NCBI GenBank assembly: GCA_018816865.1
Contig: JAHIUW010000036.1
Coordinates: forward strand, 1-64,000
DNA: 64,000 nucleotides
Direction of reading: 5' to 3'
DNA from: Pseudomonadota bacterium
GTDB taxonomy: Bacteria > Desulfobacterota > Desulfovibrionia > Desulfovibrionales > Desulfovibrionaceae
Part shown: positions 1 through 64,000 of the stretch, piece after piece
Layout: the number at the start of each line of letters is the position of its first letter
How positions within the stretch are numbered: the first letter of the stretch is position 1
Made by a program: the position numbers and the translations under genes
Notes under the pieces: generated by a model
The model's input: only the letters and a program-made list of their open reading frames with translations
What the model was told of the DNA's origin: nothing
Database searches by the model: none

Positions 1-19
1 CCTTCTTCCTCGTGGTCAT
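1..19 (-). CDS. Start of an unidentified gene leaving the left edge
   Basis: Read leftward, an ATG at 19 follows an AGGAG ribosome binding site with a 6-nt spacer and opens a frame beginning M-T-T-R-K-K before the window ends. Only six codons are visible, so no function can be given. It lies downstream of trmI on the same strand but beyond a terminator-like hairpin, so it is probably transcribed separately. Confidence 0.4.
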
Positions 20-183
20 GACGTTCTCCTGTGTTGAGGTTCCGGTGAAGTTTTGCAACTCCAACCGTACCCCAGCCAAGGACGGCATGACCACTTTCAC
101 TTTTGTGGCCAACTGTCAGGTGATAACCATCTCACTACAAGCAATAGAGTTCAACACCGCCTTCCAAGAAAAATAAACATAAG

Positions 184-207
184 CGGCGGCCCCGTCAGGG
201 ACCGCCG
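184..207 (-). terminator. Rho-independent terminator after trmI
   Basis: CGGCGG pairs with CCGCCG and CCC with GGG around a GTCA loop, with one C/A mismatch. On the minus strand the stem is followed by a T-rich stretch. It sits 32 bp beyond the trmI stop codon. Confidence 0.65.
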
Positions 208-238
208 TTCATCATTTTGCATTCAGGCCGAAGCGAAT

Positions 239-1129
239 CTATTCTTCCTCGTCCCCACCATTGCCCAAGCCATCCTCATCGGCCTGACGCGCGACTTCGC
301 GCTTCAGGCGGGCGGCCTCCTGCTTGCGCTCGCGGGTGCCCAGGGTCTTCTGCCCAGGCTCCATGGGTTCCTGCTGGCGAGCAAAGATCAAAAAACCAGT
401 GTGGGCGATCATACGATCTTCGGGGCGCAGGCGGTCTGGGATGGGCTTCCAGCGCCGCACCAAAATCTCCAGGACCTCGATGTCGTCAAAGGGCGCGGTC
501 TCCAGGGCCTCCAGCAACATACTGACCTGGTTGACCACCGGGGCCAGGAAACAGACGGGCGCGCCGGGGCGCACGGCGTTGGCCACGTTGTGCACGTGGT
601 TCCAAGGGTCGCGCACGTCCAGGAACAGCGCATGGGCGTCGTTCTGTTTGAAACCCTCAATGACGTCACCCTCGAACTGCTCCACGTTGTTGCCCAGGCC
701 GCAGCGATTGAGGTTCTGACGCACCAGCTTGGCGAACTCGAGGCGGCGCTCGTAGGTATAGACCTTGCCCGTGTCGCCGACCACGTGCGACAGGGCCACG
801 GTCAGCCCGCCGGAGCCGCTGCCCGCCTCGATCACGTGCGTGCCGGAACCGATACCCAGTCTGACCAGGATGTAGCCGATTTCCTTGGGATACAAAATCT
901 GCGTCTGGCGCTTGATGCCGTATTTGATCAGGTCGTGCAGGGTGGGCCGCACCACGCGAAAGGACTTGTCCAGGTGCGTGATGGCGATGCCGCCGAATCC
1001 GGCCTCGGCCACGGCGGTCATTTCGATCACACCTTCGTTACAGTGCAATTGATCCGTGGGATCGAAAACTCGAACGTATCTCTTGCCCTTCGGGCTAATG
1101 AGCATTACCAATTGACCAGGGGTTGGCAT
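239..1129 (-). CDS. trmI: tRNA (adenine-N1)-methyltransferase, TrmI family
   Basis: Cytoplasmic SAM-dependent enzyme that methylates N1 of adenosine 58 in the tRNA T-loop. The 296-aa product has a small N-terminal beta domain starting near MPTPGQ, the Rossmann glycine motif EAGSGSGG around residues 99-106, an acidic GDV motif, and LDVRDPW near residue 180 in place of the family's usual LD-x-PDPW. The C-terminus is a charged tail ending in DEEE. The start at 1129 is chosen because CGGAGG lies just upstream; a longer frame reaching 1351 would run through the divergent radical SAM gene. TrmI normally works as a tetramer. The function assignment is secure at family level. Confidence 0.9.
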   Translation of the reverse strand: MPTPGQLVMLISPKGKRYVRVFDPTDQLHCNEGVIEMTAVAEAGFGGIAITHLDKSFRVVRPTLHDLIKYGIKRQTQILYPKEIGYILVRLGIGSGTHVIEAGSGSGGLTVALSHVVGDTGKVYTYERRLEFAKLVRQNLNRCGLGNNVEQFEGDVIEGFKQNDAHALFLDVRDPWNHVHNVANAVRPGAPVCFLAPVVNQVSMLLEALETAPFDDIEVLEILVRRWKPIPDRLRPEDRMIAHTGFLIFARQQEPMEPGQKTLGTRERKQEAARLKREVARQADEDGLGNGGDEEE

Positions 1130-1191
1130 AATATCCTCCGAAGGCGTGGGGTAGGGCTTTCGCGAAGTGCAGTCAACCCAATTCTGCCCCA

Positions 1192-2238
1192 GTGAAAAAA
1201 CCAGTTTGCAAGGATCGCGCAATATTGGCATACAAGTATGTGTTCGGACCGGTACGTTCCGGCAGGCTCGGCCTCTCCCTCGGCCTGGACCTGCTGGGCA
1301 CTGCGCTGTGCTCCCTGGACTGCATCTACTGCGAAGTGGGCCGGACAACACAGTTGGAAATGGACCGGAAGCCCTGTGTCCGGGCCGAAGTTTTACTTGA
1401 GGAGCTGGCGCGCTGGAAAAACGAGATGCGCCAGACTCCGGATTACGTGACCCTGGGGGGGCTGGGCGAGCCCTGTCTGAACAGCGAAATGGGCATCATC
1501 ATCGAGGGAGTGCGAGAGATTTTTCCTAACACGCCCATCGCCGTTCTGACAAACTCCACCCTGCTGCACGATCCGCAGGTCCGGCGAGAGCTGGCCCTGG
1601 CTGATGTCGTGCTGCCCTCTCTGGATACCCTGGTGCCCGACGAGATGCGCCGCCTGAACAGACCGCACCACGCGGTCAATATTGATGCGCTGAAATCGGG
1701 ACTCACGGCCTTTCGCCGGGAGTTCACCGGACGCCTCCTGTTGGAGGTGCTGCTTGTGGCCGGGATCAACGACAGCGAGGACAACCTCGCAAGGCTCAAG
1801 GATTTTGTGGCCGAGCTCAGGCCGGATCGCGTGGACGTGGAAACCATGACCCGCCCCGGAACCCTGAAGACGGCCCAGCCCGTGCCACCCGAAACACTCG
1901 CGCATTGGCGCACCGTTTTGGGCGGGCTCGCCGACAACGGCGGACAGGCACAACGGAAACCCCCGTCCCGCATGGGTGGGACGAGGCATATTACCGAGGA
2001 CGCCGCATCCTCGCCCGGAGCCGAAGAGGCCCGAGTAGCGAGTGCTGCGGTGAACACCGTGTTGGATCAGGTGGCCGCCTCCATCGCGCGCAGACCCCAG
2101 ACAGCTTCCCAGCTGGCAGACGCACTGGGCCTCCCCCTGGAGGCCGTAGAGCGGGCCCTGGACGATCTGGAAACGCGCGACAGGCTCTCCACCTTCACGA
2201 GCGCCGGGGCCCTGTTCTTCGCACTACGCGAAGACTGA
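1192..2238 (+). CDS. Radical SAM protein, COG0731 (TYW1-related) type, with C-terminal helical domain
   Basis: The 348-aa protein carries the radical SAM cluster motif C-x3-C-x2-C at C40, C44 and C47, followed by LGGLGEP, the SAM-contact strand seen in this superfamily. KYVFGPVRSGRLG before the cysteines is typical of COG0731, whose archaeal members make wyosine-type bases at tRNA position 37; the role of bacterial members is unknown. After about residue 280 a helical segment (QTASQLADALGLPLEAVER) looks like a winged-helix DNA or RNA-binding domain. The start is GTG at 1192; a TTG about 33 nt downstream is an alternative and would fit the family's shorter N-terminus. It is divergent from trmI with 62 bp between starts. 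Confidence 0.8.
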   Translation: MKKPVCKDRAILAYKYVFGPVRSGRLGLSLGLDLLGTALCSLDCIYCEVGRTTQLEMDRKPCVRAEVLLEELARWKNEMRQTPDYVTLGGLGEPCLNSEMGIIIEGVREIFPNTPIAVLTNSTLLHDPQVRRELALADVVLPSLDTLVPDEMRRLNRPHHAVNIDALKSGLTAFRREFTGRLLLEVLLVAGINDSEDNLARLKDFVAELRPDRVDVETMTRPGTLKTAQPVPPETLAHWRTVLGGLADNGGQAQRKPPSRMGGTRHITEDAASSPGAEEARVASAAVNTVLDQVAASIARRPQTASQLADALGLPLEAVERALDDLETRDRLSTFTSAGALFFALRED

Positions 2239-2310
2239 GGCAGCGCGCCGCAAGGCGCCCCCGCGGGAAGACACGGTCCGTCCCGAACCATTTTCACATC
2301 GAGGTAAACC

Positions 2311-3765
2311 ATGCCGAAGAGTAAACGGCAAAAGATGTTCATCGGGATACTGCCCGGCGAACAGGTCGAGGTGGTCATCACCGAAGACGGAAAGATTCTG
2401 GAATACTACGTCGAGATGCTGCACCAGGCCAAGACCAAGGGCAACATCTACAAGGGCGTCATCAACAACATCGATCCCAACCTCCAGGCCGCCTTCGTCA
2501 ACTACGGTGCGGAGCGCAACGGCTTTTTGCAGATCGACGAGGTCCATCCCGAATACTACCTGGACGACGACGTCGCCAAGAAGGGCTTCAAGTACCCGCC
2601 CATGCAGAAGGTGCTGCGTCCGGGCCAGGAGGTCCTGATCCAGGTGGTCAAGGAACCCACCGGCAAGAAGGGCGCCTTCGTGACCACCTATCTCTCCCTG
2701 CCGGGTCGCTATTTCGTGCTGACCATCGGCCGTGAGCAGGTGGGCATCTCCCGCAAGATCGAGGACGAGAAGGAACGCGAGAAGCTCAAGATCGTGGTCG
2801 AGGACCTGAATCTGGGCGACGGGCTGGGCGTCATCGTCCGCACCGCCAGCCTGGACGTGGGCAAGACCATGCTCACCAAGGACCTGAAATTCCTGAAACG
2901 CCTCTGGATCGAGGTGCGCAAAAAGGTCAGCGCCCAGGAGACCCCCTCCCTGATCTATCAGGAGATGGATCTGGCCTCACGCGCCATCCGCGACTACATG
3001 AACAGTGACACCGCCGAGATCTGGGTGGACGACAAGGGCACCGCCGACCGCCTGAAGGAGATGGTCTCCCTGGTCTTCCCCCGGCGTCCCAGCCTGGTCC
3101 GCTACCATGACGACCCCGCCAAGAATCTCTGGGAGCGCTTCAATCTGGAGCGTCAGATCGAGTCCATCTATGGCCGCGAAGTTGACCTGCCCAGCGGCGG
3201 ACGGCTGGTGATCGACGCCACCGAGGCCCTGACCGCCATCGACATCAACTCCGGACGCATCGGCGGCAAAAAGAACTTCCGCGACATGGCCCTGCGGACC
3301 AACATGGAAGCCGCCGAGGAGATCGCCCGCCAATTGGTGCTGCGCGACATCGGCGGCCAGGTGGTCATCGACTTCATCGAGATGAAGGACAAGAACCACT
3401 GCCGCGAGGTGGAAAAGATCATGCGCAGCGCCGTGAAGATGGACCGCGCCCGCACCGACGTGGGCCGCCTGTCCCGCTTCGGCCTGTTGGAGATGGTCCG
3501 CCAGCGCCTGGGGTCCTCGGCCCTGGCCGTGTCCACCGAGCCCTGCCCCTGTTGCGGCGGCACCGGCATGCGCCGCAACATGGAGTGGCAGGCCCTGCAA
3601 GCCCTGAAGGAAATCAACCAGAAGTTGCGCCAGAAAAAGAACGGCGACCCCGTCCAGCACCGCTGCGACACCGAGATTCTGGCCTACATGGCCAACCACA
3701 AACGCGAGCAGCTGATGGAGATGGAGCAGACCTACAACACCACCATCCAGCTGCTGCCCGCCTAG
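2311..3765 (+). CDS. rng: Ribonuclease G/E family endoribonuclease
   Basis: Single-strand-specific endoribonuclease for rRNA maturation and mRNA decay. The 484-aa length fits RNase G rather than the longer RNase E, as there is no degradosome scaffold tail. An S1 RNA-binding domain spans about residues 35-125 (GNIYKGVINNIDPNLQAAFVNYG, split here only by the reader). The catalytic metal-binding aspartates are seen in VIDATEALTAIDINSGR (about residue 301) and VVIDFIEMKD (about 353). The zinc-link cysteines are in CPCC near residue 411. It is followed 20 bp later by queH and appears co-transcribed with it. Confidence 0.95.
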   Translation: MPKSKRQKMFIGILPGEQVEVVITEDGKILEYYVEMLHQAKTKGNIYKGVINNIDPNLQAAFVNYGAERNGFLQIDEVHPEYYLDDDVAKKGFKYPPMQKVLRPGQEVLIQVVKEPTGKKGAFVTTYLSLPGRYFVLTIGREQVGISRKIEDEKEREKLKIVVEDLNLGDGLGVIVRTASLDVGKTMLTKDLKFLKRLWIEVRKKVSAQETPSLIYQEMDLASRAIRDYMNSDTAEIWVDDKGTADRLKEMVSLVFPRRPSLVRYHDDPAKNLWERFNLERQIESIYGREVDLPSGGRLVIDATEALTAIDINSGRIGGKKNFRDMALRTNMEAAEEIARQLVLRDIGGQVVIDFIEMKDKNHCREVEKIMRSAVKMDRARTDVGRLSRFGLLEMVRQRLGSSALAVSTEPCPCCGGTGMRRNMEWQALQALKEINQKLRQKKNGDPVQHRCDTEILAYMANHKREQLMEMEQTYNTTIQLLPA

Positions 3766-3785
3766 ACCACGGCGCGAGGGCGACC

Positions 3786-4391
3786 ATGCCCAGAATATTG
3801 CTGCATATGTGTTGCGGACCGTGCGCCATCGCGCCGGTCCGCGCACTTCAGGCCAGGGGCTTCGAGGTCACGGGGTTGTATTACAATCCCAACATCCATC
3901 CCCTGATGGAATACAAGCGCCGTCGGGATGCCCTGGCAGAGGTCTCCGCCCGTCTGGGATTCAAGGTCATCTACAAGGATGACGAATACGACCCGCAGGC
4001 ATGGTTCCGAAGCATGTCCTTCCGCGAGGACAACCGCTGCTTTCATTGCTACGCCATGCGCCTGGAGCGCACGGCGGGCATGGCGCGGCGTGGCAAGTTC
4101 GACTGCTTTTCGAGCACCCTGCTCTACAGCAAATTCCAGAAGCACGAGATGATCGCCGGACTGGGCCGGGACCTGGCCGCTGCGGGCAGCTGCGAATTCC
4201 TGTACCAGGATTTCCGCGAAGGCTGGAAAGAGGGCATCGCCACGTCCAAGGACTGGGGCATCTACCGCCAGCAATACTGCGGCTGCCTGTACAGCGAGAA
4301 CGAGCGCTACGCCCGAGAGCTTGACGAGCCACCCGCCACCGCGACCACTGGCGCACTCACAATCCCACAAGATGGAGACGATCATGCTTGA
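3786..4391 (+). CDS. queH: Epoxyqueuosine reductase QueH
   Basis: QueH reduces epoxyqueuosine to queuosine in tRNA, replacing the cobalamin enzyme QueG. The 201-aa protein starts MPRILLHMCCGPC, the family's N-terminal Cys-Cys motif, and has further cysteines in RCFHCYAMR and QYCGCLY that in the family bind an Fe-S cluster and an extra metal. The ATG at 3786 is used, 20 bp after rng; the longer open frame upstream overlaps rng. Its stop codon overlaps the next gene (ATG at 4384), suggesting translational coupling. Confidence 0.92.
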   Translation: MPRILLHMCCGPCAIAPVRALQARGFEVTGLYYNPNIHPLMEYKRRRDALAEVSARLGFKVIYKDDEYDPQAWFRSMSFREDNRCFHCYAMRLERTAGMARRGKFDCFSSTLLYSKFQKHEMIAGLGRDLAAAGSCEFLYQDFREGWKEGIATSKDWGIYRQQYCGCLYSENERYARELDEPPATATTGALTIPQDGDDHA

Positions 4392-4770
4392 GCAGACCGT
4401 GTACCTGGCGGCCTTGTTCAAGGGCCTGGACGACATGCCCCGGTTCCTGCACTTCTCGGCGGTGCTCGTCCCGGCGCTGCTCCTGGGGCTAACGGCCATC
4501 AAGTCCAACCGCTTCCTGGCCGCCGTGGGCTTCACCACCTTGCACGGCCTGTTCTTCGCGGGTTTGCTGAAGCTCAGCGACGGCGGCTACTCCTATTGGC
4601 TCTTCACCCTGTGTCAGCCCCTGCACCAGACCGACTGGGCCGGGCTGGTGGCCCCGACCCTGGCCGAACAATTCATGATCTATGGCCTACCGGCCCTGAT
4701 GCACGGCCTGGCCGTGCCCCTGCTGAGCCTGCTCGTCGCCGCCGGGACGCGCGCCGCCCGCAGGAACTAA
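4384..4770 (+). CDS. Small hydrophobic membrane protein, unknown function
   Basis: This 128-aa product has about three predicted membrane segments: FLHFSAVLVPALLLGLTAI, FLAAVGFTTLHGLFFAGLL and a C-terminal ALMHGLAVPLLSLLVAAG. It ends in basic residues. The ATG at 4384 overlaps the queH stop and has GGAG 7 nt upstream, favouring it over in-frame ATGs at 4321 and 4372. I do not recognise a family. Its position between queH and hemW says little about function. It could be a DUF-type integral membrane protein of lipid or cofactor metabolism, but nothing in the sequence shows that. Confidence 0.75.
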   Translation: MLEQTVYLAALFKGLDDMPRFLHFSAVLVPALLLGLTAIKSNRFLAAVGFTTLHGLFFAGLLKLSDGGYSYWLFTLCQPLHQTDWAGLVAPTLAEQFMIYGLPALMHGLAVPLLSLLVAAGTRAARRN

Positions 4771-4789
4771 CCAGGGAAAGACTCAGGCC

Positions 4790-5950
4790 ATGCTTCTCTA
4801 CGTCCACGTCCCCTTCTGCCGCAGCAAGTGCACGTATTGCGCCTTCCACTCCGTAGTGCCCAAGGCCGGAGATGCCCTGCGCTATGTCGAACTGCTGCGC
4901 AAGGAGGCCGAGCACTGGGGCCGGACCCTGCGTCGCCCCACCGTGACCAGCGTCTACCTGGGCGGCGGCACCCCCAGCCTGCTGGAACTGCCGCTGCTGG
5001 CCACCCTGGTCTCGACCATCCGGAACAATTTCGCCTTGAAACCCAAGCTGGAATTCACCATGGAGGCCAACCCGGACTCCATCATGGACATGAACTACCT
5101 GTACTCCATGCGCGAAATGGGGATCAACCGGCTGTCCATCGGCATACAAAGCCTGCACGACAATTCCCTGAAGACCCTGGGCCGCGCCCACACCGCCGAC
5201 CAGGCCCGGGCAGTGGTGCGTCTGGCACGGGACTGCGGGTTCTCCAACATCTCCCTGGACCTCATCTGGGGGCTGCCCAAGCAACGGTTGTTTACCTGGA
5301 TGAAGGAGCTCAAGGAGGTGGTGCAGATGCGCCCCGAGCACCTGTCCTGCTATGGACTGACCCTGGAGCCGGACACCCCGTTGGAGCGATTGTCCCGCAA
5401 GACCGACCTGGAGATCGCCCCGGACGATGATCTGGCCAAGATGTTCATCTACGGCTCGCAGTACCTGGAGAGCGAGGGCTACCTGCAATACGAGATCTCC
5501 AACTTCGCGCGCATGGGCTTTGAGAGCCGCCACAACCAGGGCTACTGGGAAGCCAAGAACTACCTGGGACTGGGGCCTGCCGCGGTATCCACCATCAAGC
5601 ACAACCGCTGGGAAAACCCGCGCGACCTGAAGGACTACGCCAAGGCCTTGAACAGCGGCATCCTGGGCGCGAATCACGAGGTGCTGGACAAGCGCACCCG
5701 CATCCGTGAGATGGTCATGCTGCGCCTACGCACCACCCAGGGGCTGAACCTGGAGGCCTACAAGAAACTGGCTGGCATCTCCTTCACCGAGGAATTCGGC
5801 CCGCTGATCCGCGCCCTGCGCCAGAACGAGCTGATCCGCCTCTCCGGGGGCTATCTGCGGCTGTCCAAGACCGGAATGCTGGTTTCGGACACCATCCTCG
5901 CCAACCTGTTCAGCGACGAGCCTCCTGTCCCGCAACCGCTGCCTCGCTGA
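4790..5950 (+). CDS. hemW: HemW-like radical SAM haem chaperone
   Basis: A 386-aa radical SAM protein of the HemN/HemW group. The motif YVHVPFCRSKCTYCAF gives C10, C14 and C17 for the 4Fe-4S cluster. GGGTPSLL and EANPDS are further conserved SAM and substrate-site motifs, and IGIQS follows. The lack of a HemN-type N-terminal extension favours HemW, a haem-binding chaperone, over coproporphyrinogen dehydrogenase. It lies 19 bp after the small membrane protein and probably ends the rng-queH transcript. Such proteins are often annotated as oxygen-independent coproporphyrinogen III oxidase. Confidence 0.85.
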   Translation: MLLYVHVPFCRSKCTYCAFHSVVPKAGDALRYVELLRKEAEHWGRTLRRPTVTSVYLGGGTPSLLELPLLATLVSTIRNNFALKPKLEFTMEANPDSIMDMNYLYSMREMGINRLSIGIQSLHDNSLKTLGRAHTADQARAVVRLARDCGFSNISLDLIWGLPKQRLFTWMKELKEVVQMRPEHLSCYGLTLEPDTPLERLSRKTDLEIAPDDDLAKMFIYGSQYLESEGYLQYEISNFARMGFESRHNQGYWEAKNYLGLGPAAVSTIKHNRWENPRDLKDYAKALNSGILGANHEVLDKRTRIREMVMLRLRTTQGLNLEAYKKLAGISFTEEFGPLIRALRQNELIRLSGGYLRLSKTGMLVSDTILANLFSDEPPVPQPLPR

Positions 5951-6029
5951 CCCACCCGCAGCGCCAGCCCCCGCCTCTGCGCTACGCCCTCTCCCGCTCC
6001 GTGCCCATCGCAGATTCCAAGACACAAAA

Positions 6030-6056
6030 ATCCCATGGATGGTTTTTCCATGGGAT
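6030..6056. terminator. Perfect hairpin between hemW and flagellin
   Basis: ATCCCATGGA at 6030-6039 pairs exactly with TCCATGGGAT at 6047-6056. A T-run (TTTTTGTGTC) follows only when read on the minus strand, although both flanking genes are on the plus strand. It may terminate hemW with poor efficiency or protect the 3' end. Confidence 0.45.
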
Positions 6057-6121
6057 GCTCATTCATTGATGCCCCGGACCGGCCCACAGGCCCGGCAGCG
6101 CACAATTCTTCCAGCCCCCCC

Positions 6122-6149
6122 TAAACTTATCCCTCCCCAGTGCCGAAAA
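6122..6149 (+). promoter_or_regulatory. Sigma28 (FliA)-type promoter of the flagellin gene
   Basis: TAAA at 6122-6125 and GCCGAAAA at 6142-6149 are separated by 16 bp, close to the FliA consensus TAAA-N15-GCCGATAA. The leader to the flagellin ATG is then about 70 nt. The site is read directly from sequence; use by FliA is inferred. Confidence 0.6.
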
Positions 6150-6227
6150 GAAATTACACACGGCGCAATCCTAACACTGTTAAGCAGCACGGAAGCTGTA
6201 CAACCATTCTATGGAGGGAAACAACAC

Positions 6228-7121
6228 ATGTCTCTGGTCATTAACAACAACTTGATGGCGGCTAATGCTGCGCGGAACCTGAGCCAGTCGTTTGGCGCTC
6301 TTGGGAACTCCGTCCGTCGTCTGTCTTCGGGTCTCCGGATCACTACTGCTGCCGACGACGCAGCCGGTCTGGCAATTCGAGAGCTGATGCGTTCGGACAT
6401 CGCCGCCCTGAACCAGGGTGTGCGTAACGCCAACGACGCTATTTCGATGATCCAGACCGCCGACGGCGCTCTCCAGGTCATCGACGAAAAGCTCATCCGC
6501 ATGAAGGAACTGGCCGAACAGGCGGCCACGGGTACTTACAACTCCGACCAGCGCATGATCATCGACTCCGAGTATCAGGCCATGGCTTCGGAAATCACCC
6601 GTATCGCTAACGCCACCGACTTCAACGGCATTTACCTGTTGAACGGCAACCTTTCCAGCGACACTCACAACGGTACCGGCCTGGTCTCCACCGGCAAGAT
6701 GAAGGTCCACTTCGGTACCGCCAACGACAGCAGCGAGGACTACTACTACGTCCGTATCGACAACTCCACGGCCTCGGCCCTGGGCGTTGGCAACGGGGCG
6801 CTGTCCACCTCTGCTGGTTTCTCGATCTCGACCCAGTCCGCGGCGCAGAACGCACTGGATGGCATCAAGAACGCCATCGTCTCCAAGGACAAGATCCGCG
6901 CCAACTTGGGCGCTCTCCAGAACCGTCTGGAGAACACCATCTCCAACCTGCAGATCCAGTCCGAGAACCTGCAGGCGGCCGAATCCCGCATCTCCGATGT
7001 GGACGTGGCCATCGAGATGACCGAGTTCGTGCGTCAGCAGATCAAGTCCCAGGCTGCAGTGTCCATGCTCGCCCAGGCCAACTCCCTGCCTCGTATGGCC
7101 ATGCAGCTCTTGGGCGGTTAA
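6228..7121 (+). CDS. Flagellin
   Basis: Structural subunit of the flagellar filament, exported through the flagellar type III apparatus. The 297-aa protein starts MSLVINNNLMAANAARNLSQ, the typical D0/D1 N-terminus, and ends with LQIQSENLQAAESRISDVD followed by a coiled C-terminal D0 region finishing NSLPRMAMQLLGG. The middle domain (about residues 145-195) is short, making this a compact flagellin. ATG 6228 has GGAGGG upstream. Preceded by a sigma28-type promoter and followed by a strong terminator, so it is probably monocistronic; no other flagellar gene is nearby. Confidence 0.93.
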   Translation: MSLVINNNLMAANAARNLSQSFGALGNSVRRLSSGLRITTAADDAAGLAIRELMRSDIAALNQGVRNANDAISMIQTADGALQVIDEKLIRMKELAEQAATGTYNSDQRMIIDSEYQAMASEITRIANATDFNGIYLLNGNLSSDTHNGTGLVSTGKMKVHFGTANDSSEDYYYVRIDNSTASALGVGNGALSTSAGFSISTQSAAQNALDGIKNAIVSKDKIRANLGALQNRLENTISNLQIQSENLQAAESRISDVDVAIEMTEFVRQQIKSQAAVSMLAQANSLPRMAMQLLGG

Positions 7122-7204
7122 TCCGGCAGGCCCAATGGGCCGCCTGATGCCGCAATAGCAGCTGCCTAACGGGCGTCACGGGCGCCCACTGGACGCATCA
7201 CTTA

Positions 7205-7237
7205 AACGCCCCCCTTTCCGCAGGAAAGGGGGGCGTT
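7205..7237 (+). terminator. Rho-independent terminator of the flagellin gene
   Basis: A perfect 15-bp stem, AACGCCCCCCTTTCC with GGAAAGGGGGGCGTT, encloses a GCA loop. The T-run after it is weak (TTGCCTTG), but the stem is very stable. It also lies 33 bp beyond the convergent phosphodiesterase stop and may serve both strands. Confidence 0.75.
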
Positions 7238-7269
7238 GCCTTGAACAGCCATTCAAAAATCGGCGTGGC

Positions 7270-7770
7270 TCAGCCCAGATTCCTGGGCACCTCAACCAGC
7301 TCGCGGGTCAAGGTGCCATCATCCGCCACATGAACGTAGGCCAGGGTCGGCCCCTTGCCGGACTCGCGCAGGCTGCCGGGATTGACGACCCGCACACCGT
7401 CGTAGTCCAGCCAGGCAGGTTCGTGGGTATGGCCGAAGCACACCAAGTCATAGCCGGGGCCGAAGGCCTGGGCCACGGCCCCGGCCAGGGGACGGCCCGA
7501 CAGTCCGAAGCCATGCATCATGCCAATGCGCAGCCCGCCGATGGTCATGGAGACGCGTGTCTCAAGCTCTTCGCCCAGGGACCAGTCGTCCATGTTGCCC
7601 GCCACGGCGTAAAAGCCGGGGTGCTGCATGAAAAAGGACCACAACTCCCTGCCGGTCATGTCCCCCAGATGCAGCAACAGATCGGCCCCGGCCAAATAGC
7701 GGTCATACACGGCCTGCATCCAGGGCGTGGGGGACGGGGCGTGGGTGTCGGAAATGAGCGCGATCTTCAT
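7270..7770 (-). CDS. YfcE/MJ0936-type metallophosphodiesterase
   Basis: A 166-aa calcineurin-like phosphoesterase. All metal-binding motifs are visible: D8-x-H10 (ISDTH), GDM with D37, GN with N59, MHG near residue 85 and GHTH near residue 113. The size and motif order match the YfcE/MJ0936 group, manganese-dependent phosphodiesterases acting on small phosphodiester substrates; the natural substrate is unknown. The ATG at 7770 is 2 bp after the mlaD stop, so it is the last gene of the mlaE-mlaF-mlaD operon, although no functional link to lipid transport is evident. Confidence 0.88.
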   Translation of the reverse strand: MKIALISDTHAPSPTPWMQAVYDRYLAGADLLLHLGDMTGRELWSFFMQHPGFYAVAGNMDDWSLGEELETRVSMTIGGLRIGMMHGFGLSGRPLAGAVAQAFGPGYDLVCFGHTHEPAWLDYDGVRVVNPGSLRESGKGPTLAYVHVADDGTLTRELVEVPRNLG

Positions 7771-7772
7771 GC

Positions 7773-9287
7773 CTAGTTGCCGGCAGAGACCGGCATGCTG
7801 GACATGATGTACTTCAGGTCCTCATCGGTGAACCTGAGTCCAAGTCCGGCAAAAAACGAGATGTTGCCCTTGTTGCTGGCAAAATCGTCCCAGCCGGCCG
7901 CGACATAGAAGTTCTTCAGGAAATAGATATTCACGCCAGCCTTGTAATGCGCCGGGTCTTCGTTGTCGAAGTCAAAGGCCTCGGCAAAGAGCTTGAACCG
8001 GTCTTCCCAGAGGTAGTACTCCGCGCCCACGCCGCCGGTGGACTCGAACACGCCGCCACGCAGCACGAAATCTCCCCAGCGCTTGCCGATCTGAGCGTTG
8101 AACAGCATCTGGTCGCGCTCGGTCTTCTCCTCGATCTCGCGCACCTCGGTGAAGGCCGCGCCGGTCCATGTGCGAGTCACGGTTTCGGTCTCGCGGGTCC
8201 GCCCGCGCGGATCGGAGACCACGCCCAGCAGGTAGAAATGGTCGCTGTTGGGATGCAACTCCATGTTCAGGTATGACTTGATGTCGCCGCTGTCAGCCTG
8301 GTGCTCGGCGTGGAAATCAAGCACGGTCTTGAAACTGTCCTGCTTGTCCAGGTACTTGTTGACTCCCTCCAGGGCCCTGTCCAACTCCTCGGCAGTGCTC
8401 TCGTCGTTGACCAGTTTGCCAAGGGTGCCCTTGCCCTCGTCGATCTTGCGAGCCACGCTCTCCAGCGAGGCCACGGTGCGCTTCAAGTCCTCGCCCATCT
8501 CCTGGTCGCCGACCATCTTGCCCATGGCGCCCTCGCCGGAATCGATCTTGTCCAGGACCGAGCCCATCTTCTCCAGGGTGACCTTGAGCTGGCTCGAGGC
8601 CAGCTCGAAATTCTCGATGATGGCCCCGACGCTACGCTTGTTCTGGCTGGAGACCTGACGCAGGTCACCGGAAAATTCACGCATGTTGGCCACGATGACG
8701 TTCACGCTTTCCATGTTCGACTGGACCATCTGGTTCAGACTCAGGGACAGGTCACGCAGGCTATGGAATGTCAGGCGCAAGTCGCGCTCGCCCTCGGGAC
8801 CGCCCATGACATTGGCCACGCTCTTGGCCACCAGGCCGATATCGTCGGCGATCTGCCCGACCTTTTCGAACAACACCTCAAGGTCGGCGGAACGATCGGA
8901 CAGCTGAATGGATTGCCCCTCGGCCAGATAGTCATAGCCCTCGGTGCCGCCACGCAATTCCAGGAACTTGTCGCCCAGCACGCCACGCGACTTGATGCTC
9001 GCGGTCACGTCGCTACGCACTTTGACGTTGTCCCGGATGGCCAACACCAGGCGCGCCCGGCCGCCCTCAAGCCCGATCTCGCTGACCTGGCCGACTTCGA
9101 TGCCCGCGATCTCCACCGGGGCCCCGGTCTTCAGGCCCGTGACATTGTCAAAGACAACGACCAGGTCATAGGTTCCCCGGCTGAACAGCGAACCCGACCC
9201 CACCTGCAGCGACATGATAACCAGCGCAACCAGGGCGATGAATACGAATATCCCGACCTTGATCTCTGTTCCCGTCTTAAAGGCCAT
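7773..9287 (-). CDS. mlaD: MlaD-type MCE lipid-binding protein with predicted C-terminal beta-barrel
   Basis: A 504-aa protein, far longer than typical MlaD (about 180 aa). An N-terminal membrane anchor (GIFVFIALVALVIMSLQVG) precedes one MCE domain (about residues 38-120, with FDNVTGLKTGAPVEIAGI). A long helical or coiled-coil region follows (about 130-310) with repeated DSGEGAMGKMV and DEGKGTLGKLV motifs. The last ~190 residues are rich in alternating aromatic beta-strands (FYLLGVVSDPRG, FVLRGGVFES, NFYVAAGWDD, FFAGLGLRF), which look like an outer-membrane-type barrel. It could form an inner-to-outer membrane conduit. The MCE assignment is firm; the barrel is inferred. Confidence 0.88.
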   Translation of the reverse strand: MAFKTGTEIKVGIFVFIALVALVIMSLQVGSGSLFSRGTYDLVVVFDNVTGLKTGAPVEIAGIEVGQVSEIGLEGGRARLVLAIRDNVKVRSDVTASIKSRGVLGDKFLELRGGTEGYDYLAEGQSIQLSDRSADLEVLFEKVGQIADDIGLVAKSVANVMGGPEGERDLRLTFHSLRDLSLSLNQMVQSNMESVNVIVANMREFSGDLRQVSSQNKRSVGAIIENFELASSQLKVTLEKMGSVLDKIDSGEGAMGKMVGDQEMGEDLKRTVASLESVARKIDEGKGTLGKLVNDESTAEELDRALEGVNKYLDKQDSFKTVLDFHAEHQADSGDIKSYLNMELHPNSDHFYLLGVVSDPRGRTRETETVTRTWTGAAFTEVREIEEKTERDQMLFNAQIGKRWGDFVLRGGVFESTGGVGAEYYLWEDRFKLFAEAFDFDNEDPAHYKAGVNIYFLKNFYVAAGWDDFASNKGNISFFAGLGLRFTDEDLKYIMSSMPVSAGN

Positions 9288-9331
9288 GACAATTTTCCCC
9301 GCTTATCAGCCCGGCTGCGCCGGGCCAGTGA

Positions 9332-10087
9332 TCATGAGATACGGATCGGCCCCTCGGCCTTGCCCTGAATGAACTGTTGCACCACCGGGTCTGCAGAGTT
9401 TTTGATCTCCTCCGGGGTCCCGCTGGCGATGATCCTACCGTCGTAAAGCATGAAAATCTCGTCCGCGATGGCGAAGGTCGCGCGGATGTCGTGGCTGATG
9501 ACCACGCAGGTGGCGCCAAATTCATCGCGAGTCCTCAAGATCAGATCGTTGATGTTGGCCCCCATGACCGGGTCCAGGCCACTGGTGGGCTCGTCGAAGA
9601 GCACGATCTTGGGGTCCAGGGCCACGGCCCGCGCCAGCCCCACACGCTTGCGCATCCCCCCCGACAACTCGGAAGGCAGCTTGGCTCCATGGCCGGATAG
9701 GCCCACGGAGGCCAGCTTTTGGGCTACGATTCGCCCGATCTCCGACGCGTTCAGCCCGGTGTGTTCCACCAGGGGGAAGGCCACGTTTTCCTCCACGGTC
9801 ATGGAATCGAACAAGGCGGCGCCCTGAAAGAGCAGCCCGAACTTCTTGCGAATCTCGGTCAGCTCCCGCTCGGGGAGCGGCACCGTGTCCTGCCCCTCCA
9901 CAAACACCTGGCCCTCATCGGGCTTCAACAGGCCGATGACGTGCTTGAGCAGCACGGACTTGCCGCCACCGCTGCCCCCGATGATCACGCTGACCATTCC
10001 CGGGCGGATGGCGATGTCCAGCCCCTTGAGGACTTCATGCTCCCCAAAGCGCTTATGGATGTTTTTCAATTCGATGATCGGCTGCAT
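9332..10087 (-). CDS. mlaF: ABC transporter ATP-binding protein, MlaF type
   Basis: Cytoplasmic ATPase of the Mla retrograde or anterograde phospholipid transporter. The 251-aa protein has Walker A GGSGGGKS (residues 37-44), the Q-loop near LLFQGAALFDS, which is typical of MlaF, the signature LSGGMRKR, Walker B IVLFDEPTSGLDP and the H-loop VISHD. It lies 7 bp after mlaE and 44 bp before mlaD in the same operon. Confidence 0.93.
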   Translation of the reverse strand: MQPIIELKNIHKRFGEHEVLKGLDIAIRPGMVSVIIGGSGGGKSVLLKHVIGLLKPDEGQVFVEGQDTVPLPERELTEIRKKFGLLFQGAALFDSMTVEENVAFPLVEHTGLNASEIGRIVAQKLASVGLSGHGAKLPSELSGGMRKRVGLARAVALDPKIVLFDEPTSGLDPVMGANINDLILRTRDEFGATCVVISHDIRATFAIADEIFMLYDGRIIASGTPEEIKNSADPVVQQFIQGKAEGPIRIS

Positions 10088-10094
10088 CTTGTCC

Positions 10095-10865
10095 CTACAT
10101 CATCAACGCGGTCATCACGTAATCGCTGGCCAGGATCAGCACCGACGAAAGGACCACAGCCTCGGTGGTGGCGCGGCCCACGCCCTCGGCTCCGCCGTAG
10201 GTGTAGAAGCCCTTGTAGCAACCCACCAGTGTCAGGATCACGCCAAACACGGCGGCCTTGTAGAGCCCCTCGTAAATGTCATCCAGGGTCAGCAGTTCGT
10301 AAATCTTGTTCATGAAGATGCCGCTGTTGATTCCCAGGGCCTTCACGCCGATCAGATACCCGCCGAGGATACCCACCAGATCCGAGACCACCGTGAGCAG
10401 CGGCAGCATCAGAAACCCGGCCAGCAGACGTGGCGAAACCAGGTACTGCACCGGATTGATGGCCATCACCGTGAGCGCGTCCACCTGTTCGGTCACGCGC
10501 ATGGTGCCGATCTCGGCGGCAATGGCGGAGCCCGCACGCCCGGTGACCATCAGCGCCGTGATCACGGGCCCCAACTCGCGGGTCATGGACAGGGCCACCG
10601 TGGCTCCCACCAGGGACTCCGCAGAGAACAGGCGAAAGGCGTAATAGGTTTGCAGAGCCAGGACCATGCCCGTGAACAGGGCCGTCAGGCAGACCACAAA
10701 CAGGGATCGAACCCCCACGAACTCCATCTGCTTGAAAAATTGGCGCATGCGCCACGGAGGACGGACCAGCCAGACGCACGCCTCGCTGAACAACGCCGCA
10801 ATGCGACCGATCTCGGTGACCATCTCGATGGAAGAGCCACCGATCCACTGAAAAAATCGTTTCAT
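10095..10865 (-). CDS. mlaE: ABC transporter permease, MlaE type
   Basis: A 256-aa inner-membrane permease of the MlaE (DUF140) family. It has an N-terminal amphipathic region with basic residues (RPPWRMRQFFKQMEF) and about five membrane helices. The family motif region ELGPVITALMVTGRAGSAIAAEIGTM, given here only in part, is present near residues 122-148. It is the first gene of the mlaEFD-phosphodiesterase operon. MlaB and MlaC homologues are not in the window, so the MCE protein may replace the periplasmic shuttle. Confidence 0.92.
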   Translation of the reverse strand: MKRFFQWIGGSSIEMVTEIGRIAALFSEACVWLVRPPWRMRQFFKQMEFVGVRSLFVVCLTALFTGMVLALQTYYAFRLFSAESLVGATVALSMTRELGPVITALMVTGRAGSAIAAEIGTMRVTEQVDALTVMAINPVQYLVSPRLLAGFLMLPLLTVVSDLVGILGGYLIGVKALGINSGIFMNKIYELLTLDDIYEGLYKAAVFGVILTLVGCYKGFYTYGGAEGVGRATTEAVVLSSVLILASDYVMTALMM

Positions 10866-11031
10866 ACCGTCATCAGCCAGGATTTTGTTAACGTACCACG
10901 CCCCGCTCGCCGCCCACGCCGAAGAACCCTCTCAAGAGAAGGATGAGATTTAACATCAATCCCCAGACATTACCAGAACTCATGGGTTTGAAACAAGCGG
11001 GGACGGGGCTTGCGCGGAGAGGATGCCGTCC

Positions 11032-11059
11032 TTGACGCATGACTGAATTACCCTATGAT
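11032..11059 (+). promoter_or_regulatory. Sigma70-type promoter of the GAF/HD-GYP gene
   Basis: TTGACG at 11032-11037 and TATGAT at 11054-11059 are 16 bp apart. A CCTATG/CATAGG inverted repeat (11052-11057 and 11066-11071) overlaps the -10 and could be an operator. The gene start follows a strong AAGGAGG. Confidence 0.5.
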
Positions 11060-11104
11060 GCATACCATAGGAATAATAGTTTTTGATCCGGCCAAGGAGG
11101 ATCA

Positions 11105-12427
11105 ATGCCCGACTCCAGCTCAGCTGCACGTTGCATGGATCAGTTCAACGAGATCCTGACCGTCAACGAGAAGCTCAATGAACTCAAGGATCTCGATGCC
11201 ATCCTCGATCGGGTGCTGAGCGAATGCCGCAGACTGACCCGCGCGGACGCGGGCACCATCTACCTGCTGGACGAGGACAAACTGAAGTTCAGCTACGTGC
11301 ATAACGACTCCTTCCTGAAGGTCGGAGAGACCAACAAGGACATCTACGCCAACTTCTCCATTCCCATCAACGACGCCTCCATTGTGGGCTATGTGGCCGG
11401 TCGGGGCGAGGCCCTGAATATCGAGGACGTCTACGACATGCCCCCGGACTCGCCGGTAACCTTCAACCCCTCCTTCGACAAAAAGACGGGCTACCACACC
11501 AGCTCCATGCTCACGGTGCCCATCAAGACCTCGCAGGGCAAGGTCTCGGGCATCATCCAGCTGATCAATGCCAAGAACGACGCGGGCAAGTCCATCCCCT
11601 TCTCCCTGGACTCCCAGAACATGCTGCCGCTGTTCGCCAACACCGCCTCGGTGGCCATCGAGCGGGCCATCATGACCCGCGAGCTGATCCTGCGCATGAT
11701 GCAGATGGCCGAACTCAGGGACCCTTCCGAGACCGGCCCGCACGTCACCCGCGTGGGCACCTACTGTGCAGAAATCTACCACAAGTATGCATTGTTCAAG
11801 GGAATCCAGGAAGCCGAACGCAAAAAGACCAAGGACCTGATCCGCGTGGCCTCCATGCTGCATGATGTGGGCAAGGTTGGCATCGCAGACAAGATCCTCA
11901 AGAAACCGGCCAAGCTCGACAATGAAGAATTCGCCCAGATGCAGTTCCACACGGTGCTGGGGGCCAAACTGTTCACCAACTCGACCTCGGAACTGGACGC
12001 CATGTCCGGGCGTATCGCCCTTGGTCATCACGAGAAATGGAGTGGCCGGGGCTATCCCGGCAAGATCAGCGGCCTGATGGGCGAGGTGAAAGCCATGGGT
12101 CAGCCCCTGGTGGGCGAGCAGATCCCCCTGGAAGCCCGCATCTGCGCCCTGGCCGACGTGTTCGACGCCCTGGGCTCGCGCCGCTCCTACAAACCGCCCT
12201 GGCCCGATGAGAAGATCATCGGGCTCATCCGGGAGGAACGAGGCCAGCACTTTGATCCGGACGTGGTGGACGCCTTCCTGGACATCTTCGAAGTCATCAC
12301 GGCCATCCGCGACAAGTACACCGAGGATCTGCCGGAGGACGAAAAGCCCAACCCTCAAGACGAGGCAGCCAAACAGGCCGCGGAAGCCCAGGACAAGGAA
12401 CGGGGCAAAGACCACGGCTCCGAATAG
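11105..12427 (+). CDS. GAF and HD-GYP domain protein, probable cyclic-di-GMP phosphodiesterase
   Basis: A 440-aa soluble protein with a GAF sensor domain (about residues 30-190) followed by an HD-GYP-type phosphohydrolase domain. The metal-binding HDVGK is at about residues 254-258 and HHEKWSGRGYP at about 307-317, the full signature of enzymes that degrade cyclic-di-GMP to pGpG or GMP. A charged tail rich in Glu, Lys and Asp ends the protein. ATG 11105 has AAGGAGG 6 nt upstream. It is monocistronic between its own promoter and a bidirectional terminator. The GAF ligand is unknown. Confidence 0.9.
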   Translation: MPDSSSAARCMDQFNEILTVNEKLNELKDLDAILDRVLSECRRLTRADAGTIYLLDEDKLKFSYVHNDSFLKVGETNKDIYANFSIPINDASIVGYVAGRGEALNIEDVYDMPPDSPVTFNPSFDKKTGYHTSSMLTVPIKTSQGKVSGIIQLINAKNDAGKSIPFSLDSQNMLPLFANTASVAIERAIMTRELILRMMQMAELRDPSETGPHVTRVGTYCAEIYHKYALFKGIQEAERKKTKDLIRVASMLHDVGKVGIADKILKKPAKLDNEEFAQMQFHTVLGAKLFTNSTSELDAMSGRIALGHHEKWSGRGYPGKISGLMGEVKAMGQPLVGEQIPLEARICALADVFDALGSRRSYKPPWPDEKIIGLIREERGQHFDPDVVDAFLDIFEVITAIRDKYTEDLPEDEKPNPQDEAAKQAAEAQDKERGKDHGSE

Positions 12428-12436
12428 ACAACCAAA

Positions 12437-12464
12437 ACAGGGCGACCCGATAGGGCCGCCCTGT
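12437..12464. terminator. Bidirectional terminator between convergent genes
   Basis: ACAGGGCG at 12437-12444 pairs with CGCCCTGT at 12457-12464. The hairpin lies between the HD-GYP gene (stop 12427) and the convergent FMN oxidoreductase (stop 12488). Confidence 0.6.
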
Positions 12465-12487
12465 GGATTGCATAGGAAAACACCGAT

Positions 12488-13489
12488 CTAAGCCAGAACA
12501 CGCTCGTTGATGTCGACCACGGTCTTGCAGCCCGTGAGCACCATGGCCTGCTCCAACTCGCCGCGCAGCTGATCCAGATACTTGCAGACCCCCTCGGTCA
12601 GTCCGCCCAAAGCAGCGATGGCGAAGGGACGCCCGATCATCACCGCGTCGGCTCCCAAGGCCAGCATCTTCAGCACGTCCACGCCCGTGCGCACACCACC
12701 GTCCACGATGACATCCAGGTCCCTGCCCGCAGCCAGGGCAATGGAGGGCAGCACCTCGGCGGTGCCCTGGGCGAAATCCAGAACGCGCCCACCGTGGTTG
12801 GAGACAACGATGGCATCCACCCCGGCCTCCACGGCCAGACGCGCATCCTCAACGGTCATCACTCCCTTCAGGATGAACTTGCCGGGAGTGCGCTTCACGA
12901 TCTCCTTCAACTGGCTCAGGCTCTTGGGTGCCACCGGACGACCCATCTTGCGCAGGGTCACCAGCCCGGCGGCATCAAGGTCCATGCCGAAGACCGTGGC
13001 CCCGGCAGCGGCAGCCTTGTCGATCTTGGTGAACAGTTCATCGGACTCCCAGGGCTTGATGAAGGGGATGCCACCGAATTTGGTCAGGGCCGCGTTGCCC
13101 GACTCGTGGATCCAGTCCGGCACGCCGTCACCGGTGCAGCCCACAACGCCCCTGTCCCTGCAACCGCCAAGCACCGCTTCGATATAGTCCGCCTCGGAGA
13201 TCTTGCCACCCATATTGAATGACACGCCACCGATGGGGGCGGCCAGCACGGGCATGGAGAGGTCCATCCCCAGCAGGCTGGTGGAGGTGTCAGGCTGGGT
13301 CGCGTCGTGCACCAGCCGCATGCGCAGGCGGATATCCTCGAGGGCGGACATATTATTGAAAAACGACGACCCCGTTCCCAGACCGCCCATGCCCGGCACC
13401 TCTCCGGCGCAGGCCTTGCCGTTGCACACCGGACAGACCCGGCAAAAACCCTTCATCAGTTCCCGAGCGTGATCCCGCACTTCCTTCAT
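12488..13489 (-). CDS. FMN-dependent 2-hydroxy-acid oxidoreductase with N-terminal cysteine cluster
   Basis: A 333-aa TIM-barrel flavoprotein of the lactate oxidase/glycolate oxidase superfamily. VLAAPIGG, ILKGVMTVEDA, VVSNHGGRVLD and DGGVRTGVDVLKMLALGADAV (cut here) are the FMN and substrate-site motifs. Unlike the plant and E. coli enzymes, it begins with CRVCPVCNGKAC (residues 16-27), which might hold metal or an Fe-S cluster. The substrate is not evident; lactate or another 2-hydroxy acid fits the lactate-type regulator at the head of this operon. It is 27 bp after the TauE-like gene. Confidence 0.85.
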   Translation of the reverse strand: MKEVRDHARELMKGFCRVCPVCNGKACAGEVPGMGGLGTGSSFFNNMSALEDIRLRMRLVHDATQPDTSTSLLGMDLSMPVLAAPIGGVSFNMGGKISEADYIEAVLGGCRDRGVVGCTGDGVPDWIHESGNAALTKFGGIPFIKPWESDELFTKIDKAAAAGATVFGMDLDAAGLVTLRKMGRPVAPKSLSQLKEIVKRTPGKFILKGVMTVEDARLAVEAGVDAIVVSNHGGRVLDFAQGTAEVLPSIALAAGRDLDVIVDGGVRTGVDVLKMLALGADAVMIGRPFAIAALGGLTEGVCKYLDQLRGELEQAMVLTGCKTVVDINERVLA

Positions 13490-13516
13490 CGCTGTGTCTC
13501 CCGGGCGATTCGCGCC

Positions 13517-13873
13517 CTATTTCTTGAAGAACAGATACATGGCCAAGGCAACCAAAACTCCGGCCATAATTTTCTTGAACACGTCGGTGGGCACGTCCTG
13601 CAGCAGACGCGCACCAATCTGGGCACCAATGATGCCGCCGATACCCAGCATGATTCCGGCCCGCCAGTCCACTCCCGCCAGCTTGCTGTGCGCCACCAGG
13701 GCAGAACAGGAAATGACCAGAATGGCCACAAACGAGGTCCCTACGGCCTGCTGCGCCGCATAGCCCATGAACAGCAACAGCGGAATCATCAGGAAGCCGC
13801 CGCCCAGTCCGGTGAATGATGCACCAATTCCCACCAGGACGCCAAGTCCCGCGAGCATCAATGATTGGCCCAT
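13517..13873 (-). CDS. Half-size TauE/SafE family membrane protein
   Basis: A 118-aa protein with about four hydrophobic helices and the family motif GASFTGLGGGFLMIPLLL. Typical TauE/SafE exporters (sulfite, sulfoacetate or other organic anions) are about 250 aa with two such repeats, so this is a half-size form that would have to dimerise. It ends in a basic LFFKK. Located between the FadR-type regulator and the FMN oxidoreductase, it may transport the organic acid handled by this operon; this is inference. Confidence 0.85.
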   Translation of the reverse strand: MGQSLMLAGLGVLVGIGASFTGLGGGFLMIPLLLFMGYAAQQAVGTSFVAILVISCSALVAHSKLAGVDWRAGIMLGIGGIIGAQIGARLLQDVPTDVFKKIMAGVLVALAMYLFFKK

Positions 13874-13896
13874 GTCTCTCTCCTCAACCTAGATTG

Positions 13897-14628
13897 TTAT
13901 GGTTTGGCTGGCCGCTGGGCCTGCTCCTGGTCGCCGCAAATCATTTGCTCCACTTCGCTCAGGTGACGCTCCATCTCCCGGGCGGCGAGATCCGCATCCC
14001 GGGCCTCGATGGCCGCGAGCACCCGCATGTGCGATTCCAGAGAGGCCCTGTCACGCGCGGGACTGTCGAACTGCCTGGCGCGGGGCACATCAAACAGGCT
14101 GGCCAGGGAATGCACAGCTTCCACGGCCAGGGGATTGCCCGTGGCCTCGGCCACCAGACGATGAAACTGACGGTCCTGCCGCCGTCCGGTGCCGCCGGAC
14201 TCGATATCCAACTGTTGCCGCCTCACCGCCAGACGCATCCGGTCCAGTTGCGTGTCCGTGGCGTTGGCCACGGCCCGGCGCACCAGTTGCGGCTCCAGCA
14301 TACGCCGGAACTCGAAGACCTGTGCCACCCGAGTGCTTTGCCCTTGGGCTACTTCGGCCAGACGTCGCAACAGAATCTCCCCGGAGGCCGCGGCCAGATA
14401 GGTGCCTGCCCCGCGGCGGCTCTCCAGGATACCCTGTTCGGCCAGGGCCCGGATGGCCTCGCGCACGGAACTGCGTGCCAGGCCGAATTCCTCGGCCAAC
14501 TGCCGCTCCGACGGCAGACGCCCGCCAGGCACCATCTCGCCGGAGCGCACCAGTTGCCGGATCAGCTCCACGGCCTTGGTAAACGCCGTCTGCCCTGTCA
14601 TCTCTGTCACTTCCTCTGCTGGGGACAT
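13897..14628 (-). CDS. GntR-family transcriptional regulator, FadR/LldR/PdhR subgroup
   Basis: An N-terminal winged helix (PGGRLPSERQLAEEF and SSVREAIRALAEQGIL) is followed by an all-helical FCD ligand-binding domain (about residues 90-225, with conserved Asp, Arg and His). Such proteins sense lactate, pyruvate or glycolate. Start choice is uncertain: ATG 14628 is used; ATG 14601 and a TTG at 14670 that follows AAGGAGG are alternatives. Two perfect ATTGGTCNGACCAAT palindromes upstream are typical operators for this subgroup, so the gene probably controls itself and the downstream TauE-like and FMN oxidoreductase genes. Confidence 0.88.
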   Translation of the reverse strand: MSPAEEVTEMTGQTAFTKAVELIRQLVRSGEMVPGGRLPSERQLAEEFGLARSSVREAIRALAEQGILESRRGAGTYLAAASGEILLRRLAEVAQGQSTRVAQVFEFRRMLEPQLVRRAVANATDTQLDRMRLAVRRQQLDIESGGTGRRQDRQFHRLVAEATGNPLAVEAVHSLASLFDVPRARQFDSPARDRASLESHMRVLAAIEARDADLAAREMERHLSEVEQMICGDQEQAQRPAKP

Positions 14629-14655
14629 TGCCCGCTCCGCCTTGTGAACAACATT

Positions 14656-14671
14656 AATTGGTCTGACCAAT
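14656..14671. promoter_or_regulatory. Operator palindrome 1 for the FadR/LldR-type regulator
   Basis: AATTGGTCTGACCAAT, close to the PdhR/LldR core TGGTNNNACCA. It lies 28 bp upstream of the chosen ATG and overlaps an alternative TTG start. Confidence 0.6.
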
Positions 14672-14693
14672 ACGCCTCCTTGCAAGCCGCGTC

Positions 14694-14710
14694 AATTGGT
14701 CAGACCAATT
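14694..14710. promoter_or_regulatory. Operator palindrome 2 for the FadR/LldR-type regulator
   Basis: AATTGGTCAGACCAATT, a perfect palindrome around a central A. Its centre is 38 bp from that of operator 1, allowing two bound dimers. Confidence 0.62.
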
Positions 14711-14773
14711 ACTGTTGCGCCAAAAAAAACCAGCAACCGCGTTGCCGGGTCCCAAGCCTCAGCCCGACAAACG

Positions 14774-15685
14774 CTAGGTCAGTGTAACCCTGTTCCGTCC
14801 GCCCTCTTTGCTGCCATACATGTTCTCATCGGCCCTGCGGATGAGCGAGTCCTCGTCCTCGTCCTCCCGCAGCACGGCCCCGCCAAGGGAGATGGTCACG
14901 GCAATTCGCACTCCATCCAGGTCAAACCACGAGCGCTCCACAAACAGCCGCGTCCTTTCGGCGATCGCTGCAAGACCTGCAAGGTCCGTGTTGGGGATGA
15001 TCAGCAGGAATTCCTCGCCTCCCCAACGGCAGGCCACGTCCATGTCGCGCAGTGCAGCCTCCAGTGAGCGGGCAACCATGGACAGTACCCGGTCGCCGAC
15101 ATCGTGCCCGTGGGTATCGTTGACCAGCTTGAAGTGGTCGATGTCGCCAAACAACACCCCAAAATTCACCCCATGCACCTTGCGCTCGGCCATGCGGGCG
15201 TCCAGGGTCAGTTGGGCGAAGCGGCGGTTGCCGAGTTGGGTCAGTTCGTCCAGGTACACATCCTGGCGGAGCTGTTGCAGTTCCTTGAGGACATCCTTGC
15301 GTCGGGACACATCATTAAAGACCTCCACCGCCCCCACGACATCGCCTTCGGCATTGAACACGGGCGCGGCACGCACGGAAACTGGGACCCGGTGCCCGTC
15401 CTTGTGGTGCAGGTAGACCTCCACCTCCCGGGTCCGGCCATCCTTGAGCGTCTGCTGGAGGGGACAACCCACGTCGCAAAGCTCGGTGCCGGAGTCATTG
15501 ATATGGCGCAGGATGCCTTGAGAGCAGGAGGAGCCCAGCACCTCCTCACGCCCAAAGCCGGTAATCCGCTCCGCGCTCTTGTTCCAGTAGGTGATGATCC
15601 GGTTCCGATCGACGTAGTAGACCCCGTCAAAGAGGTTCTCCAGAAGCATTTCAGGCAGCTTCTCGACCTCTGAGTTTTGGTTCAT
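14774..15685 (-). CDS. PAS-GGDEF diguanylate cyclase
   Basis: A soluble 303-aa protein. The PAS domain (about residues 10-130) has FDGVYYVDRNRIITYWN and a PAC-like tail. The GGDEF domain (about 145-303) has the active-site variant RWGGEEF, which keeps catalytic function, and the metal and substrate motif FGDIDHFKLVNDTHGHDVGD (family form). It should make cyclic-di-GMP in response to a PAS-sensed signal. An I-site RxxD is not clear upstream of GGEEF (the segment reads LRDMDVACR). ATG 15685 is used; TTG 15703 is possible. Confidence 0.88.
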   Translation of the reverse strand: MNQNSEVEKLPEMLLENLFDGVYYVDRNRIITYWNKSAERITGFGREEVLGSSCSQGILRHINDSGTELCDVGCPLQQTLKDGRTREVEVYLHHKDGHRVPVSVRAAPVFNAEGDVVGAVEVFNDVSRRKDVLKELQQLRQDVYLDELTQLGNRRFAQLTLDARMAERKVHGVNFGVLFGDIDHFKLVNDTHGHDVGDRVLSMVARSLEAALRDMDVACRWGGEEFLLIIPNTDLAGLAAIAERTRLFVERSWFDLDGVRIAVTISLGGAVLREDEDEDSLIRRADENMYGSKEGGRNRVTLT

Positions 15686-15804
15686 CGGTGCATCCCTGTC
15701 CAAGGAGGTGACTCTGTTGCAAGCTTTTCAAGGCTAGCAAATAATCGCCATCGCAACAACGTCTTGCGTACAAATCAAAGTGATCTCGCCCAATAAACGA
15801 AAAA

Positions 15805-15825
15805 GGCGTGGGCCAAGCCCACGCC
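15805..15825 (-). terminator. Terminator of the HD hydrolase gene
   Basis: GGCGTGGGC and GCCCACGCC form a perfect 9-bp stem with a CAA loop, followed on the minus strand by TTTTTCG. Confidence 0.85.
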
Positions 15826-15865
15826 ATGAAAATCATTCACGGTGCATCAGGGATGCGCGCCCTGC

Positions 15866-16516
15866 TCATTTCTTTCCGTTCTTGCACTCCCACCAGGACT
15901 TGTCAGGCCCCAGATACCACCAGTCGCTCTGGTCCGTGGTCGAGATGCGCAGCGCCAACTCCTTGCCCTGGGGGGTGCGCAAGCGTTCCAAGGCGCTCTC
16001 CATCCACTTGCCGGCGTAGCGGTTGCCCAGGTCCAGCTCTTCCTTCAGATTCAGGATCAGGTCGATCTGGTCGGCGTCCTGGGCCAGTTGGGCCTCAAGG
16101 GAGTCGTGACCTTCCAACTCCTCCCACATGCCCAGAATCGCCCGGGACAGGCCGGTGCCCGCCGTGGCGTCCTTCAGGGCCTGGGTCCGCTTGGATTCGT
16201 TGTACATCTTGTTGACGTAGTTGAAATCCCCGGTGCGGGCCTCGTGCAGGTCATGGAACAGGCACAGCAAGGTTGTGCGCGAGATATCCGCCCCGGCCAT
16301 GTCCGCCAGCACGTAACCGATGACGGCGGTACGAAAACTGTGTTCGGCCACGTTCTCGGAGCCGCTGCCCAGAAACTGATAGCCGCTGCGCGGGGTCTTG
16401 CGCAGCATGCCCACCTCGAACAGAAAATCCGCCAAACGCTTCAGACGATCCTGATCCGGGTCCCCGGCGGCAACGTGCCCGCCGCCTCCCGAGTCCTGGC
16501 CTTGCTTGCAGCTCAT
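15866..16516 (-). CDS. HD-domain nucleotide phosphohydrolase, YfbR-like
   Basis: A 216-aa HD superfamily protein. The metal ligands can be read as H in ENVAEHSFR (about residue 56), HD in CLFHDLHEA (about 87-88) and a late Asp in AQDADQIDLIL (about 146). This order fits YfbR/5'-deoxynucleotidase-like and HDDC2-like enzymes. The substrate is unproven. The first ~20 residues are a polar Gly-rich extension. It follows argJ by 22 bp on the same strand and ends in a strong terminator, so the two are probably co-transcribed. Confidence 0.82.
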   Translation of the reverse strand: MSCKQGQDSGGGGHVAAGDPDQDRLKRLADFLFEVGMLRKTPRSGYQFLGSGSENVAEHSFRTAVIGYVLADMAGADISRTTLLCLFHDLHEARTGDFNYVNKMYNESKRTQALKDATAGTGLSRAILGMWEELEGHDSLEAQLAQDADQIDLILNLKEELDLGNRYAGKWMESALERLRTPQGKELALRISTTDQSDWWYLGPDKSWWECKNGKK

Positions 16517-16538
16517 GCGATCCTTGATCCTCGAACCC

Positions 16539-17717
16539 TCAGGTCCTGTAGTCGGCGTTGATGGTCACGTATTCATGGGTCAGGTCCGAGGCCAAAAGAT
16601 AGGATTCACCCTCCCCGGAGCCCAGGATCACCTTGATCTCGACATCCTGGCGATCCAGGATCGGAGCGAACATGCTGTCGATATCCATGGGCACGGGCTG
16701 GCCCGCCCTGAAAATCTCGATACCGCCAATGCCGATGCTGACCTCGTTCGGATCGAACTCGGCCCCACTGCGGCCGAGCGCCGCGGCGATGCGGCCCCAG
16801 TTGGGGTCCTTGCCGTACATGGCGGTCTTGACCAGGGGCGAGTTGCCCACGGCCCGTGCGGCCAAGTCGGCCTGGGCATCGTCCTTGGCCCCGGTGACGT
16901 CGATCTGCACGATCTTGGTGCCGCCCTCGGCGTCCTGCACGATGAGGTAGGCCAGGTCCTGACAGACGTCGAGCACGGCAGCGGCCAGGGCCTCTTCGTC
17001 ACCCTCAAGCACGGTCACGCCGGACGCACCGTTGGCCAGCCCGTAAATGGTATCGTTGGTGCTGGTGTCGCCGTCCACGGTGATCCGGTTGAAGCTCTCC
17101 TTCACGGACCAGCTCAGGATGCGCCGCCACAGTACAGGGTCAACCCCGGCGTCAGTCAGGATCAGGCCCAGCAGGGTGGCCATGTCCGGACAGATCATGC
17201 CCGCGCCCTTGCACATGCCAAGCACGCGCACCTCGCGCCCCTGGGCCTCGAACGAACGCCAGGCAAGCTTGGGAAAGGAATCGGTGGTCATGATGGCCTT
17301 GGCCATGTCCATGGGCTCGGCCTTACCGAAGCTCTCACGGATCTGCTCCATGGCCTCGGCCCACTTGTCCATCTTCAGCTGGTCGCCGATGACGCCCGTG
17401 GAAGCGGGCAGGATCTGGTCTTCCTCAAGACCCAGGTTCTGGGCGATGAGTTCACGGGTCACGCGACAGTTTTCCAGCCCCTGGTCACCGGTGCAGGCGT
17501 TGGCCTGGCCGGAGTTGATGACCACGGCGCGCGCGGTTTCGGATTTTTCCAACAATTCGCGACCGGCCAGGACCGGGGCAGCCTGAAAACGGTTGGTGGT
17601 GAACACACCCGCCGCTGCGGCAGGGAGTTTGCTTTCGACCACGCCGAGGTCCAGACGGCCCGGCTTCTTGAACCCGGATGCCGCCACGGCGAACCGGAAT
17701 CCCTGGGGGGTCAGCAT
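16539..17717 (-). CDS. argJ: Bifunctional glutamate N-acetyltransferase / ornithine acetyltransferase
   Basis: ArgJ moves the acetyl group from N-acetylornithine to glutamate in the cyclic arginine pathway; bifunctional forms also use acetyl-CoA. The 392-aa precursor carries the self-cleavage site in PDMATLLGLI, with the nucleophilic Thr near residue 181, and the substrate motif DGDTSTNDT near residue 222. It starts MLTPQGFRFA. No other arginine gene is nearby. It precedes the HD hydrolase gene. Confidence 0.94.
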   Translation of the reverse strand: MLTPQGFRFAVAASGFKKPGRLDLGVVESKLPAAAAGVFTTNRFQAAPVLAGRELLEKSETARAVVINSGQANACTGDQGLENCRVTRELIAQNLGLEEDQILPASTGVIGDQLKMDKWAEAMEQIRESFGKAEPMDMAKAIMTTDSFPKLAWRSFEAQGREVRVLGMCKGAGMICPDMATLLGLILTDAGVDPVLWRRILSWSVKESFNRITVDGDTSTNDTIYGLANGASGVTVLEGDEEALAAAVLDVCQDLAYLIVQDAEGGTKIVQIDVTGAKDDAQADLAARAVGNSPLVKTAMYGKDPNWGRIAAALGRSGAEFDPNEVSIGIGGIEIFRAGQPVPMDIDSMFAPILDRQDVEIKVILGSGEGESYLLASDLTHEYVTINADYRT

Positions 17718-17924
17718 AATGGTCTCTCCAAAACTGTTGCGGTTTCATCCCGTCCGGGGCGGACGTGACGGCAGATCGTACATCCCACCGGCACGGGTGT
17801 AAATGGGCAGCAGCCTAAGGCTGGATATCGAATCCCGGACACGCTCCAACCCGAGGTGCCGAGGGGCGTACGTACAGATGCGACCGCGCCGAATTACCGC
17901 AGCAGACGCACACACATCTCACCA
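17718..17924. other. Non-coding spacer upstream of argJ
   Basis: About 207 bp without a convincing gene. Together with the structured element that follows, it forms the 333-bp gap between argJ and secA. It should contain the argJ promoter, but I see no strong consensus boxes. Confidence 0.5.
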
Positions 17925-18050
17925 GCAGGCCGCTCAAAAGCGTGCGGATGCGAGGCGCAAAAAACCCTCAGGCCCGACGCGTATCAGAACATACGCGAGG
18001 GACTGAGGGTTTTTTAGCAACGAAGCAGACATGCGTTTTTCAGCGGCCTG

Positions 18051-18051
<1 letters not shown>
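17925..18051 (-). repeat. Structured repeat element, copy 1 (after secA)
   Basis: A 127-nt nested hairpin. The outermost arms are GCAGGCCGCT (17925-17934) and AGCGGCCTGC (18042-18051), a perfect 10-bp stem. The inner arms AAAAAACCCTCA and TGAGGGTTTTTT form a strong terminator-like stem, and CGCGTAT/ATACGCG caps it. Read on the minus strand it contains TCTGCTTCGTTGC (18029-18017), shared with the other copies. Its first base is the last base of the secA TAG stop codon. Probably both the secA terminator and a member of a dispersed repeat family. Confidence 0.75.
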
Positions 18052-20561
<2,510 letters not shown>

Positions 20562-20598
20562 CGAGTTCTCCTGGTTGGTATTCGTTGCGAACCGCCCG

Positions 20599-21804
20599 CT
20601 ACGGGGTCGGCGTCTCAATCTCTTGCAGGGTGTCCAGCCAATGTCCCACCAGCACCCCTTGGGGGGCCGTGGAGGCCAGTTGCAGCCAGCAGCCGCTGCA
20701 TCCGGTGATCACCTGATCGCCGGGCTCGGCCCGCAAGCGTTCCCATAAATTTCCGGCCACCCGGGAGGACAGTTCCGGGGCAGCCAATTGCAACACTCCG
20801 CCCATGCCGCAGCAGGCCTTGCCGTCCACCGGCGCCAATCGTCCGCCCGAGACCCTGGTCAACCAGACCCGATCCGGGTCGGGAACAGGGGCGTGGCAGG
20901 GCTGGTGGTAATGGACCCGGTCCGGCGCGCAGTCCGTCACGGCGAACCAGGCGCAGGCTGCAAGCCCGGACAGGGGCGTCAAGGCCGCGGCCCAGGTCTT
21001 GGCCTCATCGTCCACGAACCCCAGCCCGTCAAGATCCGGGTATGCAGCAAGACCGTGATGGCAGGAGGCACAAAAGGTGACGATGGTCGGTCGGCCAGCC
21101 TGACGCCAGGCCCGGACATTGGTTCGGGCCGCCTCGCGCTGCTGTTCCACAAGACCCGCATGGCCCAGGGTTCCGCCGCAGCAGGCCCAGTCCGGGGCGT
21201 CCAAGAGCTGCGCACCGAGCCTGCGCACCAAGGCCACGGCCTGCTGTGTCCAATCGGTCCTGACGCTCCGCGCCAGACAGCCCGGGAAAAGTACGACCTT
21301 CGGGGCTTGAGGGCAAGCAGCGAAACTCCGGGGGACGATCCAGGGGGCAAATGCCCCTCCCCGGCTCATGGTTGCCAGCTTGCGGGCCAACCCGGCGGCC
21401 ACACCGTCAGCCGCGCCGGGGATCTTGCCCCGCAGGGCAGCACCCAACCGGGCCGCCGCAGGCCAGAGCAGGCCCGAACGCTCGATCCAGGTCTTCCACA
21501 GCCAGCGCTGAAATCCGGGATATTTGGCCCGCAGTCGCGAGACCTCGGCGGGCACGTTGGTGCCCTGGGGACAGGCCCTGACGCAACGCCCGCAGCTCAG
21601 GCAGAGCGACGCCAGGCGTTCGGCAGCGGCCTCGGACAGCGTGTCCGGGGCCTCGGCCAGGCGCGACAACAGCAGCAGCTTGCCCCGGGGCGAGAATTCT
21701 TCCCGACCCGTGGCAGCCAACAGCGGACAGACCTCCAGGCATTTGCCGCAGAGGATGCACTGCGGCTCCCGCTTGATTTCCGTAAGGTTCTTGTCTTGTT
21801 GCAT
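20599..21804 (-). CDS. (Fe-S)-binding oxidoreductase subunit, GlcF-like
   Basis: A 401-aa protein resembling the iron-sulfur subunit of glycolate or lactate dehydrogenases. Two N-terminal 4Fe-4S motifs are seen: [12 protein letters not shown] (about residues 16-27) and [12 protein letters not shown] (about 72-83). Two CCG-type domains follow: CAS-C (FCASCHHG) with [10 protein letters not shown], and CCGMGG. A flavin partner would be expected; the GlcD-like gene at 27414 is a candidate but is not adjacent. ATG 21804 (MQQDKN) is chosen over 21861 by similarity of length. Substrate unknown. Confidence 0.85.
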
Positions 21805-21960
21805 GCAGATCTGTCCGGCTTGCGCCCGAAGTACGATAAGTACGGACCCTGGCTGCGTCAATGCGCTACGGCCAAGAAACGGATGGACAGGACAATACTG
21901 CCCAGATAGAAGGAAGCGCCTGGCATATCAGACGGCACCCTTTAGCCCCAACGGTCTCCC

Positions 21961-22842
21961 ATGAACCCAACGTCCCCGTTGATCGCCTACCTGGCCCTGA
22001 CCACGGCCTCCCTGCTCTGGGGCGGATCGTTCATTGCCATGAAATACGCCTTGGGAACCTTTGATCCGATGATCATCATCTTCGGGCGCATGGCCATGGG
22101 TTTCGCACTCCTGCTGCCCTTTGCGGGCAAAATTCGCACGGCCTGCTCACCGCGGCCCGGCGACCTGAAGCTGCTGCTGTTCATGGCCTTGTGCGAGCCC
22201 TGCCTGTACTTCCTGTTCGAGGCCAACGCCCTGCAATACACCTCCGCATCCCAGGCGGGCATGATCACGGCCACACTGCCGCTCATGGTCTCCATGGCCG
22301 CCATCCCCATCCTCAAGGAAAAAGTCAGCCCTGGGACCCTCTTCGGATTCGGGCTGGCCGTGGCCGGAGTCGCCTGGCTGTCTGCTGCGGGCGTGGCCAC
22401 GGAGGACGCCCCCAACCCGGTGCTGGGCAACATTCTGGAGGTCCTGGCCATGGCTTCGGCCGTGGGCTACATCATCACCTCCAAACACCTGTCCACTCGC
22501 TACTCGCCCCTGTACCTGACCATGTTCATGGCCGGCGCGGGAACGATTTGCTTTTTGCCCACCCTGCTGCTGCCGGGCACCCAGATCCCCACATCCTTCC
22601 CTCTGGGTCCCTGTCTGGCCGTGGCCTTCCTGGGCATCTGCGTCACGCTGGGGGCCTTTTTTTGCTACAATTTCGGGGTCAAGTACCTGCCTACCAGCCA
22701 GGCCGCGGCCTTCGTCAACCTGATCCCGGTGTTCACGGCCTTCCTGGGCTGGCTGCTGCTGAGCGAGTTGTTCACGCCCCAGCAGTTTGCGGCTTCGGCC
22801 CTGGTACTGGGCGGCGTGTTCATCAGCCAACGCAAAAAATAG
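21961..22842 (+). CDS. EamA/DMT-family transporter
   Basis: A 293-aa protein with ten predicted membrane helices in two EamA repeats. The first begins LTTASLLWGGSFIAMKYAL and includes FGRMAMGFALLL; the second includes VGYIITSKHLS and ends with the family motif FLGWLLLSELFTPQQ. Members export small metabolites such as amino acids or purines; the substrate cannot be deduced. It is a single gene divergent from the GlcF-like gene. Confidence 0.88.
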   Translation: MNPTSPLIAYLALTTASLLWGGSFIAMKYALGTFDPMIIIFGRMAMGFALLLPFAGKIRTACSPRPGDLKLLLFMALCEPCLYFLFEANALQYTSASQAGMITATLPLMVSMAAIPILKEKVSPGTLFGFGLAVAGVAWLSAAGVATEDAPNPVLGNILEVLAMASAVGYIITSKHLSTRYSPLYLTMFMAGAGTICFLPTLLLPGTQIPTSFPLGPCLAVAFLGICVTLGAFFCYNFGVKYLPTSQAAAFVNLIPVFTAFLGWLLLSELFTPQQFAASALVLGGVFISQRKK

Positions 22843-22947
22843 AGCCTTATTTATTTTCCTCTATCGGCATTCTCTTTTGTTCCAGCCCGTGCTAGGCTTG
22901 CCCTAGATTATCGCCCCGCAACCGTCCGGGAAAGACACTGCGGAACC

Positions 22948-25293
22948 ATGGGAGCGCACAAAAAGCATCAAGCCGACGCCACTGAACAGCAACGCAAGGA
23001 CCATTGCCCGGATTCGCCAGCCTCCGGCAGCGAGGACCTGCGCTATCGTGCTGTTTTCGCCCACATGACCACTTCCCTGGCGGTCTGGGTGCCCAGCGAG
23101 AATGGCGACACCTTCATCCTCCAGGACATGAACCCCGCCTCCGAGCGCCTCAACGGGCTTGAACGCGAACGATCCATTGGCCACCCAGTGAGCGAACTGC
23201 TGCCCAACGCAGAGAGCATCGGCCTGCCCGCCGCCATCCAGCAGGTTTGGGAGACCGGCGAGACCCTGCATCTTCTTCCTCAGCTCTATCAAAACCAACA
23301 GCACAGCAGTTGGCGGGAATATACCATTTTCCGACTGCCCTCCGGCGAAGTGGTCACCCTGACTGATGACATCACCGACCGCAAAAAGGCTGAGATCAAG
23401 ATGTGCGAAAGCCTGGAGCTGTTCTCGCGCATCTTCGAGGACTCCCCCTCGGTGATGCTGCTCCTTGACCCGACCACGGGACAGATCGTGGAGGTCAACA
23501 ACAAGGCCTGCGAATTCTACGGCTACTCCCGGGGCGAACTCAGACAGCTCAACCTCTCCGACATCAACCCCCTGCCCGCCGCTGAACTCAAAAATGTCTT
23601 GGGGCTGACCCGCTCCAGAAAGCTCAATCACCACCACATGCGGCACAGGCTGGCGACGGGTGAGGTCCGCGAGGTGGAGGTCCACTCCGGCCCCGTCAAG
23701 ATCCTGGACCAGGAACTGCTCTACTCCATCGTCCACGACATCACCGAGAGCAAGCAGGCCGAAGAGGCCCTGCGCCGGAGCGAGGCCGCCCTGCACGGCA
23801 TCTTCCGCGCGGCCCCCGTGGGCATCGGCGAGGTCAACAACCGCATTCTTGGACGGGTCAACGATCACCTCTGCCTGCTGACGGGCTATTCCCCCCACGA
23901 ACTGGATGGCCAAAGCGCCCGTATGCTCTACCCCGACGAGCAGGAATACCTCCGGGTCGCTCGAATCAAGCATCCAGAGGTCCAACGCACGGGCTACGGC
24001 AGCGTGGAGACCGTCTTCAGGCGCAAGGATGGCGAACTGCGCAGCGTGATCCTGGCCTCGGCCTGGAAGGACGAGCAAAACCACGAGGCAGGCATGATCT
24101 TCACCGCCTTGGACATCACAGCGCGCAAACAGGCCGAACAGGAGGTCTTCAAGGCCCGACGGGATCTGCACGGCATCATCGACGCCATGCCCTCGGCCGT
24201 ATTTTGCGTGGACCCGCAGGGCAGGATCGTACTCTGGAACAGTGAAGCCGCCAGCCTGGCCGGCCGCGAAAATCTCGTAAAATGCCCGTTCGCGGTGGCC
24301 GTTCCCGGCATCTCGGAGTTCGATTCCATGCTCAGGGAAACCATCAGAAACCGTACGCCCATCCACTGCAAAGCCCTGCCCATAGAGCGGGACGAGGTGC
24401 TCTCCTTCTGGGATATCCTGATCTATCCCCTGCCCGAGGGCGACATCAAGGGCGCGGTCATCCGTCTGGACGAGGTTACCGAGCGCATCCATTTTGAGGA
24501 GATCATGATCCAGTCCGAAAAGATGCTCTCACTGGGGGGACTGGCCGCCGGCATGGCCCACGAGATCAACAATCCCCTGGGAGGCATCCTGCAAGGGGCG
24601 CAGAACATCACCCGCCGCTTCGATCCCCAGCTGCCTGCCAACCGCCGTATCGCCGAAGAATTGGGGCTTTCCCTCGAAGCCCTCCAGGAATACCTGAACC
24701 GGAGAAATATCTTGCGCATGCTCTCCGGAATCAGGAACTCTGGAGAACGTGCCGCGCAGATAGTCTCCAACATGCTCGACTTCAGTCGCACCAGTTCTTC
24801 CCGCTGGGCACCGGTGGACATCGGCCAGTGCATTGAGCGTACCCTCGACCTTGCGGCCAACGACTACGACCTCATGAAGAAATACGACCTGGGGCGCATC
24901 GAAATCCTCCGCGACTTTGCGGACCTGCCGCCGGTGCCCTGTACCGAAACGGAGTTGCAGCAGGTGCTGCTGAACCTGCTGATCAACGCGGCCCATGCCC
25001 TTGGACCCCAGGACATGCGCGGCGCAAACCCGAGGATCACCCTGCGCACGAGGCTCGCATCCTCGATGGCGATGATCAGCGTGGAAGACAACGGCCCGGG
25101 AATCGACCCGGTACATAGAAAACGGATCTTCGAGCCGTTCTACACCACCAAGGCGCCGGGTGAGGGCACCGGGCTTGGATTGTCCGTGGCCTACTTCATC
25201 ATCACGCGAAACCACGGGGGCACGATCTCTGTGGATTCAACCCCAGGACAGGGCACCTGTTTCACCATCACCCTGCCCCTGACCCGGGGCTAG
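22948..25293 (+). CDS. Multi-PAS sensor histidine kinase
   Basis: A 781-aa kinase without obvious membrane helices, so probably cytosolic. Four PAS domains can be placed at about residues 30-150, 155-275, 280-400 and 405-515 (repeated DITDRKKAE, DITESKQAE and DITARKQAE linkers). The HisKA phospho-acceptor is H538 in GMAHEINNPLGG. The ATPase domain shows NLLINAAHAL, VEDNGPGI and GTGLGLSVAYFI. The HisKA type resembles NtrB/AtoS-like kinases that pair with sigma54 activators, but no response regulator gene is adjacent. Confidence 0.92.
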   Translation: MGAHKKHQADATEQQRKDHCPDSPASGSEDLRYRAVFAHMTTSLAVWVPSENGDTFILQDMNPASERLNGLERERSIGHPVSELLPNAESIGLPAAIQQVWETGETLHLLPQLYQNQQHSSWREYTIFRLPSGEVVTLTDDITDRKKAEIKMCESLELFSRIFEDSPSVMLLLDPTTGQIVEVNNKACEFYGYSRGELRQLNLSDINPLPAAELKNVLGLTRSRKLNHHHMRHRLATGEVREVEVHSGPVKILDQELLYSIVHDITESKQAEEALRRSEAALHGIFRAAPVGIGEVNNRILGRVNDHLCLLTGYSPHELDGQSARMLYPDEQEYLRVARIKHPEVQRTGYGSVETVFRRKDGELRSVILASAWKDEQNHEAGMIFTALDITARKQAEQEVFKARRDLHGIIDAMPSAVFCVDPQGRIVLWNSEAASLAGRENLVKCPFAVAVPGISEFDSMLRETIRNRTPIHCKALPIERDEVLSFWDILIYPLPEGDIKGAVIRLDEVTERIHFEEIMIQSEKMLSLGGLAAGMAHEINNPLGGILQGAQNITRRFDPQLPANRRIAEELGLSLEALQEYLNRRNILRMLSGIRNSGERAAQIVSNMLDFSRTSSSRWAPVDIGQCIERTLDLAANDYDLMKKYDLGRIEILRDFADLPPVPCTETELQQVLLNLLINAAHALGPQDMRGANPRITLRTRLASSMAMISVEDNGPGIDPVHRKRIFEPFYTTKAPGEGTGLGLSVAYFIITRNHGGTISVDSTPGQGTCFTITLPLTRG

Positions 25294-25310
25294 ATTCCAG
25301 CCCCAAAAAA

Positions 25311-25328
25311 AAGCGCCTGAGGGCGCTT
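25311..25328 (-). terminator. Terminator after the duplicated coiled-coil cassette
   Basis: AAGCGCC and GGCGCTT pair around TGAG; on the minus strand a run of eight T residues follows. Outer CCCCAA/TTGGGG can extend the stem, so it may also act on the convergent histidine kinase gene. Confidence 0.75.
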
Positions 25329-25359
25329 AGTTGGGGCTTTGCAATCACAAACTATCGTT

Positions 25360-25791
25360 TCAGGAGGGGACCTTGGACTTGGCCAGGGTCAACTCGGCCG
25401 AGGTGATCACATCCATCATCAGCAGAACATCGCCTAGGCCATAGGGGCTCTTGGAGTCCTCCTTGAACTTGGCGGCCTTCTCGATGTCCGCGGGGGTGAT
25501 GATCTTGACAGCCAGCAGGAAATCCTCCGGGGTTTCGAAGACCTCGTCGCTCCCCAGCGACGGCAGTCCGCGGCGCGCGCCCAGCAGGGACACCCGCTCG
25601 TTGACCAATTCGCCCTCTTCCTCCTGGAGTCTGGCGCGCTCGGCAGTCAACTCCTCGATCTTGACCACAAACCGGGACACACTCTGCCGCAGGCGTTGGG
25701 CCTCATCGCCATAGGCTTTGGTCATCTTGATGTAGAGTACGGGCGTACTCAGCAGCACCAGTCCAAGAATGAGATAGATATAGATGGTCAT
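25360..25791 (-). CDS. Membrane-anchored coiled-coil protein, cassette 1 second gene (MshEN-like C-terminus)
   Basis: A 143-aa protein of no recognised named family. An N-terminal helix (YIYLILGLVLLSTPVLYI) is followed by a coiled coil (about residues 30-75) and a C-terminal helical pair with ITPADIEKAAKF, SKSPYGLGDVLLMMD and ITSAELTLAKSK. This pattern resembles the MshEN/GspE N-terminal domain, but the conserved Arg before LG is Gly and a conserved Gly is Asp. It is a paralogue of the gene at 26381, sharing most of the C-terminal 35 residues. ATG 25791 follows the partner gene's stop by 16 bp. No function assigned. Confidence 0.8.
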   Translation of the reverse strand: MTIYIYLILGLVLLSTPVLYIKMTKAYGDEAQRLRQSVSRFVVKIEELTAERARLQEEEGELVNERVSLLGARRGLPSLGSDEVFETPEDFLLAVKIITPADIEKAAKFKEDSKSPYGLGDVLLMMDVITSAELTLAKSKVPS

Positions 25792-25807
25792 CAGGCATTC
25801 ACCTTGT

Positions 25808-26254
25808 TCATGACAGTTCCTGTGTGGCGCGTTCCATGTCCTCGGGAGAAACGATCCCCAAGATGACCAGGGCCTCCTCGACGGTGGACAGGCTCTTTGT
25901 CTCCTCAAGATGCTTGGAGACCCGCAGCAAATCCTGGTCGGTCAGCTTGCCCATGGTCTTGAGGACGCCGATGATGTCCTGCTGCGGGGCGTCGGCATTG
26001 GCCGCGGCCTGTTTTTCCTGCTCGATCATCTGCCGCAACCCAGCCAGTTCCTTACGGATCAACTCAACCCGCTCCTGCCTGAGCAACACATCCCTGGACA
26101 GGGACTTGTAATCCTTCTCCAGCCCCTTCAGATCGCCCAGCAAGGCGCGAATCTCATGATTCAGCTTGCGGCGCTTGTTCAGCGCCAGCCCGCCCAGCAC
26201 GATGAAATAGACCAGCAGGGCAACGCACATCAGTGCCACGATCTGTATATCCAC
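25808..26254 (-). CDS. Membrane-anchored coiled-coil protein, cassette 1 first gene
   Basis: A 148-aa protein with an N-terminal helix (IVALMCVALLVYFIVLGGLAL), a basic stop-transfer NKRRK and a coiled coil (about residues 30-88). The C-terminus has GKLTDQDLLRVSKHL and TVEEALVILGIVSPEDMERA, again similar in rhythm to MshEN-type helices. It is a paralogue of the gene at 26832, sharing TVEEAL-LILGIV--EDM. Together with its downstream neighbour it forms one of two tandem copies of a two-gene unit. Probably inner-membrane, coiled coil in the cytoplasm. Function unknown. Confidence 0.8.
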   Translation of the reverse strand: MDIQIVALMCVALLVYFIVLGGLALNKRRKLNHEIRALLGDLKGLEKDYKSLSRDVLLRQERVELIRKELAGLRQMIEQEKQAAANADAPQQDIIGVLKTMGKLTDQDLLRVSKHLEETKSLSTVEEALVILGIVSPEDMERATQELS

Positions 26255-26305
26255 GCGAATCCTCTCCTGGTTGATCAGCCTTGCAACGATACATCATATC
26301 AGCAG

Positions 26306-26321
26306 TGCAAGGCAATCGCCA
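26306..26321 (-). promoter_or_regulatory. Possible sigma54-type promoter of cassette 1
   Basis: On the minus strand the site reads TGGCGATTGCCTTGCA: TGGC and TTGC elements with the required GG-N10-GC spacing. It would start transcription about 40 nt before the ATG at 26254, inside the 126-bp gap between the two cassettes. Confidence 0.35.
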
Positions 26322-26380
26322 GCACACAACGCACAGTCCTAAACACCCCGAGGCATGTCCACTCAACGGCCCCTCCCTCC

Positions 26381-26821
26381 TCAGCCACCGACCTTGGACT
26401 TGGCCAGGGACAGTTCAGCCGGGGAGATGGTGTCCATCATCACCAGGATCTCGCCCAGATCATAGGGGCTTTTGGAGCCATCCTTGAACCGCGCGGCCTT
26501 GTTGACATCCTCTGGCGTGATTATCTCCGCCGCCAGCAGATACTCCTGGGGAGTCTTGTATTGTCCTTTATCCTCGCCACCCAGGGAGGGCAAGGCCCGG
26601 GCCGCCTCGACCAACTCCACATGCTGCCTGTGGAGATCTTCCTCCTGGGCCACAAGCCCGGCCAGATCGACATCCAATTCGTCCCTGGCCACCGCCAACT
26701 GCGCCACCTGCTGCTCAAGACGCCGGACCTCGTCTGCGTAGGCCCGGGTCATGCGAACGAAGTACACGGGGCACATGACCAGGAGCAACAGGCCGATGAT
26801 GGAGAGATAAAAGATCATCAT
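26381..26821 (-). CDS. Membrane-anchored coiled-coil protein, cassette 2 second gene (MshEN-like C-terminus)
   Basis: A 146-aa paralogue of the gene at 25360. It has an N-terminal helix (FYLSIIGLLLLVMCPVYFV), RMTRAYADE, a coiled coil (about residues 28-70) and a C-terminal region with ITPEDVNKAARF, SKSPYDLGEILVMMD and ISPAELSLAKSKV. The shared YxLGxxLxMMDxIxxAELxLAKSKV pattern shows common descent. ATG 26821 has GAGGAA 6-7 nt upstream and follows the partner's stop by 10 bp. In the degenerate MshEN-like motif the Arg before LG is Asp here. Function unknown. Confidence 0.8.
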   Translation of the reverse strand: MMIFYLSIIGLLLLVMCPVYFVRMTRAYADEVRRLEQQVAQLAVARDELDVDLAGLVAQEEDLHRQHVELVEAARALPSLGGEDKGQYKTPQEYLLAAEIITPEDVNKAARFKDGSKSPYDLGEILVMMDTISPAELSLAKSKVGG

Positions 26822-26831
26822 ACCGTGTTCC

Positions 26832-27299
26832 TCACATGACCTCCCGGGACGCGTCCTGCATGTCCTCGGAAGTGACAATCCCCAGGATCAGCAGTGCCTC
26901 CTCGACCGTGGAGCCGCTCTTGGCATTTTCCAGATAGGTCCTGGCGCGCAGTACATCCTCTGCCGTCACCCTGCCCATGCATTGCAATGCCTGGACCAGG
27001 GTGCGTCTGGGAGCGTTTTCTGCAGCAGCGGCTGCAACGGCACGCTCCTGCTCCCTGATCAATTCCAGATCTTGAATTTGCTTAACGAGATTGGAAATCT
27101 TGGCCTCGCGAATCAGCACATCAGCCTTGAAGTCCTTGACCTCGTTGTCCAGATCAAAGGCCTGCCGACGCAGTGAGCGAATCTTGCTCAAGTAATTTGC
27201 GCGAACGTTGCGGACGATACCACCAAAGACGATGGCGATTATCAGTAGCACGACGCATGCCAAGGCAGCAGTAAGCATCAATCCCCCCAAAAAAGCCAA
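26832..27299 (-). CDS. Membrane-anchored coiled-coil protein, cassette 2 first gene
   Basis: A 155-aa paralogue of the gene at 25808. The N-terminal helix is LTAALACVVLLIIAIVFGGIV, followed by a basic stretch and a coiled coil (about residues 35-92). An Ala-rich linker (AVAAAAAENAP) leads to GRVTAEDVLRARTYL and TVEEALLILGIVTSEDMQDA. ATG 27299 is preceded by GGGGGG. It starts the four-gene set, 115 bp after the GlcD-like gene stop. The conserved two-gene order in both copies suggests that the two proteins act together. Confidence 0.8.
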   Translation of the reverse strand: MAFLGGLMLTAALACVVLLIIAIVFGGIVRNVRANYLSKIRSLRRQAFDLDNEVKDFKADVLIREAKISNLVKQIQDLELIREQERAVAAAAAENAPRRTLVQALQCMGRVTAEDVLRARTYLENAKSGSTVEEALLILGIVTSEDMQDASREVM

Positions 27300-27413
27300 A
27301 TCATCTTCTCTGTCTAACGACTACACCACACCTGCGGAATCAATCAACTAGGAAATTGATTTTTCCTGAAAAATAGGTGTGTTGAAGAAGGAAGAACCAA
27401 CAGAGGAGATGGA

Positions 27414-28790
27414 TCAGTATCCCTTGCCGGGATTCAGGAGTCCTGAGGGATCAAAGGTCTTTTTGATGGAGCGCATCAGTTCCAGCTCCAGGGGAGAGAG
27501 TTGCTTCTCAAGCTGCGCGAATTTGGTCAATCCCACCCCGTGCTCGCCGGACATGGTCCCCCCCAGGGACAGTACCAGTTCGAGCACCCGTCCCTTAACC
27601 TGGAGGGCGCGTGGGCCGTCGCCAGCAGCGTGATCGTGCATCACGTTGACGTGCAGGTTGCCGTCGCCCAGGTGCCCGAAGACCAGCACAGTCAGCCCGG
27701 ACTCGGCGGCAATCCTGCGGATGCCTTCCACGGTCTCCCGGACCTGGCTGCGGGGCACGGTGATATCGTCGGACAACTTGTCCGGGGCGACCTTGAAGGA
27801 CGCTGGATTGATCAGCCGGCGCACCTCCCACAGGGGTTCCTCCTCCTGTGCGCCCAGGCCACGGCGCATAAACGAGGGCGAGGTCCCACGCACCACACGC
27901 TCCAGGCGCTCCAGATCGGCGGCCAGGGCCTCGCGCCCACCGTCCAGGCGAAGCAGCAGGGCAGCCCCTGTTCCCTCGGGCCAGGGGACTTCCCCGACCA
28001 GCGCCACCGCGCTCAGAACATCGTGGTCCATGAATTCCATGGCTGCGGGCAGGATGCCGGCGGCAAAGATCTCCCGCGCCGCGGCCAGAGCTCCAGCCGT
28101 CTGCGGCCACCCGGCCAGGACCGAGGCCGTGGCCTCGGGCTTGGGCAAGAGCTTCAGGGTGATTTCAGTCAACAGACCAAGGGTCCCCTCGGAGCCCACG
28201 AACAGCCGGGCCAGATCGAGTCCCACGACGTTCTTGTGGTTGCGCCCGCCGGTGTGCAGCACACGCCCACCGGGCAGCACGGCCCGCACCCCGAGCACAT
28301 AGTCGCGCGTCACGCCATATTTCACGGCGCTCATGCCCCCCGCGCAGGTGGCCACGTTGCCGCCGATGGTGGAGATACGCACGCTGGCCGGATCAGGTGG
28401 ATACATCAGGCCACGTCGACCCAACTCGGCCTGCAGGTCGGCGGTCACCACCCCGGGCTGGACCACGGCCACAAAATCCTCGGCGTCGATCTGAAGGATG
28501 CGGTTCATGCGCAGCATGGAGACTACCACCCCTCCGCCACGGGGGACACAGGCACCCACCACATTGGTGCCCCGGGCCCGGGGAAACAGCGGGACGCCCT
28601 CGTCCTGGGCCCAGGTCAACAGCCCCACCACCTGCTCCTCGCACTCGGGCCGGACCACGGCCCACGGCGCCTCGAACAGACGGCTGGCGTCCGCCCCGAA
28701 GGCGCACATCTCCTCGGGCACGGCCGTGAAGCCGTCCCCGGGGAAGCGGTCCCGCAAGGACCTGGTCTGCGCTGGGGTCAAGCCGGGCAT
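27414..28790 (-). CDS. FAD-linked oxidase, GlcD/D-lactate dehydrogenase type
   Basis: A 458-aa flavoprotein of the PCMH FAD-binding and FAD-oxidase C families. FAD-contact motifs are PRARGTNVVGACVPRGGG, ISTIGGNVATCAGGMSAVKYG (partial quote of a longer conserved block) and GSEGTLGLLTEITLKLL. The C-terminal half has FGHLGDGNLHVNV and SGEHGVGLTK. It oxidises a 2-hydroxy acid such as glycolate or D-lactate, usually with a GlcF-type Fe-S partner; one such gene lies at 20599. It is 7 bp after smpB, so it is the last gene of the ptsH-ptsI-smpB transcript. Confidence 0.9.
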   Translation of the reverse strand: MPGLTPAQTRSLRDRFPGDGFTAVPEEMCAFGADASRLFEAPWAVVRPECEEQVVGLLTWAQDEGVPLFPRARGTNVVGACVPRGGGVVVSMLRMNRILQIDAEDFVAVVQPGVVTADLQAELGRRGLMYPPDPASVRISTIGGNVATCAGGMSAVKYGVTRDYVLGVRAVLPGGRVLHTGGRNHKNVVGLDLARLFVGSEGTLGLLTEITLKLLPKPEATASVLAGWPQTAGALAAAREIFAAGILPAAMEFMDHDVLSAVALVGEVPWPEGTGAALLLRLDGGREALAADLERLERVVRGTSPSFMRRGLGAQEEEPLWEVRRLINPASFKVAPDKLSDDITVPRSQVRETVEGIRRIAAESGLTVLVFGHLGDGNLHVNVMHDHAAGDGPRALQVKGRVLELVLSLGGTMSGEHGVGLTKFAQLEKQLSPLELELMRSIKKTFDPSGLLNPGKGY

Positions 28791-28797
28791 GGAGGTC

Positions 28798-29271
28798 CTA
28801 CTTGTTGTAGCTGGTCAGTTCGCGGGCCGTATCGCGCGCGATGTCGCGCTGCTTTAAGTCGTCGCGCCGGTCAAAGGTCTTCTTGCCCTTGCCCAGCCCA
28901 ATCTCCACCTTGACCCTGCCATGCTTGAAATACAGCCGCAGGGGGATGAGCGACAACCCCTTCTGGTCCACCTTGGCGGACAGGGTGTCGATCTCGCGGC
29001 GGTGCATCAGCAGTTGGCGCGGGCGCTCGGGCTCGTGCCCAAAATGCGTGGCGAACTCATAGGGCGCGATGTGCACGCCCACCAGCCAGGCCTGACCCGC
29101 TTCGATCTTGACGTAACCGTCCTTGAAACTGACCTTGCCGCCACGCATGGATTTGACCTCGGAGCCCATGAGGGCGAGGCCTGCCTCCAACGTCTCCAGT
29201 ATCTCGTAGTAGCGGCGGGCGTTCTTGTTGGTGGCGATCAACTTGGTGCCGGATGTGCTTTTCTGACTCAT
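28798..29271 (-). CDS. smpB: SsrA-binding protein SmpB
   Basis: SmpB brings tmRNA to stalled ribosomes for trans-translation. The 157-aa protein has NKNARRYYEILETLEAGL, the OB-fold motif GSEVKSMRGG and the C-terminal basic tail with KGKKTFDRRDDLKQRD. ATG 29271 (MSQKST) is used. It starts 4 bp after the ptsI stop, so it is translated from the PTS transcript. The tmRNA gene is not in the window. Confidence 0.96.
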   Translation of the reverse strand: MSQKSTSGTKLIATNKNARRYYEILETLEAGLALMGSEVKSMRGGKVSFKDGYVKIEAGQAWLVGVHIAPYEFATHFGHEPERPRQLLMHRREIDTLSAKVDQKGLSLIPLRLYFKHGRVKVEIGLGKGKKTFDRRDDLKQRDIARDTARELTSYNK

Positions 29272-29275
29272 ATCG

Positions 29276-31057
29276 TTATACAAAGTCCTCATTGTCCAGA
29301 AGGGAGGAATAAAATGCCAGCTCCTCGGGGAAGCGCTGGAAGATGGTCTCCATGACCAGCTTGTTGATCTTGGTCACTGTTCGACATTCCAGCACGCGCC
29401 TGAGCAATTCCTTACATTCGTCCATGGTGGTCTGGCGGATGATGCGTTTGATGCCCGGGATGGCCTGGGGGTTCATGGAGAGCGAATCGATCTGCATGCC
29501 CATCAGGATCGGCACGCAGAACGGGTCCGACGCCACCTCGCCACACAGGCTGACCTCGATGCCGTTCTGGTGCGCCGCGTCCACCACGTGCTTGATGGAA
29601 CGCAGCACCGCCGGATGCAAGGGCTGGTAGAGATACGAGACGTGCTTGTTGGTGCGGTCGATGCCCAGCGAATACTGGATCAGGTCATTGGTGCCGATGG
29701 AAAAAAAGTCGGTCTCCTTGGCCAGCAACTCGGCGGTCATCACCGCCGAAGGCAATTCCACCATGATCCCGACGGGCAGTTCCTCATTGAAGGGGATGCC
29801 TGCCTCATGCAGCTCGGCCTTGGCCTCGGCCAGCACGCGGTTGGCCTCGCGCAGCTCGCGCAGGCCGGAGATCATGGGGTACATCATGGCCGTATTGCCC
29901 GCCGTGCTGGCGCGCAGGATGGCCCGGATCTGGGTCCGGAAAAGATCGCGATGCTTCAGGCACAGTCGAATGGAGCGCAGGCCCAGCGCCGGGTTGCGCT
30001 CATCAAGGGCGCCGTAGCCGGAGATGAACTTGTCCGCGCCCAGGTCCAAGGTACGGAAAACGACCTTGGCCGGGGACAGAATGCTGGCCAGATCGCGGTA
30101 TTCTTCGAACAACTCGTCCTCGGAAGGCAGCACCTCGCGGTTCATGTAGGAATATTCGGTGCGGTACAGACCCACCCCCTCGGCGCCATGGTCCAGAACC
30201 GCCGCCACTTCCTCAAAGATCTCGATGTTGGCCTGGACCTGCACCCGATACCCGTCGATGGTCTCGGCGGGCAAGTGGCAGTTGCGGACGATGGTCTTCT
30301 GGTAGCCCTCGAACTGGTCCTGAAGGGCGATGTACTCGGCCAGCTCGTCCTCATCCGGCTCCACAAGGATCCTGCCCTTCAGGGCGTCGATGATCACGAA
30401 TTCACCGTCCTCGACGGTTTCATCCAGATCCTTGACGCCCACGATGGACGGGATTTGCAACGAGCGGGCGAGGATGCCCGTGTGCGAGGTCTTGCCGCCC
30501 TCGGCTGTGATGAAGGCCATGATCTTGTCCACTTCGAGCCCAACGGTGTCCGAGGGAGCCAGGTCATGGGCCATCAGGATGATGCGGCCCTCGATCTCCT
30601 GCATCTCATGGGTGAGGCCCATGAGTTTTGACTGCACACGATCGGTCACCAGACGCACATCCTGGATGCGCTGGCGAATGTAGTCGTCCCGGATGATGGA
30701 AAACTTCTTCTCCATCTCCTTGACGGCCTTCAACAGCGCCCATTCCGCGTTGATGCGCATACTCTCGATGTAGCCAAAGGCCAGATTCCTGAACTTCAGG
30801 TCGCCCAGGATGGCGATGTGCGAATCGATGATCAGCCCATGTTCCTTGAACTCGAACGGCACCTGCCCGCGCACGACCTCCAGCTCCACCGCGGCCTGAT
30901 CGATGGCCTGCTTCAGGCGCGACTTCTCGGCTTCCACGAAGTGTTGGGCAATGGATTGGCGCGGAATACGCTCGTACAGGCGGCGGTTCATGAACAGGGC
31001 CTTGCCGATGGCAATCCCCGAAGAGACCGGGATACCTGTCAGGATAATTCTGGACAC
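29276..31057 (-). CDS. ptsI: Phosphoenolpyruvate-protein phosphotransferase, enzyme I
   Basis: Enzyme I autophosphorylates from PEP and passes the phosphate to HPr. The 593-aa length is slightly above E. coli EI (575 aa). The active-site His is in GGKTSHTGILARSL near residue 193. PEP-binding motifs follow: RTLDLGADK, and SIGTNDLIQYSLGIDR (near 465) and the C-terminal active-site Cys in VSLCGEVASDP. It starts 3 bp after the ptsH stop. Confidence 0.96.
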   Translation of the reverse strand: MSRIILTGIPVSSGIAIGKALFMNRRLYERIPRQSIAQHFVEAEKSRLKQAIDQAAVELEVVRGQVPFEFKEHGLIIDSHIAILGDLKFRNLAFGYIESMRINAEWALLKAVKEMEKKFSIIRDDYIRQRIQDVRLVTDRVQSKLMGLTHEMQEIEGRIILMAHDLAPSDTVGLEVDKIMAFITAEGGKTSHTGILARSLQIPSIVGVKDLDETVEDGEFVIIDALKGRILVEPDEDELAEYIALQDQFEGYQKTIVRNCHLPAETIDGYRVQVQANIEIFEEVAAVLDHGAEGVGLYRTEYSYMNREVLPSEDELFEEYRDLASILSPAKVVFRTLDLGADKFISGYGALDERNPALGLRSIRLCLKHRDLFRTQIRAILRASTAGNTAMMYPMISGLRELREANRVLAEAKAELHEAGIPFNEELPVGIMVELPSAVMTAELLAKETDFFSIGTNDLIQYSLGIDRTNKHVSYLYQPLHPAVLRSIKHVVDAAHQNGIEVSLCGEVASDPFCVPILMGMQIDSLSMNPQAIPGIKRIIRQTTMDECKELLRRVLECRTVTKINKLVMETIFQRFPEELAFYSSLLDNEDFV

Positions 31058-31060
31058 CGG

Positions 31061-31357
31061 CTACTCCTCACCGAAGCGGCTCTTGAACAGTCCGGTCAGG
31101 GCCTGCAAGGCCTCAGCCGCGTCCTGCCCAGTGGCACGGATCTGCATCCTTCCACCGTGCTGGGCCGCCAGGGTCAGGATATCCAGGATGCTTTTGGCAT
31201 CCACTTCCTGATCGCCGGACACCAGGAAGATATCGCAGTCGAAACGCTGCGCCTCCTGGGCCAGTTTGGCGGCCGGGCGCGCATGCAGTCCGAGCTCGTT
31301 GCCGACACGAACCTCAGCGCTCACGGTATTGTCTGTGCCAGTCACCTGGTCGGTCAC
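31061..31357 (-). CDS. ptsH: Phosphocarrier protein HPr
   Basis: A 98-aa HPr with the phosphorylated His in GLHARPA (H25 in this numbering) and the helix-2 KSILDILTL, whose Ser matches the regulatory Ser46 site of other HPr proteins. The GTG at 31357 is chosen because AAGGAGG lies 7 nt upstream. An ATG at 31411 that overlaps the IID stop as TGATG is an alternative, giving an 18-aa longer N-terminus. HPr receives phosphate from PtsI encoded 3 bp downstream. Confidence 0.92.
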   Translation of the reverse strand: MTDQVTGTDNTVSAEVRVGNELGLHARPAAKLAQEAQRFDCDIFLVSGDQEVDAKSILDILTLAAQHGGRMQIRATGQDAAEALQALTGLFKSRFGEE

Positions 31358-31410
31358 GCGCCCCCCTCCTTCTCCATTGCTTAGTGCAACATCCCACCTG
31401 CTCGCAGACA

Positions 31411-32220
31411 TCAGAACAACGACCCGACAAGTTTCTTCAACCAGGGCAGCCCGAGGTAGACGGCCAGCACTCCGGCCATCAGGATCTCCCGGGACAAACC
31501 GCTGGACGAGACCAGTGCGGCTGCGCCCCCGAACAGGAACGCCACAGGAAGCCATTCGTACCACACGATGGACCCAGGCCAGGCCAGAACCCACACCGCC
31601 ACCAGAAGCGCTGCGTTGACCAGCTTGAAGCGCTGCCCCCAGTTGATGAGGTTCCAGCGCCCCAGTCGATGCAGAACATTGAGACCTTCCCTGAACCCGA
31701 GCCAGAACGTGCCGCACTTAAACACGATCAGGCCGGCAAAACAGACCAGGCCCAGAACCACGGCGGCGGAGGCATTGCCGCTCAAAAACAGGCAGGCCGT
31801 GGTCAGGGACCAGAGCACCAGGATGCTCCCCCCGAAGAATGAATCCCCGATGGCGGACAAGGTGTAGATGGTGGTGTCGCGTACGCTCTCGTACAATTCG
31901 ACGGTCAGTATCCCCTGGGAAATCTTTTTTTCCATGCCCAGAAAAATGCCCACCAGCAGCGGCGTCCAGAACGGATGCGTGTTGTAGTGCTTGGCGTACC
32001 GCTTGCGGGCCAGACGCAGACGTTCGCCACCGCCGTAGAGGGCCTTCAGGCCCGGGTCCATGGCGTAGGCCAGCCCCAGGTTCTGCATCCCGCGCGTGTT
32101 GATTCCCGCGCCCACCAGCCAGGTGCGCAACAGACACGCCAGCAGGATGCGAGCGGTGGGAAACACGGTGGGAGCCAGCGCACGGCGCTCCCCTGGAAGT
32201 GGTCCGCTATGGGCGTTCAA
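31411..32220 (-). CDS. PTS mannose/fructose/sorbose family IID component
   Basis: Inner-membrane subunit of mannose-type PTS permeases. The 269-aa protein has MQNLGLAYAMDPGLKALYGGG, HPFWTPLLVGIFLGMEKKI and GDSFFGGSILVLWSL, characteristic of IID, and a C-terminal membrane helix pair. The TTG at 32220 overlaps the rsmI stop (TTGA). The permease partner IIC and the phosphotransfer subunits IIA and IIB, which normally adjoin IID, are absent from this operon. Confidence 0.88.
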   Translation of the reverse strand: MNAHSGPLPGERRALAPTVFPTARILLACLLRTWLVGAGINTRGMQNLGLAYAMDPGLKALYGGGERLRLARKRYAKHYNTHPFWTPLLVGIFLGMEKKISQGILTVELYESVRDTTIYTLSAIGDSFFGGSILVLWSLTTACLFLSGNASAAVVLGLVCFAGLIVFKCGTFWLGFREGLNVLHRLGRWNLINWGQRFKLVNAALLVAVWVLAWPGSIVWYEWLPVAFLFGGAAALVSSSGLSREILMAGVLAVYLGLPWLKKLVGSLF

Positions 32221-33107
32221 CTCGACTCCGACTCCGTCCGGGGCTCTCTTAGCCCTTGGCGATCCATTTTCAACAACAACTCGTAGGCGGTCTTGGCCGT
32301 CCAGCCCGGGGCCTGCGCGGAGGCCCGGCGCGCAACTTCCTTGGGCTTGCCCCCGAGCTCACACTCGCGGACCAGAAGAGCACGCATCCGGTCCTCGGTC
32401 GTTTGGTCTTCGGCCTCGGGCGGGCCGATGACCACGGTGAACTCGCCCCGCTCGGGGATATCCAGTTCATCCAGGGCATCCAACCGACCCAGAATAAATT
32501 CCTCGTGCAGCTTGGTCAATTCCCTGGCCAAACTGAGCTCGCGTCCCCCCAGGGCCTCGAACGCTGTTTGCAAGGTGGTCTGCAGGCGATTCTTGCGCTC
32601 GAAGAACACCAGCGTGGCCCCGCTGGCTCCATAACGCTCGAACATCCGCCGCTGCTCTCCGGCCTTGCGCGGCAAAAAACCCAAAAAAGTAAAAGGCTGA
32701 GGGGCCAGACCGCAGGCCATGAGCGCAGTCAGCGGAGCCGATGGTCCCGGAACCGGGACCACTTTCAGCCCGGCCTCGCGGCAGGCGCGCACCAGGGTGA
32801 ATCCGGGATCGGACATCAGTGGCGTCCCTGCATCGGAAATCAGGGCCACGGACTTGCCCTCGGCCAGCATGGACAGCACCTGGGCACGCTTACCGTCCTC
32901 GTTGTGCTCGTGGAAGCTGACAAAGCCATGGGACTTGATGCCCAGACGCTGAAACAGCAGCCCGGCCCGGCGCGAGTCCTCGGCCAGGACGATATCCGCC
33001 CCGGACAGCACCTCGCGGGCACGGGGCGAAAGGTCGCCGATGTTCCCCAGGGGCGTGGCCACGATGTACAATGCCCCGGGGAGTACGGCTGCGGTTTCGT
33101 CGGTCAT
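32217..33107 (-). CDS. rsmI: 16S rRNA (cytidine1402-2'-O)-methyltransferase RsmI
   Basis: Methylates the 2'-OH of C1402 in the ribosomal decoding centre. The 296-aa tetrapyrrole-methylase-fold protein has LYIVATPLGNIGDLSPRA at the N-terminus, ADIVLAEDSR, SDAGTPLMSDPG, and PGPSAPLTAL. Two adjacent ATGs exist (33110 and 33107); 33107 has the better 7-nt spacing from AGAGG. It follows yraN by 9-11 bp. Confidence 0.95.
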   Translation of the reverse strand: MTDETAAVLPGALYIVATPLGNIGDLSPRAREVLSGADIVLAEDSRRAGLLFQRLGIKSHGFVSFHEHNEDGKRAQVLSMLAEGKSVALISDAGTPLMSDPGFTLVRACREAGLKVVPVPGPSAPLTALMACGLAPQPFTFLGFLPRKAGEQRRMFERYGASGATLVFFERKNRLQTTLQTAFEALGGRELSLARELTKLHEEFILGRLDALDELDIPERGEFTVVIGPPEAEDQTTEDRMRALLVRECELGGKPKEVARRASAQAPGWTAKTAYELLLKMDRQGLREPRTESESS

Positions 33108-33118
33108 CATCAGGCCTC

Positions 33119-33514
33119 TTACCAGGGTTGCCAGTTTCCGCCTTGGGGCGTCAGGGAACAGGCGTTTTCGACGTGTTCGATGACGGGTTCGGCCCCGTCC
33201 CCGATCTCGACTCCCAGCAGGTCCAGCCGGCAAGGCCGCTGCCAGAGGTCGCCCTTGGTCAGATACTCGGAAACGGTGCGCATCAGCACACTCTGCTTGT
33301 TGGCCGTCAGGCCCTGGTACGGCTTGTTCATGGGGCCGGGGGTACGGGTCTTGACCTCCACGAACACGATCACGCCGCCCTTCTCGCAGACCAGGTCCAA
33401 CTCGCCACGGGTCCCCCGCCAATTGCGGTCTAGCACCTTGTAGCCCTTTTTGCCCAAGAATGCAGCAGCCACGTCTTCGCCTCGCAGGCCGAGGACTAAA
33501 TGCCGGGGAGGCAT
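33119..33514 (-). CDS. YraN/UPF0102 family nuclease-like protein
   Basis: A 131-aa protein with the Holliday-junction-resolvase-like fold pattern: GEDVAAAFL, RGTRGELDLVCEKGGVIVFVEVK (the E-x-D and E-V-K metal-ligand motifs, partly quoted), and KTRT. The family is common beside rnhB and rsmI; its role is unknown. ATG 33514 has AAGGAGC 8-9 nt upstream and overlaps the end of rnhB by 19 nt, pointing to translational coupling. Confidence 0.9.
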   Translation of the reverse strand: MPPRHLVLGLRGEDVAAAFLGKKGYKVLDRNWRGTRGELDLVCEKGGVIVFVEVKTRTPGPMNKPYQGLTANKQSVLMRTVSEYLTKGDLWQRPCRLDLLGVEIGDGAEPVIEHVENACSLTPQGGNWQPW

Positions 33515-34134
33515 AGCGACTGCTCCTTGGATGGCCGTTCTGGTTTCACACCGCGAAAGGTCAGGCGATGCATGCGGCATGGGCCGAGGAGCACAATGGC
33601 GTCCATATGGGCCTGGGAGCCATAACCTTTGTGCCCGGCAAAGCCATAGCCCGGGTATTTGCGGTCCAGCTTGATCATGATCCGATCGCGCAAGGTCTTG
33701 GCCAGAATCGAGGCCGCCGAGATCTCAGGCACCTTGGAGTCGCCCTTGACCACCGTGACTTGGGGGATGCTCGAGGGAACCCGCTGGTTGCCGTCCACGA
33801 CCAGGAAGACGGGGGCCGACTTCATGCTGTCCACGGCAAGGCACATGGCCTTCAGGCTGGCCCGCAGGATGTCCGTGCGGTCAATCTCGCGCGGCCAGAG
33901 AACGCCCACCCCCCAGGCCACGGCCTGGGCCTTGATGAGCGGTTCCAGCTCAAAACGATGTTTTGCGGTGAGTTTCTTGGAATCGGTCAGACCGGGAAGG
34001 TCATACGTCGAGGGCAGGATCACTGCGGCTGCAACAACAGGCCCGGCAAGGCAACCTCGCCCGGCCTCATCCAAACCGGCAAAAGGCCGGGGAAAGGATT
34101 CCCCGGCCAGTTCTGTCGTCTCAAATAGCGGCAT
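33496..34134 (-). CDS. rnhB: Ribonuclease HII
   Basis: Cuts 5' of ribonucleotides in DNA-RNA hybrids. The 212-aa product shows the DEDD active site in GLDEAGRGCLAGPV, in VVDGN and in a later Asp near MDAI. ATG 34134 (MPLFETTEL) is chosen; a start at 34164 is possible. A strong terminator-like hairpin lies inside codons about 9-17 (34085-34108). Confidence 0.93.
   Translation of the reverse strand: MPLFETTELAGESFPRPFAGLDEAGRGCLAGPVVAAAVILPSTYDLPGLTDSKKLTAKHRFELEPLIKAQAVAWGVGVLWPREIDRTDILRASLKAMCLAVDSMKSAPVFLVVDGNQRVPSSIPQVTVVKGDSKVPEISAASILAKTLRDRIMIKLDRKYPGYGFAGHKGYGSQAHMDAIVLLGPCRMHRLTFRGVKPERPSKEQSLCLPGI
34085..34108 (-). terminator. Terminator-like hairpin inside the rnhB coding region
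   Basis: GGCCGGGGAA and TTCCCCGGCC pair perfectly over 10 bp around a 4-nt loop. On the coding (minus) strand the stem is followed by TTTTGCC. It falls in the N-terminal codons of rnhB. It could attenuate expression of rnhB and the downstream genes; whether it terminates in vivo is unknown. Confidence 0.4.
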
Positions 34135-34163
34135 GGCTACTGCCCTGCACCGCACCGAGAACA

Positions 34164-34183
34164 CCGAAAGGCGAGCCTTTCGG
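34164..34183 (-). terminator. Hairpin between rplS and rnhB
   Basis: CCGAAAGGC and GCCTTTCGG form a 9-bp stem with a 2-nt gap, 16 bp after the rplS stop. No T-run follows, so it may be a processing or stability element rather than a terminator. Confidence 0.35.
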
Positions 34184-34198
34184 CAAGCACCCGCAGGA

Positions 34199-34549
34199 TT
34201 AATCCCACAGATTCTTGGTCTTGATGCGCGCGGCCTTGCCCCTGAGCTGACGCAGGTAGTAGATGCGGGAACGGCGGACCTTGCCTTCGTTCACCACTTC
34301 CACGCGCTCCAGATAGGGGCTGTGCATGGGGAAAATTCGCTCAACGCCAACGCCGTCGGAAACCTTACGCACGGTGAAGGTCGCGTTGGTGGTCCCACGA
34401 CGGACACGCAGCACGGCGCCCTGGAACACCTGGATGCGTTCCTTGCCGCCCTCGAGGATGCGGGTGTGGACCTTCACGGTGTCGCCGGCCTTGAACCGGG
34501 GCAGGTCAATGCGAAGCTGTTCGCTTTCGATTTTCTTGATCATATCCAT
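34199..34549 (-). CDS. rplS: 50S ribosomal protein L19
   Basis: A 116-aa protein at the 30S-50S interface. Family motifs include [22 protein letters not shown] (partly quoted), [11 protein letters not shown] and [18 protein letters not shown]. Third among the classic rpsP-rimM-trmD-rplS genes. It follows trmD by 45 bp. Confidence 0.97.
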
Positions 34550-34594
34550 ATCAGAACTCCTTAAAAGGACGATTTTAACGTCGAGAACTTGTCT

Positions 34595-35884
<1,290 letters not shown>

Positions 35885-35894
35885 TGGGGACCCG

Positions 35895-36572
35895 CTACTT
35901 GACGCTATCGTCGGTCAGGTACAGTTCCAGCAATCCCGGCGGCGGCGCTATGATCACCTGCCCCGCATCCAGATCCACCGCAGCCACGAACTCCTGGGCC
36001 ACGGGAAACAGCACTTCCTTGCCGTCCTCGGTATCGATGCACCACAGTTCCTGCCCTGCCGGCAGGAGCTGCACCTCGCGGATATGCCCCAGGATCGAGC
36101 CATCCTCCAGCAGCACGGCCAACCCCTCCAGCGCATAGAGGTAGAGTTCGTCCTCACTGGGTTCGGGCAGATCCGCCTCGCGCACAAGGAGCTTGGCACC
36201 GCGAAGCCCGTCGGCGGCGTCGCGGTCCGCGATGCCCTCGAAGGTCACCAGCAAGCGATCCTTATGGGAGCGCCAGGAGACGATCTTCACGGGCCGGGGG
36301 CTGGGGGCCGCAGCTTTGGCAACGCCCTTGTCCGCTGTGCCTTTGGGGCCACCCTTGGGGGCAGCCTTGTCGGATTTGCCCGGGGCGACCTTGTCGGACT
36401 TGCCCTTTGCAAGCGCACTGGCCAGGGCCGCCTTGGGCTGCAAATAGAGGATGGGCAACTCGTCCAATAGAAAAGGGGAGTCCCCGTGGTAGACCACAGA
36501 GACTTCCCCTCGAATTCCATGGGATTTCACGACCTCGGCGATCAGCACGAGGTCCTTTGTCGACGTCGTCAC
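35895..36572 (-). CDS. rimM: Ribosome maturation factor RimM with Ala/Lys-rich insertion
   Basis: RimM binds S19 and helps 30S head assembly. The N-terminal beta-barrel begins LIAEVVKSHGIRGEV and the PRC-barrel domain follows (about residues 125-215, with GLAVLLEDGSILGHI). At 225 aa it is longer than the usual ~175 aa because a low-complexity segment rich in Ala, Lys, Gly and Pro (about residues 48-92, with repeated GKSDKVAPGKSDKAAP) is inserted in the N-terminal domain. The insert may contact rRNA; it could also simply be an expanded loop. Confidence 0.92.
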   Translation of the reverse strand: MTTSTKDLVLIAEVVKSHGIRGEVSVVYHGDSPFLLDELPILYLQPKAALASALAKGKSDKVAPGKSDKAAPKGGPKGTADKGVAKAAAPSPRPVKIVSWRSHKDRLLVTFEGIADRDAADGLRGAKLLVREADLPEPSEDELYLYALEGLAVLLEDGSILGHIREVQLLPAGQELWCIDTEDGKEVLFPVAQEFVAAVDLDAGQVIIAPPPGLLELYLTDDSVK

Positions 36573-36671
36573 TGACTGCCTCCGGCCTTCTTACCTTGTT
36601 CTGTCCCGGCCCGGCACCTGCGCATGGGCGCACTCCGGAACGGTAGCAACCAAAATGGCCGCCTTGCGAAG

Positions 36672-36905
36672 CTATTCGAGGATTTCGAGCACGGCCCGCT
36701 TGCGGGCCTTGGTGGAGGCGGCACCAATGATGGTGCGCATGGCGCGGGCCGTACGGCCCTGCTTGCCAATCACCTTGCCAAGGTCTTCCTTGGCCACCCT
36801 CAGCTCGAGCACCGACGTTTGCTCACCCTCGATTTCCGAGACGACAACATCATCAGGATTGTCGACCAACGATTTGGCAATGTACAAGATCAGATCTTTG
36901 AGCAT
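36672..36905 (-). CDS. khpA: KH-domain RNA-binding protein, KhpA/YlqC type
   Basis: A 77-aa single KH domain. The GxxG loop appears as [14 protein letters not shown], preceded by [10 protein letters not shown]. It is typically encoded between rpsP and rimM, as here. The family binds small RNAs and mRNAs in other bacteria. Confidence 0.92.
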
Positions 36906-37004
36906 GGTACCCTCCGCAGCAAGTTCAAAGGGGGACGTCTCGCAGGAACTTCAACACATTGCCGCCATGATCGACAATGGAACAGGACTCGGCAGATTCG
37001 CGAA

Positions 37005-37250
37005 CTACTCAGCCTGGGTGGCTTTCTTGATCAGCGAATTGACGGTGCCGCTGGGCTTGGCGCCGCGGTCCACCCACTTCTTCACCTTGTCCATGTCCAC
37101 CTTAATGTCCGCAGGCTCGACCATGGGGTTGTAGTAACCCACATACTCGAGTGCACGGCCGTCACGGCGGGTGGCGCTGTTCATGGCCACGATACGGTAA
37201 AACGGACGCTTCTTGGATCCCATTCTGGTCAGTCGGAGCTTAAGAGCCAT
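37005..37250 (-). CDS. rpsP: 30S ribosomal protein S16
   Basis: An 81-aa protein starting [20 protein letters not shown], the S16 hallmark, with YVGYYNP and [15 protein letters not shown] 37250 is used rather than the in-frame start at 37265. It follows ffh by about 130 bp. Confidence 0.97.
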
Positions 37251-37383
37251 TCGTCTATCTCCCAATTGGTATAGTATTACAATTTAAATAACAAAAGCAA
37301 GTGGCCGAAAAATGTCGGCGAATCCCTTCCTAATCCTTGTATGCCAAGGTTCGCACGAAGCAGCCGCGTCCCGGCGAACCGTC

Positions 37384-38877
37384 CTATTTCTTCTTCTTTT
37401 TGGTCTTCACAGGCTTCACGCGCTTCTTGCGCTTGGCCTTGGCCTTGGTGAACTGCGCCCGAGCAGCCTCCTCGGCATCCATGCCAGGCATACCAGGCAT
37501 GCCTTCCATTCCGGGGGGCATCCCGGGCATGCCACCGCCCAATCCGGGCATCTTGGGCATCTTGGGCATCCCGCCCTTCTTCTTACCGCCCATCATCTGC
37601 TTCATCATCTTGCGCATCTGCTCGAAGTTCAGGACCAGCTTGTTGACTTCGTCCAACTGGATGCCGGAACCACGCGCAATGCGCTCCTTGCGGCTGGGAT
37701 TGATCAGGCTGGGGTTCTTGCGTTCCTCCATGGTCATGGAATTGATCATGGCCTCCACGCGGCCCAATTCCTTGTCCGGAACCTTGAGTTCCCCCAACTT
37801 TTCCTTGAGTCCGCCCATGCCGGGGAGCATCTTCAGGATGCCCTCCAGCGAACCGAGCTTCTTCATCCGCCGCATCTGGGTGCGGAAATCCTCAAAATCA
37901 AACTCTGCACGCTGAAATTTCTTGCCGATCCTTTCGGCCTCTTCCTCGCTGATATCCTCTTGGGCCTTCTCGATCAAGGTGAGCATATCACCCATGCCCA
38001 AAATACGCGAGGCCGCACGGTCGGGGTGGAAAACCTCCAGGTCACCAACCTTCTCGCCCATGCCCACAAACTTGATGGGCTTGCCCGTGACGTGCTTGAT
38101 GGACAAGGCCGCGCCGCCCCTGGCGTCGCCGTCCATCTTGGTGAGCACCACGCCGGTCACGCCCAGCAGATCGTTGAAGCTGGCCGCCACGGTCACCGCG
38201 TCCTGACCGGTCATGGCGTCTGCCACGAAGAGAATCTCCTGGGGCGAGACCGCGGCCTTGATGGCCACCAGTTCGTCCATCAGCTTCTCATCAATGTGCA
38301 GACGTCCGGCCGTGTCCAGAAGCAGCACGTTGCAGCCCTGTTCACGGGCGTACTCACAGGCCTGGTTGGCGATGTCCACGGGGTTCATCTCCGGAGTGGA
38401 GGCGAACACCGGCACATCCAGCTGCCTGCCCAGGGTGGTCAGCTGTTCGATGGCCGCAGGACGGTAGACGTCCGCCGGCACCAGCAACGGCTTGAACTTC
38501 AAGCGCCGCAGATGCAGGGCAAGCTTGGACGAGGTCGTCGTCTTGCCCGAGCCCTGCAGGCCGACCATCATGATCACGGCGGGATTCCCGCGCAGCTCCA
38601 GGCCCTTGGTCTCGCCGCCCAGCAGGTCGATCAATTCCTCATGAACGATCTTGACCACCTGCTGACCAGGACTCAAACTCTTGAGCACATCCTTGCCAAG
38701 GCAACGCTCCTTGACCCGGCCGATGAACTCCTTGACCACCTTGAAATTGACGTCCGCTTCCAGGAGCGCAAGACGTACCTCACGAAGGCCTTCCTGGATG
38801 TTATTTTCATCCAGACGGCCCTGCCCCTTGAACTTTTTGAAAACTACGTTCAGGCGGTCTTGGAGATTGTCAAACAT
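37384..38877 (-). CDS. ffh: Signal recognition particle GTPase Ffh (SRP54)
   Basis: The 497-aa protein has an N-domain, a G-domain with GLQGSGKTTTSSKLA (G1), DTAGR (G3) and TKMDGDARGG (G4), and an M-domain that ends in a Met/Gly/Pro-rich tail (GGGMPGMPPGMEGMPGMPGM, quoted to its limit of interest) and a poly-Lys C-terminus. Binds 4.5S RNA and nascent signal sequences. It begins the rpsP-trmD-rplS transcript region. Confidence 0.97.
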   Translation of the reverse strand: MFDNLQDRLNVVFKKFKGQGRLDENNIQEGLREVRLALLEADVNFKVVKEFIGRVKERCLGKDVLKSLSPGQQVVKIVHEELIDLLGGETKGLELRGNPAVIMMVGLQGSGKTTTSSKLALHLRRLKFKPLLVPADVYRPAAIEQLTTLGRQLDVPVFASTPEMNPVDIANQACEYAREQGCNVLLLDTAGRLHIDEKLMDELVAIKAAVSPQEILFVADAMTGQDAVTVAASFNDLLGVTGVVLTKMDGDARGGAALSIKHVTGKPIKFVGMGEKVGDLEVFHPDRAASRILGMGDMLTLIEKAQEDISEEEAERIGKKFQRAEFDFEDFRTQMRRMKKLGSLEGILKMLPGMGGLKEKLGELKVPDKELGRVEAMINSMTMEERKNPSLINPSRKERIARGSGIQLDEVNKLVLNFEQMRKMMKQMMGGKKKGGMPKMPKMPGLGGGMPGMPPGMEGMPGMPGMDAEEAARAQFTKAKAKRKKRVKPVKTKKKKK

Positions 38878-39054
38878 TGTCAGCGCACCATTTCCAAAAA
38901 TAAAAGAGGTTCCTGTTAAAGAACCCCGAGAGTTTCGTCAAGTTCAATAAGAGGCGTGGTTGTACCCGCGCCCGCCTAAGGAGTCAAGCCCGGAGACTGC
39001 CCAGAAAATCCGGCTTCGCCATCACCTGCGCAGGTTCCCCTCCATTGGGCAAAT

Positions 39055-39081
39055 CCCCCTGCACGCAGGACGTGCAGGGGG
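39055..39081 (-). terminator. Terminator of the multihaem cytochrome gene
   Basis: CCCCCTGCACG and CGTGCAGGGGG form a perfect 11-bp stem with a CAGGA loop, 42 bp beyond the cytochrome stop. The downstream T content on the minus strand is modest. Confidence 0.6.
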
Positions 39082-39123
39082 CTGAATCATGACCTTGGGA
39101 AGCCCTGCCTCCATCCAAATGGT

Positions 39124-41802
39124 CTAGCGGAACCCGGCAGGATGGTGGGCCATGTCCGCAGCCTTGTAGGTCGTATTCAGGTGACAGACGTTACAGTTGC
39201 CGTCCTTGCCCAGTTGCTTGGCCTGCCCCATGTACTGCATGGGCCCGATGTTGTCGCGATTCGCACCATAGCCCGAGTCCTCGCGCGCCGGATAGATGGC
39301 GTGGGTGGAGCCGTGGCAGGCCTCGCACATCAGCGCCCCCATGTCGTCGCTGCGGTTGCGGAACAACTGTGAACCGTCGGCGGTCCAGGTGTTGAAGCCG
39401 TCCATGGTCTCGGGCGGCTCAAAGCCCACATGGCAGTTCAGGCAGTCGGGTTCCTGGAGCCACGGAGTGCGTCCGTTGACCTCGGCCAGACTATCCACCG
39501 TGCGCGGAGCCAGATTCTGCATCAGGCGTGCCGCGCCCTTCTTACCGGCCTCGGCCTCCGGCTTCAGCAGGGACAGGGCGTGGTCCTCCATGGTGCCGTG
39601 GCAGTTGACGCAGGTCACGCCGATGTCGTCGTGCACCCCGCGCAGGCAGCGCGTCGGTCCAACCGGGTCGTTGGGGTGACAAGCCGCGCAGGCGTCCTCC
39701 TGACGACCGGTCAGATAGTTGGCGTGCCAGCCATGCAGCGCCGCCGGGAAGTTGAGCAGCTCAGGATTGCCCTCGGTGCCCAGCACAGGATCGGCGTGGC
39801 AGCTCTGGCAGAGCACCGGATCGCCCTGGTCGGCCAGCTTCAGCAGATCGGTCTTGTTGATTCTGTCATGCACGGCCAGGACATCGCGCGAAGTCTCGCC
39901 CGTGAATCCGGCCACACCCTTCACGCGCCACTCGCCGCCATGGCAGTTGCGGCAGCCCATCTCCGTGGTGGTCGGGGCCACCATGCGCGTGGTCGCCAGG
40001 ACCTTGCCCGTGGCGGTATCCACGGCCTTGACCGTGAACAGGGGATAGGGGTTGAACCCGCCGCCGTCGGGATACGGCACCACGGGGATCAGATCCGCGT
40101 GGAAGGCGCGACGCTCGGCATCCAGGTCCATGTCGCCATTCAGCCCCTTGCCCGCCAGCCCAACATTCTTAGGCAGGGCCTTGCCGAACAGCTTCTCGAC
40201 GAAGTCCCAGAATTCCACGTGCTCGGAGGAGTTCTCAAAACCCTGCTCCACTTCATAGGTAATGGTCACGCCCTCGGTCACCAACTCGGGCACATCGCCG
40301 CGCCGCACCAGCTGGGCAAAGAGATCGTTGGCCGGGGGCAGCAGCGTCCACCAGCGATCGGAATCGGAGATGCAGTGCATGCCCAGGTTGTTCCAGGCCA
40401 AAAGCACATAGTCGTCCTTGTGCTTGTCAAAGGCCGGAATCTCCACCGGCGTTACCACCTTGGCAGCTTCCACGGCCTCGGCAGGGTCAGCGCCGACAGC
40501 GCCGTACAGTGGCTTGTCGCCACCGTGCAGTTCCAGAACGATGTACGAGGCCAGAGCCAGACGTTCCTCGCCCGTGCCCGCAAAGGGCGGCATGTAGTTA
40601 CGGATCTTGCCCTGGCCGTCCAGTTGCGCATCCAGGCCGAACACGCTGAACTTGGCAGTCCTGGGCAGGATGTCGTTGGTAACACCGCCGATGCTGTGGC
40701 AGGAAAAGCACTGGCCGTAGAACAGTTCGCGCCCTGCCGCCAGGCGGTTGTCGTCGCTGATCTCGCGGTTCTGCACCCATTTGGCCAGCTTCAGCCAGCC
40801 CTGTTCGTTGATGGTCTGGATCTCCCCGGGATGGATCTGGTTGGAATAGGTATGCCCGGCCAGGACATACGGCTTGCGGGCGATCTCGCGCGTGTACTCG
40901 AATCCGCCCATCTGAACCTGACCCAGGATGAGCAGCAGCAGCGCAATCCAGCGCCGCGCCGAGGGCGGCAGCTTCAAGGTCATCAGCAGCGCCAGGGCCA
41001 GGATCGCCGGGGAGGAGATCAACAACGCCTGGGTAAAGGGCACGACCTCCGTGTTCCAACCCAGAATCATGGCCTGCGGTCCCTGGGGCAGGACGGCGAA
41101 GTACCACCAGCCCGTGGGGACCATGAGCAGCAACGGGATGCAGGTCCACTTGGCGTTGTAGCGGGCCAGACCGTCACGGATCTCGGGGTCGCGGCTGAAG
41201 GAGGCCGTGAAGAACCCGAACAAGCCGGCAAAAGAGAACCCCAAAAACGCCCGGAAGAACAAGGAGGGCCAAAAGCTTGGGTTGAAGAACCCGTCCCAAA
41301 AATTCTGGGTCTCAAGCCAGTCGCCGGGGGTCAGCATGGAGCCGATGATGGCGCTGATCATGAACAACGAGGAAAACCCGAAAAAGAAATAGAGATAACC
41401 CACGGTCTGGTGGTCGCGCGGGTTCATCTTGCCGAAGGTGTAGTAATAGACCAGTAAGGCCACGATCTCACCCAGGAAAAAGACCCATTCCGTGGCCCAG
41501 GCAAAGCCGTAGGTATGGATCAGGGTCAGGGTGGCCGTGGGGTTGGTCAGGCCGATGATGAACCAGATGGCCACGCCGGTCAGGCTGCCGAAGACCATGG
41601 TCAGCAGCAGAAAGAACTTCGTGTGCTTCTTGCAATAGGCCAGGATGGCGTCGGACTTCTCGGCCAGGCCCTTGCGCTCGGTGAGCACCAGGAACAGACC
41701 GCCGCCCACGGCCAGATGCGCCACGTAGACGTGGACCACGGCGATGATGGCGATGAGCAAGCCACCGCCGAACTCGGGGATGTGCCAGACGGGATAATCC
41801 AT
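39124..41802 (-). CDS. Cytochrome-bd-like membrane protein fused to an eight-haem c-type cytochrome
   Basis: An 892-aa fusion. Residues 1-310 hold about nine membrane helices with His-rich quinol-site-like motifs (VHVYVAHLAVGGG, WATEWVFFLGEIVALLVY) as in CydA-type subunits. Eight CxxCH haem sites follow at about 367, 617, 669, 705, 733, 790, 826 and 871 (CFSCH, CRNCH, CQSCH, CAACH, CVNCH, CLNCH, CEACH, CNVCH). Between the first two lies a domain with LAWNNLGMHC found in other multihaem proteins. No signal peptide precedes the first helix, so the haem region is exported as a C-terminal periplasmic part. Likely passes electrons from menaquinol to periplasmic or extracellular acceptors. Confidence 0.88.
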   Translation of the reverse strand: MDYPVWHIPEFGGGLLIAIIAVVHVYVAHLAVGGGLFLVLTERKGLAEKSDAILAYCKKHTKFFLLLTMVFGSLTGVAIWFIIGLTNPTATLTLIHTYGFAWATEWVFFLGEIVALLVYYYTFGKMNPRDHQTVGYLYFFFGFSSLFMISAIIGSMLTPGDWLETQNFWDGFFNPSFWPSLFFRAFLGFSFAGLFGFFTASFSRDPEIRDGLARYNAKWTCIPLLLMVPTGWWYFAVLPQGPQAMILGWNTEVVPFTQALLISSPAILALALLMTLKLPPSARRWIALLLLILGQVQMGGFEYTREIARKPYVLAGHTYSNQIHPGEIQTINEQGWLKLAKWVQNREISDDNRLAAGRELFYGQCFSCHSIGGVTNDILPRTAKFSVFGLDAQLDGQGKIRNYMPPFAGTGEERLALASYIVLELHGGDKPLYGAVGADPAEAVEAAKVVTPVEIPAFDKHKDDYVLLAWNNLGMHCISDSDRWWTLLPPANDLFAQLVRRGDVPELVTEGVTITYEVEQGFENSSEHVEFWDFVEKLFGKALPKNVGLAGKGLNGDMDLDAERRAFHADLIPVVPYPDGGGFNPYPLFTVKAVDTATGKVLATTRMVAPTTTEMGCRNCHGGEWRVKGVAGFTGETSRDVLAVHDRINKTDLLKLADQGDPVLCQSCHADPVLGTEGNPELLNFPAALHGWHANYLTGRQEDACAACHPNDPVGPTRCLRGVHDDIGVTCVNCHGTMEDHALSLLKPEAEAGKKGAARLMQNLAPRTVDSLAEVNGRTPWLQEPDCLNCHVGFEPPETMDGFNTWTADGSQLFRNRSDDMGALMCEACHGSTHAIYPAREDSGYGANRDNIGPMQYMGQAKQLGKDGNCNVCHLNTTYKAADMAHHPAGFR

Positions 41803-41805
41803 GAC

Positions 41806-42873
41806 CTAGCCCTCCTTCCGGGCCTTGGCGGCCAGTTTGAGAATGTAGGCCATGAGACCCAGGCCGACGACCAGGGCAACCCCGAACATGATCATCGGCG
41901 AATACTGGCCCGTGACCTCAATCGTCGAGGCCTTGAAATATGGGTTCATGGTGCCGATGCGCGCGAACTCGCGCACGCCGGTCATGGCCGCCACCGTGCA
42001 AACCAGATAGAAGGCCCCCCGGCCGGGCTGTTTGAAGAACCCGGCGTGCAGGCACATCAGCACGCCCATCAGCGCGGCCAGGAACAGGGCCGTGGCCAGC
42101 CCGGAATGCCCCATGAACTGCAGGATCACCTCGCGCTCGAAACCCAGCAGGAACCATGGCCCCACGATGAGCTGCGCCAGAGTCCCCCGGAAGAACCACT
42201 TCATACCCTGGTCCACATACCAGTCGGCCAGGGGCTCAGCCTGCTTGGAGGCCCGGCTCCAGTTGAGGGCCGCAGCCAGTCCACCCACGGCCAGCGAAGC
42301 CATCACGAAATGCAGGTAGCGCGGGATGAGCGTGGGCTCCCCGAAATTCAGGAACGTGCCACCTTCGGCGGTAAAGTACCTGGGCCACTGCACCGGGTTG
42401 CCCAGCAACGAGATATTGTTGGCGAACAGAAAACCCACCAGCAGCAGGACCAGGGCGCAACACCCGATGACCAAGCCCCGCAGCGAACCCAGGCCGTCGA
42501 ACTTGAAATCATAAAGATAGGCCGCGTAATAGGCCACGATGATCAGGAATGGCACGGCCAGCCACCACCAACCCATGAGGATGTCGCTGACGTAGAACAT
42601 GTGCCCGTACAGGGTCTGTAAGAACAGCAGCGGAGCCACACCAAAGTTCACGGCCAAGGCGATGACCGTGGGCAGCTTTACGGAGATGTCACGGCCCACC
42701 GGTTCGGTGCATTCATGGCGACACCAAGTGGTGGCCAAGGCCACAAGCGCACCGCCCAAGGCGATATTCACCAGTAGAATATGTACAACGAAGGTCAGGG
42801 ACAGGAGCCCCTGAAACCAGCCCCAGGGCACCTGAATGGCATCAGGGATCGGGACAAGCAATGTCGGGTCCAT
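41806..42873 (-). CDS. Multi-helix membrane subunit paired with the octahaem cytochrome
   Basis: A 355-aa protein with about nine predicted helices. VVHILLVNIALGGALVAL and LHFVMASLAVGGLAAAL mirror the VHVYVAHLAVGGG motif of the neighbouring fusion, suggesting both descend from a common bd-like fold. RYLHFVMASL and GHSGLATAL supply His residues that could ligate b-type haems. No CxxCH is present. ATG 42873; its stop overlaps or adjoins the next gene by 3 bp, so the two products are expected to form one complex. Confidence 0.82.
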   Translation of the reverse strand: MDPTLLVPIPDAIQVPWGWFQGLLSLTFVVHILLVNIALGGALVALATTWCRHECTEPVGRDISVKLPTVIALAVNFGVAPLLFLQTLYGHMFYVSDILMGWWWLAVPFLIIVAYYAAYLYDFKFDGLGSLRGLVIGCCALVLLLVGFLFANNISLLGNPVQWPRYFTAEGGTFLNFGEPTLIPRYLHFVMASLAVGGLAAALNWSRASKQAEPLADWYVDQGMKWFFRGTLAQLIVGPWFLLGFEREVILQFMGHSGLATALFLAALMGVLMCLHAGFFKQPGRGAFYLVCTVAAMTGVREFARIGTMNPYFKASTIEVTGQYSPMIMFGVALVVGLGLMAYILKLAAKARKEG

Positions 42874-43047
42874 GGCGTTCCTCTTGAATCAGTGCGGTTA
42901 TGATCGTGCCCGAAACGGTCCAGGTGATGCAATATCGCCTCCGGCCCGAAAGGACAACCCACAGGCCAGGCAAATCAACTACTTGAATTTCCCTCTGAAA
43001 CCATTACATTCCGGGGAGCGGAAACAGCGTACACCGTCAGGGCAATC

Positions 43048-45348
<2,301 letters not shown>

Positions 45349-45388
45349 ACATCTGAAAACGATCTGCACCTAAATCGTTGAAAATGAC

Positions 45389-45409
45389 GGGGCCAGTCCG
45401 CCTGGCCCC
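45389..45409 (+). terminator. Hairpin in the eno-folD gap
   Basis: GGGGCCAG and CTGGCCCC pair over 8 bp around TCCGC. The flanking CGAAATTTCAAAATG repeats the right arm of repeat copy 4, so it may be a deleted repeat copy rather than a dedicated terminator. Confidence 0.4.
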
Positions 45410-45488
45410 CGAAATTTCAAAATGCTTTTGAACTGGGGAGCTTTATCCTGTTGAGCCATTTGGCTCCTGAATCTTAGAACAGTTTTAA

Positions 45489-45524
45489 TGCTGGAGGCTT
45501 TCGCAAAGGAATCCCTCCAGCATG
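45489..45524 (+). terminator. Terminator in the eno-folD gap
   Basis: ATGCTGGAGG and CCTCCAGCAT pair perfectly over 10 bp; an inner CTTTCGCAAAG-like stem fills the loop. The plus-strand continuation GACATTTTTAG is T-rich. It would end the eno transcript. Confidence 0.65.
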
Positions 45525-45549
45525 ACATTTTTAGTGTTAGGCATCGCGA

Positions 45550-45674
45550 GTGGCCGTTCAGAAATGGTCAGATGCGCGGCGCAAGAAAGGTTCAAAATCG
45601 TAGCGTATCAAAACATACGTGAGAGTTTGAACCTTTCGCGGCAACAAAGCAGATGGCCGCTTATCAACAGCCAC
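45550..45674 (-). repeat. Structured repeat element, copy 2 (before folD)
   Basis: A 125-nt element whose outer arms GTGGCCGTT (45550-45558) and AACAGCCAC (45666-45674) pair with one wobble. Inner arms AAAGGTTCAAA and TTTGAACCTTT flank the apical CGTAT-CAAAAC-ATACG. On the minus strand it carries TCTGCTTTGTTGC (45653-45641). Unlike the others it is not in sense orientation behind a stop codon; it sits just upstream of the folD start. Confidence 0.7.
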
Positions 45675-45690
45675 CTCACGGAGAAATGAA

Positions 45691-46557
45691 ATGATACTAT
45701 TGGATGGAAAAGCAACGGCTGCTGCTATCCGCGCCGAAATCAAGGACCGGGTCCAGGCCCTGGAAAAGACCCATGGCCGCACCCCTGGCCTGGCAGTGAT
45801 CCTGGTGGGCGAGGACCCGGCGTCCCAGGTCTACGTGCGCATGAAGGAAAAGGGCTGCGCCGAGACCGGCATCCGCTCCCTCCCCCATCGCCCGGAAGCC
45901 TCCATCTCCCAAGACGCGCTCATGGACCTGATCCGCGAGCTCAACGCCGACGACAGCGTGGACGGCATCCTGCTGCAACTGCCCCTGCCCAAGGGACTCG
46001 ATTCCCAGGCTTGCCTGAACCTCATTGATCCCGGCAAGGACGTGGACGGCTTCCACCCCATCAATGTGGGCAAGCTGGCCTTGGGCCTGCCGGGCTACCG
46101 CTCCTGCACCCCCGCCGGGATCATTGAGCTGCTCAAACGCTTCGATATCAAGACCAGCGGCAAGAAGGCCGTGGTGCTGGGCCGCTCCAACATCGTGGGC
46201 AAGCCCATGGCCTTGATGCTCATCGAATACGGCGACCAGGGCAACGCCAGCACCACCATCGTGCACTCGCGCACCCCGCTGGAAGACCAGAAGGCCTTCT
46301 GCCAGGAGGCCGACATCGTCATCGCCGCCGTGGGCCAACCCCTGCACGTCAAGGGCGACTGGATCAAGGAAGGGGCCGTGGTCGTGGACGTGGGCATCCA
46401 CCGCAGCGACGACGGACTGGTAGGCGATTGCGACTTTGCGGCCATGAAGGACAAGTGCTCGGCCATCACCCCAGTGCCCGGCGGCGTGGGCCCCATGACC
46501 ATCGCCCAACTACTGCTGAACACCATGCAGGCTTACGAGGACCACGTCGGGGCCTAG
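45691..46557 (+). CDS. folD: Methylenetetrahydrofolate dehydrogenase / cyclohydrolase FolD
   Basis: Interconverts methylene-, methenyl- and formyl-tetrahydrofolate with NADP. The 288-aa protein has YVRMKEKGC with the catalytic Lys near residue 54, LQLPLPKGLD, PGKDVDGFHP and the nucleotide-binding GRSNIVGKP. ATG 45691 follows CGGAGAAATGAA. Repeat copy 2 ends 16 bp upstream of the ATG and would form part of the leader if transcription starts further left. Confidence 0.97.
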   Translation: MILLDGKATAAAIRAEIKDRVQALEKTHGRTPGLAVILVGEDPASQVYVRMKEKGCAETGIRSLPHRPEASISQDALMDLIRELNADDSVDGILLQLPLPKGLDSQACLNLIDPGKDVDGFHPINVGKLALGLPGYRSCTPAGIIELLKRFDIKTSGKKAVVLGRSNIVGKPMALMLIEYGDQGNASTTIVHSRTPLEDQKAFCQEADIVIAAVGQPLHVKGDWIKEGAVVVDVGIHRSDDGLVGDCDFAAMKDKCSAITPVPGGVGPMTIAQLLLNTMQAYEDHVGA

Positions 46558-46666
46558 CCACGGCATCGGTGGGAACCGCACGAGCCGTTCCCACCTCCTC
46601 CAAACCCAGAACCCGCTCATCCAGCACCGGGCTTATTTGTTGGGAAACTCTGGGGAAAGACCTGGA

Positions 46667-48484
46667 TTACTCAGCCATCCTGAACCCGTTGCGCCCATCC
46701 TGCTTGACGCGATACATGGCGTCATCCGCCTGCTTGACCAACATTCGGGCGTCAGCGCCATGCTCGGGATACTGGCTTGCGCCAACACTCACACTCACGT
46801 TCACCGTGCCCACGGACAATTGCACTGGGCGACCCACAGCCGCCACGATCTCAGCGGCGATGCCGGAGACCACCCCACTGTCGGACGGATTCCAGAGCAG
46901 GAGGCCGAATTCGTCGCCCCCCAGACGGGCGGCCACATCCGACTCACGCAGCCTGGCCCGAATCCGTTCGGACATCTCCACGAGCAACTCGTCACCCACC
47001 TGATGCCCATGGCTGTCGTTGACGGACTTGAAATTGTCGAGGTCCATGTACAAAACGGCCAGCCGTTCCCCCGAGCGTTTGGCCTGGGCCAGCATCCGCT
47101 CCAGGGTCTGCTCGAACAGGAATCGATTGGGCAAGCCGGTCAGGCTGTCGGTGGTGGCGCGGCGGGTCAGTTCATGCTCAGCCATCTTGCGCCCGCTGAT
47201 GTCCTCGGCCACACCTTCCAGGCGAATCAATTCATCTTCCTTGCCGAGGGTGGCCTTGATGTTCAGCGAAACCCAGATACGTGAACCGTCGCGCCTCATG
47301 ATTTCCAGTTCCTGGTCCCGGATCTCCCCGTCGCGGTGCAAAGAGGCCAGGAGCAGTTCCCGCTGGTTGGCATTGGCATAAATCTGTTTGGCGATGTTCT
47401 GCACCTCGGCCACCATCACGTCCGGAGTCTCATAGCCCAACAGCTCAGCCATGGCCGGATTGACGGTCAGGAAACGGCCCTCCGGGGTGGAAGTGAAAAT
47501 GCCCAGGCCGGAGTTCTCAAAAATGTTGCGGTAAATCTCCTCGGCCTCGCGCAGACGGCGTTCCACGCGCTTCAACTCGGTGAAATCCGTCAGTACCCCG
47601 ACAATACCAATGCGCTTGTCCCTGGAATCGCTGACCAGCCCTTCCTGCACCACCACGTCGCGTCTGCCGCTGCCCCGGGTACGGACCCAGGACTCGAAAC
47701 GCTGCATGGCCGCCCCGCTGGCCGATAGCAAGCGGTTGTCGGCCTCTTCCCACTGCTCCAGGGTCTCGCCCGGGATCAGCTCCGAGGTGGGCTTGCCCAG
47801 CACGGCCTTGCGCTCCAGGCCCATGAACTCCTCAAAGGCCTTGTTCACGTGCCGGATGCGTCCGGTACGGTCCTTGAAAAACACCGGGTTGGGCAAGGTA
47901 TCCATGACAGCCTGCAGGAACAGATGCCCGTCGCGCAGTTCGCGTTCGGCCAGCCGGGCGGTGGTCACATCCACCACAGCGCCCTCCACACAGCCGTCCT
48001 CGGGATGGATATGGGCCCACAGGGAGACGATCTTGCGCTTGCCGTCAGGCCGTTTGATCGTGATCTCGAAGCCCTCGACCCGGCCCTCCTTGTTCAAGGC
48101 GTGGACGAGTTCCAGCTGCTGGTCCGGTTCGGCATAGATGTCCTTGGGTGTGCAACGCTCCACGAAGTCGGCCTCGCTCTCGTAGCCGAACATCCTGGCC
48201 GCGGCCGTGTTGCCCATCAACACGCGGCTGCCGTCCACCAGGATGCGCAAAATGCCCACCGGGGAGGCCTCGTACAGATGTCTGTACTGCTCCTCGCTGC
48301 GGCGCAGGCCCTCGTAGCGTTTCTCGCTGTCCCGCAGGCGCTGCTCAAAGGCCGCGTTGCTGTTCCTGCCGGAAAACAACCGCTTCAGAACCAGCCCCAG
48401 GGCCGTGCACAGCCCGAGCAGGGTCAACCCCAGCAGGAGCAGCTGCCAGACGGGAACAAGATATGTGCTTGCAAACAAATCCAT
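46667..48484 (-). CDS. Membrane-anchored PAS-PAS-PAS-GGDEF diguanylate cyclase
   Basis: A 605-aa protein with an N-terminal membrane helix (VPVWQLLLLGLTLLGLCTALG), a short coiled coil, three PAS domains (about residues 60-180, 185-310 and 315-435, in this start numbering) and a C-terminal GGDEF domain with ARLGGDEFGLLL and DLDNFKSVNDSHGHQVGD. An RxxD I-site (RLRESD) precedes GGDEF by the usual spacing, suggesting product inhibition. ATG 48484 is used; ATG 48544 is possible and would add 20 residues before the helix. Expected to make cyclic-di-GMP at the inner membrane. Confidence 0.9.
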   Translation of the reverse strand: MDLFASTYLVPVWQLLLLGLTLLGLCTALGLVLKRLFSGRNSNAAFEQRLRDSEKRYEGLRRSEEQYRHLYEASPVGILRILVDGSRVLMGNTAAARMFGYESEADFVERCTPKDIYAEPDQQLELVHALNKEGRVEGFEITIKRPDGKRKIVSLWAHIHPEDGCVEGAVVDVTTARLAERELRDGHLFLQAVMDTLPNPVFFKDRTGRIRHVNKAFEEFMGLERKAVLGKPTSELIPGETLEQWEEADNRLLSASGAAMQRFESWVRTRGSGRRDVVVQEGLVSDSRDKRIGIVGVLTDFTELKRVERRLREAEEIYRNIFENSGLGIFTSTPEGRFLTVNPAMAELLGYETPDVMVAEVQNIAKQIYANANQRELLLASLHRDGEIRDQELEIMRRDGSRIWVSLNIKATLGKEDELIRLEGVAEDISGRKMAEHELTRRATTDSLTGLPNRFLFEQTLERMLAQAKRSGERLAVLYMDLDNFKSVNDSHGHQVGDELLVEMSERIRARLRESDVAARLGGDEFGLLLWNPSDSGVVSGIAAEIVAAVGRPVQLSVGTVNVSVSVGASQYPEHGADARMLVKQADDAMYRVKQDGRNGFRMAE

Positions 48485-48655
48485 AATCACTGCCTGTGAG
48501 GATTCTGTGGATGAGCCGAAAAATGATTCCGACTGCTGCCTCATTTACCCCTGAAACGCAACTTCCGCAAACATGGAGCAGTCCCCTTTTTGCATATTCC
48601 CCCTGTTCATTGTACGTCGGATGCGCAGCAAAGACCCGCTTTTCAGGAGGGCCTC

Positions 48656-49207
48656 ATGGATCTTTCGATACTCGACGGGCTCGGTCCCCAGGGCAAGAAC
48701 GACTATCTCCGTTTCCTGCTCTGGCACTATCGCGTAGTGGACGCCTTCTGGTTCATCCGCGTGGAGGAACAGTTCGGCCGGGAGACCGCCGAAAAGCTCA
48801 ACGAACGGGTCTGGGGCAAATGCGGCCAACTGGGCGCGCGCGAACTGACCCGGAGCTTCGATATCACCGGGGGCGGCCTGTCCGCATTTGTGCGCGCCAT
48901 GCGGCTCTTTCCGTGGTGCATCCTGGTGGGCTACGAGATCCAGGAAAACGAGGACGAAGTCATCATCCAGGTCCCCCACTGCCCGCCACAAGAGGCACGT
49001 CTGGCCCGGGGGCTGGGTGAATATTGCTGCAAGGAGATGCACCGGGCCGAATTCTCGCAGTTCGCCACCGAGGTGGACCCGCGCATCAGAACCGAATGCC
49101 TCTTCGCCCCTCCCGACCCGCACCCCAAGGAAGTCTTTTGCAAGTGGCGGTTCACTCTGGTATCCGATGCTCAGCAACACGACCAGCAAGGAGAAACCAG
49201 CATATGA
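48656..49207 (+). CDS. DUF6125-like protein
   Basis: A 183-aa soluble protein. The N-terminus ([20 protein letters not shown] with [17 protein letters not shown]) matches what I recall of the DUF6125 family, sometimes likened to L-2-amino-thiazoline-4-carboxylate hydrolase-type proteins. Later conserved-looking parts include CKEMHRAEF and [15 protein letters not shown]. No catalytic function is known. ATG 48656 follows CAGGAGGGCCTC. Its stop overlaps the next ATG (ATATGA), so both are translated together. Confidence 0.8.
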
Positions 49208-49656
49208 AACTGATCAGCCCATCCTTTGACGAAGGCGCGGCCATCCCCATCCAGTACACCGGCGACGCCAGCGATTTCTCTCCCGCCATGGAGTGGGACG
49301 AGGCCCCCGAAGGAACCGAAAGCTTCGCCCTCATCTGCGAGGACCCCGACGCCCCGGCCGGGACCTGGACCCATTGGCTCATCTACGGCATCCCGGGTGC
49401 GGCCTTCCGCCTGTCCCCCAAGATGCCCGTCATGGGCGAGCACCCCTCGGGGCTGCGTCAGGGACTGAACAGCTGGGGACGCATCGGCTACGGTGGTCCC
49501 TGCCCGCCAAGCGGCACCCACCGTTACTTCTTCACCCTGTATGCCCTGGACAGCATGCCGGACCTGCCCCCCGAGGCCAGCCGCGCACAGCTGGAACAGG
49601 CCATGGAAGGACACGTCCTGGCCACGGCGCAGACCATGGGCACCTACACCCGCTAG
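49204..49656 (+). CDS. YbhB/YbcL-type PEBP-like protein
   Basis: A 150-aa phosphatidylethanolamine-binding-protein fold. [18 protein letters not shown] and [19 protein letters not shown] are the CR1 and CR2 blocks that form the anion-binding pocket. There is no signal peptide, so it is cytoplasmic. Bacterial members are sometimes called Raf kinase inhibitor-like, a name without functional support here. It overlaps the DUF6125-like gene by 4 nt and ends in a strong terminator. Confidence 0.9.
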
Positions 49657-49679
49657 CTGTTTCCCCGATCTTTTTTTTT

Positions 49680-49718
49680 CCGCCCAGGCACCACAGGTGC
49701 CTGGGCGGCTGTTTTTTT
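49680..49718 (+). terminator. Strong terminator after the PEBP gene
   Basis: CCGCCCAGGCACC pairs with GGTGCCTGGGCGG (13 bp, ACA loop), followed by seven T residues and preceded by a T-run too. Confidence 0.92.
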
Positions 49719-49774
49719 GCTCCTCTTTCTGGTAGCTTGCGCCAATGATCCCCCAGCTCTTGCACGGAGGTCCC

Positions 49775-50545
49775 ATGCCACACCAGAAACTCCTGATCCT
49801 CAGCCTCGTGCTGCTGGCCGCTCTTCTGAGCTGCACCCCGGTCCCCACGACCCTGGCTCCCGTGCCCGACGACCTGCCCGAGGAGGCATCGGCCTATCCC
49901 CTGGACGCGGTCCTCGCCATGCGGGGCATCGTCGGCCACCTCCAGGGCAAGACCCTGAGCGGGGTGAACTTCAGCCCCGATGCGCACCATGCCCTGGCCG
50001 CCCACGGCTTCGACTACCCTGACTTCCGGGTCCAAGATCACAGGTTGCTGCACTACACATCCCGCGAAGACGGCCCCGTGGGCCGCTACGCCAGCGGCGC
50101 GGTCACCCTGACCGACCGCTACGAACGTGGGGCCGGGTTGGTCTACAGCACCCTGTATACCCTTGGGGAAAAGGGACTGAACATCGACGTGGCCCAGGCC
50201 ACCCCCTTCTATACCACGACCCCGAAGATCCGGGTCTTCCTGGTGCCAAAGGATGGCCTGCCTGCGCCGGCAGCGGCTTGGACCGACACCTTCGAAGCCA
50301 TGCGCAGGCTGAACTCCATGCCCAAGGACGGCCTGGCAGATGCCCGGCTCCTGGATACCCACGCCCTGGCCGTATTCCTGCTGGACCGCACCGCTCCTGA
50401 TGCGGTCGTCCAGTTGTCCTTGGACATCCCGGAGCTGAGACGCATCCTGCCCATCGTCGACCTGAGTCCAGAGGACTACCGCGATTATAATGGTTGGCGC
50501 GTGGCCATCGTGCAGGTCAAGCCTGCCATGCAAGCCGGGCTGTAA
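49775..50545 (+). CDS. Predicted outer-membrane or periplasmic lipoprotein, unknown function
   Basis: A 256-aa protein. The signal peptide (KLLILSLVLLAALLSC) ends in a lipobox LLSC with Cys near residue 20, so it is probably lipidated. The mature part starts with a Pro/Thr-rich linker and has mixed alpha/beta character: DYPDFRVQDHRLLHYTSRE, RYERGAGLVYSTLYTL and YRDYNGWRVAIVQVKP. I do not recognise a family. ATG 49775 has GGAGG 5 nt upstream. It stands alone between two terminators. Confidence 0.78.
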   Translation: MPHQKLLILSLVLLAALLSCTPVPTTLAPVPDDLPEEASAYPLDAVLAMRGIVGHLQGKTLSGVNFSPDAHHALAAHGFDYPDFRVQDHRLLHYTSREDGPVGRYASGAVTLTDRYERGAGLVYSTLYTLGEKGLNIDVAQATPFYTTTPKIRVFLVPKDGLPAPAAAWTDTFEAMRRLNSMPKDGLADARLLDTHALAVFLLDRTAPDAVVQLSLDIPELRRILPIVDLSPEDYRDYNGWRVAIVQVKPAMQAGL

Positions 50546-50570
50546 GTCCCTTTCAGAAAACGAAAAAACC

Positions 50571-50594
50571 GGTCCTGCATCGCCATGCAGAACC
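50571..50594 (+). terminator. Terminator after the lipoprotein gene
   Basis: GGTCCTGCAT and ATGCAGAACC pair with one mismatch around CGCC; AGTTTGTAATT follows. Confidence 0.5.
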
Positions 50595-50676
50595 AGTTTG
50601 TAATTGCGAAGACAAACAAGGGGCTGTCCTCAACCTCACGAATATCCACGGCCACATCTTCCTGCCGGACTCAGGA

Positions 50677-50793
50677 CAGGCGATTCAAAAGCGTGTGGAT
50701 GCCAGGCGGGGGGCGAGGCGAGGCCATGACCCTATCGGCGAGGATTCAACCCCTCCGATGCAACGAAGCAGACATCCGCTTTTCAAACACCTG
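50677..50793 (-). repeat. Structured repeat element, copy 3 (end of the racemase gene)
   Basis: A 117-nt element. Outer blocks CAGGCG (50677-50682) and CACCTG (50788-50793), then TTCAAAAGCG with CGCTTTTCAA and GGATG with CATCC, form a long arm. On the minus strand it has TCTGCTTCGTTGC (50772-50760), identical to copy 1. The inner stem is degenerate. The last 8 nt at 50786-50793 are coding sequence of the racemase; its stop codon lies in the arm. Confidence 0.65.
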
Positions 50794-51487
50794 ACAACGC
50801 GAAATCCACCGCTGCCAAAGCATGCAAACGGGTGGTGTCATGCAGGGGCAGTGGTGAATCCTGCGGCCCCACCAACAAAGGAATCTCGGTACAGCCAAGC
50901 ACCACGGACTGCGCGCCCCGGGCGGCAAGAGCAGCGATGATCTCAACGTACCGGGCTCTGGATTCGTCTCGCAGCTTGCCCTTGACCAGTTCCTCAAAGA
51001 TGATGCGATCCACATCGGCCCGCTGGCCCGCATCCGGGACAAGCACCTCAATGCCATGCTGCCCGCTCAGCCTGCCCGAATAGAAATCCAGTTCCATAGT
51101 GAAGCGGGTCCCCAGCAACCCTACACGTGTCTGCCCGGCGGCCTTCACGGCCCTGCCCGCAGCATCGGCAATGTGCATCAGCGGCACGGAAAGGCGCTGC
51201 TGCACCTGGGGGGCCACGTTGTGCACGGTATTGGTACAAATCAGGACACAATCAGCCCCCTGGTCAACCAACGATTGCGCGGCGTCGCCCACAACCCCAG
51301 CCAGACCAACCCAATCGCCGCCGCACATCAGATCGTAGATTTCCTGAAAATCAAAGGAACGCATCAGGAGATCGGCGGAATGCACACCGCCCAGCCGCGC
51401 CGCCACCTCGCGGTTGATGATGCGATAGTATTCGATGCTGGATTCCCAACTCATGCCGCCCAGCAGTCCGATGGTCTTCATCTCCAC
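50783..51487 (-). CDS. Aspartate/glutamate racemase family protein
   Basis: A 234-aa cofactor-independent racemase-fold protein. The two catalytic Cys are in LICTNT (about residue 84) and LGCTEIP (about residue 197), one on each lobe, and MKTIGLLGGMSWESS is the family N-terminus. This matches YgeA-like amino acid racemases; the exact amino acid is unknown. ATG 51487 is used. The 3' end runs into repeat copy 3. Confidence 0.9.
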   Translation of the reverse strand: MEMKTIGLLGGMSWESSIEYYRIINREVAARLGGVHSADLLMRSFDFQEIYDLMCGGDWVGLAGVVGDAAQSLVDQGADCVLICTNTVHNVAPQVQQRLSVPLMHIADAAGRAVKAAGQTRVGLLGTRFTMELDFYSGRLSGQHGIEVLVPDAGQRADVDRIIFEELVKGKLRDESRARYVEIIAALAARGAQSVVLGCTEIPLLVGPQDSPLPLHDTTRLHALAAVDFALSGV

Positions 51488-51575
51488 CTCCGATGAAATG
51501 TCATCCAGTCACGCCGCCCACCGGCGTTAGGCCAGGGCATCCCCCGGGCGGACACCCGTTCGACTCTCTTCGCTC

Positions 51576-52538
51576 TTACCGACTCAGATAATAATAGCCC
51601 ACACCCACCAACGTCACCGCTGCAACACGCAGGGCCTGGTTGGCGGCGATGAGCTTCAAGGCCAGACGAGGTTTGAAGATGCCCGCGTAAAAGGGGAACT
51701 GATGCCTAAAGGCCCGCATGGGCGAGGACAAGACGTTGCCCAGCAGTAGCGCCAGCACGATCTCACGGGTGCCCAGACTGCCGTCGGCCAGGAGCGCCCC
51801 GGCCGTGGCCAGTCCGGCCGTGAACTCGGCGGCCACGTGAAAGACCACGATGCCCATGGCCTTGGGCGGCAGCCAGGAAAACACCCCCACATGATCGCTC
51901 ATGAACTGCTCCATGAACGTAAACCCGCCCAGCTTGTTCACAAAGAAAATCAGGATATAAATGGGTACGGTGATGCGCAGGATCTTATGGATGCGCTTCT
52001 TGAACCGTGCCCAGGTCTGCACAAGGGCGTCCCTCCAGTTACGGCTCTGCTGCTCGTCCAAACGGCAAACCACGCAACCCTCGGGCAAGGGCGGCAGCAG
52101 CAGACGTCCCATGACCAGAATGAATGCGGTGCGCAGGAACGCAGCGAACAGGGTCAGCCCCACATAGGTCACCGCCGCGTCGCCGATGAACGGCACGGTG
52201 ATGAAGAACATGGTGGGCAGATGCAGGAAATAGGTTGGCAGGCTGTTGAACAGGTTGGAGAGCATCAACTCGCGATCGGAAAGCTTGCCCTGTTCGTGGG
52301 CCTCGGCCAGCATGGTGTTCGCCGTGATCCCCGAAAAGAAGGCCATGGAAAAAGACGCGCCCGTGATGTCCTTCAGACGTGCCACGCGCGTCAGCGGCTG
52401 GGCCAGTTTGGCCACGACACGAGTCCAGTTCAGGGCCTCGATGAGATTGCCCACCATGAGTCCCACGGAGATGAAGAACATCAGGCGCAGCAGAGGCCAG
52501 CCCAAACCATTCCACAACGTTTGCAGATCGAAATCCAT
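51576..52538 (-). CDS. Nucleoside-recognition (Gate) domain membrane protein
   Basis: A 320-aa membrane protein with about eight helices. FFSGITANTMLAEAHEQGKL and SNLFNSLPTYFLHLP are typical of the nucleoside-recognition/SpmA-like Gate domain family found in transporters such as FeoB and in spore-maturation proteins. Substrate unknown. It begins 9 bp after the panB stop and is probably co-transcribed with it; a role in pantothenate or nucleoside movement would be speculation. Confidence 0.82.
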   Translation of the reverse strand: MDFDLQTLWNGLGWPLLRLMFFISVGLMVGNLIEALNWTRVVAKLAQPLTRVARLKDITGASFSMAFFSGITANTMLAEAHEQGKLSDRELMLSNLFNSLPTYFLHLPTMFFITVPFIGDAAVTYVGLTLFAAFLRTAFILVMGRLLLPPLPEGCVVCRLDEQQSRNWRDALVQTWARFKKRIHKILRITVPIYILIFFVNKLGGFTFMEQFMSDHVGVFSWLPPKAMGIVVFHVAAEFTAGLATAGALLADGSLGTREIVLALLLGNVLSSPMRAFRHQFPFYAGIFKPRLALKLIAANQALRVAAVTLVGVGYYYLSR

Positions 52539-52547
52539 GCCTACGGC

Positions 52548-53381
52548 CTAATCCTTGAGTTTTTCGATTTCAGCGGCGGGCATGTCAAAACAATGTTCCT
52601 CCGCCGGGAAGGTCCCTTCCTCCACCTCCTTGCGGAAGTCCTCCATGGCGGCCACGGCGGCACGGCCCAGTTCGGCATAGCGCTTGACGAACCGGGGGGT
52701 GAAGCGATCGAAGAGCCCCAGCACATCGTGAGTGACCAGGACCTGACCATCGCAGTGCGGGCCGGCTCCGATGCCGATGGTGGGGATGGACACGGCCTCT
52801 GTAATCAGCTGGGCGATGGGTGCAGGCACGGCCTCCAGCACCAGGCTGAAGCATCCGGCCTCCTCCAGCAGGCGGGCCTCATCCACCAGGGCGCGCCCGG
52901 CCTTTGCCGTCTTGCCCTGGACCTTGAAGCCACCCAGCTTGGCCACGCTCTGGGGCGTCAGCCCGATATGGCCCATGACGGGGATATCCGCAGCGACGAT
53001 GGCCCGGACGCGCGACAGCATGCGCGCCCCCCCCTCAAGTTTGATGGCACCGGCCCGGCCTTCGGCCAGAAAACGACCGGCATTGCGCACGGCCTCTTCA
53101 TCGCAGGTCTGATAGGACATGAACGGCATGTCGCCCACCACCAGTGCCCGCTCGGTGCCCCTGGACACGGCGCGGGTGTGATGGACCATGGCGTCCATGC
53201 CCACGGCCAACGTGTCCGGCTGCCCCAGACCGACCATGGCCAGCGAATCTCCCACAAGGATCATGTCCACACCGCTGGCGTCAGCCAATCGGGCCAGCAC
53301 GGCGTCATAGGCCGTAAGCATCGAAAGCTTGCGCCCCCCCTTGCGGGAAACCACACCCGGAACCGTCATTTTGTCTGTCAT
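52548..53381 (-). CDS. panB: 3-methyl-2-oxobutanoate hydroxymethyltransferase
   Basis: PanB makes ketopantoate from 2-oxoisovalerate and methylenetetrahydrofolate, the FolD product. The 277-aa TIM-barrel protein has LTAYDAVLARLAD, VGDSLAMV, GHIGLTPQS and the catalytic Glu in FSLVLEAVP (near residue 178). ATG 53381 follows AAGGAGATCGAG. It is separated from the upstream regulator gene by a terminator. Confidence 0.95.
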   Translation of the reverse strand: MTDKMTVPGVVSRKGGRKLSMLTAYDAVLARLADASGVDMILVGDSLAMVGLGQPDTLAVGMDAMVHHTRAVSRGTERALVVGDMPFMSYQTCDEEAVRNAGRFLAEGRAGAIKLEGGARMLSRVRAIVAADIPVMGHIGLTPQSVAKLGGFKVQGKTAKAGRALVDEARLLEEAGCFSLVLEAVPAPIAQLITEAVSIPTIGIGAGPHCDGQVLVTHDVLGLFDRFTPRFVKRYAELGRAAVAAMEDFRKEVEEGTFPAEEHCFDMPAAEIEKLKD

Positions 53382-53476
53382 CTCGATCTCCTTGTTGCCC
53401 TGGCCCCGTCGGGGCGCGGCGCACAGCCTAACAGCCTGCACACGCCAATGACAAGCACCGCGCAGTCAACGAAAAA

Positions 53477-53500
53477 GGCCCCCCTCTCGCGAGGGGGGCC
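53477..53500 (-). terminator. Terminator of the CI-like regulator gene
   Basis: GGCCCCCCTC and GAGGGGGGCC form a perfect 10-bp stem with a TCGC loop; TTTTTC follows on the minus strand. Confidence 0.88.
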
Positions 53501-53564
53501 TTTCAGCATTCTGCACTACCGCCGCAACGCTTGCTCGCACTGCGGCAGCGAATAAGGTAACCGG

Positions 53565-54287
53565 TTACACTTCCTGCATCATCCAGACCATGCGGCCCAA
53601 AATGCGGTCCTTGTACTCGTCGAAGGTGAAGTGCTGGTCCGCGTGGCCCTCGTTCTCGGCCCGCAACACGAAGCGAGTCTTGTCAGCCTCCAGGAACACA
53701 CGACGAATGACCAGCCCCTCGAAGGGCAGCAGAACGCCGTAGATCTCCCCGGAAAGCACAGTGAGTTGATCACGGTCCAGGCCCACGAATGCGCCTCGGC
53801 GGATCATGGGTTCCATGCCGCCGCCGTCCATCTTGACCACGAGCAGGGACTTACGGTCAAAGCCCATGGGAATTGTCAGTTTCCCGGCTGCCACAGGTTT
53901 CCACTGACCGGACTCGGAGGTCCCGCCAGCCATGGCGTAATAACTGACCACCTTGGCCGAGGCCATGGGGTCGCCATAGGGGGAGGCATCTTCGCGCACA
54001 GTTTCGGACAAGGCCGGCTGATCAAAGGGTTGATACCCTTCCTTGGTCTTGATGTGACGAGGGCCTCGGCTTGAAGCCAACCAGTCGGGGTTCAACCCGA
54101 ACTCACGAAAAAGGGTGAGATACCAGTCTGCGGGCACGGAATCCCTGCGCTTGGCATCGGAGATGCTGGACTGGCGAATGCCGAGGACTGTGGCGAGTTC
54201 TACCTGAGTCCTCGTCCCTGTAGCTTCCTTAATCCGATCCACCACGGGGCCGAATCCTTCTCCATATTTCTTGCCTGATTTTCCCAT
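53565..54287 (-). CDS. CI-type repressor with inactive S24 (LexA-like) domain
   Basis: A 240-aa regulator with an N-terminal CI-type helix-turn-helix (TQVELATVLGIRQSSISDAKRR, about 27-48, partly quoted) and a C-terminal S24/LexA-like domain. Where LexA and CI have GDSM with the nucleophilic Ser, this reads GGGMEP, so the Ser is G157; the lysine-bearing VKR is VIRRV, Arg in place of the catalytic Lys near 195. It should bind DNA and dimerise but not cleave itself. ATG 54287 is chosen for its 6-nt spacing from AGGA. Divergent from the Cro-like gene at 54363. Confidence 0.88.
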   Translation of the reverse strand: MGKSGKKYGEGFGPVVDRIKEATGTRTQVELATVLGIRQSSISDAKRRDSVPADWYLTLFREFGLNPDWLASSRGPRHIKTKEGYQPFDQPALSETVREDASPYGDPMASAKVVSYYAMAGGTSESGQWKPVAAGKLTIPMGFDRKSLLVVKMDGGGMEPMIRRGAFVGLDRDQLTVLSGEIYGVLLPFEGLVIRRVFLEADKTRFVLRAENEGHADQHFTFDEYKDRILGRMVWMMQEV

Positions 54288-54314
54288 AAACATTCCTTCC
54301 CTATCTTTTCCCAG

Positions 54315-54343
54315 ATTTTAACTATTGACAGCTTATTCGTTAA
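54315..54343 (-). promoter_or_regulatory. Promoter of the CI-like gene
   Basis: On the minus strand TTAACG (54343-54338) and TAAAAT (54320-54315) are 17 bp apart. It overlaps the opposing Cro-like promoter, and TTAAC (54318-54322) with GTTAA (54339-54343) form an inverted repeat spanning both. Confidence 0.55.
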
Positions 54344-54352
54344 CCTTATATA
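54325..54352 (+). promoter_or_regulatory. Promoter of the Cro-like gene, possibly giving a leaderless mRNA
   Basis: TTGACA at 54325-54330 and TATATA at 54347-54352 are 16 bp apart. The expected start site is about 54358-54360, only 3-5 nt before the ATG at 54363, and no Shine-Dalgarno is present. Confidence 0.6.
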
Positions 54353-54362
54353 GGCTTTAGCA

Positions 54363-54638
54363 ATGACTATCCAATCAAAAGAAACAAGTCAATTACTTGA
54401 AGCAAATACCCCCCCGCGTCAAGCCAAGCTCCGTGCCTGGCTTGTGCTCAACGGGTTCGCCATGGGTGAACTCGCCAAGCGTCTCGGGGTACATCCGTCC
54501 ATGATCACCCGCATCGTCAAGGGTGAATCAGCCCCGGCCAGACGCATCGAGCAATTGGCCGAACTGGGTGTGCCACAGGAGCTTCTACCTGTTCCGTCCC
54601 GTCCACCGGGACGTCCACCCGGCACGAAAAACAAATAG
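54363..54638 (+). CDS. Small Cro-like helix-turn-helix regulator
   Basis: A 91-aa XRE-type protein. The helix-turn-helix is MGELAKRLGVHPSMITRIVKG (about residues 34-54, partly quoted). The C-terminus PSRPPGRPPGTKNK is basic and resembles an AT-hook (RPPGRPPG around GR). It is divergent from the CI-like gene with promoters that overlap, like a small bistable switch. No prophage genes are adjacent, so it is either a domesticated pair or a remnant. Confidence 0.82.
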   Translation: MTIQSKETSQLLEANTPPRQAKLRAWLVLNGFAMGELAKRLGVHPSMITRIVKGESAPARRIEQLAELGVPQELLPVPSRPPGRPPGTKNK

Positions 54639-55037
54639 CCTACCCGCCTGACTCAAAAGCGTGTCCGATATCCGTGCAGAGCATCGATGAGGAGACAAAA
54701 AAAAGATTGTTCGAAGACACGTCCCAGGGGACTGCTGGCCTGCCCAGCCGATAGGTCCGGTGCACTACATCTCTCACCGTCCTCTACCAATACTATTATC
54801 CCCTCAGCGCGACCTGAGGCCACGCTATAATGTATACAAGCTCTGCCATTGTCAATGTCTTTCCGTAGTAAAAAGATCGGATTTACCCATAGGGTAATTC
54901 ATAACCTCAACGTATAGACTGACTTAGACTCTACAAAAAAAATCTGCCCCTGATATTGCATTTTCAATGCTGCACAAAAAACCCGCCCCCCCAAGAGGGA
55001 GCGGGCTAATCATTCATCATGGGTCCAACTTGAACAT
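54639..55037. other. 399-bp gap between the Cro-like gene and hflC
   Basis: No gene is seen. It contains TCAAAAGCGTGT near 54652-54663, matching the outer arm of repeat copies 1 and 3 and perhaps a truncated copy. A more AT-rich middle section (54780-54960) has no recognisable promoter boxes except TATAAT at 54826-54831 without a clear -35. It ends with the hflC terminator. Confidence 0.45.
54981..55006 (-). terminator. Terminator of the hflKC operon
   Basis: On the minus strand a CCCGCTCCC/GGGGGGCGGG stem around CTTG is followed by TTTTTTG. Confidence 0.85.
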
Positions 55038-55889
55038 CTATCTCATATATCTGAAGAACTCACTCTTAGGCGTCAGGATGACACGGGTATTGTTCTTCAA
55101 ACTCTTCTCATAGGCTTCCATGCTGCGTTTGAAGGCGTAGAAATCGGGCGCCTGATTCAAGGCCTGGGCGTAGATAGCAGTCGCCTGACCGTCACCCTGG
55201 CCTTGCAGCATGGCGGACTCGCGTTCCGCATCAGCCAGGATCAATGCCCTGTCCTTGTCGGCATTGGACTTGATCTTGGCCGACTCTTCCTGACCCTCGG
55301 AACGGTACTGCTTGGCCTGGCGCTCGCGCTCAGCGCGCATCCGGCCAAAGATGGCCCGCTCATTCTCTGCGGGCAAGTCCGTACGCTTGATGCGCACGTC
55401 CACGATCTCGATGCCGTAATCCTTGACCAGTTCGGAGGCCCTGGCGGACACTTCCTGCATGATCTGGCCGCGTTTCTCGGCCACGACCTCGATCAGGGTG
55501 TATCCACCGAGCGCCACACGCAGCTGGGCGTAGACAATATCGTCAAGCCGGGCCAGGGCCCCGCGCTCATTGCGCACCGTGAGGTAATACTGCAACGGGT
55601 CCACGATGCGGTACTTGGTGAAATTGTCCACGATCATGTTCTTCTTGTCCTTGGTCAGGATCTCCTCGGGGCGGGCGTCGTACTCCAACACCCGGGAGTC
55701 GAAGAACAGCACGTTCTGAACAAACGGCTTTTTGACATGCAGACCGGGGAGCATGACGCCGCCCACGGGCTTGCCCAACTGCAGGACAATGGCCTTTTCG
55801 GTCTGATCCACGGTATACAGGCACTGCGTCAGCAGCACAAAGCCCAAGGCCACCACACCAAGGAGGATTATGGTCTTTTTACCCAACAT
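55038..55889 (-). CDS. hflC: HflC, SPFH-domain membrane protein
   Basis: With HflK it forms the periplasmic cage that surrounds FtsH and modulates membrane-protein proteolysis. The 283-aa protein has one N-terminal membrane helix (TIILLGVVALGFVLLTQCLY), the SPFH domain (TEKAIVLQLGKPVGG to about residue 190) with RIKRTDLPAENERAIFGRMRAER (partly quoted) and a C-terminal coiled region. Its ATG overlaps the hflK stop. Confidence 0.95.
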   Translation of the reverse strand: MLGKKTIILLGVVALGFVLLTQCLYTVDQTEKAIVLQLGKPVGGVMLPGLHVKKPFVQNVLFFDSRVLEYDARPEEILTKDKKNMIVDNFTKYRIVDPLQYYLTVRNERGALARLDDIVYAQLRVALGGYTLIEVVAEKRGQIMQEVSARASELVKDYGIEIVDVRIKRTDLPAENERAIFGRMRAERERQAKQYRSEGQEESAKIKSNADKDRALILADAERESAMLQGQGDGQATAIYAQALNQAPDFYAFKRSMEAYEKSLKNNTRVILTPKSEFFRYMR

Positions 55890-56947
55890 TATTGCGTCCC
55901 TCCCTTGGTCGTCCCCTGCACCCGATCCAACGACAGATAGGGCAGAACCGAGCCCGCCACATCATCGCTGATGATGATCTTGTCCAACTCGGGGTTGGAA
56001 AGAATCTTTTCCATGGTCTCCAGATACAGACGCTTGCGGGTCACGTCCTTGGCTTTGTTGTATTCACGCATCACGGACAGGAACTTGTCGGCCTCACCCT
56101 TGGCAACCCTGATCCGGGTCTCCTTGTAGGCACCGGCCTGATTGATCAGCACGGCCGCCTGACCACGGGCCTTGGGCATCAGATCGTTGCGGTAGGCATC
56201 GGCCTCGTTGATGAAGCGGCTCTTGTCCTCCCGGGCGGAGGCCACGTCCTTGAACGCATCGACGACTTCCTTGGGCGGATGGACATTCTGCAGCTGCACG
56301 GCCAGCACGTTGATGCCGCATTCGTACTTGTCCAAGATGGACTGGAGCTGCACGCGGCATTCGTTCTGGATCTCAAGCTTGCCGGTGGTCAGCACCGCGT
56401 CGATCTTGTTGTAGCCCACAACCTCGCGCATGGCCGCCTCAGCCACGGACTTGACCGTGGCTTCCTGACCCTTCAAATTGAACAGATACTTCGCAGGGTC
56501 ATTGATCTTGTACTGCACGATGTACTGCACATCCACGATGTTCTCGTCACCGGTCAGCATCAAGGATTCCTCAGGCGTCAGACGCGACTGCTGGGTAAAC
56601 TCGCTGCGCCCCAGGCTCTGGAACCCCACCTCGACGCGGTGGACCTTGGTCACCTGCGGCTTGAGCACGGATTCGAAGGGAGCCGGCCAGTGGTAATGCG
56701 GACCGGGTTCAGTCTGGCTGTCAAATGCGCCAAAGCGCTTGACCACGCCCACCTCGTCGGGGCCGACGATGTAGATCCCCGATGCCAGCCACAGGAGCAC
56801 GAGCACCCCAATCAGAATCTTCCAACCCGGAAAGCCCATGTTCTTGAACTTGTCGAAATTCACGTTCAGGTCGCCCAGGTTCGGCCCGCCGGGGCCGCCG
56901 GGGGGTCTCTGCCGTCGTTGCTGCAATTTTTCCCAATCCCAATTCAT
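55889..56947 (-). CDS. hflK: HflK, SPFH-domain membrane protein
   Basis: Partner of HflC. The 352-aa protein begins MNWDWEKLQQRRQRPPGGPGG, the Gly/Pro-rich cytoplasmic N-terminus typical of HflK, then a membrane helix (ILIGVLVLLWLASGIYIV) and an SPFH domain (VGPDEVGVVKRFGAF, VVAQYRI-like VQYIVQYKINDP) and a coiled C-terminus. ATG 56947 has only a weak ribosome binding site; a start at 56959 is possible. FtsH is not in the window. Confidence 0.95.
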   Translation of the reverse strand: MNWDWEKLQQRRQRPPGGPGGPNLGDLNVNFDKFKNMGFPGWKILIGVLVLLWLASGIYIVGPDEVGVVKRFGAFDSQTEPGPHYHWPAPFESVLKPQVTKVHRVEVGFQSLGRSEFTQQSRLTPEESLMLTGDENIVDVQYIVQYKINDPAKYLFNLKGQEATVKSVAEAAMREVVGYNKIDAVLTTGKLEIQNECRVQLQSILDKYECGINVLAVQLQNVHPPKEVVDAFKDVASAREDKSRFINEADAYRNDLMPKARGQAAVLINQAGAYKETRIRVAKGEADKFLSVMREYNKAKDVTRKRLYLETMEKILSNPELDKIIISDDVAGSVLPYLSLDRVQGTTKGGTQ

Positions 56948-57157
56948 AATAGCATCCATTAAGTTTTCAATGTTACCAAGACCAAGGGCGGAAAGGCCGC
57001 TTCCCCGCGAAACCTTTCGTCTTTTCCACGTAATAATCGTGTGGTACTCACCGTTCACGGTAAAATGCGACTTGATTAATCACATAGCGGGGTTTAATCC
57101 TTATAAGTAGGAAATCCCTGTTGCGCCATGATAACGTTATATCACACGAGAGGATAG

Positions 57158-58525
57158 ATGAAACCCGTCAATCGAGAGATTTTTCGCGCTTACGACATCC
57201 GGGGCGTCGTGGACAAAGACTTCGACGATGAATGGGTCGAGGTCCTGGGCAAGGCCTGTGGCACCTATTTCCGCCGCCAGGGCCTGACCCAGGCCGTGGT
57301 GGCCCATGACTGCCGCCATTCCTCGCCGGGCTATCAGAGGCGCATGATTAGTGGCCTGACATCCACAGGCGTGGACGTGGTTTACCTGAATATGGTGGCC
57401 ACCCCGCTGCTCTATTTCGCGATCAAGAAGCTCGGCCACAAGGCCGGGGTGATGATCACCGCCAGCCACAACCCACCGGAATTCAACGGATTCAAGGTCT
57501 GGGCCGGAGAGTCCACCATCCATTCCGAAGAAATCCAGGAAGTTTACCGCATCATGGCCTCCGGGGAATTCGAGACTGGCAGCGGCCTGGCCTCGGCCCA
57601 CGACATCGTGCCCAGCTATCTGAACGACCTGGCCTCACAGGTGACGCTGGCGCGCCCGGTCAAGGTCGTCCTGGACGGCGGCAACGGGTCGGGAGGCGAA
57701 GTCTGCGCCGAGTTGCTGCGGCGTATCGGGGCCGACGTCATCGAACAATACACCCGTCCTGACGGTAATTTCCCCAACCACCACCCCGACCCCACAGTGC
57801 CCAAGTACATGACCGACCTCATCAAGCGGGTCCCGGCAGAAGGCGCTGAACTGGGCATCGGCCTGGATGGCGACGCCGACCGCATCGGCGTCATCGATGA
57901 AACAGGCAAAATGATCTACGGCGACCAACTGCTGACCATCTATGCCCGCGACATCCTGACCCGCCTTCCCGGCGCATCCATCATCGGCGAGGTCAAGTGC
58001 ACCCACCTGATGTACAAGGACATCGCCGAGCACGGGGGCAAGCCCATCATGAACGCCACCGGACATTCGCTGATCAAGGCCAGAATGCAGGAGACCGGCG
58101 CGCTCCTGGCAGGCGAGATGAGCGGGCACATGTTCTTCGCAGACCGCTACTACGGTTTTGATGACGCCCTTTACTCGGCCATGCGCATCGTGGATATCCT
58201 GGCGCGCGCTCCGGGCAAACCCCTCAGCAGCTACCTCGCCGACTGGCCCAAGACATTCAATACCCCCGAGCTCCGCCAGGACTGCCCGGACGCCATCAAG
58301 TTCGACGTGGTCAGGCGGGCCCAGGAGTTTTTCAAGGGCAAATTTGATGTCATCGACGTGGACGGGGTGCGCATCGTGTTCCCCGACGGCTGGGGCCTGC
58401 TTCGGGCCTCCAACACCCAGCCCGTGCTGGTGCTGCGCTTCGAGGCCGAAAGCCCTGAGCGCCTGGAAGAGATACGCAAGGTCATCGAGGTTCCCCTGGC
58501 CGAATGGATCAAGGAAATGAGCTGA
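57158..58525 (+). CDS. manB: Phosphomannomutase / phosphoglucomutase
   Basis: A 455-aa alpha-D-phosphohexomutase. The phosphoserine loop is TASHNPPEFNGFK with Ser near residue 106, the metal loop GDGDADRIG-type DGDADRIGV near residue 240, and the sugar loop GEMSGHMFF near 323. The C-terminal phosphate-binding RASNTQPVLVLRFE completes the four domains. ATG 57158 has GAGAGG upstream. It supplies mannose- or glucose-1-phosphate for polysaccharide synthesis. Divergent from hflK. Confidence 0.93.
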   Translation: MKPVNREIFRAYDIRGVVDKDFDDEWVEVLGKACGTYFRRQGLTQAVVAHDCRHSSPGYQRRMISGLTSTGVDVVYLNMVATPLLYFAIKKLGHKAGVMITASHNPPEFNGFKVWAGESTIHSEEIQEVYRIMASGEFETGSGLASAHDIVPSYLNDLASQVTLARPVKVVLDGGNGSGGEVCAELLRRIGADVIEQYTRPDGNFPNHHPDPTVPKYMTDLIKRVPAEGAELGIGLDGDADRIGVIDETGKMIYGDQLLTIYARDILTRLPGASIIGEVKCTHLMYKDIAEHGGKPIMNATGHSLIKARMQETGALLAGEMSGHMFFADRYYGFDDALYSAMRIVDILARAPGKPLSSYLADWPKTFNTPELRQDCPDAIKFDVVRRAQEFFKGKFDVIDVDGVRIVFPDGWGLLRASNTQPVLVLRFEAESPERLEEIRKVIEVPLAEWIKEMS

Positions 58526-58552
58526 CCGCCAGCGAGGCGGAGGAAAAACACC

Positions 58553-59014
58553 ATGCCCAAGATACTCGTCGCCAATGCCATGGAACGCTGCATCGGCTGC
58601 CATTCCTGCTCCCTGGCCTGTGCCCGGCTGGTGCACGACAGCCTGTCCTGGACCCGCGCCGGCATCCGCATCGGATCGGCCGGCGGCCTGTCCACGGGGT
58701 TCGAAGCCACACTTTGCGTGGCTTGCGACCCGGCGCCCTGCGCCGAGGCCTGTCCCACAGGGGCCTACAGCCAGCGCAAGGGCGGCGGGGTCAAGGTCAA
58801 GCGTGAGGTCTGTATCCGCTGCGGCGAATGCGCCAAGGTCTGCCCCGTGGGCGCCATCAGCATGAGCCTTGAGGACGGCTTCCCGTACGTCTGCATCCAC
58901 TGCGGACGATGCGTGTCCTACTGCCCGCACGAATGCCTGGAATTGACGGCGGTAATCAAACGCCGCAGCCGCCCCCTGCCCGGGGAAACGATCAAGGGAG
59001 ACCTCCATGAGTGA
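58553..59014 (+). CDS. Ferredoxin-like 4Fe-4S protein associated with AOR
   Basis: A 153-aa protein with four Cys clusters: CIGCHSCSLAC (about residues 13-23), CVACDPAPCAEACP (about 55-68), CIRCGECAKVCP (about 87-98) and CIHCGRCVSYCP (about 117-128). This layout, as in HycB/DmsB-type electron-transfer subunits, fits up to four 4Fe-4S clusters. Its stop overlaps the aor start by 8 nt, so it is the likely electron acceptor for the enzyme. Confidence 0.9.
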   Translation: MPKILVANAMERCIGCHSCSLACARLVHDSLSWTRAGIRIGSAGGLSTGFEATLCVACDPAPCAEACPTGAYSQRKGGGVKVKREVCIRCGECAKVCPVGAISMSLEDGFPYVCIHCGRCVSYCPHECLELTAVIKRRSRPLPGETIKGDLHE

Positions 59015-60776
59015 CCGTCCGTTCCACATCATGCATCTGGACATGGCGACCGGGCGCGGCGAGCGTTCGGATTTCCTTTCCCCGGCCCAGTGCTTGGGCG
59101 GATCCGGGCTGGCGGCCAAGCTCTTTGAAAAGTTCGGCCACACCGACCTGCCCGCCCTGCATCCCGATCAGCCGCTGATCTTCGCCATCGGCCCCCTGAC
59201 CGGGCACTTCCCGCTGATGAGCAAGGTGGTCTGCGGGTTCAAGTCCCCCTACAACGAGCAATACGCCGAGTCCCATGCGGGCGGACGACTGGCCCTGTCC
59301 CTGCGCTTCGCGGGCTACGACGCCCTGGTCATTACGGGCCGAGCGGCGCGCCTGTCCGCGCTGTTTGTGGCCGGACAGAGGCTGCGCCTGGACGACGTGG
59401 AATACATGCGCGGGCGTGATGTCTTCACCACGGGCAAATACCTGCGCCACCGGGCCGGGTCCGGCGGACACCGCAGCATCTTCCGCATCGGCCCCGCGGG
59501 CGAAAACCTCTGCTCCTACGCCTGCATCAATGTGGACTCCTTCCGCCATTTCGGACGGCTGGGCTCCGGCGCGGTCATGGGGGCCAAGAACCTGAAGGCC
59601 GTGGTCGTGGAAGGCGACCGCGAACTGCCCCTGGCCGGAGGCAAGGAGTACAAGGAGCTCTTCAAGTCCATCTATGCCGACCTGACCGCCACGGACATGA
59701 TGAGCAAGTATCACAACCTGGGCACCGCCGAAAATCTGCTGGCGCTGAACGAACTCTCGGCCCTGCCCTGGAACAACCTCCAGAAGACCAAAAGTCCCGA
59801 GATCGAGGGCATCTCGGGAGAGCGCATTGCTGAACAGCTACTGCTCAAACAAACCGCCTGCTCGGGCTGCCCGGTGGGCTGCATCCACATCGGCCTGTTG
59901 CGCGAAAAATTCGCCGACGAAAACGAATACCTCTACCGCCAGGTCTCCTACGATTACGAGCCGGTGTTCGCCTGCGGCTCCATGCTGGGCTTAACCAACG
60001 CCTCGGAGGTCCTGGCCGTGCTGGACGCCTGCGAACGCCAGGGCATGGATGTGATGAGTGCGGGGGTGGCCCTGGCCTGGGCCGCCGAGGCCTTGGAAAA
60101 GGGCCTGATCAGCGAACAGGAGACCCTCCTACCCCTGGCCTTCGGCGATTCCAAGGGCTTCGTCGCGGCCATGGACTGTCTGGGAGGACGGACCAACGAT
60201 TTCTACGAGATCCTGGCCCGCGGGGCCATGGTCGCCGCCGAGCACTACGGGGGCGAGGACTTCGCCTGCGTCTTGGGCCAGGAGATGGCCGGCTACGCCA
60301 CGGGCGAGGTCTTCTACGTCTCCCAGTCCATGGGCTTTCGGCATTCGCACTTGGACAGCGGCGGCTATTCCTACGACCAGACCGCCAAGGACAAGGACGC
60401 GGACAAGGCCGTGGACTTCCTGGTGAAGGACGAACGCGGTCGGGTGATGTTGACCAGCATGGTCTCCTGTCTGTTCGCGCGCAAAATCTACTCCGGCGAG
60501 CGCGTGGCCGAGGCCCTGTGTTCCGTGGGCCTCGCCGACACCGCCGCGAACCTCGACGCCAAAGCCGACGAGATGCAGCGTCTGCGCTGGCGGCTGAAGC
60601 TGGCCACGGGCTTCGACCCCACCGAGGCCCGCGTACCCAAGCGCTTCATGGAGGTGGTCACCTGGAAGGGTGCCATGGACCCGGCCTATCTGGCGGCATT
60701 GCAGACGCGCTACACGCAGTCCATCCTGGAGCTTGGTGCAGCCCCGGCTCCTGAGCCTGGCCCAGACCCGAAGTAG
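59007..60776 (+). CDS. aor: Aldehyde ferredoxin oxidoreductase
   Basis: Tungstopterin enzyme that oxidises aldehydes to carboxylic acids. The 589-aa protein has AESHAGG-like ESHAGGRLALSLRFAGYDALV (N-terminal tungstopterin region, partly quoted), VDSFRHFGRLGSGAVMGAKNLKA near residues 178-200, and the 4Fe-4S ligands in CSGCPVGC near residues 289-296. The fourth Cys ligand is probably in MVSCLFARKIYS near 490. Cofactor metal (W or Mo) cannot be told from sequence. The C-terminal tail is Pro-rich. Confidence 0.93.
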   Translation: MSDRPFHIMHLDMATGRGERSDFLSPAQCLGGSGLAAKLFEKFGHTDLPALHPDQPLIFAIGPLTGHFPLMSKVVCGFKSPYNEQYAESHAGGRLALSLRFAGYDALVITGRAARLSALFVAGQRLRLDDVEYMRGRDVFTTGKYLRHRAGSGGHRSIFRIGPAGENLCSYACINVDSFRHFGRLGSGAVMGAKNLKAVVVEGDRELPLAGGKEYKELFKSIYADLTATDMMSKYHNLGTAENLLALNELSALPWNNLQKTKSPEIEGISGERIAEQLLLKQTACSGCPVGCIHIGLLREKFADENEYLYRQVSYDYEPVFACGSMLGLTNASEVLAVLDACERQGMDVMSAGVALAWAAEALEKGLISEQETLLPLAFGDSKGFVAAMDCLGGRTNDFYEILARGAMVAAEHYGGEDFACVLGQEMAGYATGEVFYVSQSMGFRHSHLDSGGYSYDQTAKDKDADKAVDFLVKDERGRVMLTSMVSCLFARKIYSGERVAEALCSVGLADTAANLDAKADEMQRLRWRLKLATGFDPTEARVPKRFMEVVTWKGAMDPAYLAALQTRYTQSILELGAAPAPEPGPDPK

Positions 60777-60950
60777 TCCTCGATCTCCAAGACTGCGCGC
60801 CCCGGGTGCTGCCTGGTCACAGACCACACCTCCCAGCGACGTCGCCGCTGCGGGTGGTCCAGGGCCGGGCTGGACCTTGGAGCCGTGGCGTCGTATTCTT
60901 TACTCGTACAACCCCTGAAATACTCGTCATCAATCTTCGAGAGTGGATAC

Positions 60951-62177
60951 GTGCGCAAAAAAATCATCATCGCCATCCTGCTGTTCGCCGCGTCGGCCCT
61001 GGCCCTGTTCTGGACCACCCATCGCGGTACCGGCAAAATCGAAATCCTGAAGACTGTCAGGGTGGAACGCGGAGAGGTCCGCAACCAGTTGGAGGCCACG
61101 GGCATCATCAAGGCCCAGGTGGGGGCCATCGTCAAGATCGGGGCCCAGGCCACCGGACGCATCACCCGGATGAACGTCCGCGTGGGCGACCCGGTCAAAC
61201 AGGGCGACCTGATCGCGGCCATTGACGACCGCGAGCTGAAAGCCTCCGAGGCCGAAGCCGAGGCCCGCCTGGATCGCGCCAGGGCCGATCTGTCCCGCAC
61301 CAAGACGACCGCCCCCTTGCTGATCACCGAGGCCGAGGCAGAGATGGAGGCCGCAGCCGCCCAGCTGAACTACGCCGTGCTGAGCTTCGAACGCCAGCGC
61401 CAATTGGCCGAAGCCGATCTGGTGGCCAAGGACGCCCTGGACGACGCGCGCCAGAACGCGGCAGTCAAGAAAAGCGCCCTGCGCGCCAAAGTCTCGGCCC
61501 TGGAACGGATACGCTCCGAGACCGCCGAGGACCAGCGCAAGGCAGCCAAGTCCCTGGCCCAGGAGCGGGCCGCCCTGGACTCCATCCGCACCAAACTCTC
61601 CTACACGCGCATCATCAGCCCGCTGACGGGCGTGGTCAGCCAGGTAGCCGCCCAGGAAGGCGAAACCGTGGTCACGGGCCTGGAAGTGGCCAACCTGATC
61701 ACCGTGCTCGACCCCACGCGCCTGGAGATGTGGATCTACGTGGACGAGACGGACATCGGTCGGGTCATCCCGGGCCTGCCTGTGGATTTCCAGGTGGACG
61801 CCTACCCCGGTGACGTCTTCAGCGGCAGCATCGACCAGATTTACCCCGAGCCCGAAATCCGCGACAACATCGTCTACTACCAGGCCCTGGTGCGTCTGGA
61901 GAAGGAGCAGGCCCTGCGCCTGCGCCCGGAGATGACCACCCAGTGCCAGGTCATCGTGGAGATCAAAAAGGATGTTCTGGCCCTGCCCAATGCCGCCCTG
62001 AAGTGGGTGGATGGACAGCAGGTGGTGTTCGTGTCCGACGACTCCGGGGTGCGCAAGGTGAGCCCGGAACTGGGCCTGTCCGGAGTCACGCACTCCGAGG
62101 TGCTCTCGGGCCTGTCCGCGGGCGATGCCGTGGCCACCCAATTGGTGCTGCCCGGCCAGAAAAAGAAGGAGGACTAG
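60951..62177 (+). CDS. MacA/HlyD-type periplasmic adaptor protein
   Basis: A 408-aa membrane-fusion protein. One N-terminal anchor helix (IIIAILLFAASALALFW), a lipoyl/barrel-sandwich half (VGAIVKIGAQATGRITRMNVRVGD, partly quoted), a long coiled-coil hairpin (about residues 95-220) and a second half with YTRIISPLTGVVSQVAAQEGE. Links an inner-membrane ABC exporter to an outer-membrane channel. GTG 60951 (VRKKII) is used; longer frames start in poor context. Followed by its ATPase gene after 3 bp. Confidence 0.88.
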   Translation: MRKKIIIAILLFAASALALFWTTHRGTGKIEILKTVRVERGEVRNQLEATGIIKAQVGAIVKIGAQATGRITRMNVRVGDPVKQGDLIAAIDDRELKASEAEAEARLDRARADLSRTKTTAPLLITEAEAEMEAAAAQLNYAVLSFERQRQLAEADLVAKDALDDARQNAAVKKSALRAKVSALERIRSETAEDQRKAAKSLAQERAALDSIRTKLSYTRIISPLTGVVSQVAAQEGETVVTGLEVANLITVLDPTRLEMWIYVDETDIGRVIPGLPVDFQVDAYPGDVFSGSIDQIYPEPEIRDNIVYYQALVRLEKEQALRLRPEMTTQCQVIVEIKKDVLALPNAALKWVDGQQVVFVSDDSGVRKVSPELGLSGVTHSEVLSGLSAGDAVATQLVLPGQKKKED

Positions 62178-62180
62178 CCC

Positions 62181-62864
62181 ATGGGCGACGCCCCCCTCAT
62201 CCGTCTGGAAGGCGTGTCCAAGCGCTACGTTCAGGGCGAATTGACCACCGAGGTCCTGAAGGGGCTCGACCTGACCATCAACCGGGGTGATTTCGTTGCC
62301 CTGCAAGGCCCCTCGGGCTCGGGCAAGTCCACTTTGTTGCATATTCTTGGCCTGCTGGACCGGCCCACCACGGGCCGCTACCTGCTGTCGGGCCAGGATG
62401 TGTCCTCCATGGACGACGACGCCCAGTCCGGAGTGCGTAACACCCAGTTCGGCTTCGTGTTCCAGAGTTTCTACCTGATCCCCTACGCCTCGGCCCTGGA
62501 AAACGTGCTGCTGCCCGGACTGTACGGAACCAAATCACGTCGCGAGCTCACCCTGCGCGCCCAGGAGATCCTGGACCAGGTGGGACTGACGGACCGGGCG
62601 GGGTATCGCCCCTCCCAACTCTCCGGCGGGCAGCAGCAGCGAGTGGCCCTGGCCCGTGCGTTGCTGAACCGGCCCGCCGTGATTTTCGCCGATGAACCCA
62701 CGGGCCAACTCGACTCCACCACCAGCGGCGAAATCATGTCTCTGCTGGCCCAGATCAATGCGGGGGGCACCACCGTGATCATGGTCACCCACGACGAGGA
62801 GACGGCCTCCTACGCAGCCTCCTCCATACAGATGCTGGACGGGGCCATTGCGCAAAGCGACTGA
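62181..62864 (+). CDS. ABC transporter ATP-binding protein, MacB/LolD type
   Basis: A 227-aa ATPase of the MacB/LolD/FtsE group. It has Walker [10 protein letters not shown] near residue 40, the Q-loop [10 protein letters not shown], the signature [15 protein letters not shown], Walker [13 protein letters not shown] and VTHDEE. It operates with the adaptor before it and the permease after it. The substrate could be a peptide, antibiotic, siderophore or lipoprotein and cannot be decided. Confidence 0.93.
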
Positions 62865-64000
62865 GACCCTCGTCACCCTGGGCCGTGTCTTTGGTTTCGC
62901 CCTGGAAGCGGTCTGGGCCTACAAGCTGCGTAGCGTATTCGTCACAGCGGGCATCGCCATGGGCATTGCCGCGCTCACGGTGATCGTGACCAGCGTGGAC
63001 GGTGCCCAGCGCAAGGCCCTGGAGATTGTGGACATGTTCGGGCCCGATGCGGTCTTCGTCCTGGGCGGGGACATCAAGAGCCGCGCCGTGGGCAGGCGCA
63101 CCATGACCCTGTCCTGGGAGGACGCCCGCAGGCTCAAGCAATCCCTGCCCGGGGCGTACCTGGTGGTGCCCATGCGCGCCAAGACCGGCGTCATGGCTCG
63201 CCACGCCGGCAAGAGTAAAGAGATCCCCGTGGTGGTTGGCGCCACCGAATCCTACGCCGAGGTCTGGAACTGGCCCCTGTCCGAAGGTCGGGACATCAAC
63301 CTCCAGGATGTGTCCCTGGGGGCCAAGGTGGGACTGATCGGCGACCAGGTCGCCGAGGAACTCTTCGGGGACGAGTCGCCCATCGGCAAGGTGGTCTTCC
63401 TGGGCGATCTGCCCGTGCAGATCATCGGGCGGCTGTCCTACCGGGGATTCACGGGCGGCGGGTCGAGCATCGACGAACGCATGATCATCCCCCTGACCAC
63501 CCTCACCCAGCGCTTCAACATGAATCGCAAATACTTCCGCGCCCTGCGCATCAAATTCCACGACCCGGAGCGCATGAGCGTGCATGTGGAGAACACCCGC
63601 TCGCTGCTGCGGCACCTGCACGGGCTGAAGGATGGCGAAGACGACGACTTCAGCATCCTGACCGCCGACGAGATCCTGAAATTCATCGGCATGCTCAAGG
63701 GCGGACTGGTGGTCTTTCTGGGGGTCACGGCCACAGTGGCCATGCTGGTCGGCGGTTTCGTGCTGGCCAACCTGTTCTACATCAGCGTCAGCGAACGAAC
63801 CTCGGAAATCGGGCTGCGCAAGGCTCTGGGGGCCAAGGCCTGGACCATTACGGCGCAGTTCCTGTTCGAGGCCGCCATCCTGACCATCGCCGGGGCGCTC
63901 ATCGGCATGGGCCTGGGCCTGGGCCTGGGACAAATGCTGACCCGCTTGGGAATTCTGGAAATCCAGTTCTCGCTCAAGGCCTTTGTCCTGGCACTCAGCT
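62848..64000 (+). CDS. MacB/FtsX-type ABC permease, cut by the right edge
   Basis: The frame starts at a TTG that overlaps the ATPase end by 17 nt and has GGACGGGG upstream; an ATG at 62959 would be too internal. A first helix (VFVTAGIAMGIAALTVIVTSV) is followed by a large periplasmic MacB-PCD-like domain and then the FtsX helices starting GGLVVFLGVTATVAMLVGGF. SERTSEIGLRKALGAK is the classic cytoplasmic coupling motif of the family. About 384 residues are seen with two or more helices; the last part is missing. It completes an adaptor-ATPase-permease export system. Confidence 0.88.
   Translation, partial: MRKATETLVTLGRVFGFALEAVWAYKLRSVFVTAGIAMGIAALTVIVTSVDGAQRKALEIVDMFGPDAVFVLGGDIKSRAVGRRTMTLSWEDARRLKQSLPGAYLVVPMRAKTGVMARHAGKSKEIPVVVGATESYAEVWNWPLSEGRDINLQDVSLGAKVGLIGDQVAEELFGDESPIGKVVFLGDLPVQIIGRLSYRGFTGGGSSIDERMIIPLTTLTQRFNMNRKYFRALRIKFHDPERMSVHVENTRSLLRHLHGLKDGEDDDFSILTADEILKFIGMLKGGLVVFLGVTATVAMLVGGFVLANLFYISVSERTSEIGLRKALGAKAWTITAQFLFEAAILTIAGALIGMGLGLGLGQMLTRLGILEIQFSLKAFVLALS

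Follow-up and report, generated by a model that had tools for sequence, protein, structure and literature searches.

Gene array and protein anatomy

The window, by which we mean the whole 64,000-nt stretch of DNA analyzed, belongs to a draft assembly of 3.64 Mb in 42 contigs, whose gene content points to a sulfate reducer of the Desulfovibrio group, and carries on its minus strand four small genes in the order A1-B1-A2-B2 (25360-27278; Table 1). They form two cassettes, with gaps of 10 nt (A1/B1) and 16 nt (A2/B2) between the genes and of 126 nt between the cassettes; A1 and A2 share 40% identity, and B1 and B2 share 50%. The window neighbors of the array, glcD and a sensor kinase gene, are non-flagellar, and no sigma-70-like promoter for the array was seen in a simple scan. 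An earlier sequence-only reading had described four open reading frames in two consecutive cassettes, and these are present with the shared motifs as claimed. Its length of 155 aa for A1 relies on a TTG at 27299, which is the less likely start; most likely, translation begins at the ATG at 27278 (148 aa), since this codon is preceded by GGGGGGA and agrees with the G001 orthologue.

Table 1. Features of the A1-B1-A2-B2 array in the window
Feature	Coordinates	Strand	Remarks
A1, first gene of cassette 1	26832..27278	-	148 aa; membrane helix, long helix and MshEN-like head
A1 membrane helix, predicted N-out/C-in	27213..27269	-	charge topology
A1 C-terminal MshEN-like four-helix domain	26835..26999	-	ligand residues lost
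B1, second gene of cassette 1	26381..26821	-	146 aa; starts 10 nt past A1
B1 membrane helix	26765..26821	-	charge topology
B1 C-terminal MshEN-like domain	26384..26551	-	sub-threshold NCBIfam NF053729 match; model residues 91-146
A2, first gene of cassette 2	25808..26254	-	148 aa; GTG start preceded by AGGAGAGGA
A2 membrane helix	26183..26239	-	charge topology
A2 C-terminal MshEN-like domain	25811..25978	-	position from alignment
B2, second gene of cassette 2	25360..25791	-	143 aa; starts 16 nt past A2
B2 membrane helix	25729..25785	-	charge topology
B2 C-terminal MshEN-like domain	25363..25530	-	sub-threshold NF053729 match
Intrinsic-terminator-like hairpin 3' of B2	25311..25328	-	between convergent B2 and sensor-kinase genes

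A second species of the genus has an identical four-gene array with the same flanks, its proteins being 66-76% identical to those of the window, and all four genes show dN/dS values of 0.10-0.17 between the two species. Judged from this conservation, all four are under purifying selection and hence genuine genes.

Each of the four proteins has the single N-terminal membrane helix claimed for it, and in 42 of the 42 full family members examined K/R residues occur only after this helix, which predicts an N-out/C-in topology. AF2 models of B1 (pLDDT 82.6) and A1 (pLDDT 86.8), both monomers built from 4-sequence alignments, consist of a single unbroken helix (75 or 94 residues) followed by four short helices that correspond to the C-terminal helical module of the sequence-only reading. 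The coiled coil that it had assigned to all four proteins is likely but unproven: the models contain one long helix each, and heptad periodicity is significant for A2 only, being weak for A1 and B1. The predicted layout is a short periplasmic N-terminus, a signal anchor, a long cytoplasmic helix, and a four-helix head.

A C-terminal head of the MshEN/GSPII fold

Profile comparisons and predicted structures identify the C-terminal module as a degenerate version of the MshEN/GSPII (ND0) domain known from PilB/GspE ATPases. When 42 heads were compared by hhalign with 30 true MshEN motifs drawn from the same order, 53 of 53 columns aligned (probability 90.4, E of 1.7e-7), reversed and shuffled profiles giving probabilities of at most 0.14, and two tandem 24-residue repeats align across the entire 53 residues of the head. 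At E<=1, the NCBIfam MshE motif NF053729 picks up 13 of 19 members (best, 6.6e-9), with 19.1 bits for B1, 17.1 for B2, and 36.7 for the best relative; A1 and A2 are unmatched, and no member reaches the curated cut-off of 38 bits. The A1 and B1 models contain the four-helix bundle fold (MshEN_N/ND0), and in Foldseek searches of the PDB the best 16 matches of B1 and the best 6 of A1 are all MshEN/GSPII domains, including MshE and PilF, mostly with an rmsd of 1.5-2 Å over 50-58 residues; taken alone, the Foldseek E-values (0.3-1) are weak, which is no surprise for a domain of 55 residues. VIA gave MshEN a Z of 9.4. Coiled coils dominated the PDB sequence search, in which PilF and MshE were the sole matches to the head. 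In genomes outside the order, matches to the head part of the profile lie in large ORFs; of 12 that were checked, 5 encode PilB/GspE-type ATPases, which have the head at their N-terminus.

The sequence-only reading had recognized no named family. This holds for the full proteins, which are named by none of Pfam, NCBIfam, PADLOC, and PHROGs, scattered coiled-coil and membrane matches in the libraries having been rejected as compositional; it does not hold for the C-terminal head, the only part with a strong profile match to a known family, where hhalign and Foldseek lead to the same domain. The C-terminal domain of fumarase C was also tried as a relative of the head and rejected (VIA Z of 4-5, below MshEN). 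It resembles the MshEN four-helix fold and has a half-motif, which in the organism's own fumarase (L075) occurs by chance, and the likeness is possibly convergent or the trace of an ancient relation.

The heads share with the MshEN/GSPII-ND0 domains of Vibrio MshE, Thermus PilF, and Xanthomonas PilB a four-helix unit of about 53 residues with two 24-residue repeats, in which the hydrophobic core and some turn glycines are retained and the predicted fold lies within 1.5-2 Å. They differ in having lost nearly all of the c-di-GMP residues and in their position, which is the C-terminal end of a membrane-anchored rod rather than the N-terminus of an ATPase; neither a Walker-motif ATPase nor an ND1 subdomain follows, as the proteins (143-148 aa) stop after the fourth head helix.

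MshEN domains carry the ligand motif RLG...LxxxLxxQ in two repeats (PMC5013675), and in none of the four heads are these ligand residues present in both repeats. All four window proteins have lost R1, G3, L21, Q24, R/K30, L50, and Q53, and both A proteins also G32; the hydrophobic core positions of the motif are retained in the four heads, and the second-motif LG is retained in the B heads. The GSPII-A domain of PilF, with fewer changes than the window heads, does not bind c-di-GMP (PMC12002112), and Xanthomonas PilB has an ND0 without c-di-GMP residues and an N-domain that docks PilZ (PMC8389850). Both resemble the heads in combining the MshEN fold with the lack of a functional c-di-GMP motif, and in PilB the N-domain works in protein docking; however, they are parts of pilus ATPases, whereas the window proteins are small, stand-alone, paired membrane proteins. 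Going by the aligned residues, the heads are very probably binding-dead for c-di-GMP. A true membrane-anchored c-di-GMP receptor with a divergent MshEN motif would agree with a fold identical in kind to MshEN, with the sub-cut-off match of 2 of the 4 heads to the c-di-GMP motif model, and with the LG kept in the B heads, but the positions gone from every head (and G32 from two) and the failure of the less altered PilF domain to bind the ligand make such a receptor highly improbable.

Other MshEN-like motifs were observed in the same genome. L069 (G000:C22, about 32794-32871, outside the window) is a 730-residue CheA-like frame in which a canonical RLGE...Q MshEN motif separates the N-terminal part from the kinase core, and ORFs of ~700-765 aa with similar matches are present in many relatives; their sequences suggest a c-di-GMP-responsive chemotaxis kinase. 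L070 (G000:C30, 10280-10438) is a membrane-bound class III adenylate cyclase-like protein with a degenerate MshEN-like motif at its start.

The two-gene cassette and its duplications

In 74 of 87 genomes, the full gene has a co-oriented second membrane-helix gene as its immediate neighbor, compared with 5 of the 384 other ORFs in the same loci, and the two genes usually overlap or are within 60 nt of each other. In most genera this partner lacks the head and is 62-116 aa long (the "mini"); it precedes the full gene in the window's family and follows it in families f2-f4. The window's genus has a full-length first gene and heads on both partners. In the f2-f4 loci that were read (L027-L035), the unit, with its full-to-mini order opposite to that of the window's family, lies antisense, flanked by a TPR gene and a lipoprotein gene. 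Neighborhoods vary (glcD, leuB, recQ, an HD-domain response regulator, and TPR/FBPase), and no conserved neighbor pathway of the cassette was found; because they differ so widely, the pair is the constant element. The sequence-only reading had suggested a heteromeric assembly of the two proteins, and the adjacency of the genes across many unrelated neighborhoods strongly supports a functional pair. Separation was seen in g21 and g50 only, which have two unlinked full genes each, and g14 has one gene. A second locus of genus g7 (L164, L165, and L168) holds two headless minis in tandem (77+84, 90+81, and 82+78 aa), a pair without any MshEN-like head.

The persistence of the pair while neighboring pathways change supports a two-protein assembly, and the A and B products probably form a hetero-oligomer. 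The homology of A and B and the unlinked copies of g21 and g50 would also suit paralogous homo-oligomers that act independently side by side, with duplication only raising dosage; we consider this improbable, since order and co-orientation survive many relocations and about five whole-cassette duplications, and since the partner, mostly headless, is non-redundant. Anatomy and pairing, taken together, we hold with high confidence. FtsL/FtsB, PilN/PilO, and GspL/GspM are likewise single-span helical proteins from adjacent genes; their rods are periplasmic and their topology is N-in, opposite to the N-out/C-in topology predicted for all 42 members of the window family, and no sequence match to these families above the cut-off was found. 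Matches to the membrane helix and coil at G000:C22 and G001:C1:862 kb were set aside, as they resemble Lpp-type lipoproteins.

Sequence comparison shows the A and B proteins to be mutually homologous, and in a tree the A-type and B-type proteins occupy separate clades (support of 99/97 and 95/89). In both clades, the split between cassettes 1 and 2 predates the species split and postdates the divergence from genus g48, which agrees with a one-step duplication of the whole two-gene unit; the parallel splitting of the clades bears out the tandem duplication proposed earlier and supports a single ancestral A-B cassette, duplicated as one unit. At the matching locus of g48, which adjoins glcD near secA, G060 has one cassette and G088 has a four-gene array whose third gene lacks a head. 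Independent tandem cassette duplications occur in G162, G187, G061, and G088, whole-cassette tandem duplication being seen in about five lineages. The A rod scores 31.8 bits against the g48 mini and the B rod scores 19.3 bits, neither score being attained by any shuffle; the A rod is thus the nearer to the mini, and A may be a mini that acquired a head.

Distribution, flagellar association, and possible function

Of 297 genomes from the order, 94 contain full-length members (we counted a genome as a carrier if the profile search gave a strong match), and none of the genomes sampled elsewhere in the phylum does. FliM is present in all 94 carriers, and the cassette is absent from all 45 FliM-negative genomes (p of 1e-8, phylogeny ignored). 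Canonical FliM is found in 10/10 carriers versus 1/8 non-carriers of family f2 (p of 2.5e-4, phylogeny ignored), family f3 follows the same trend (3/3 versus 1/7 for FliM), and inside genera g46 and g35 the cassette and canonical FliM are absent together. In g21 and g50, fliM is immediately preceded by one of the copies, which shares its orientation. The cassette is not a core part of the motor, as 158 of 252 flagellated genomes lack it. From its occurrence only with FliM, its absence where canonical FliM has been lost, and the fliM-adjacent copies in two genera, we infer a flagellum-tied partner; on these genomic patterns, a flagellar link has slightly less than an even chance, and genome reduction in general is a confounder that may account for the joint loss of FliM and the cassette.

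The cassette moves, persists, and duplicates as one unit. We propose that its A and B products pair via their membrane helices and long helices into a bundle of rods, a hetero-oligomer at the inner membrane whose binding-dead MshEN heads would be presented to the cytoplasm and serve constitutively for docking. The mini of most relatives would provide the rod only, while the window's genus would have heads on both partners; with less force, the docked partner may come from flagella or flagellum-dependent behavior. As a whole, this explanation (a hetero-oligomeric membrane scaffold with c-di-GMP-blind docking heads, linked to the flagellum) is the one we favor, though tentatively. Its more specific form, an order-specific flagellar accessory of hetero-oligomeric inner-membrane rods in which an MshEN receptor has turned into a fixed docking head, with tandem isoforms in the window's genus, is more doubtful.

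The same scaffold could have a non-flagellar role, in cell polarity, the envelope, or division, the FliM link then stemming from lifestyle and genome reduction. Most neighborhoods are indeed non-flagellar (glcD, leuB, recQ, and TPR/FBPase), and the flagellated genomes without the cassette are numerous; yet co-occurrence with FliM is strictly one-way, the absences coincide within g46 and g35 and in family f3, and two genera have fliM-adjacent copies, so that we rate this role as possible but rather unlikely. The homology of the head to the GSPII N-domain of PilB/GspE and the position of the gene next to pilT/pilU in families f2-f4 would, together with the PilZ-docking N-domain of PilB and its ND0 devoid of c-di-GMP residues, fit an accessory to the assembly ATPases of type IV pili or type II secretion, with a head that imitates their N-domain and vies with it for its docking site (PilM/GspL/PilZ). 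About 33 of the 94 carriers, however, have no T2SSE match better than ~1e-69 (six candidates scored per genome) and show at most PilT-grade ATPases, with no assembly ATPase seen among these candidates, and such ATPases are therefore not required; moreover, the heads lack ND1, which contacts GspL and most of PilZ, and the ancestral pilT-pilU-FBPase-tsaD locus persists in G000 and G001 without the gene. A pilus or secretion accessory is accordingly a poor candidate.

Neither the literature on MshEN/GSPII nor a search with putative locus tags of the D. vulgaris fliM region yielded a description of such proteins. The fold is already known; the protein family, the paired cassette, and its order-wide distribution are unnamed in libraries and in the searchable literature. 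To conclude, the analysis defines an unannotated two-gene system, present in about one-third of the genomes sampled from a single bacterial order, and connects its head with a well-studied signaling fold. This suggests that MshEN domains have also been put to use outside the ATPases of pili and secretion systems, as ligand-free docking modules.
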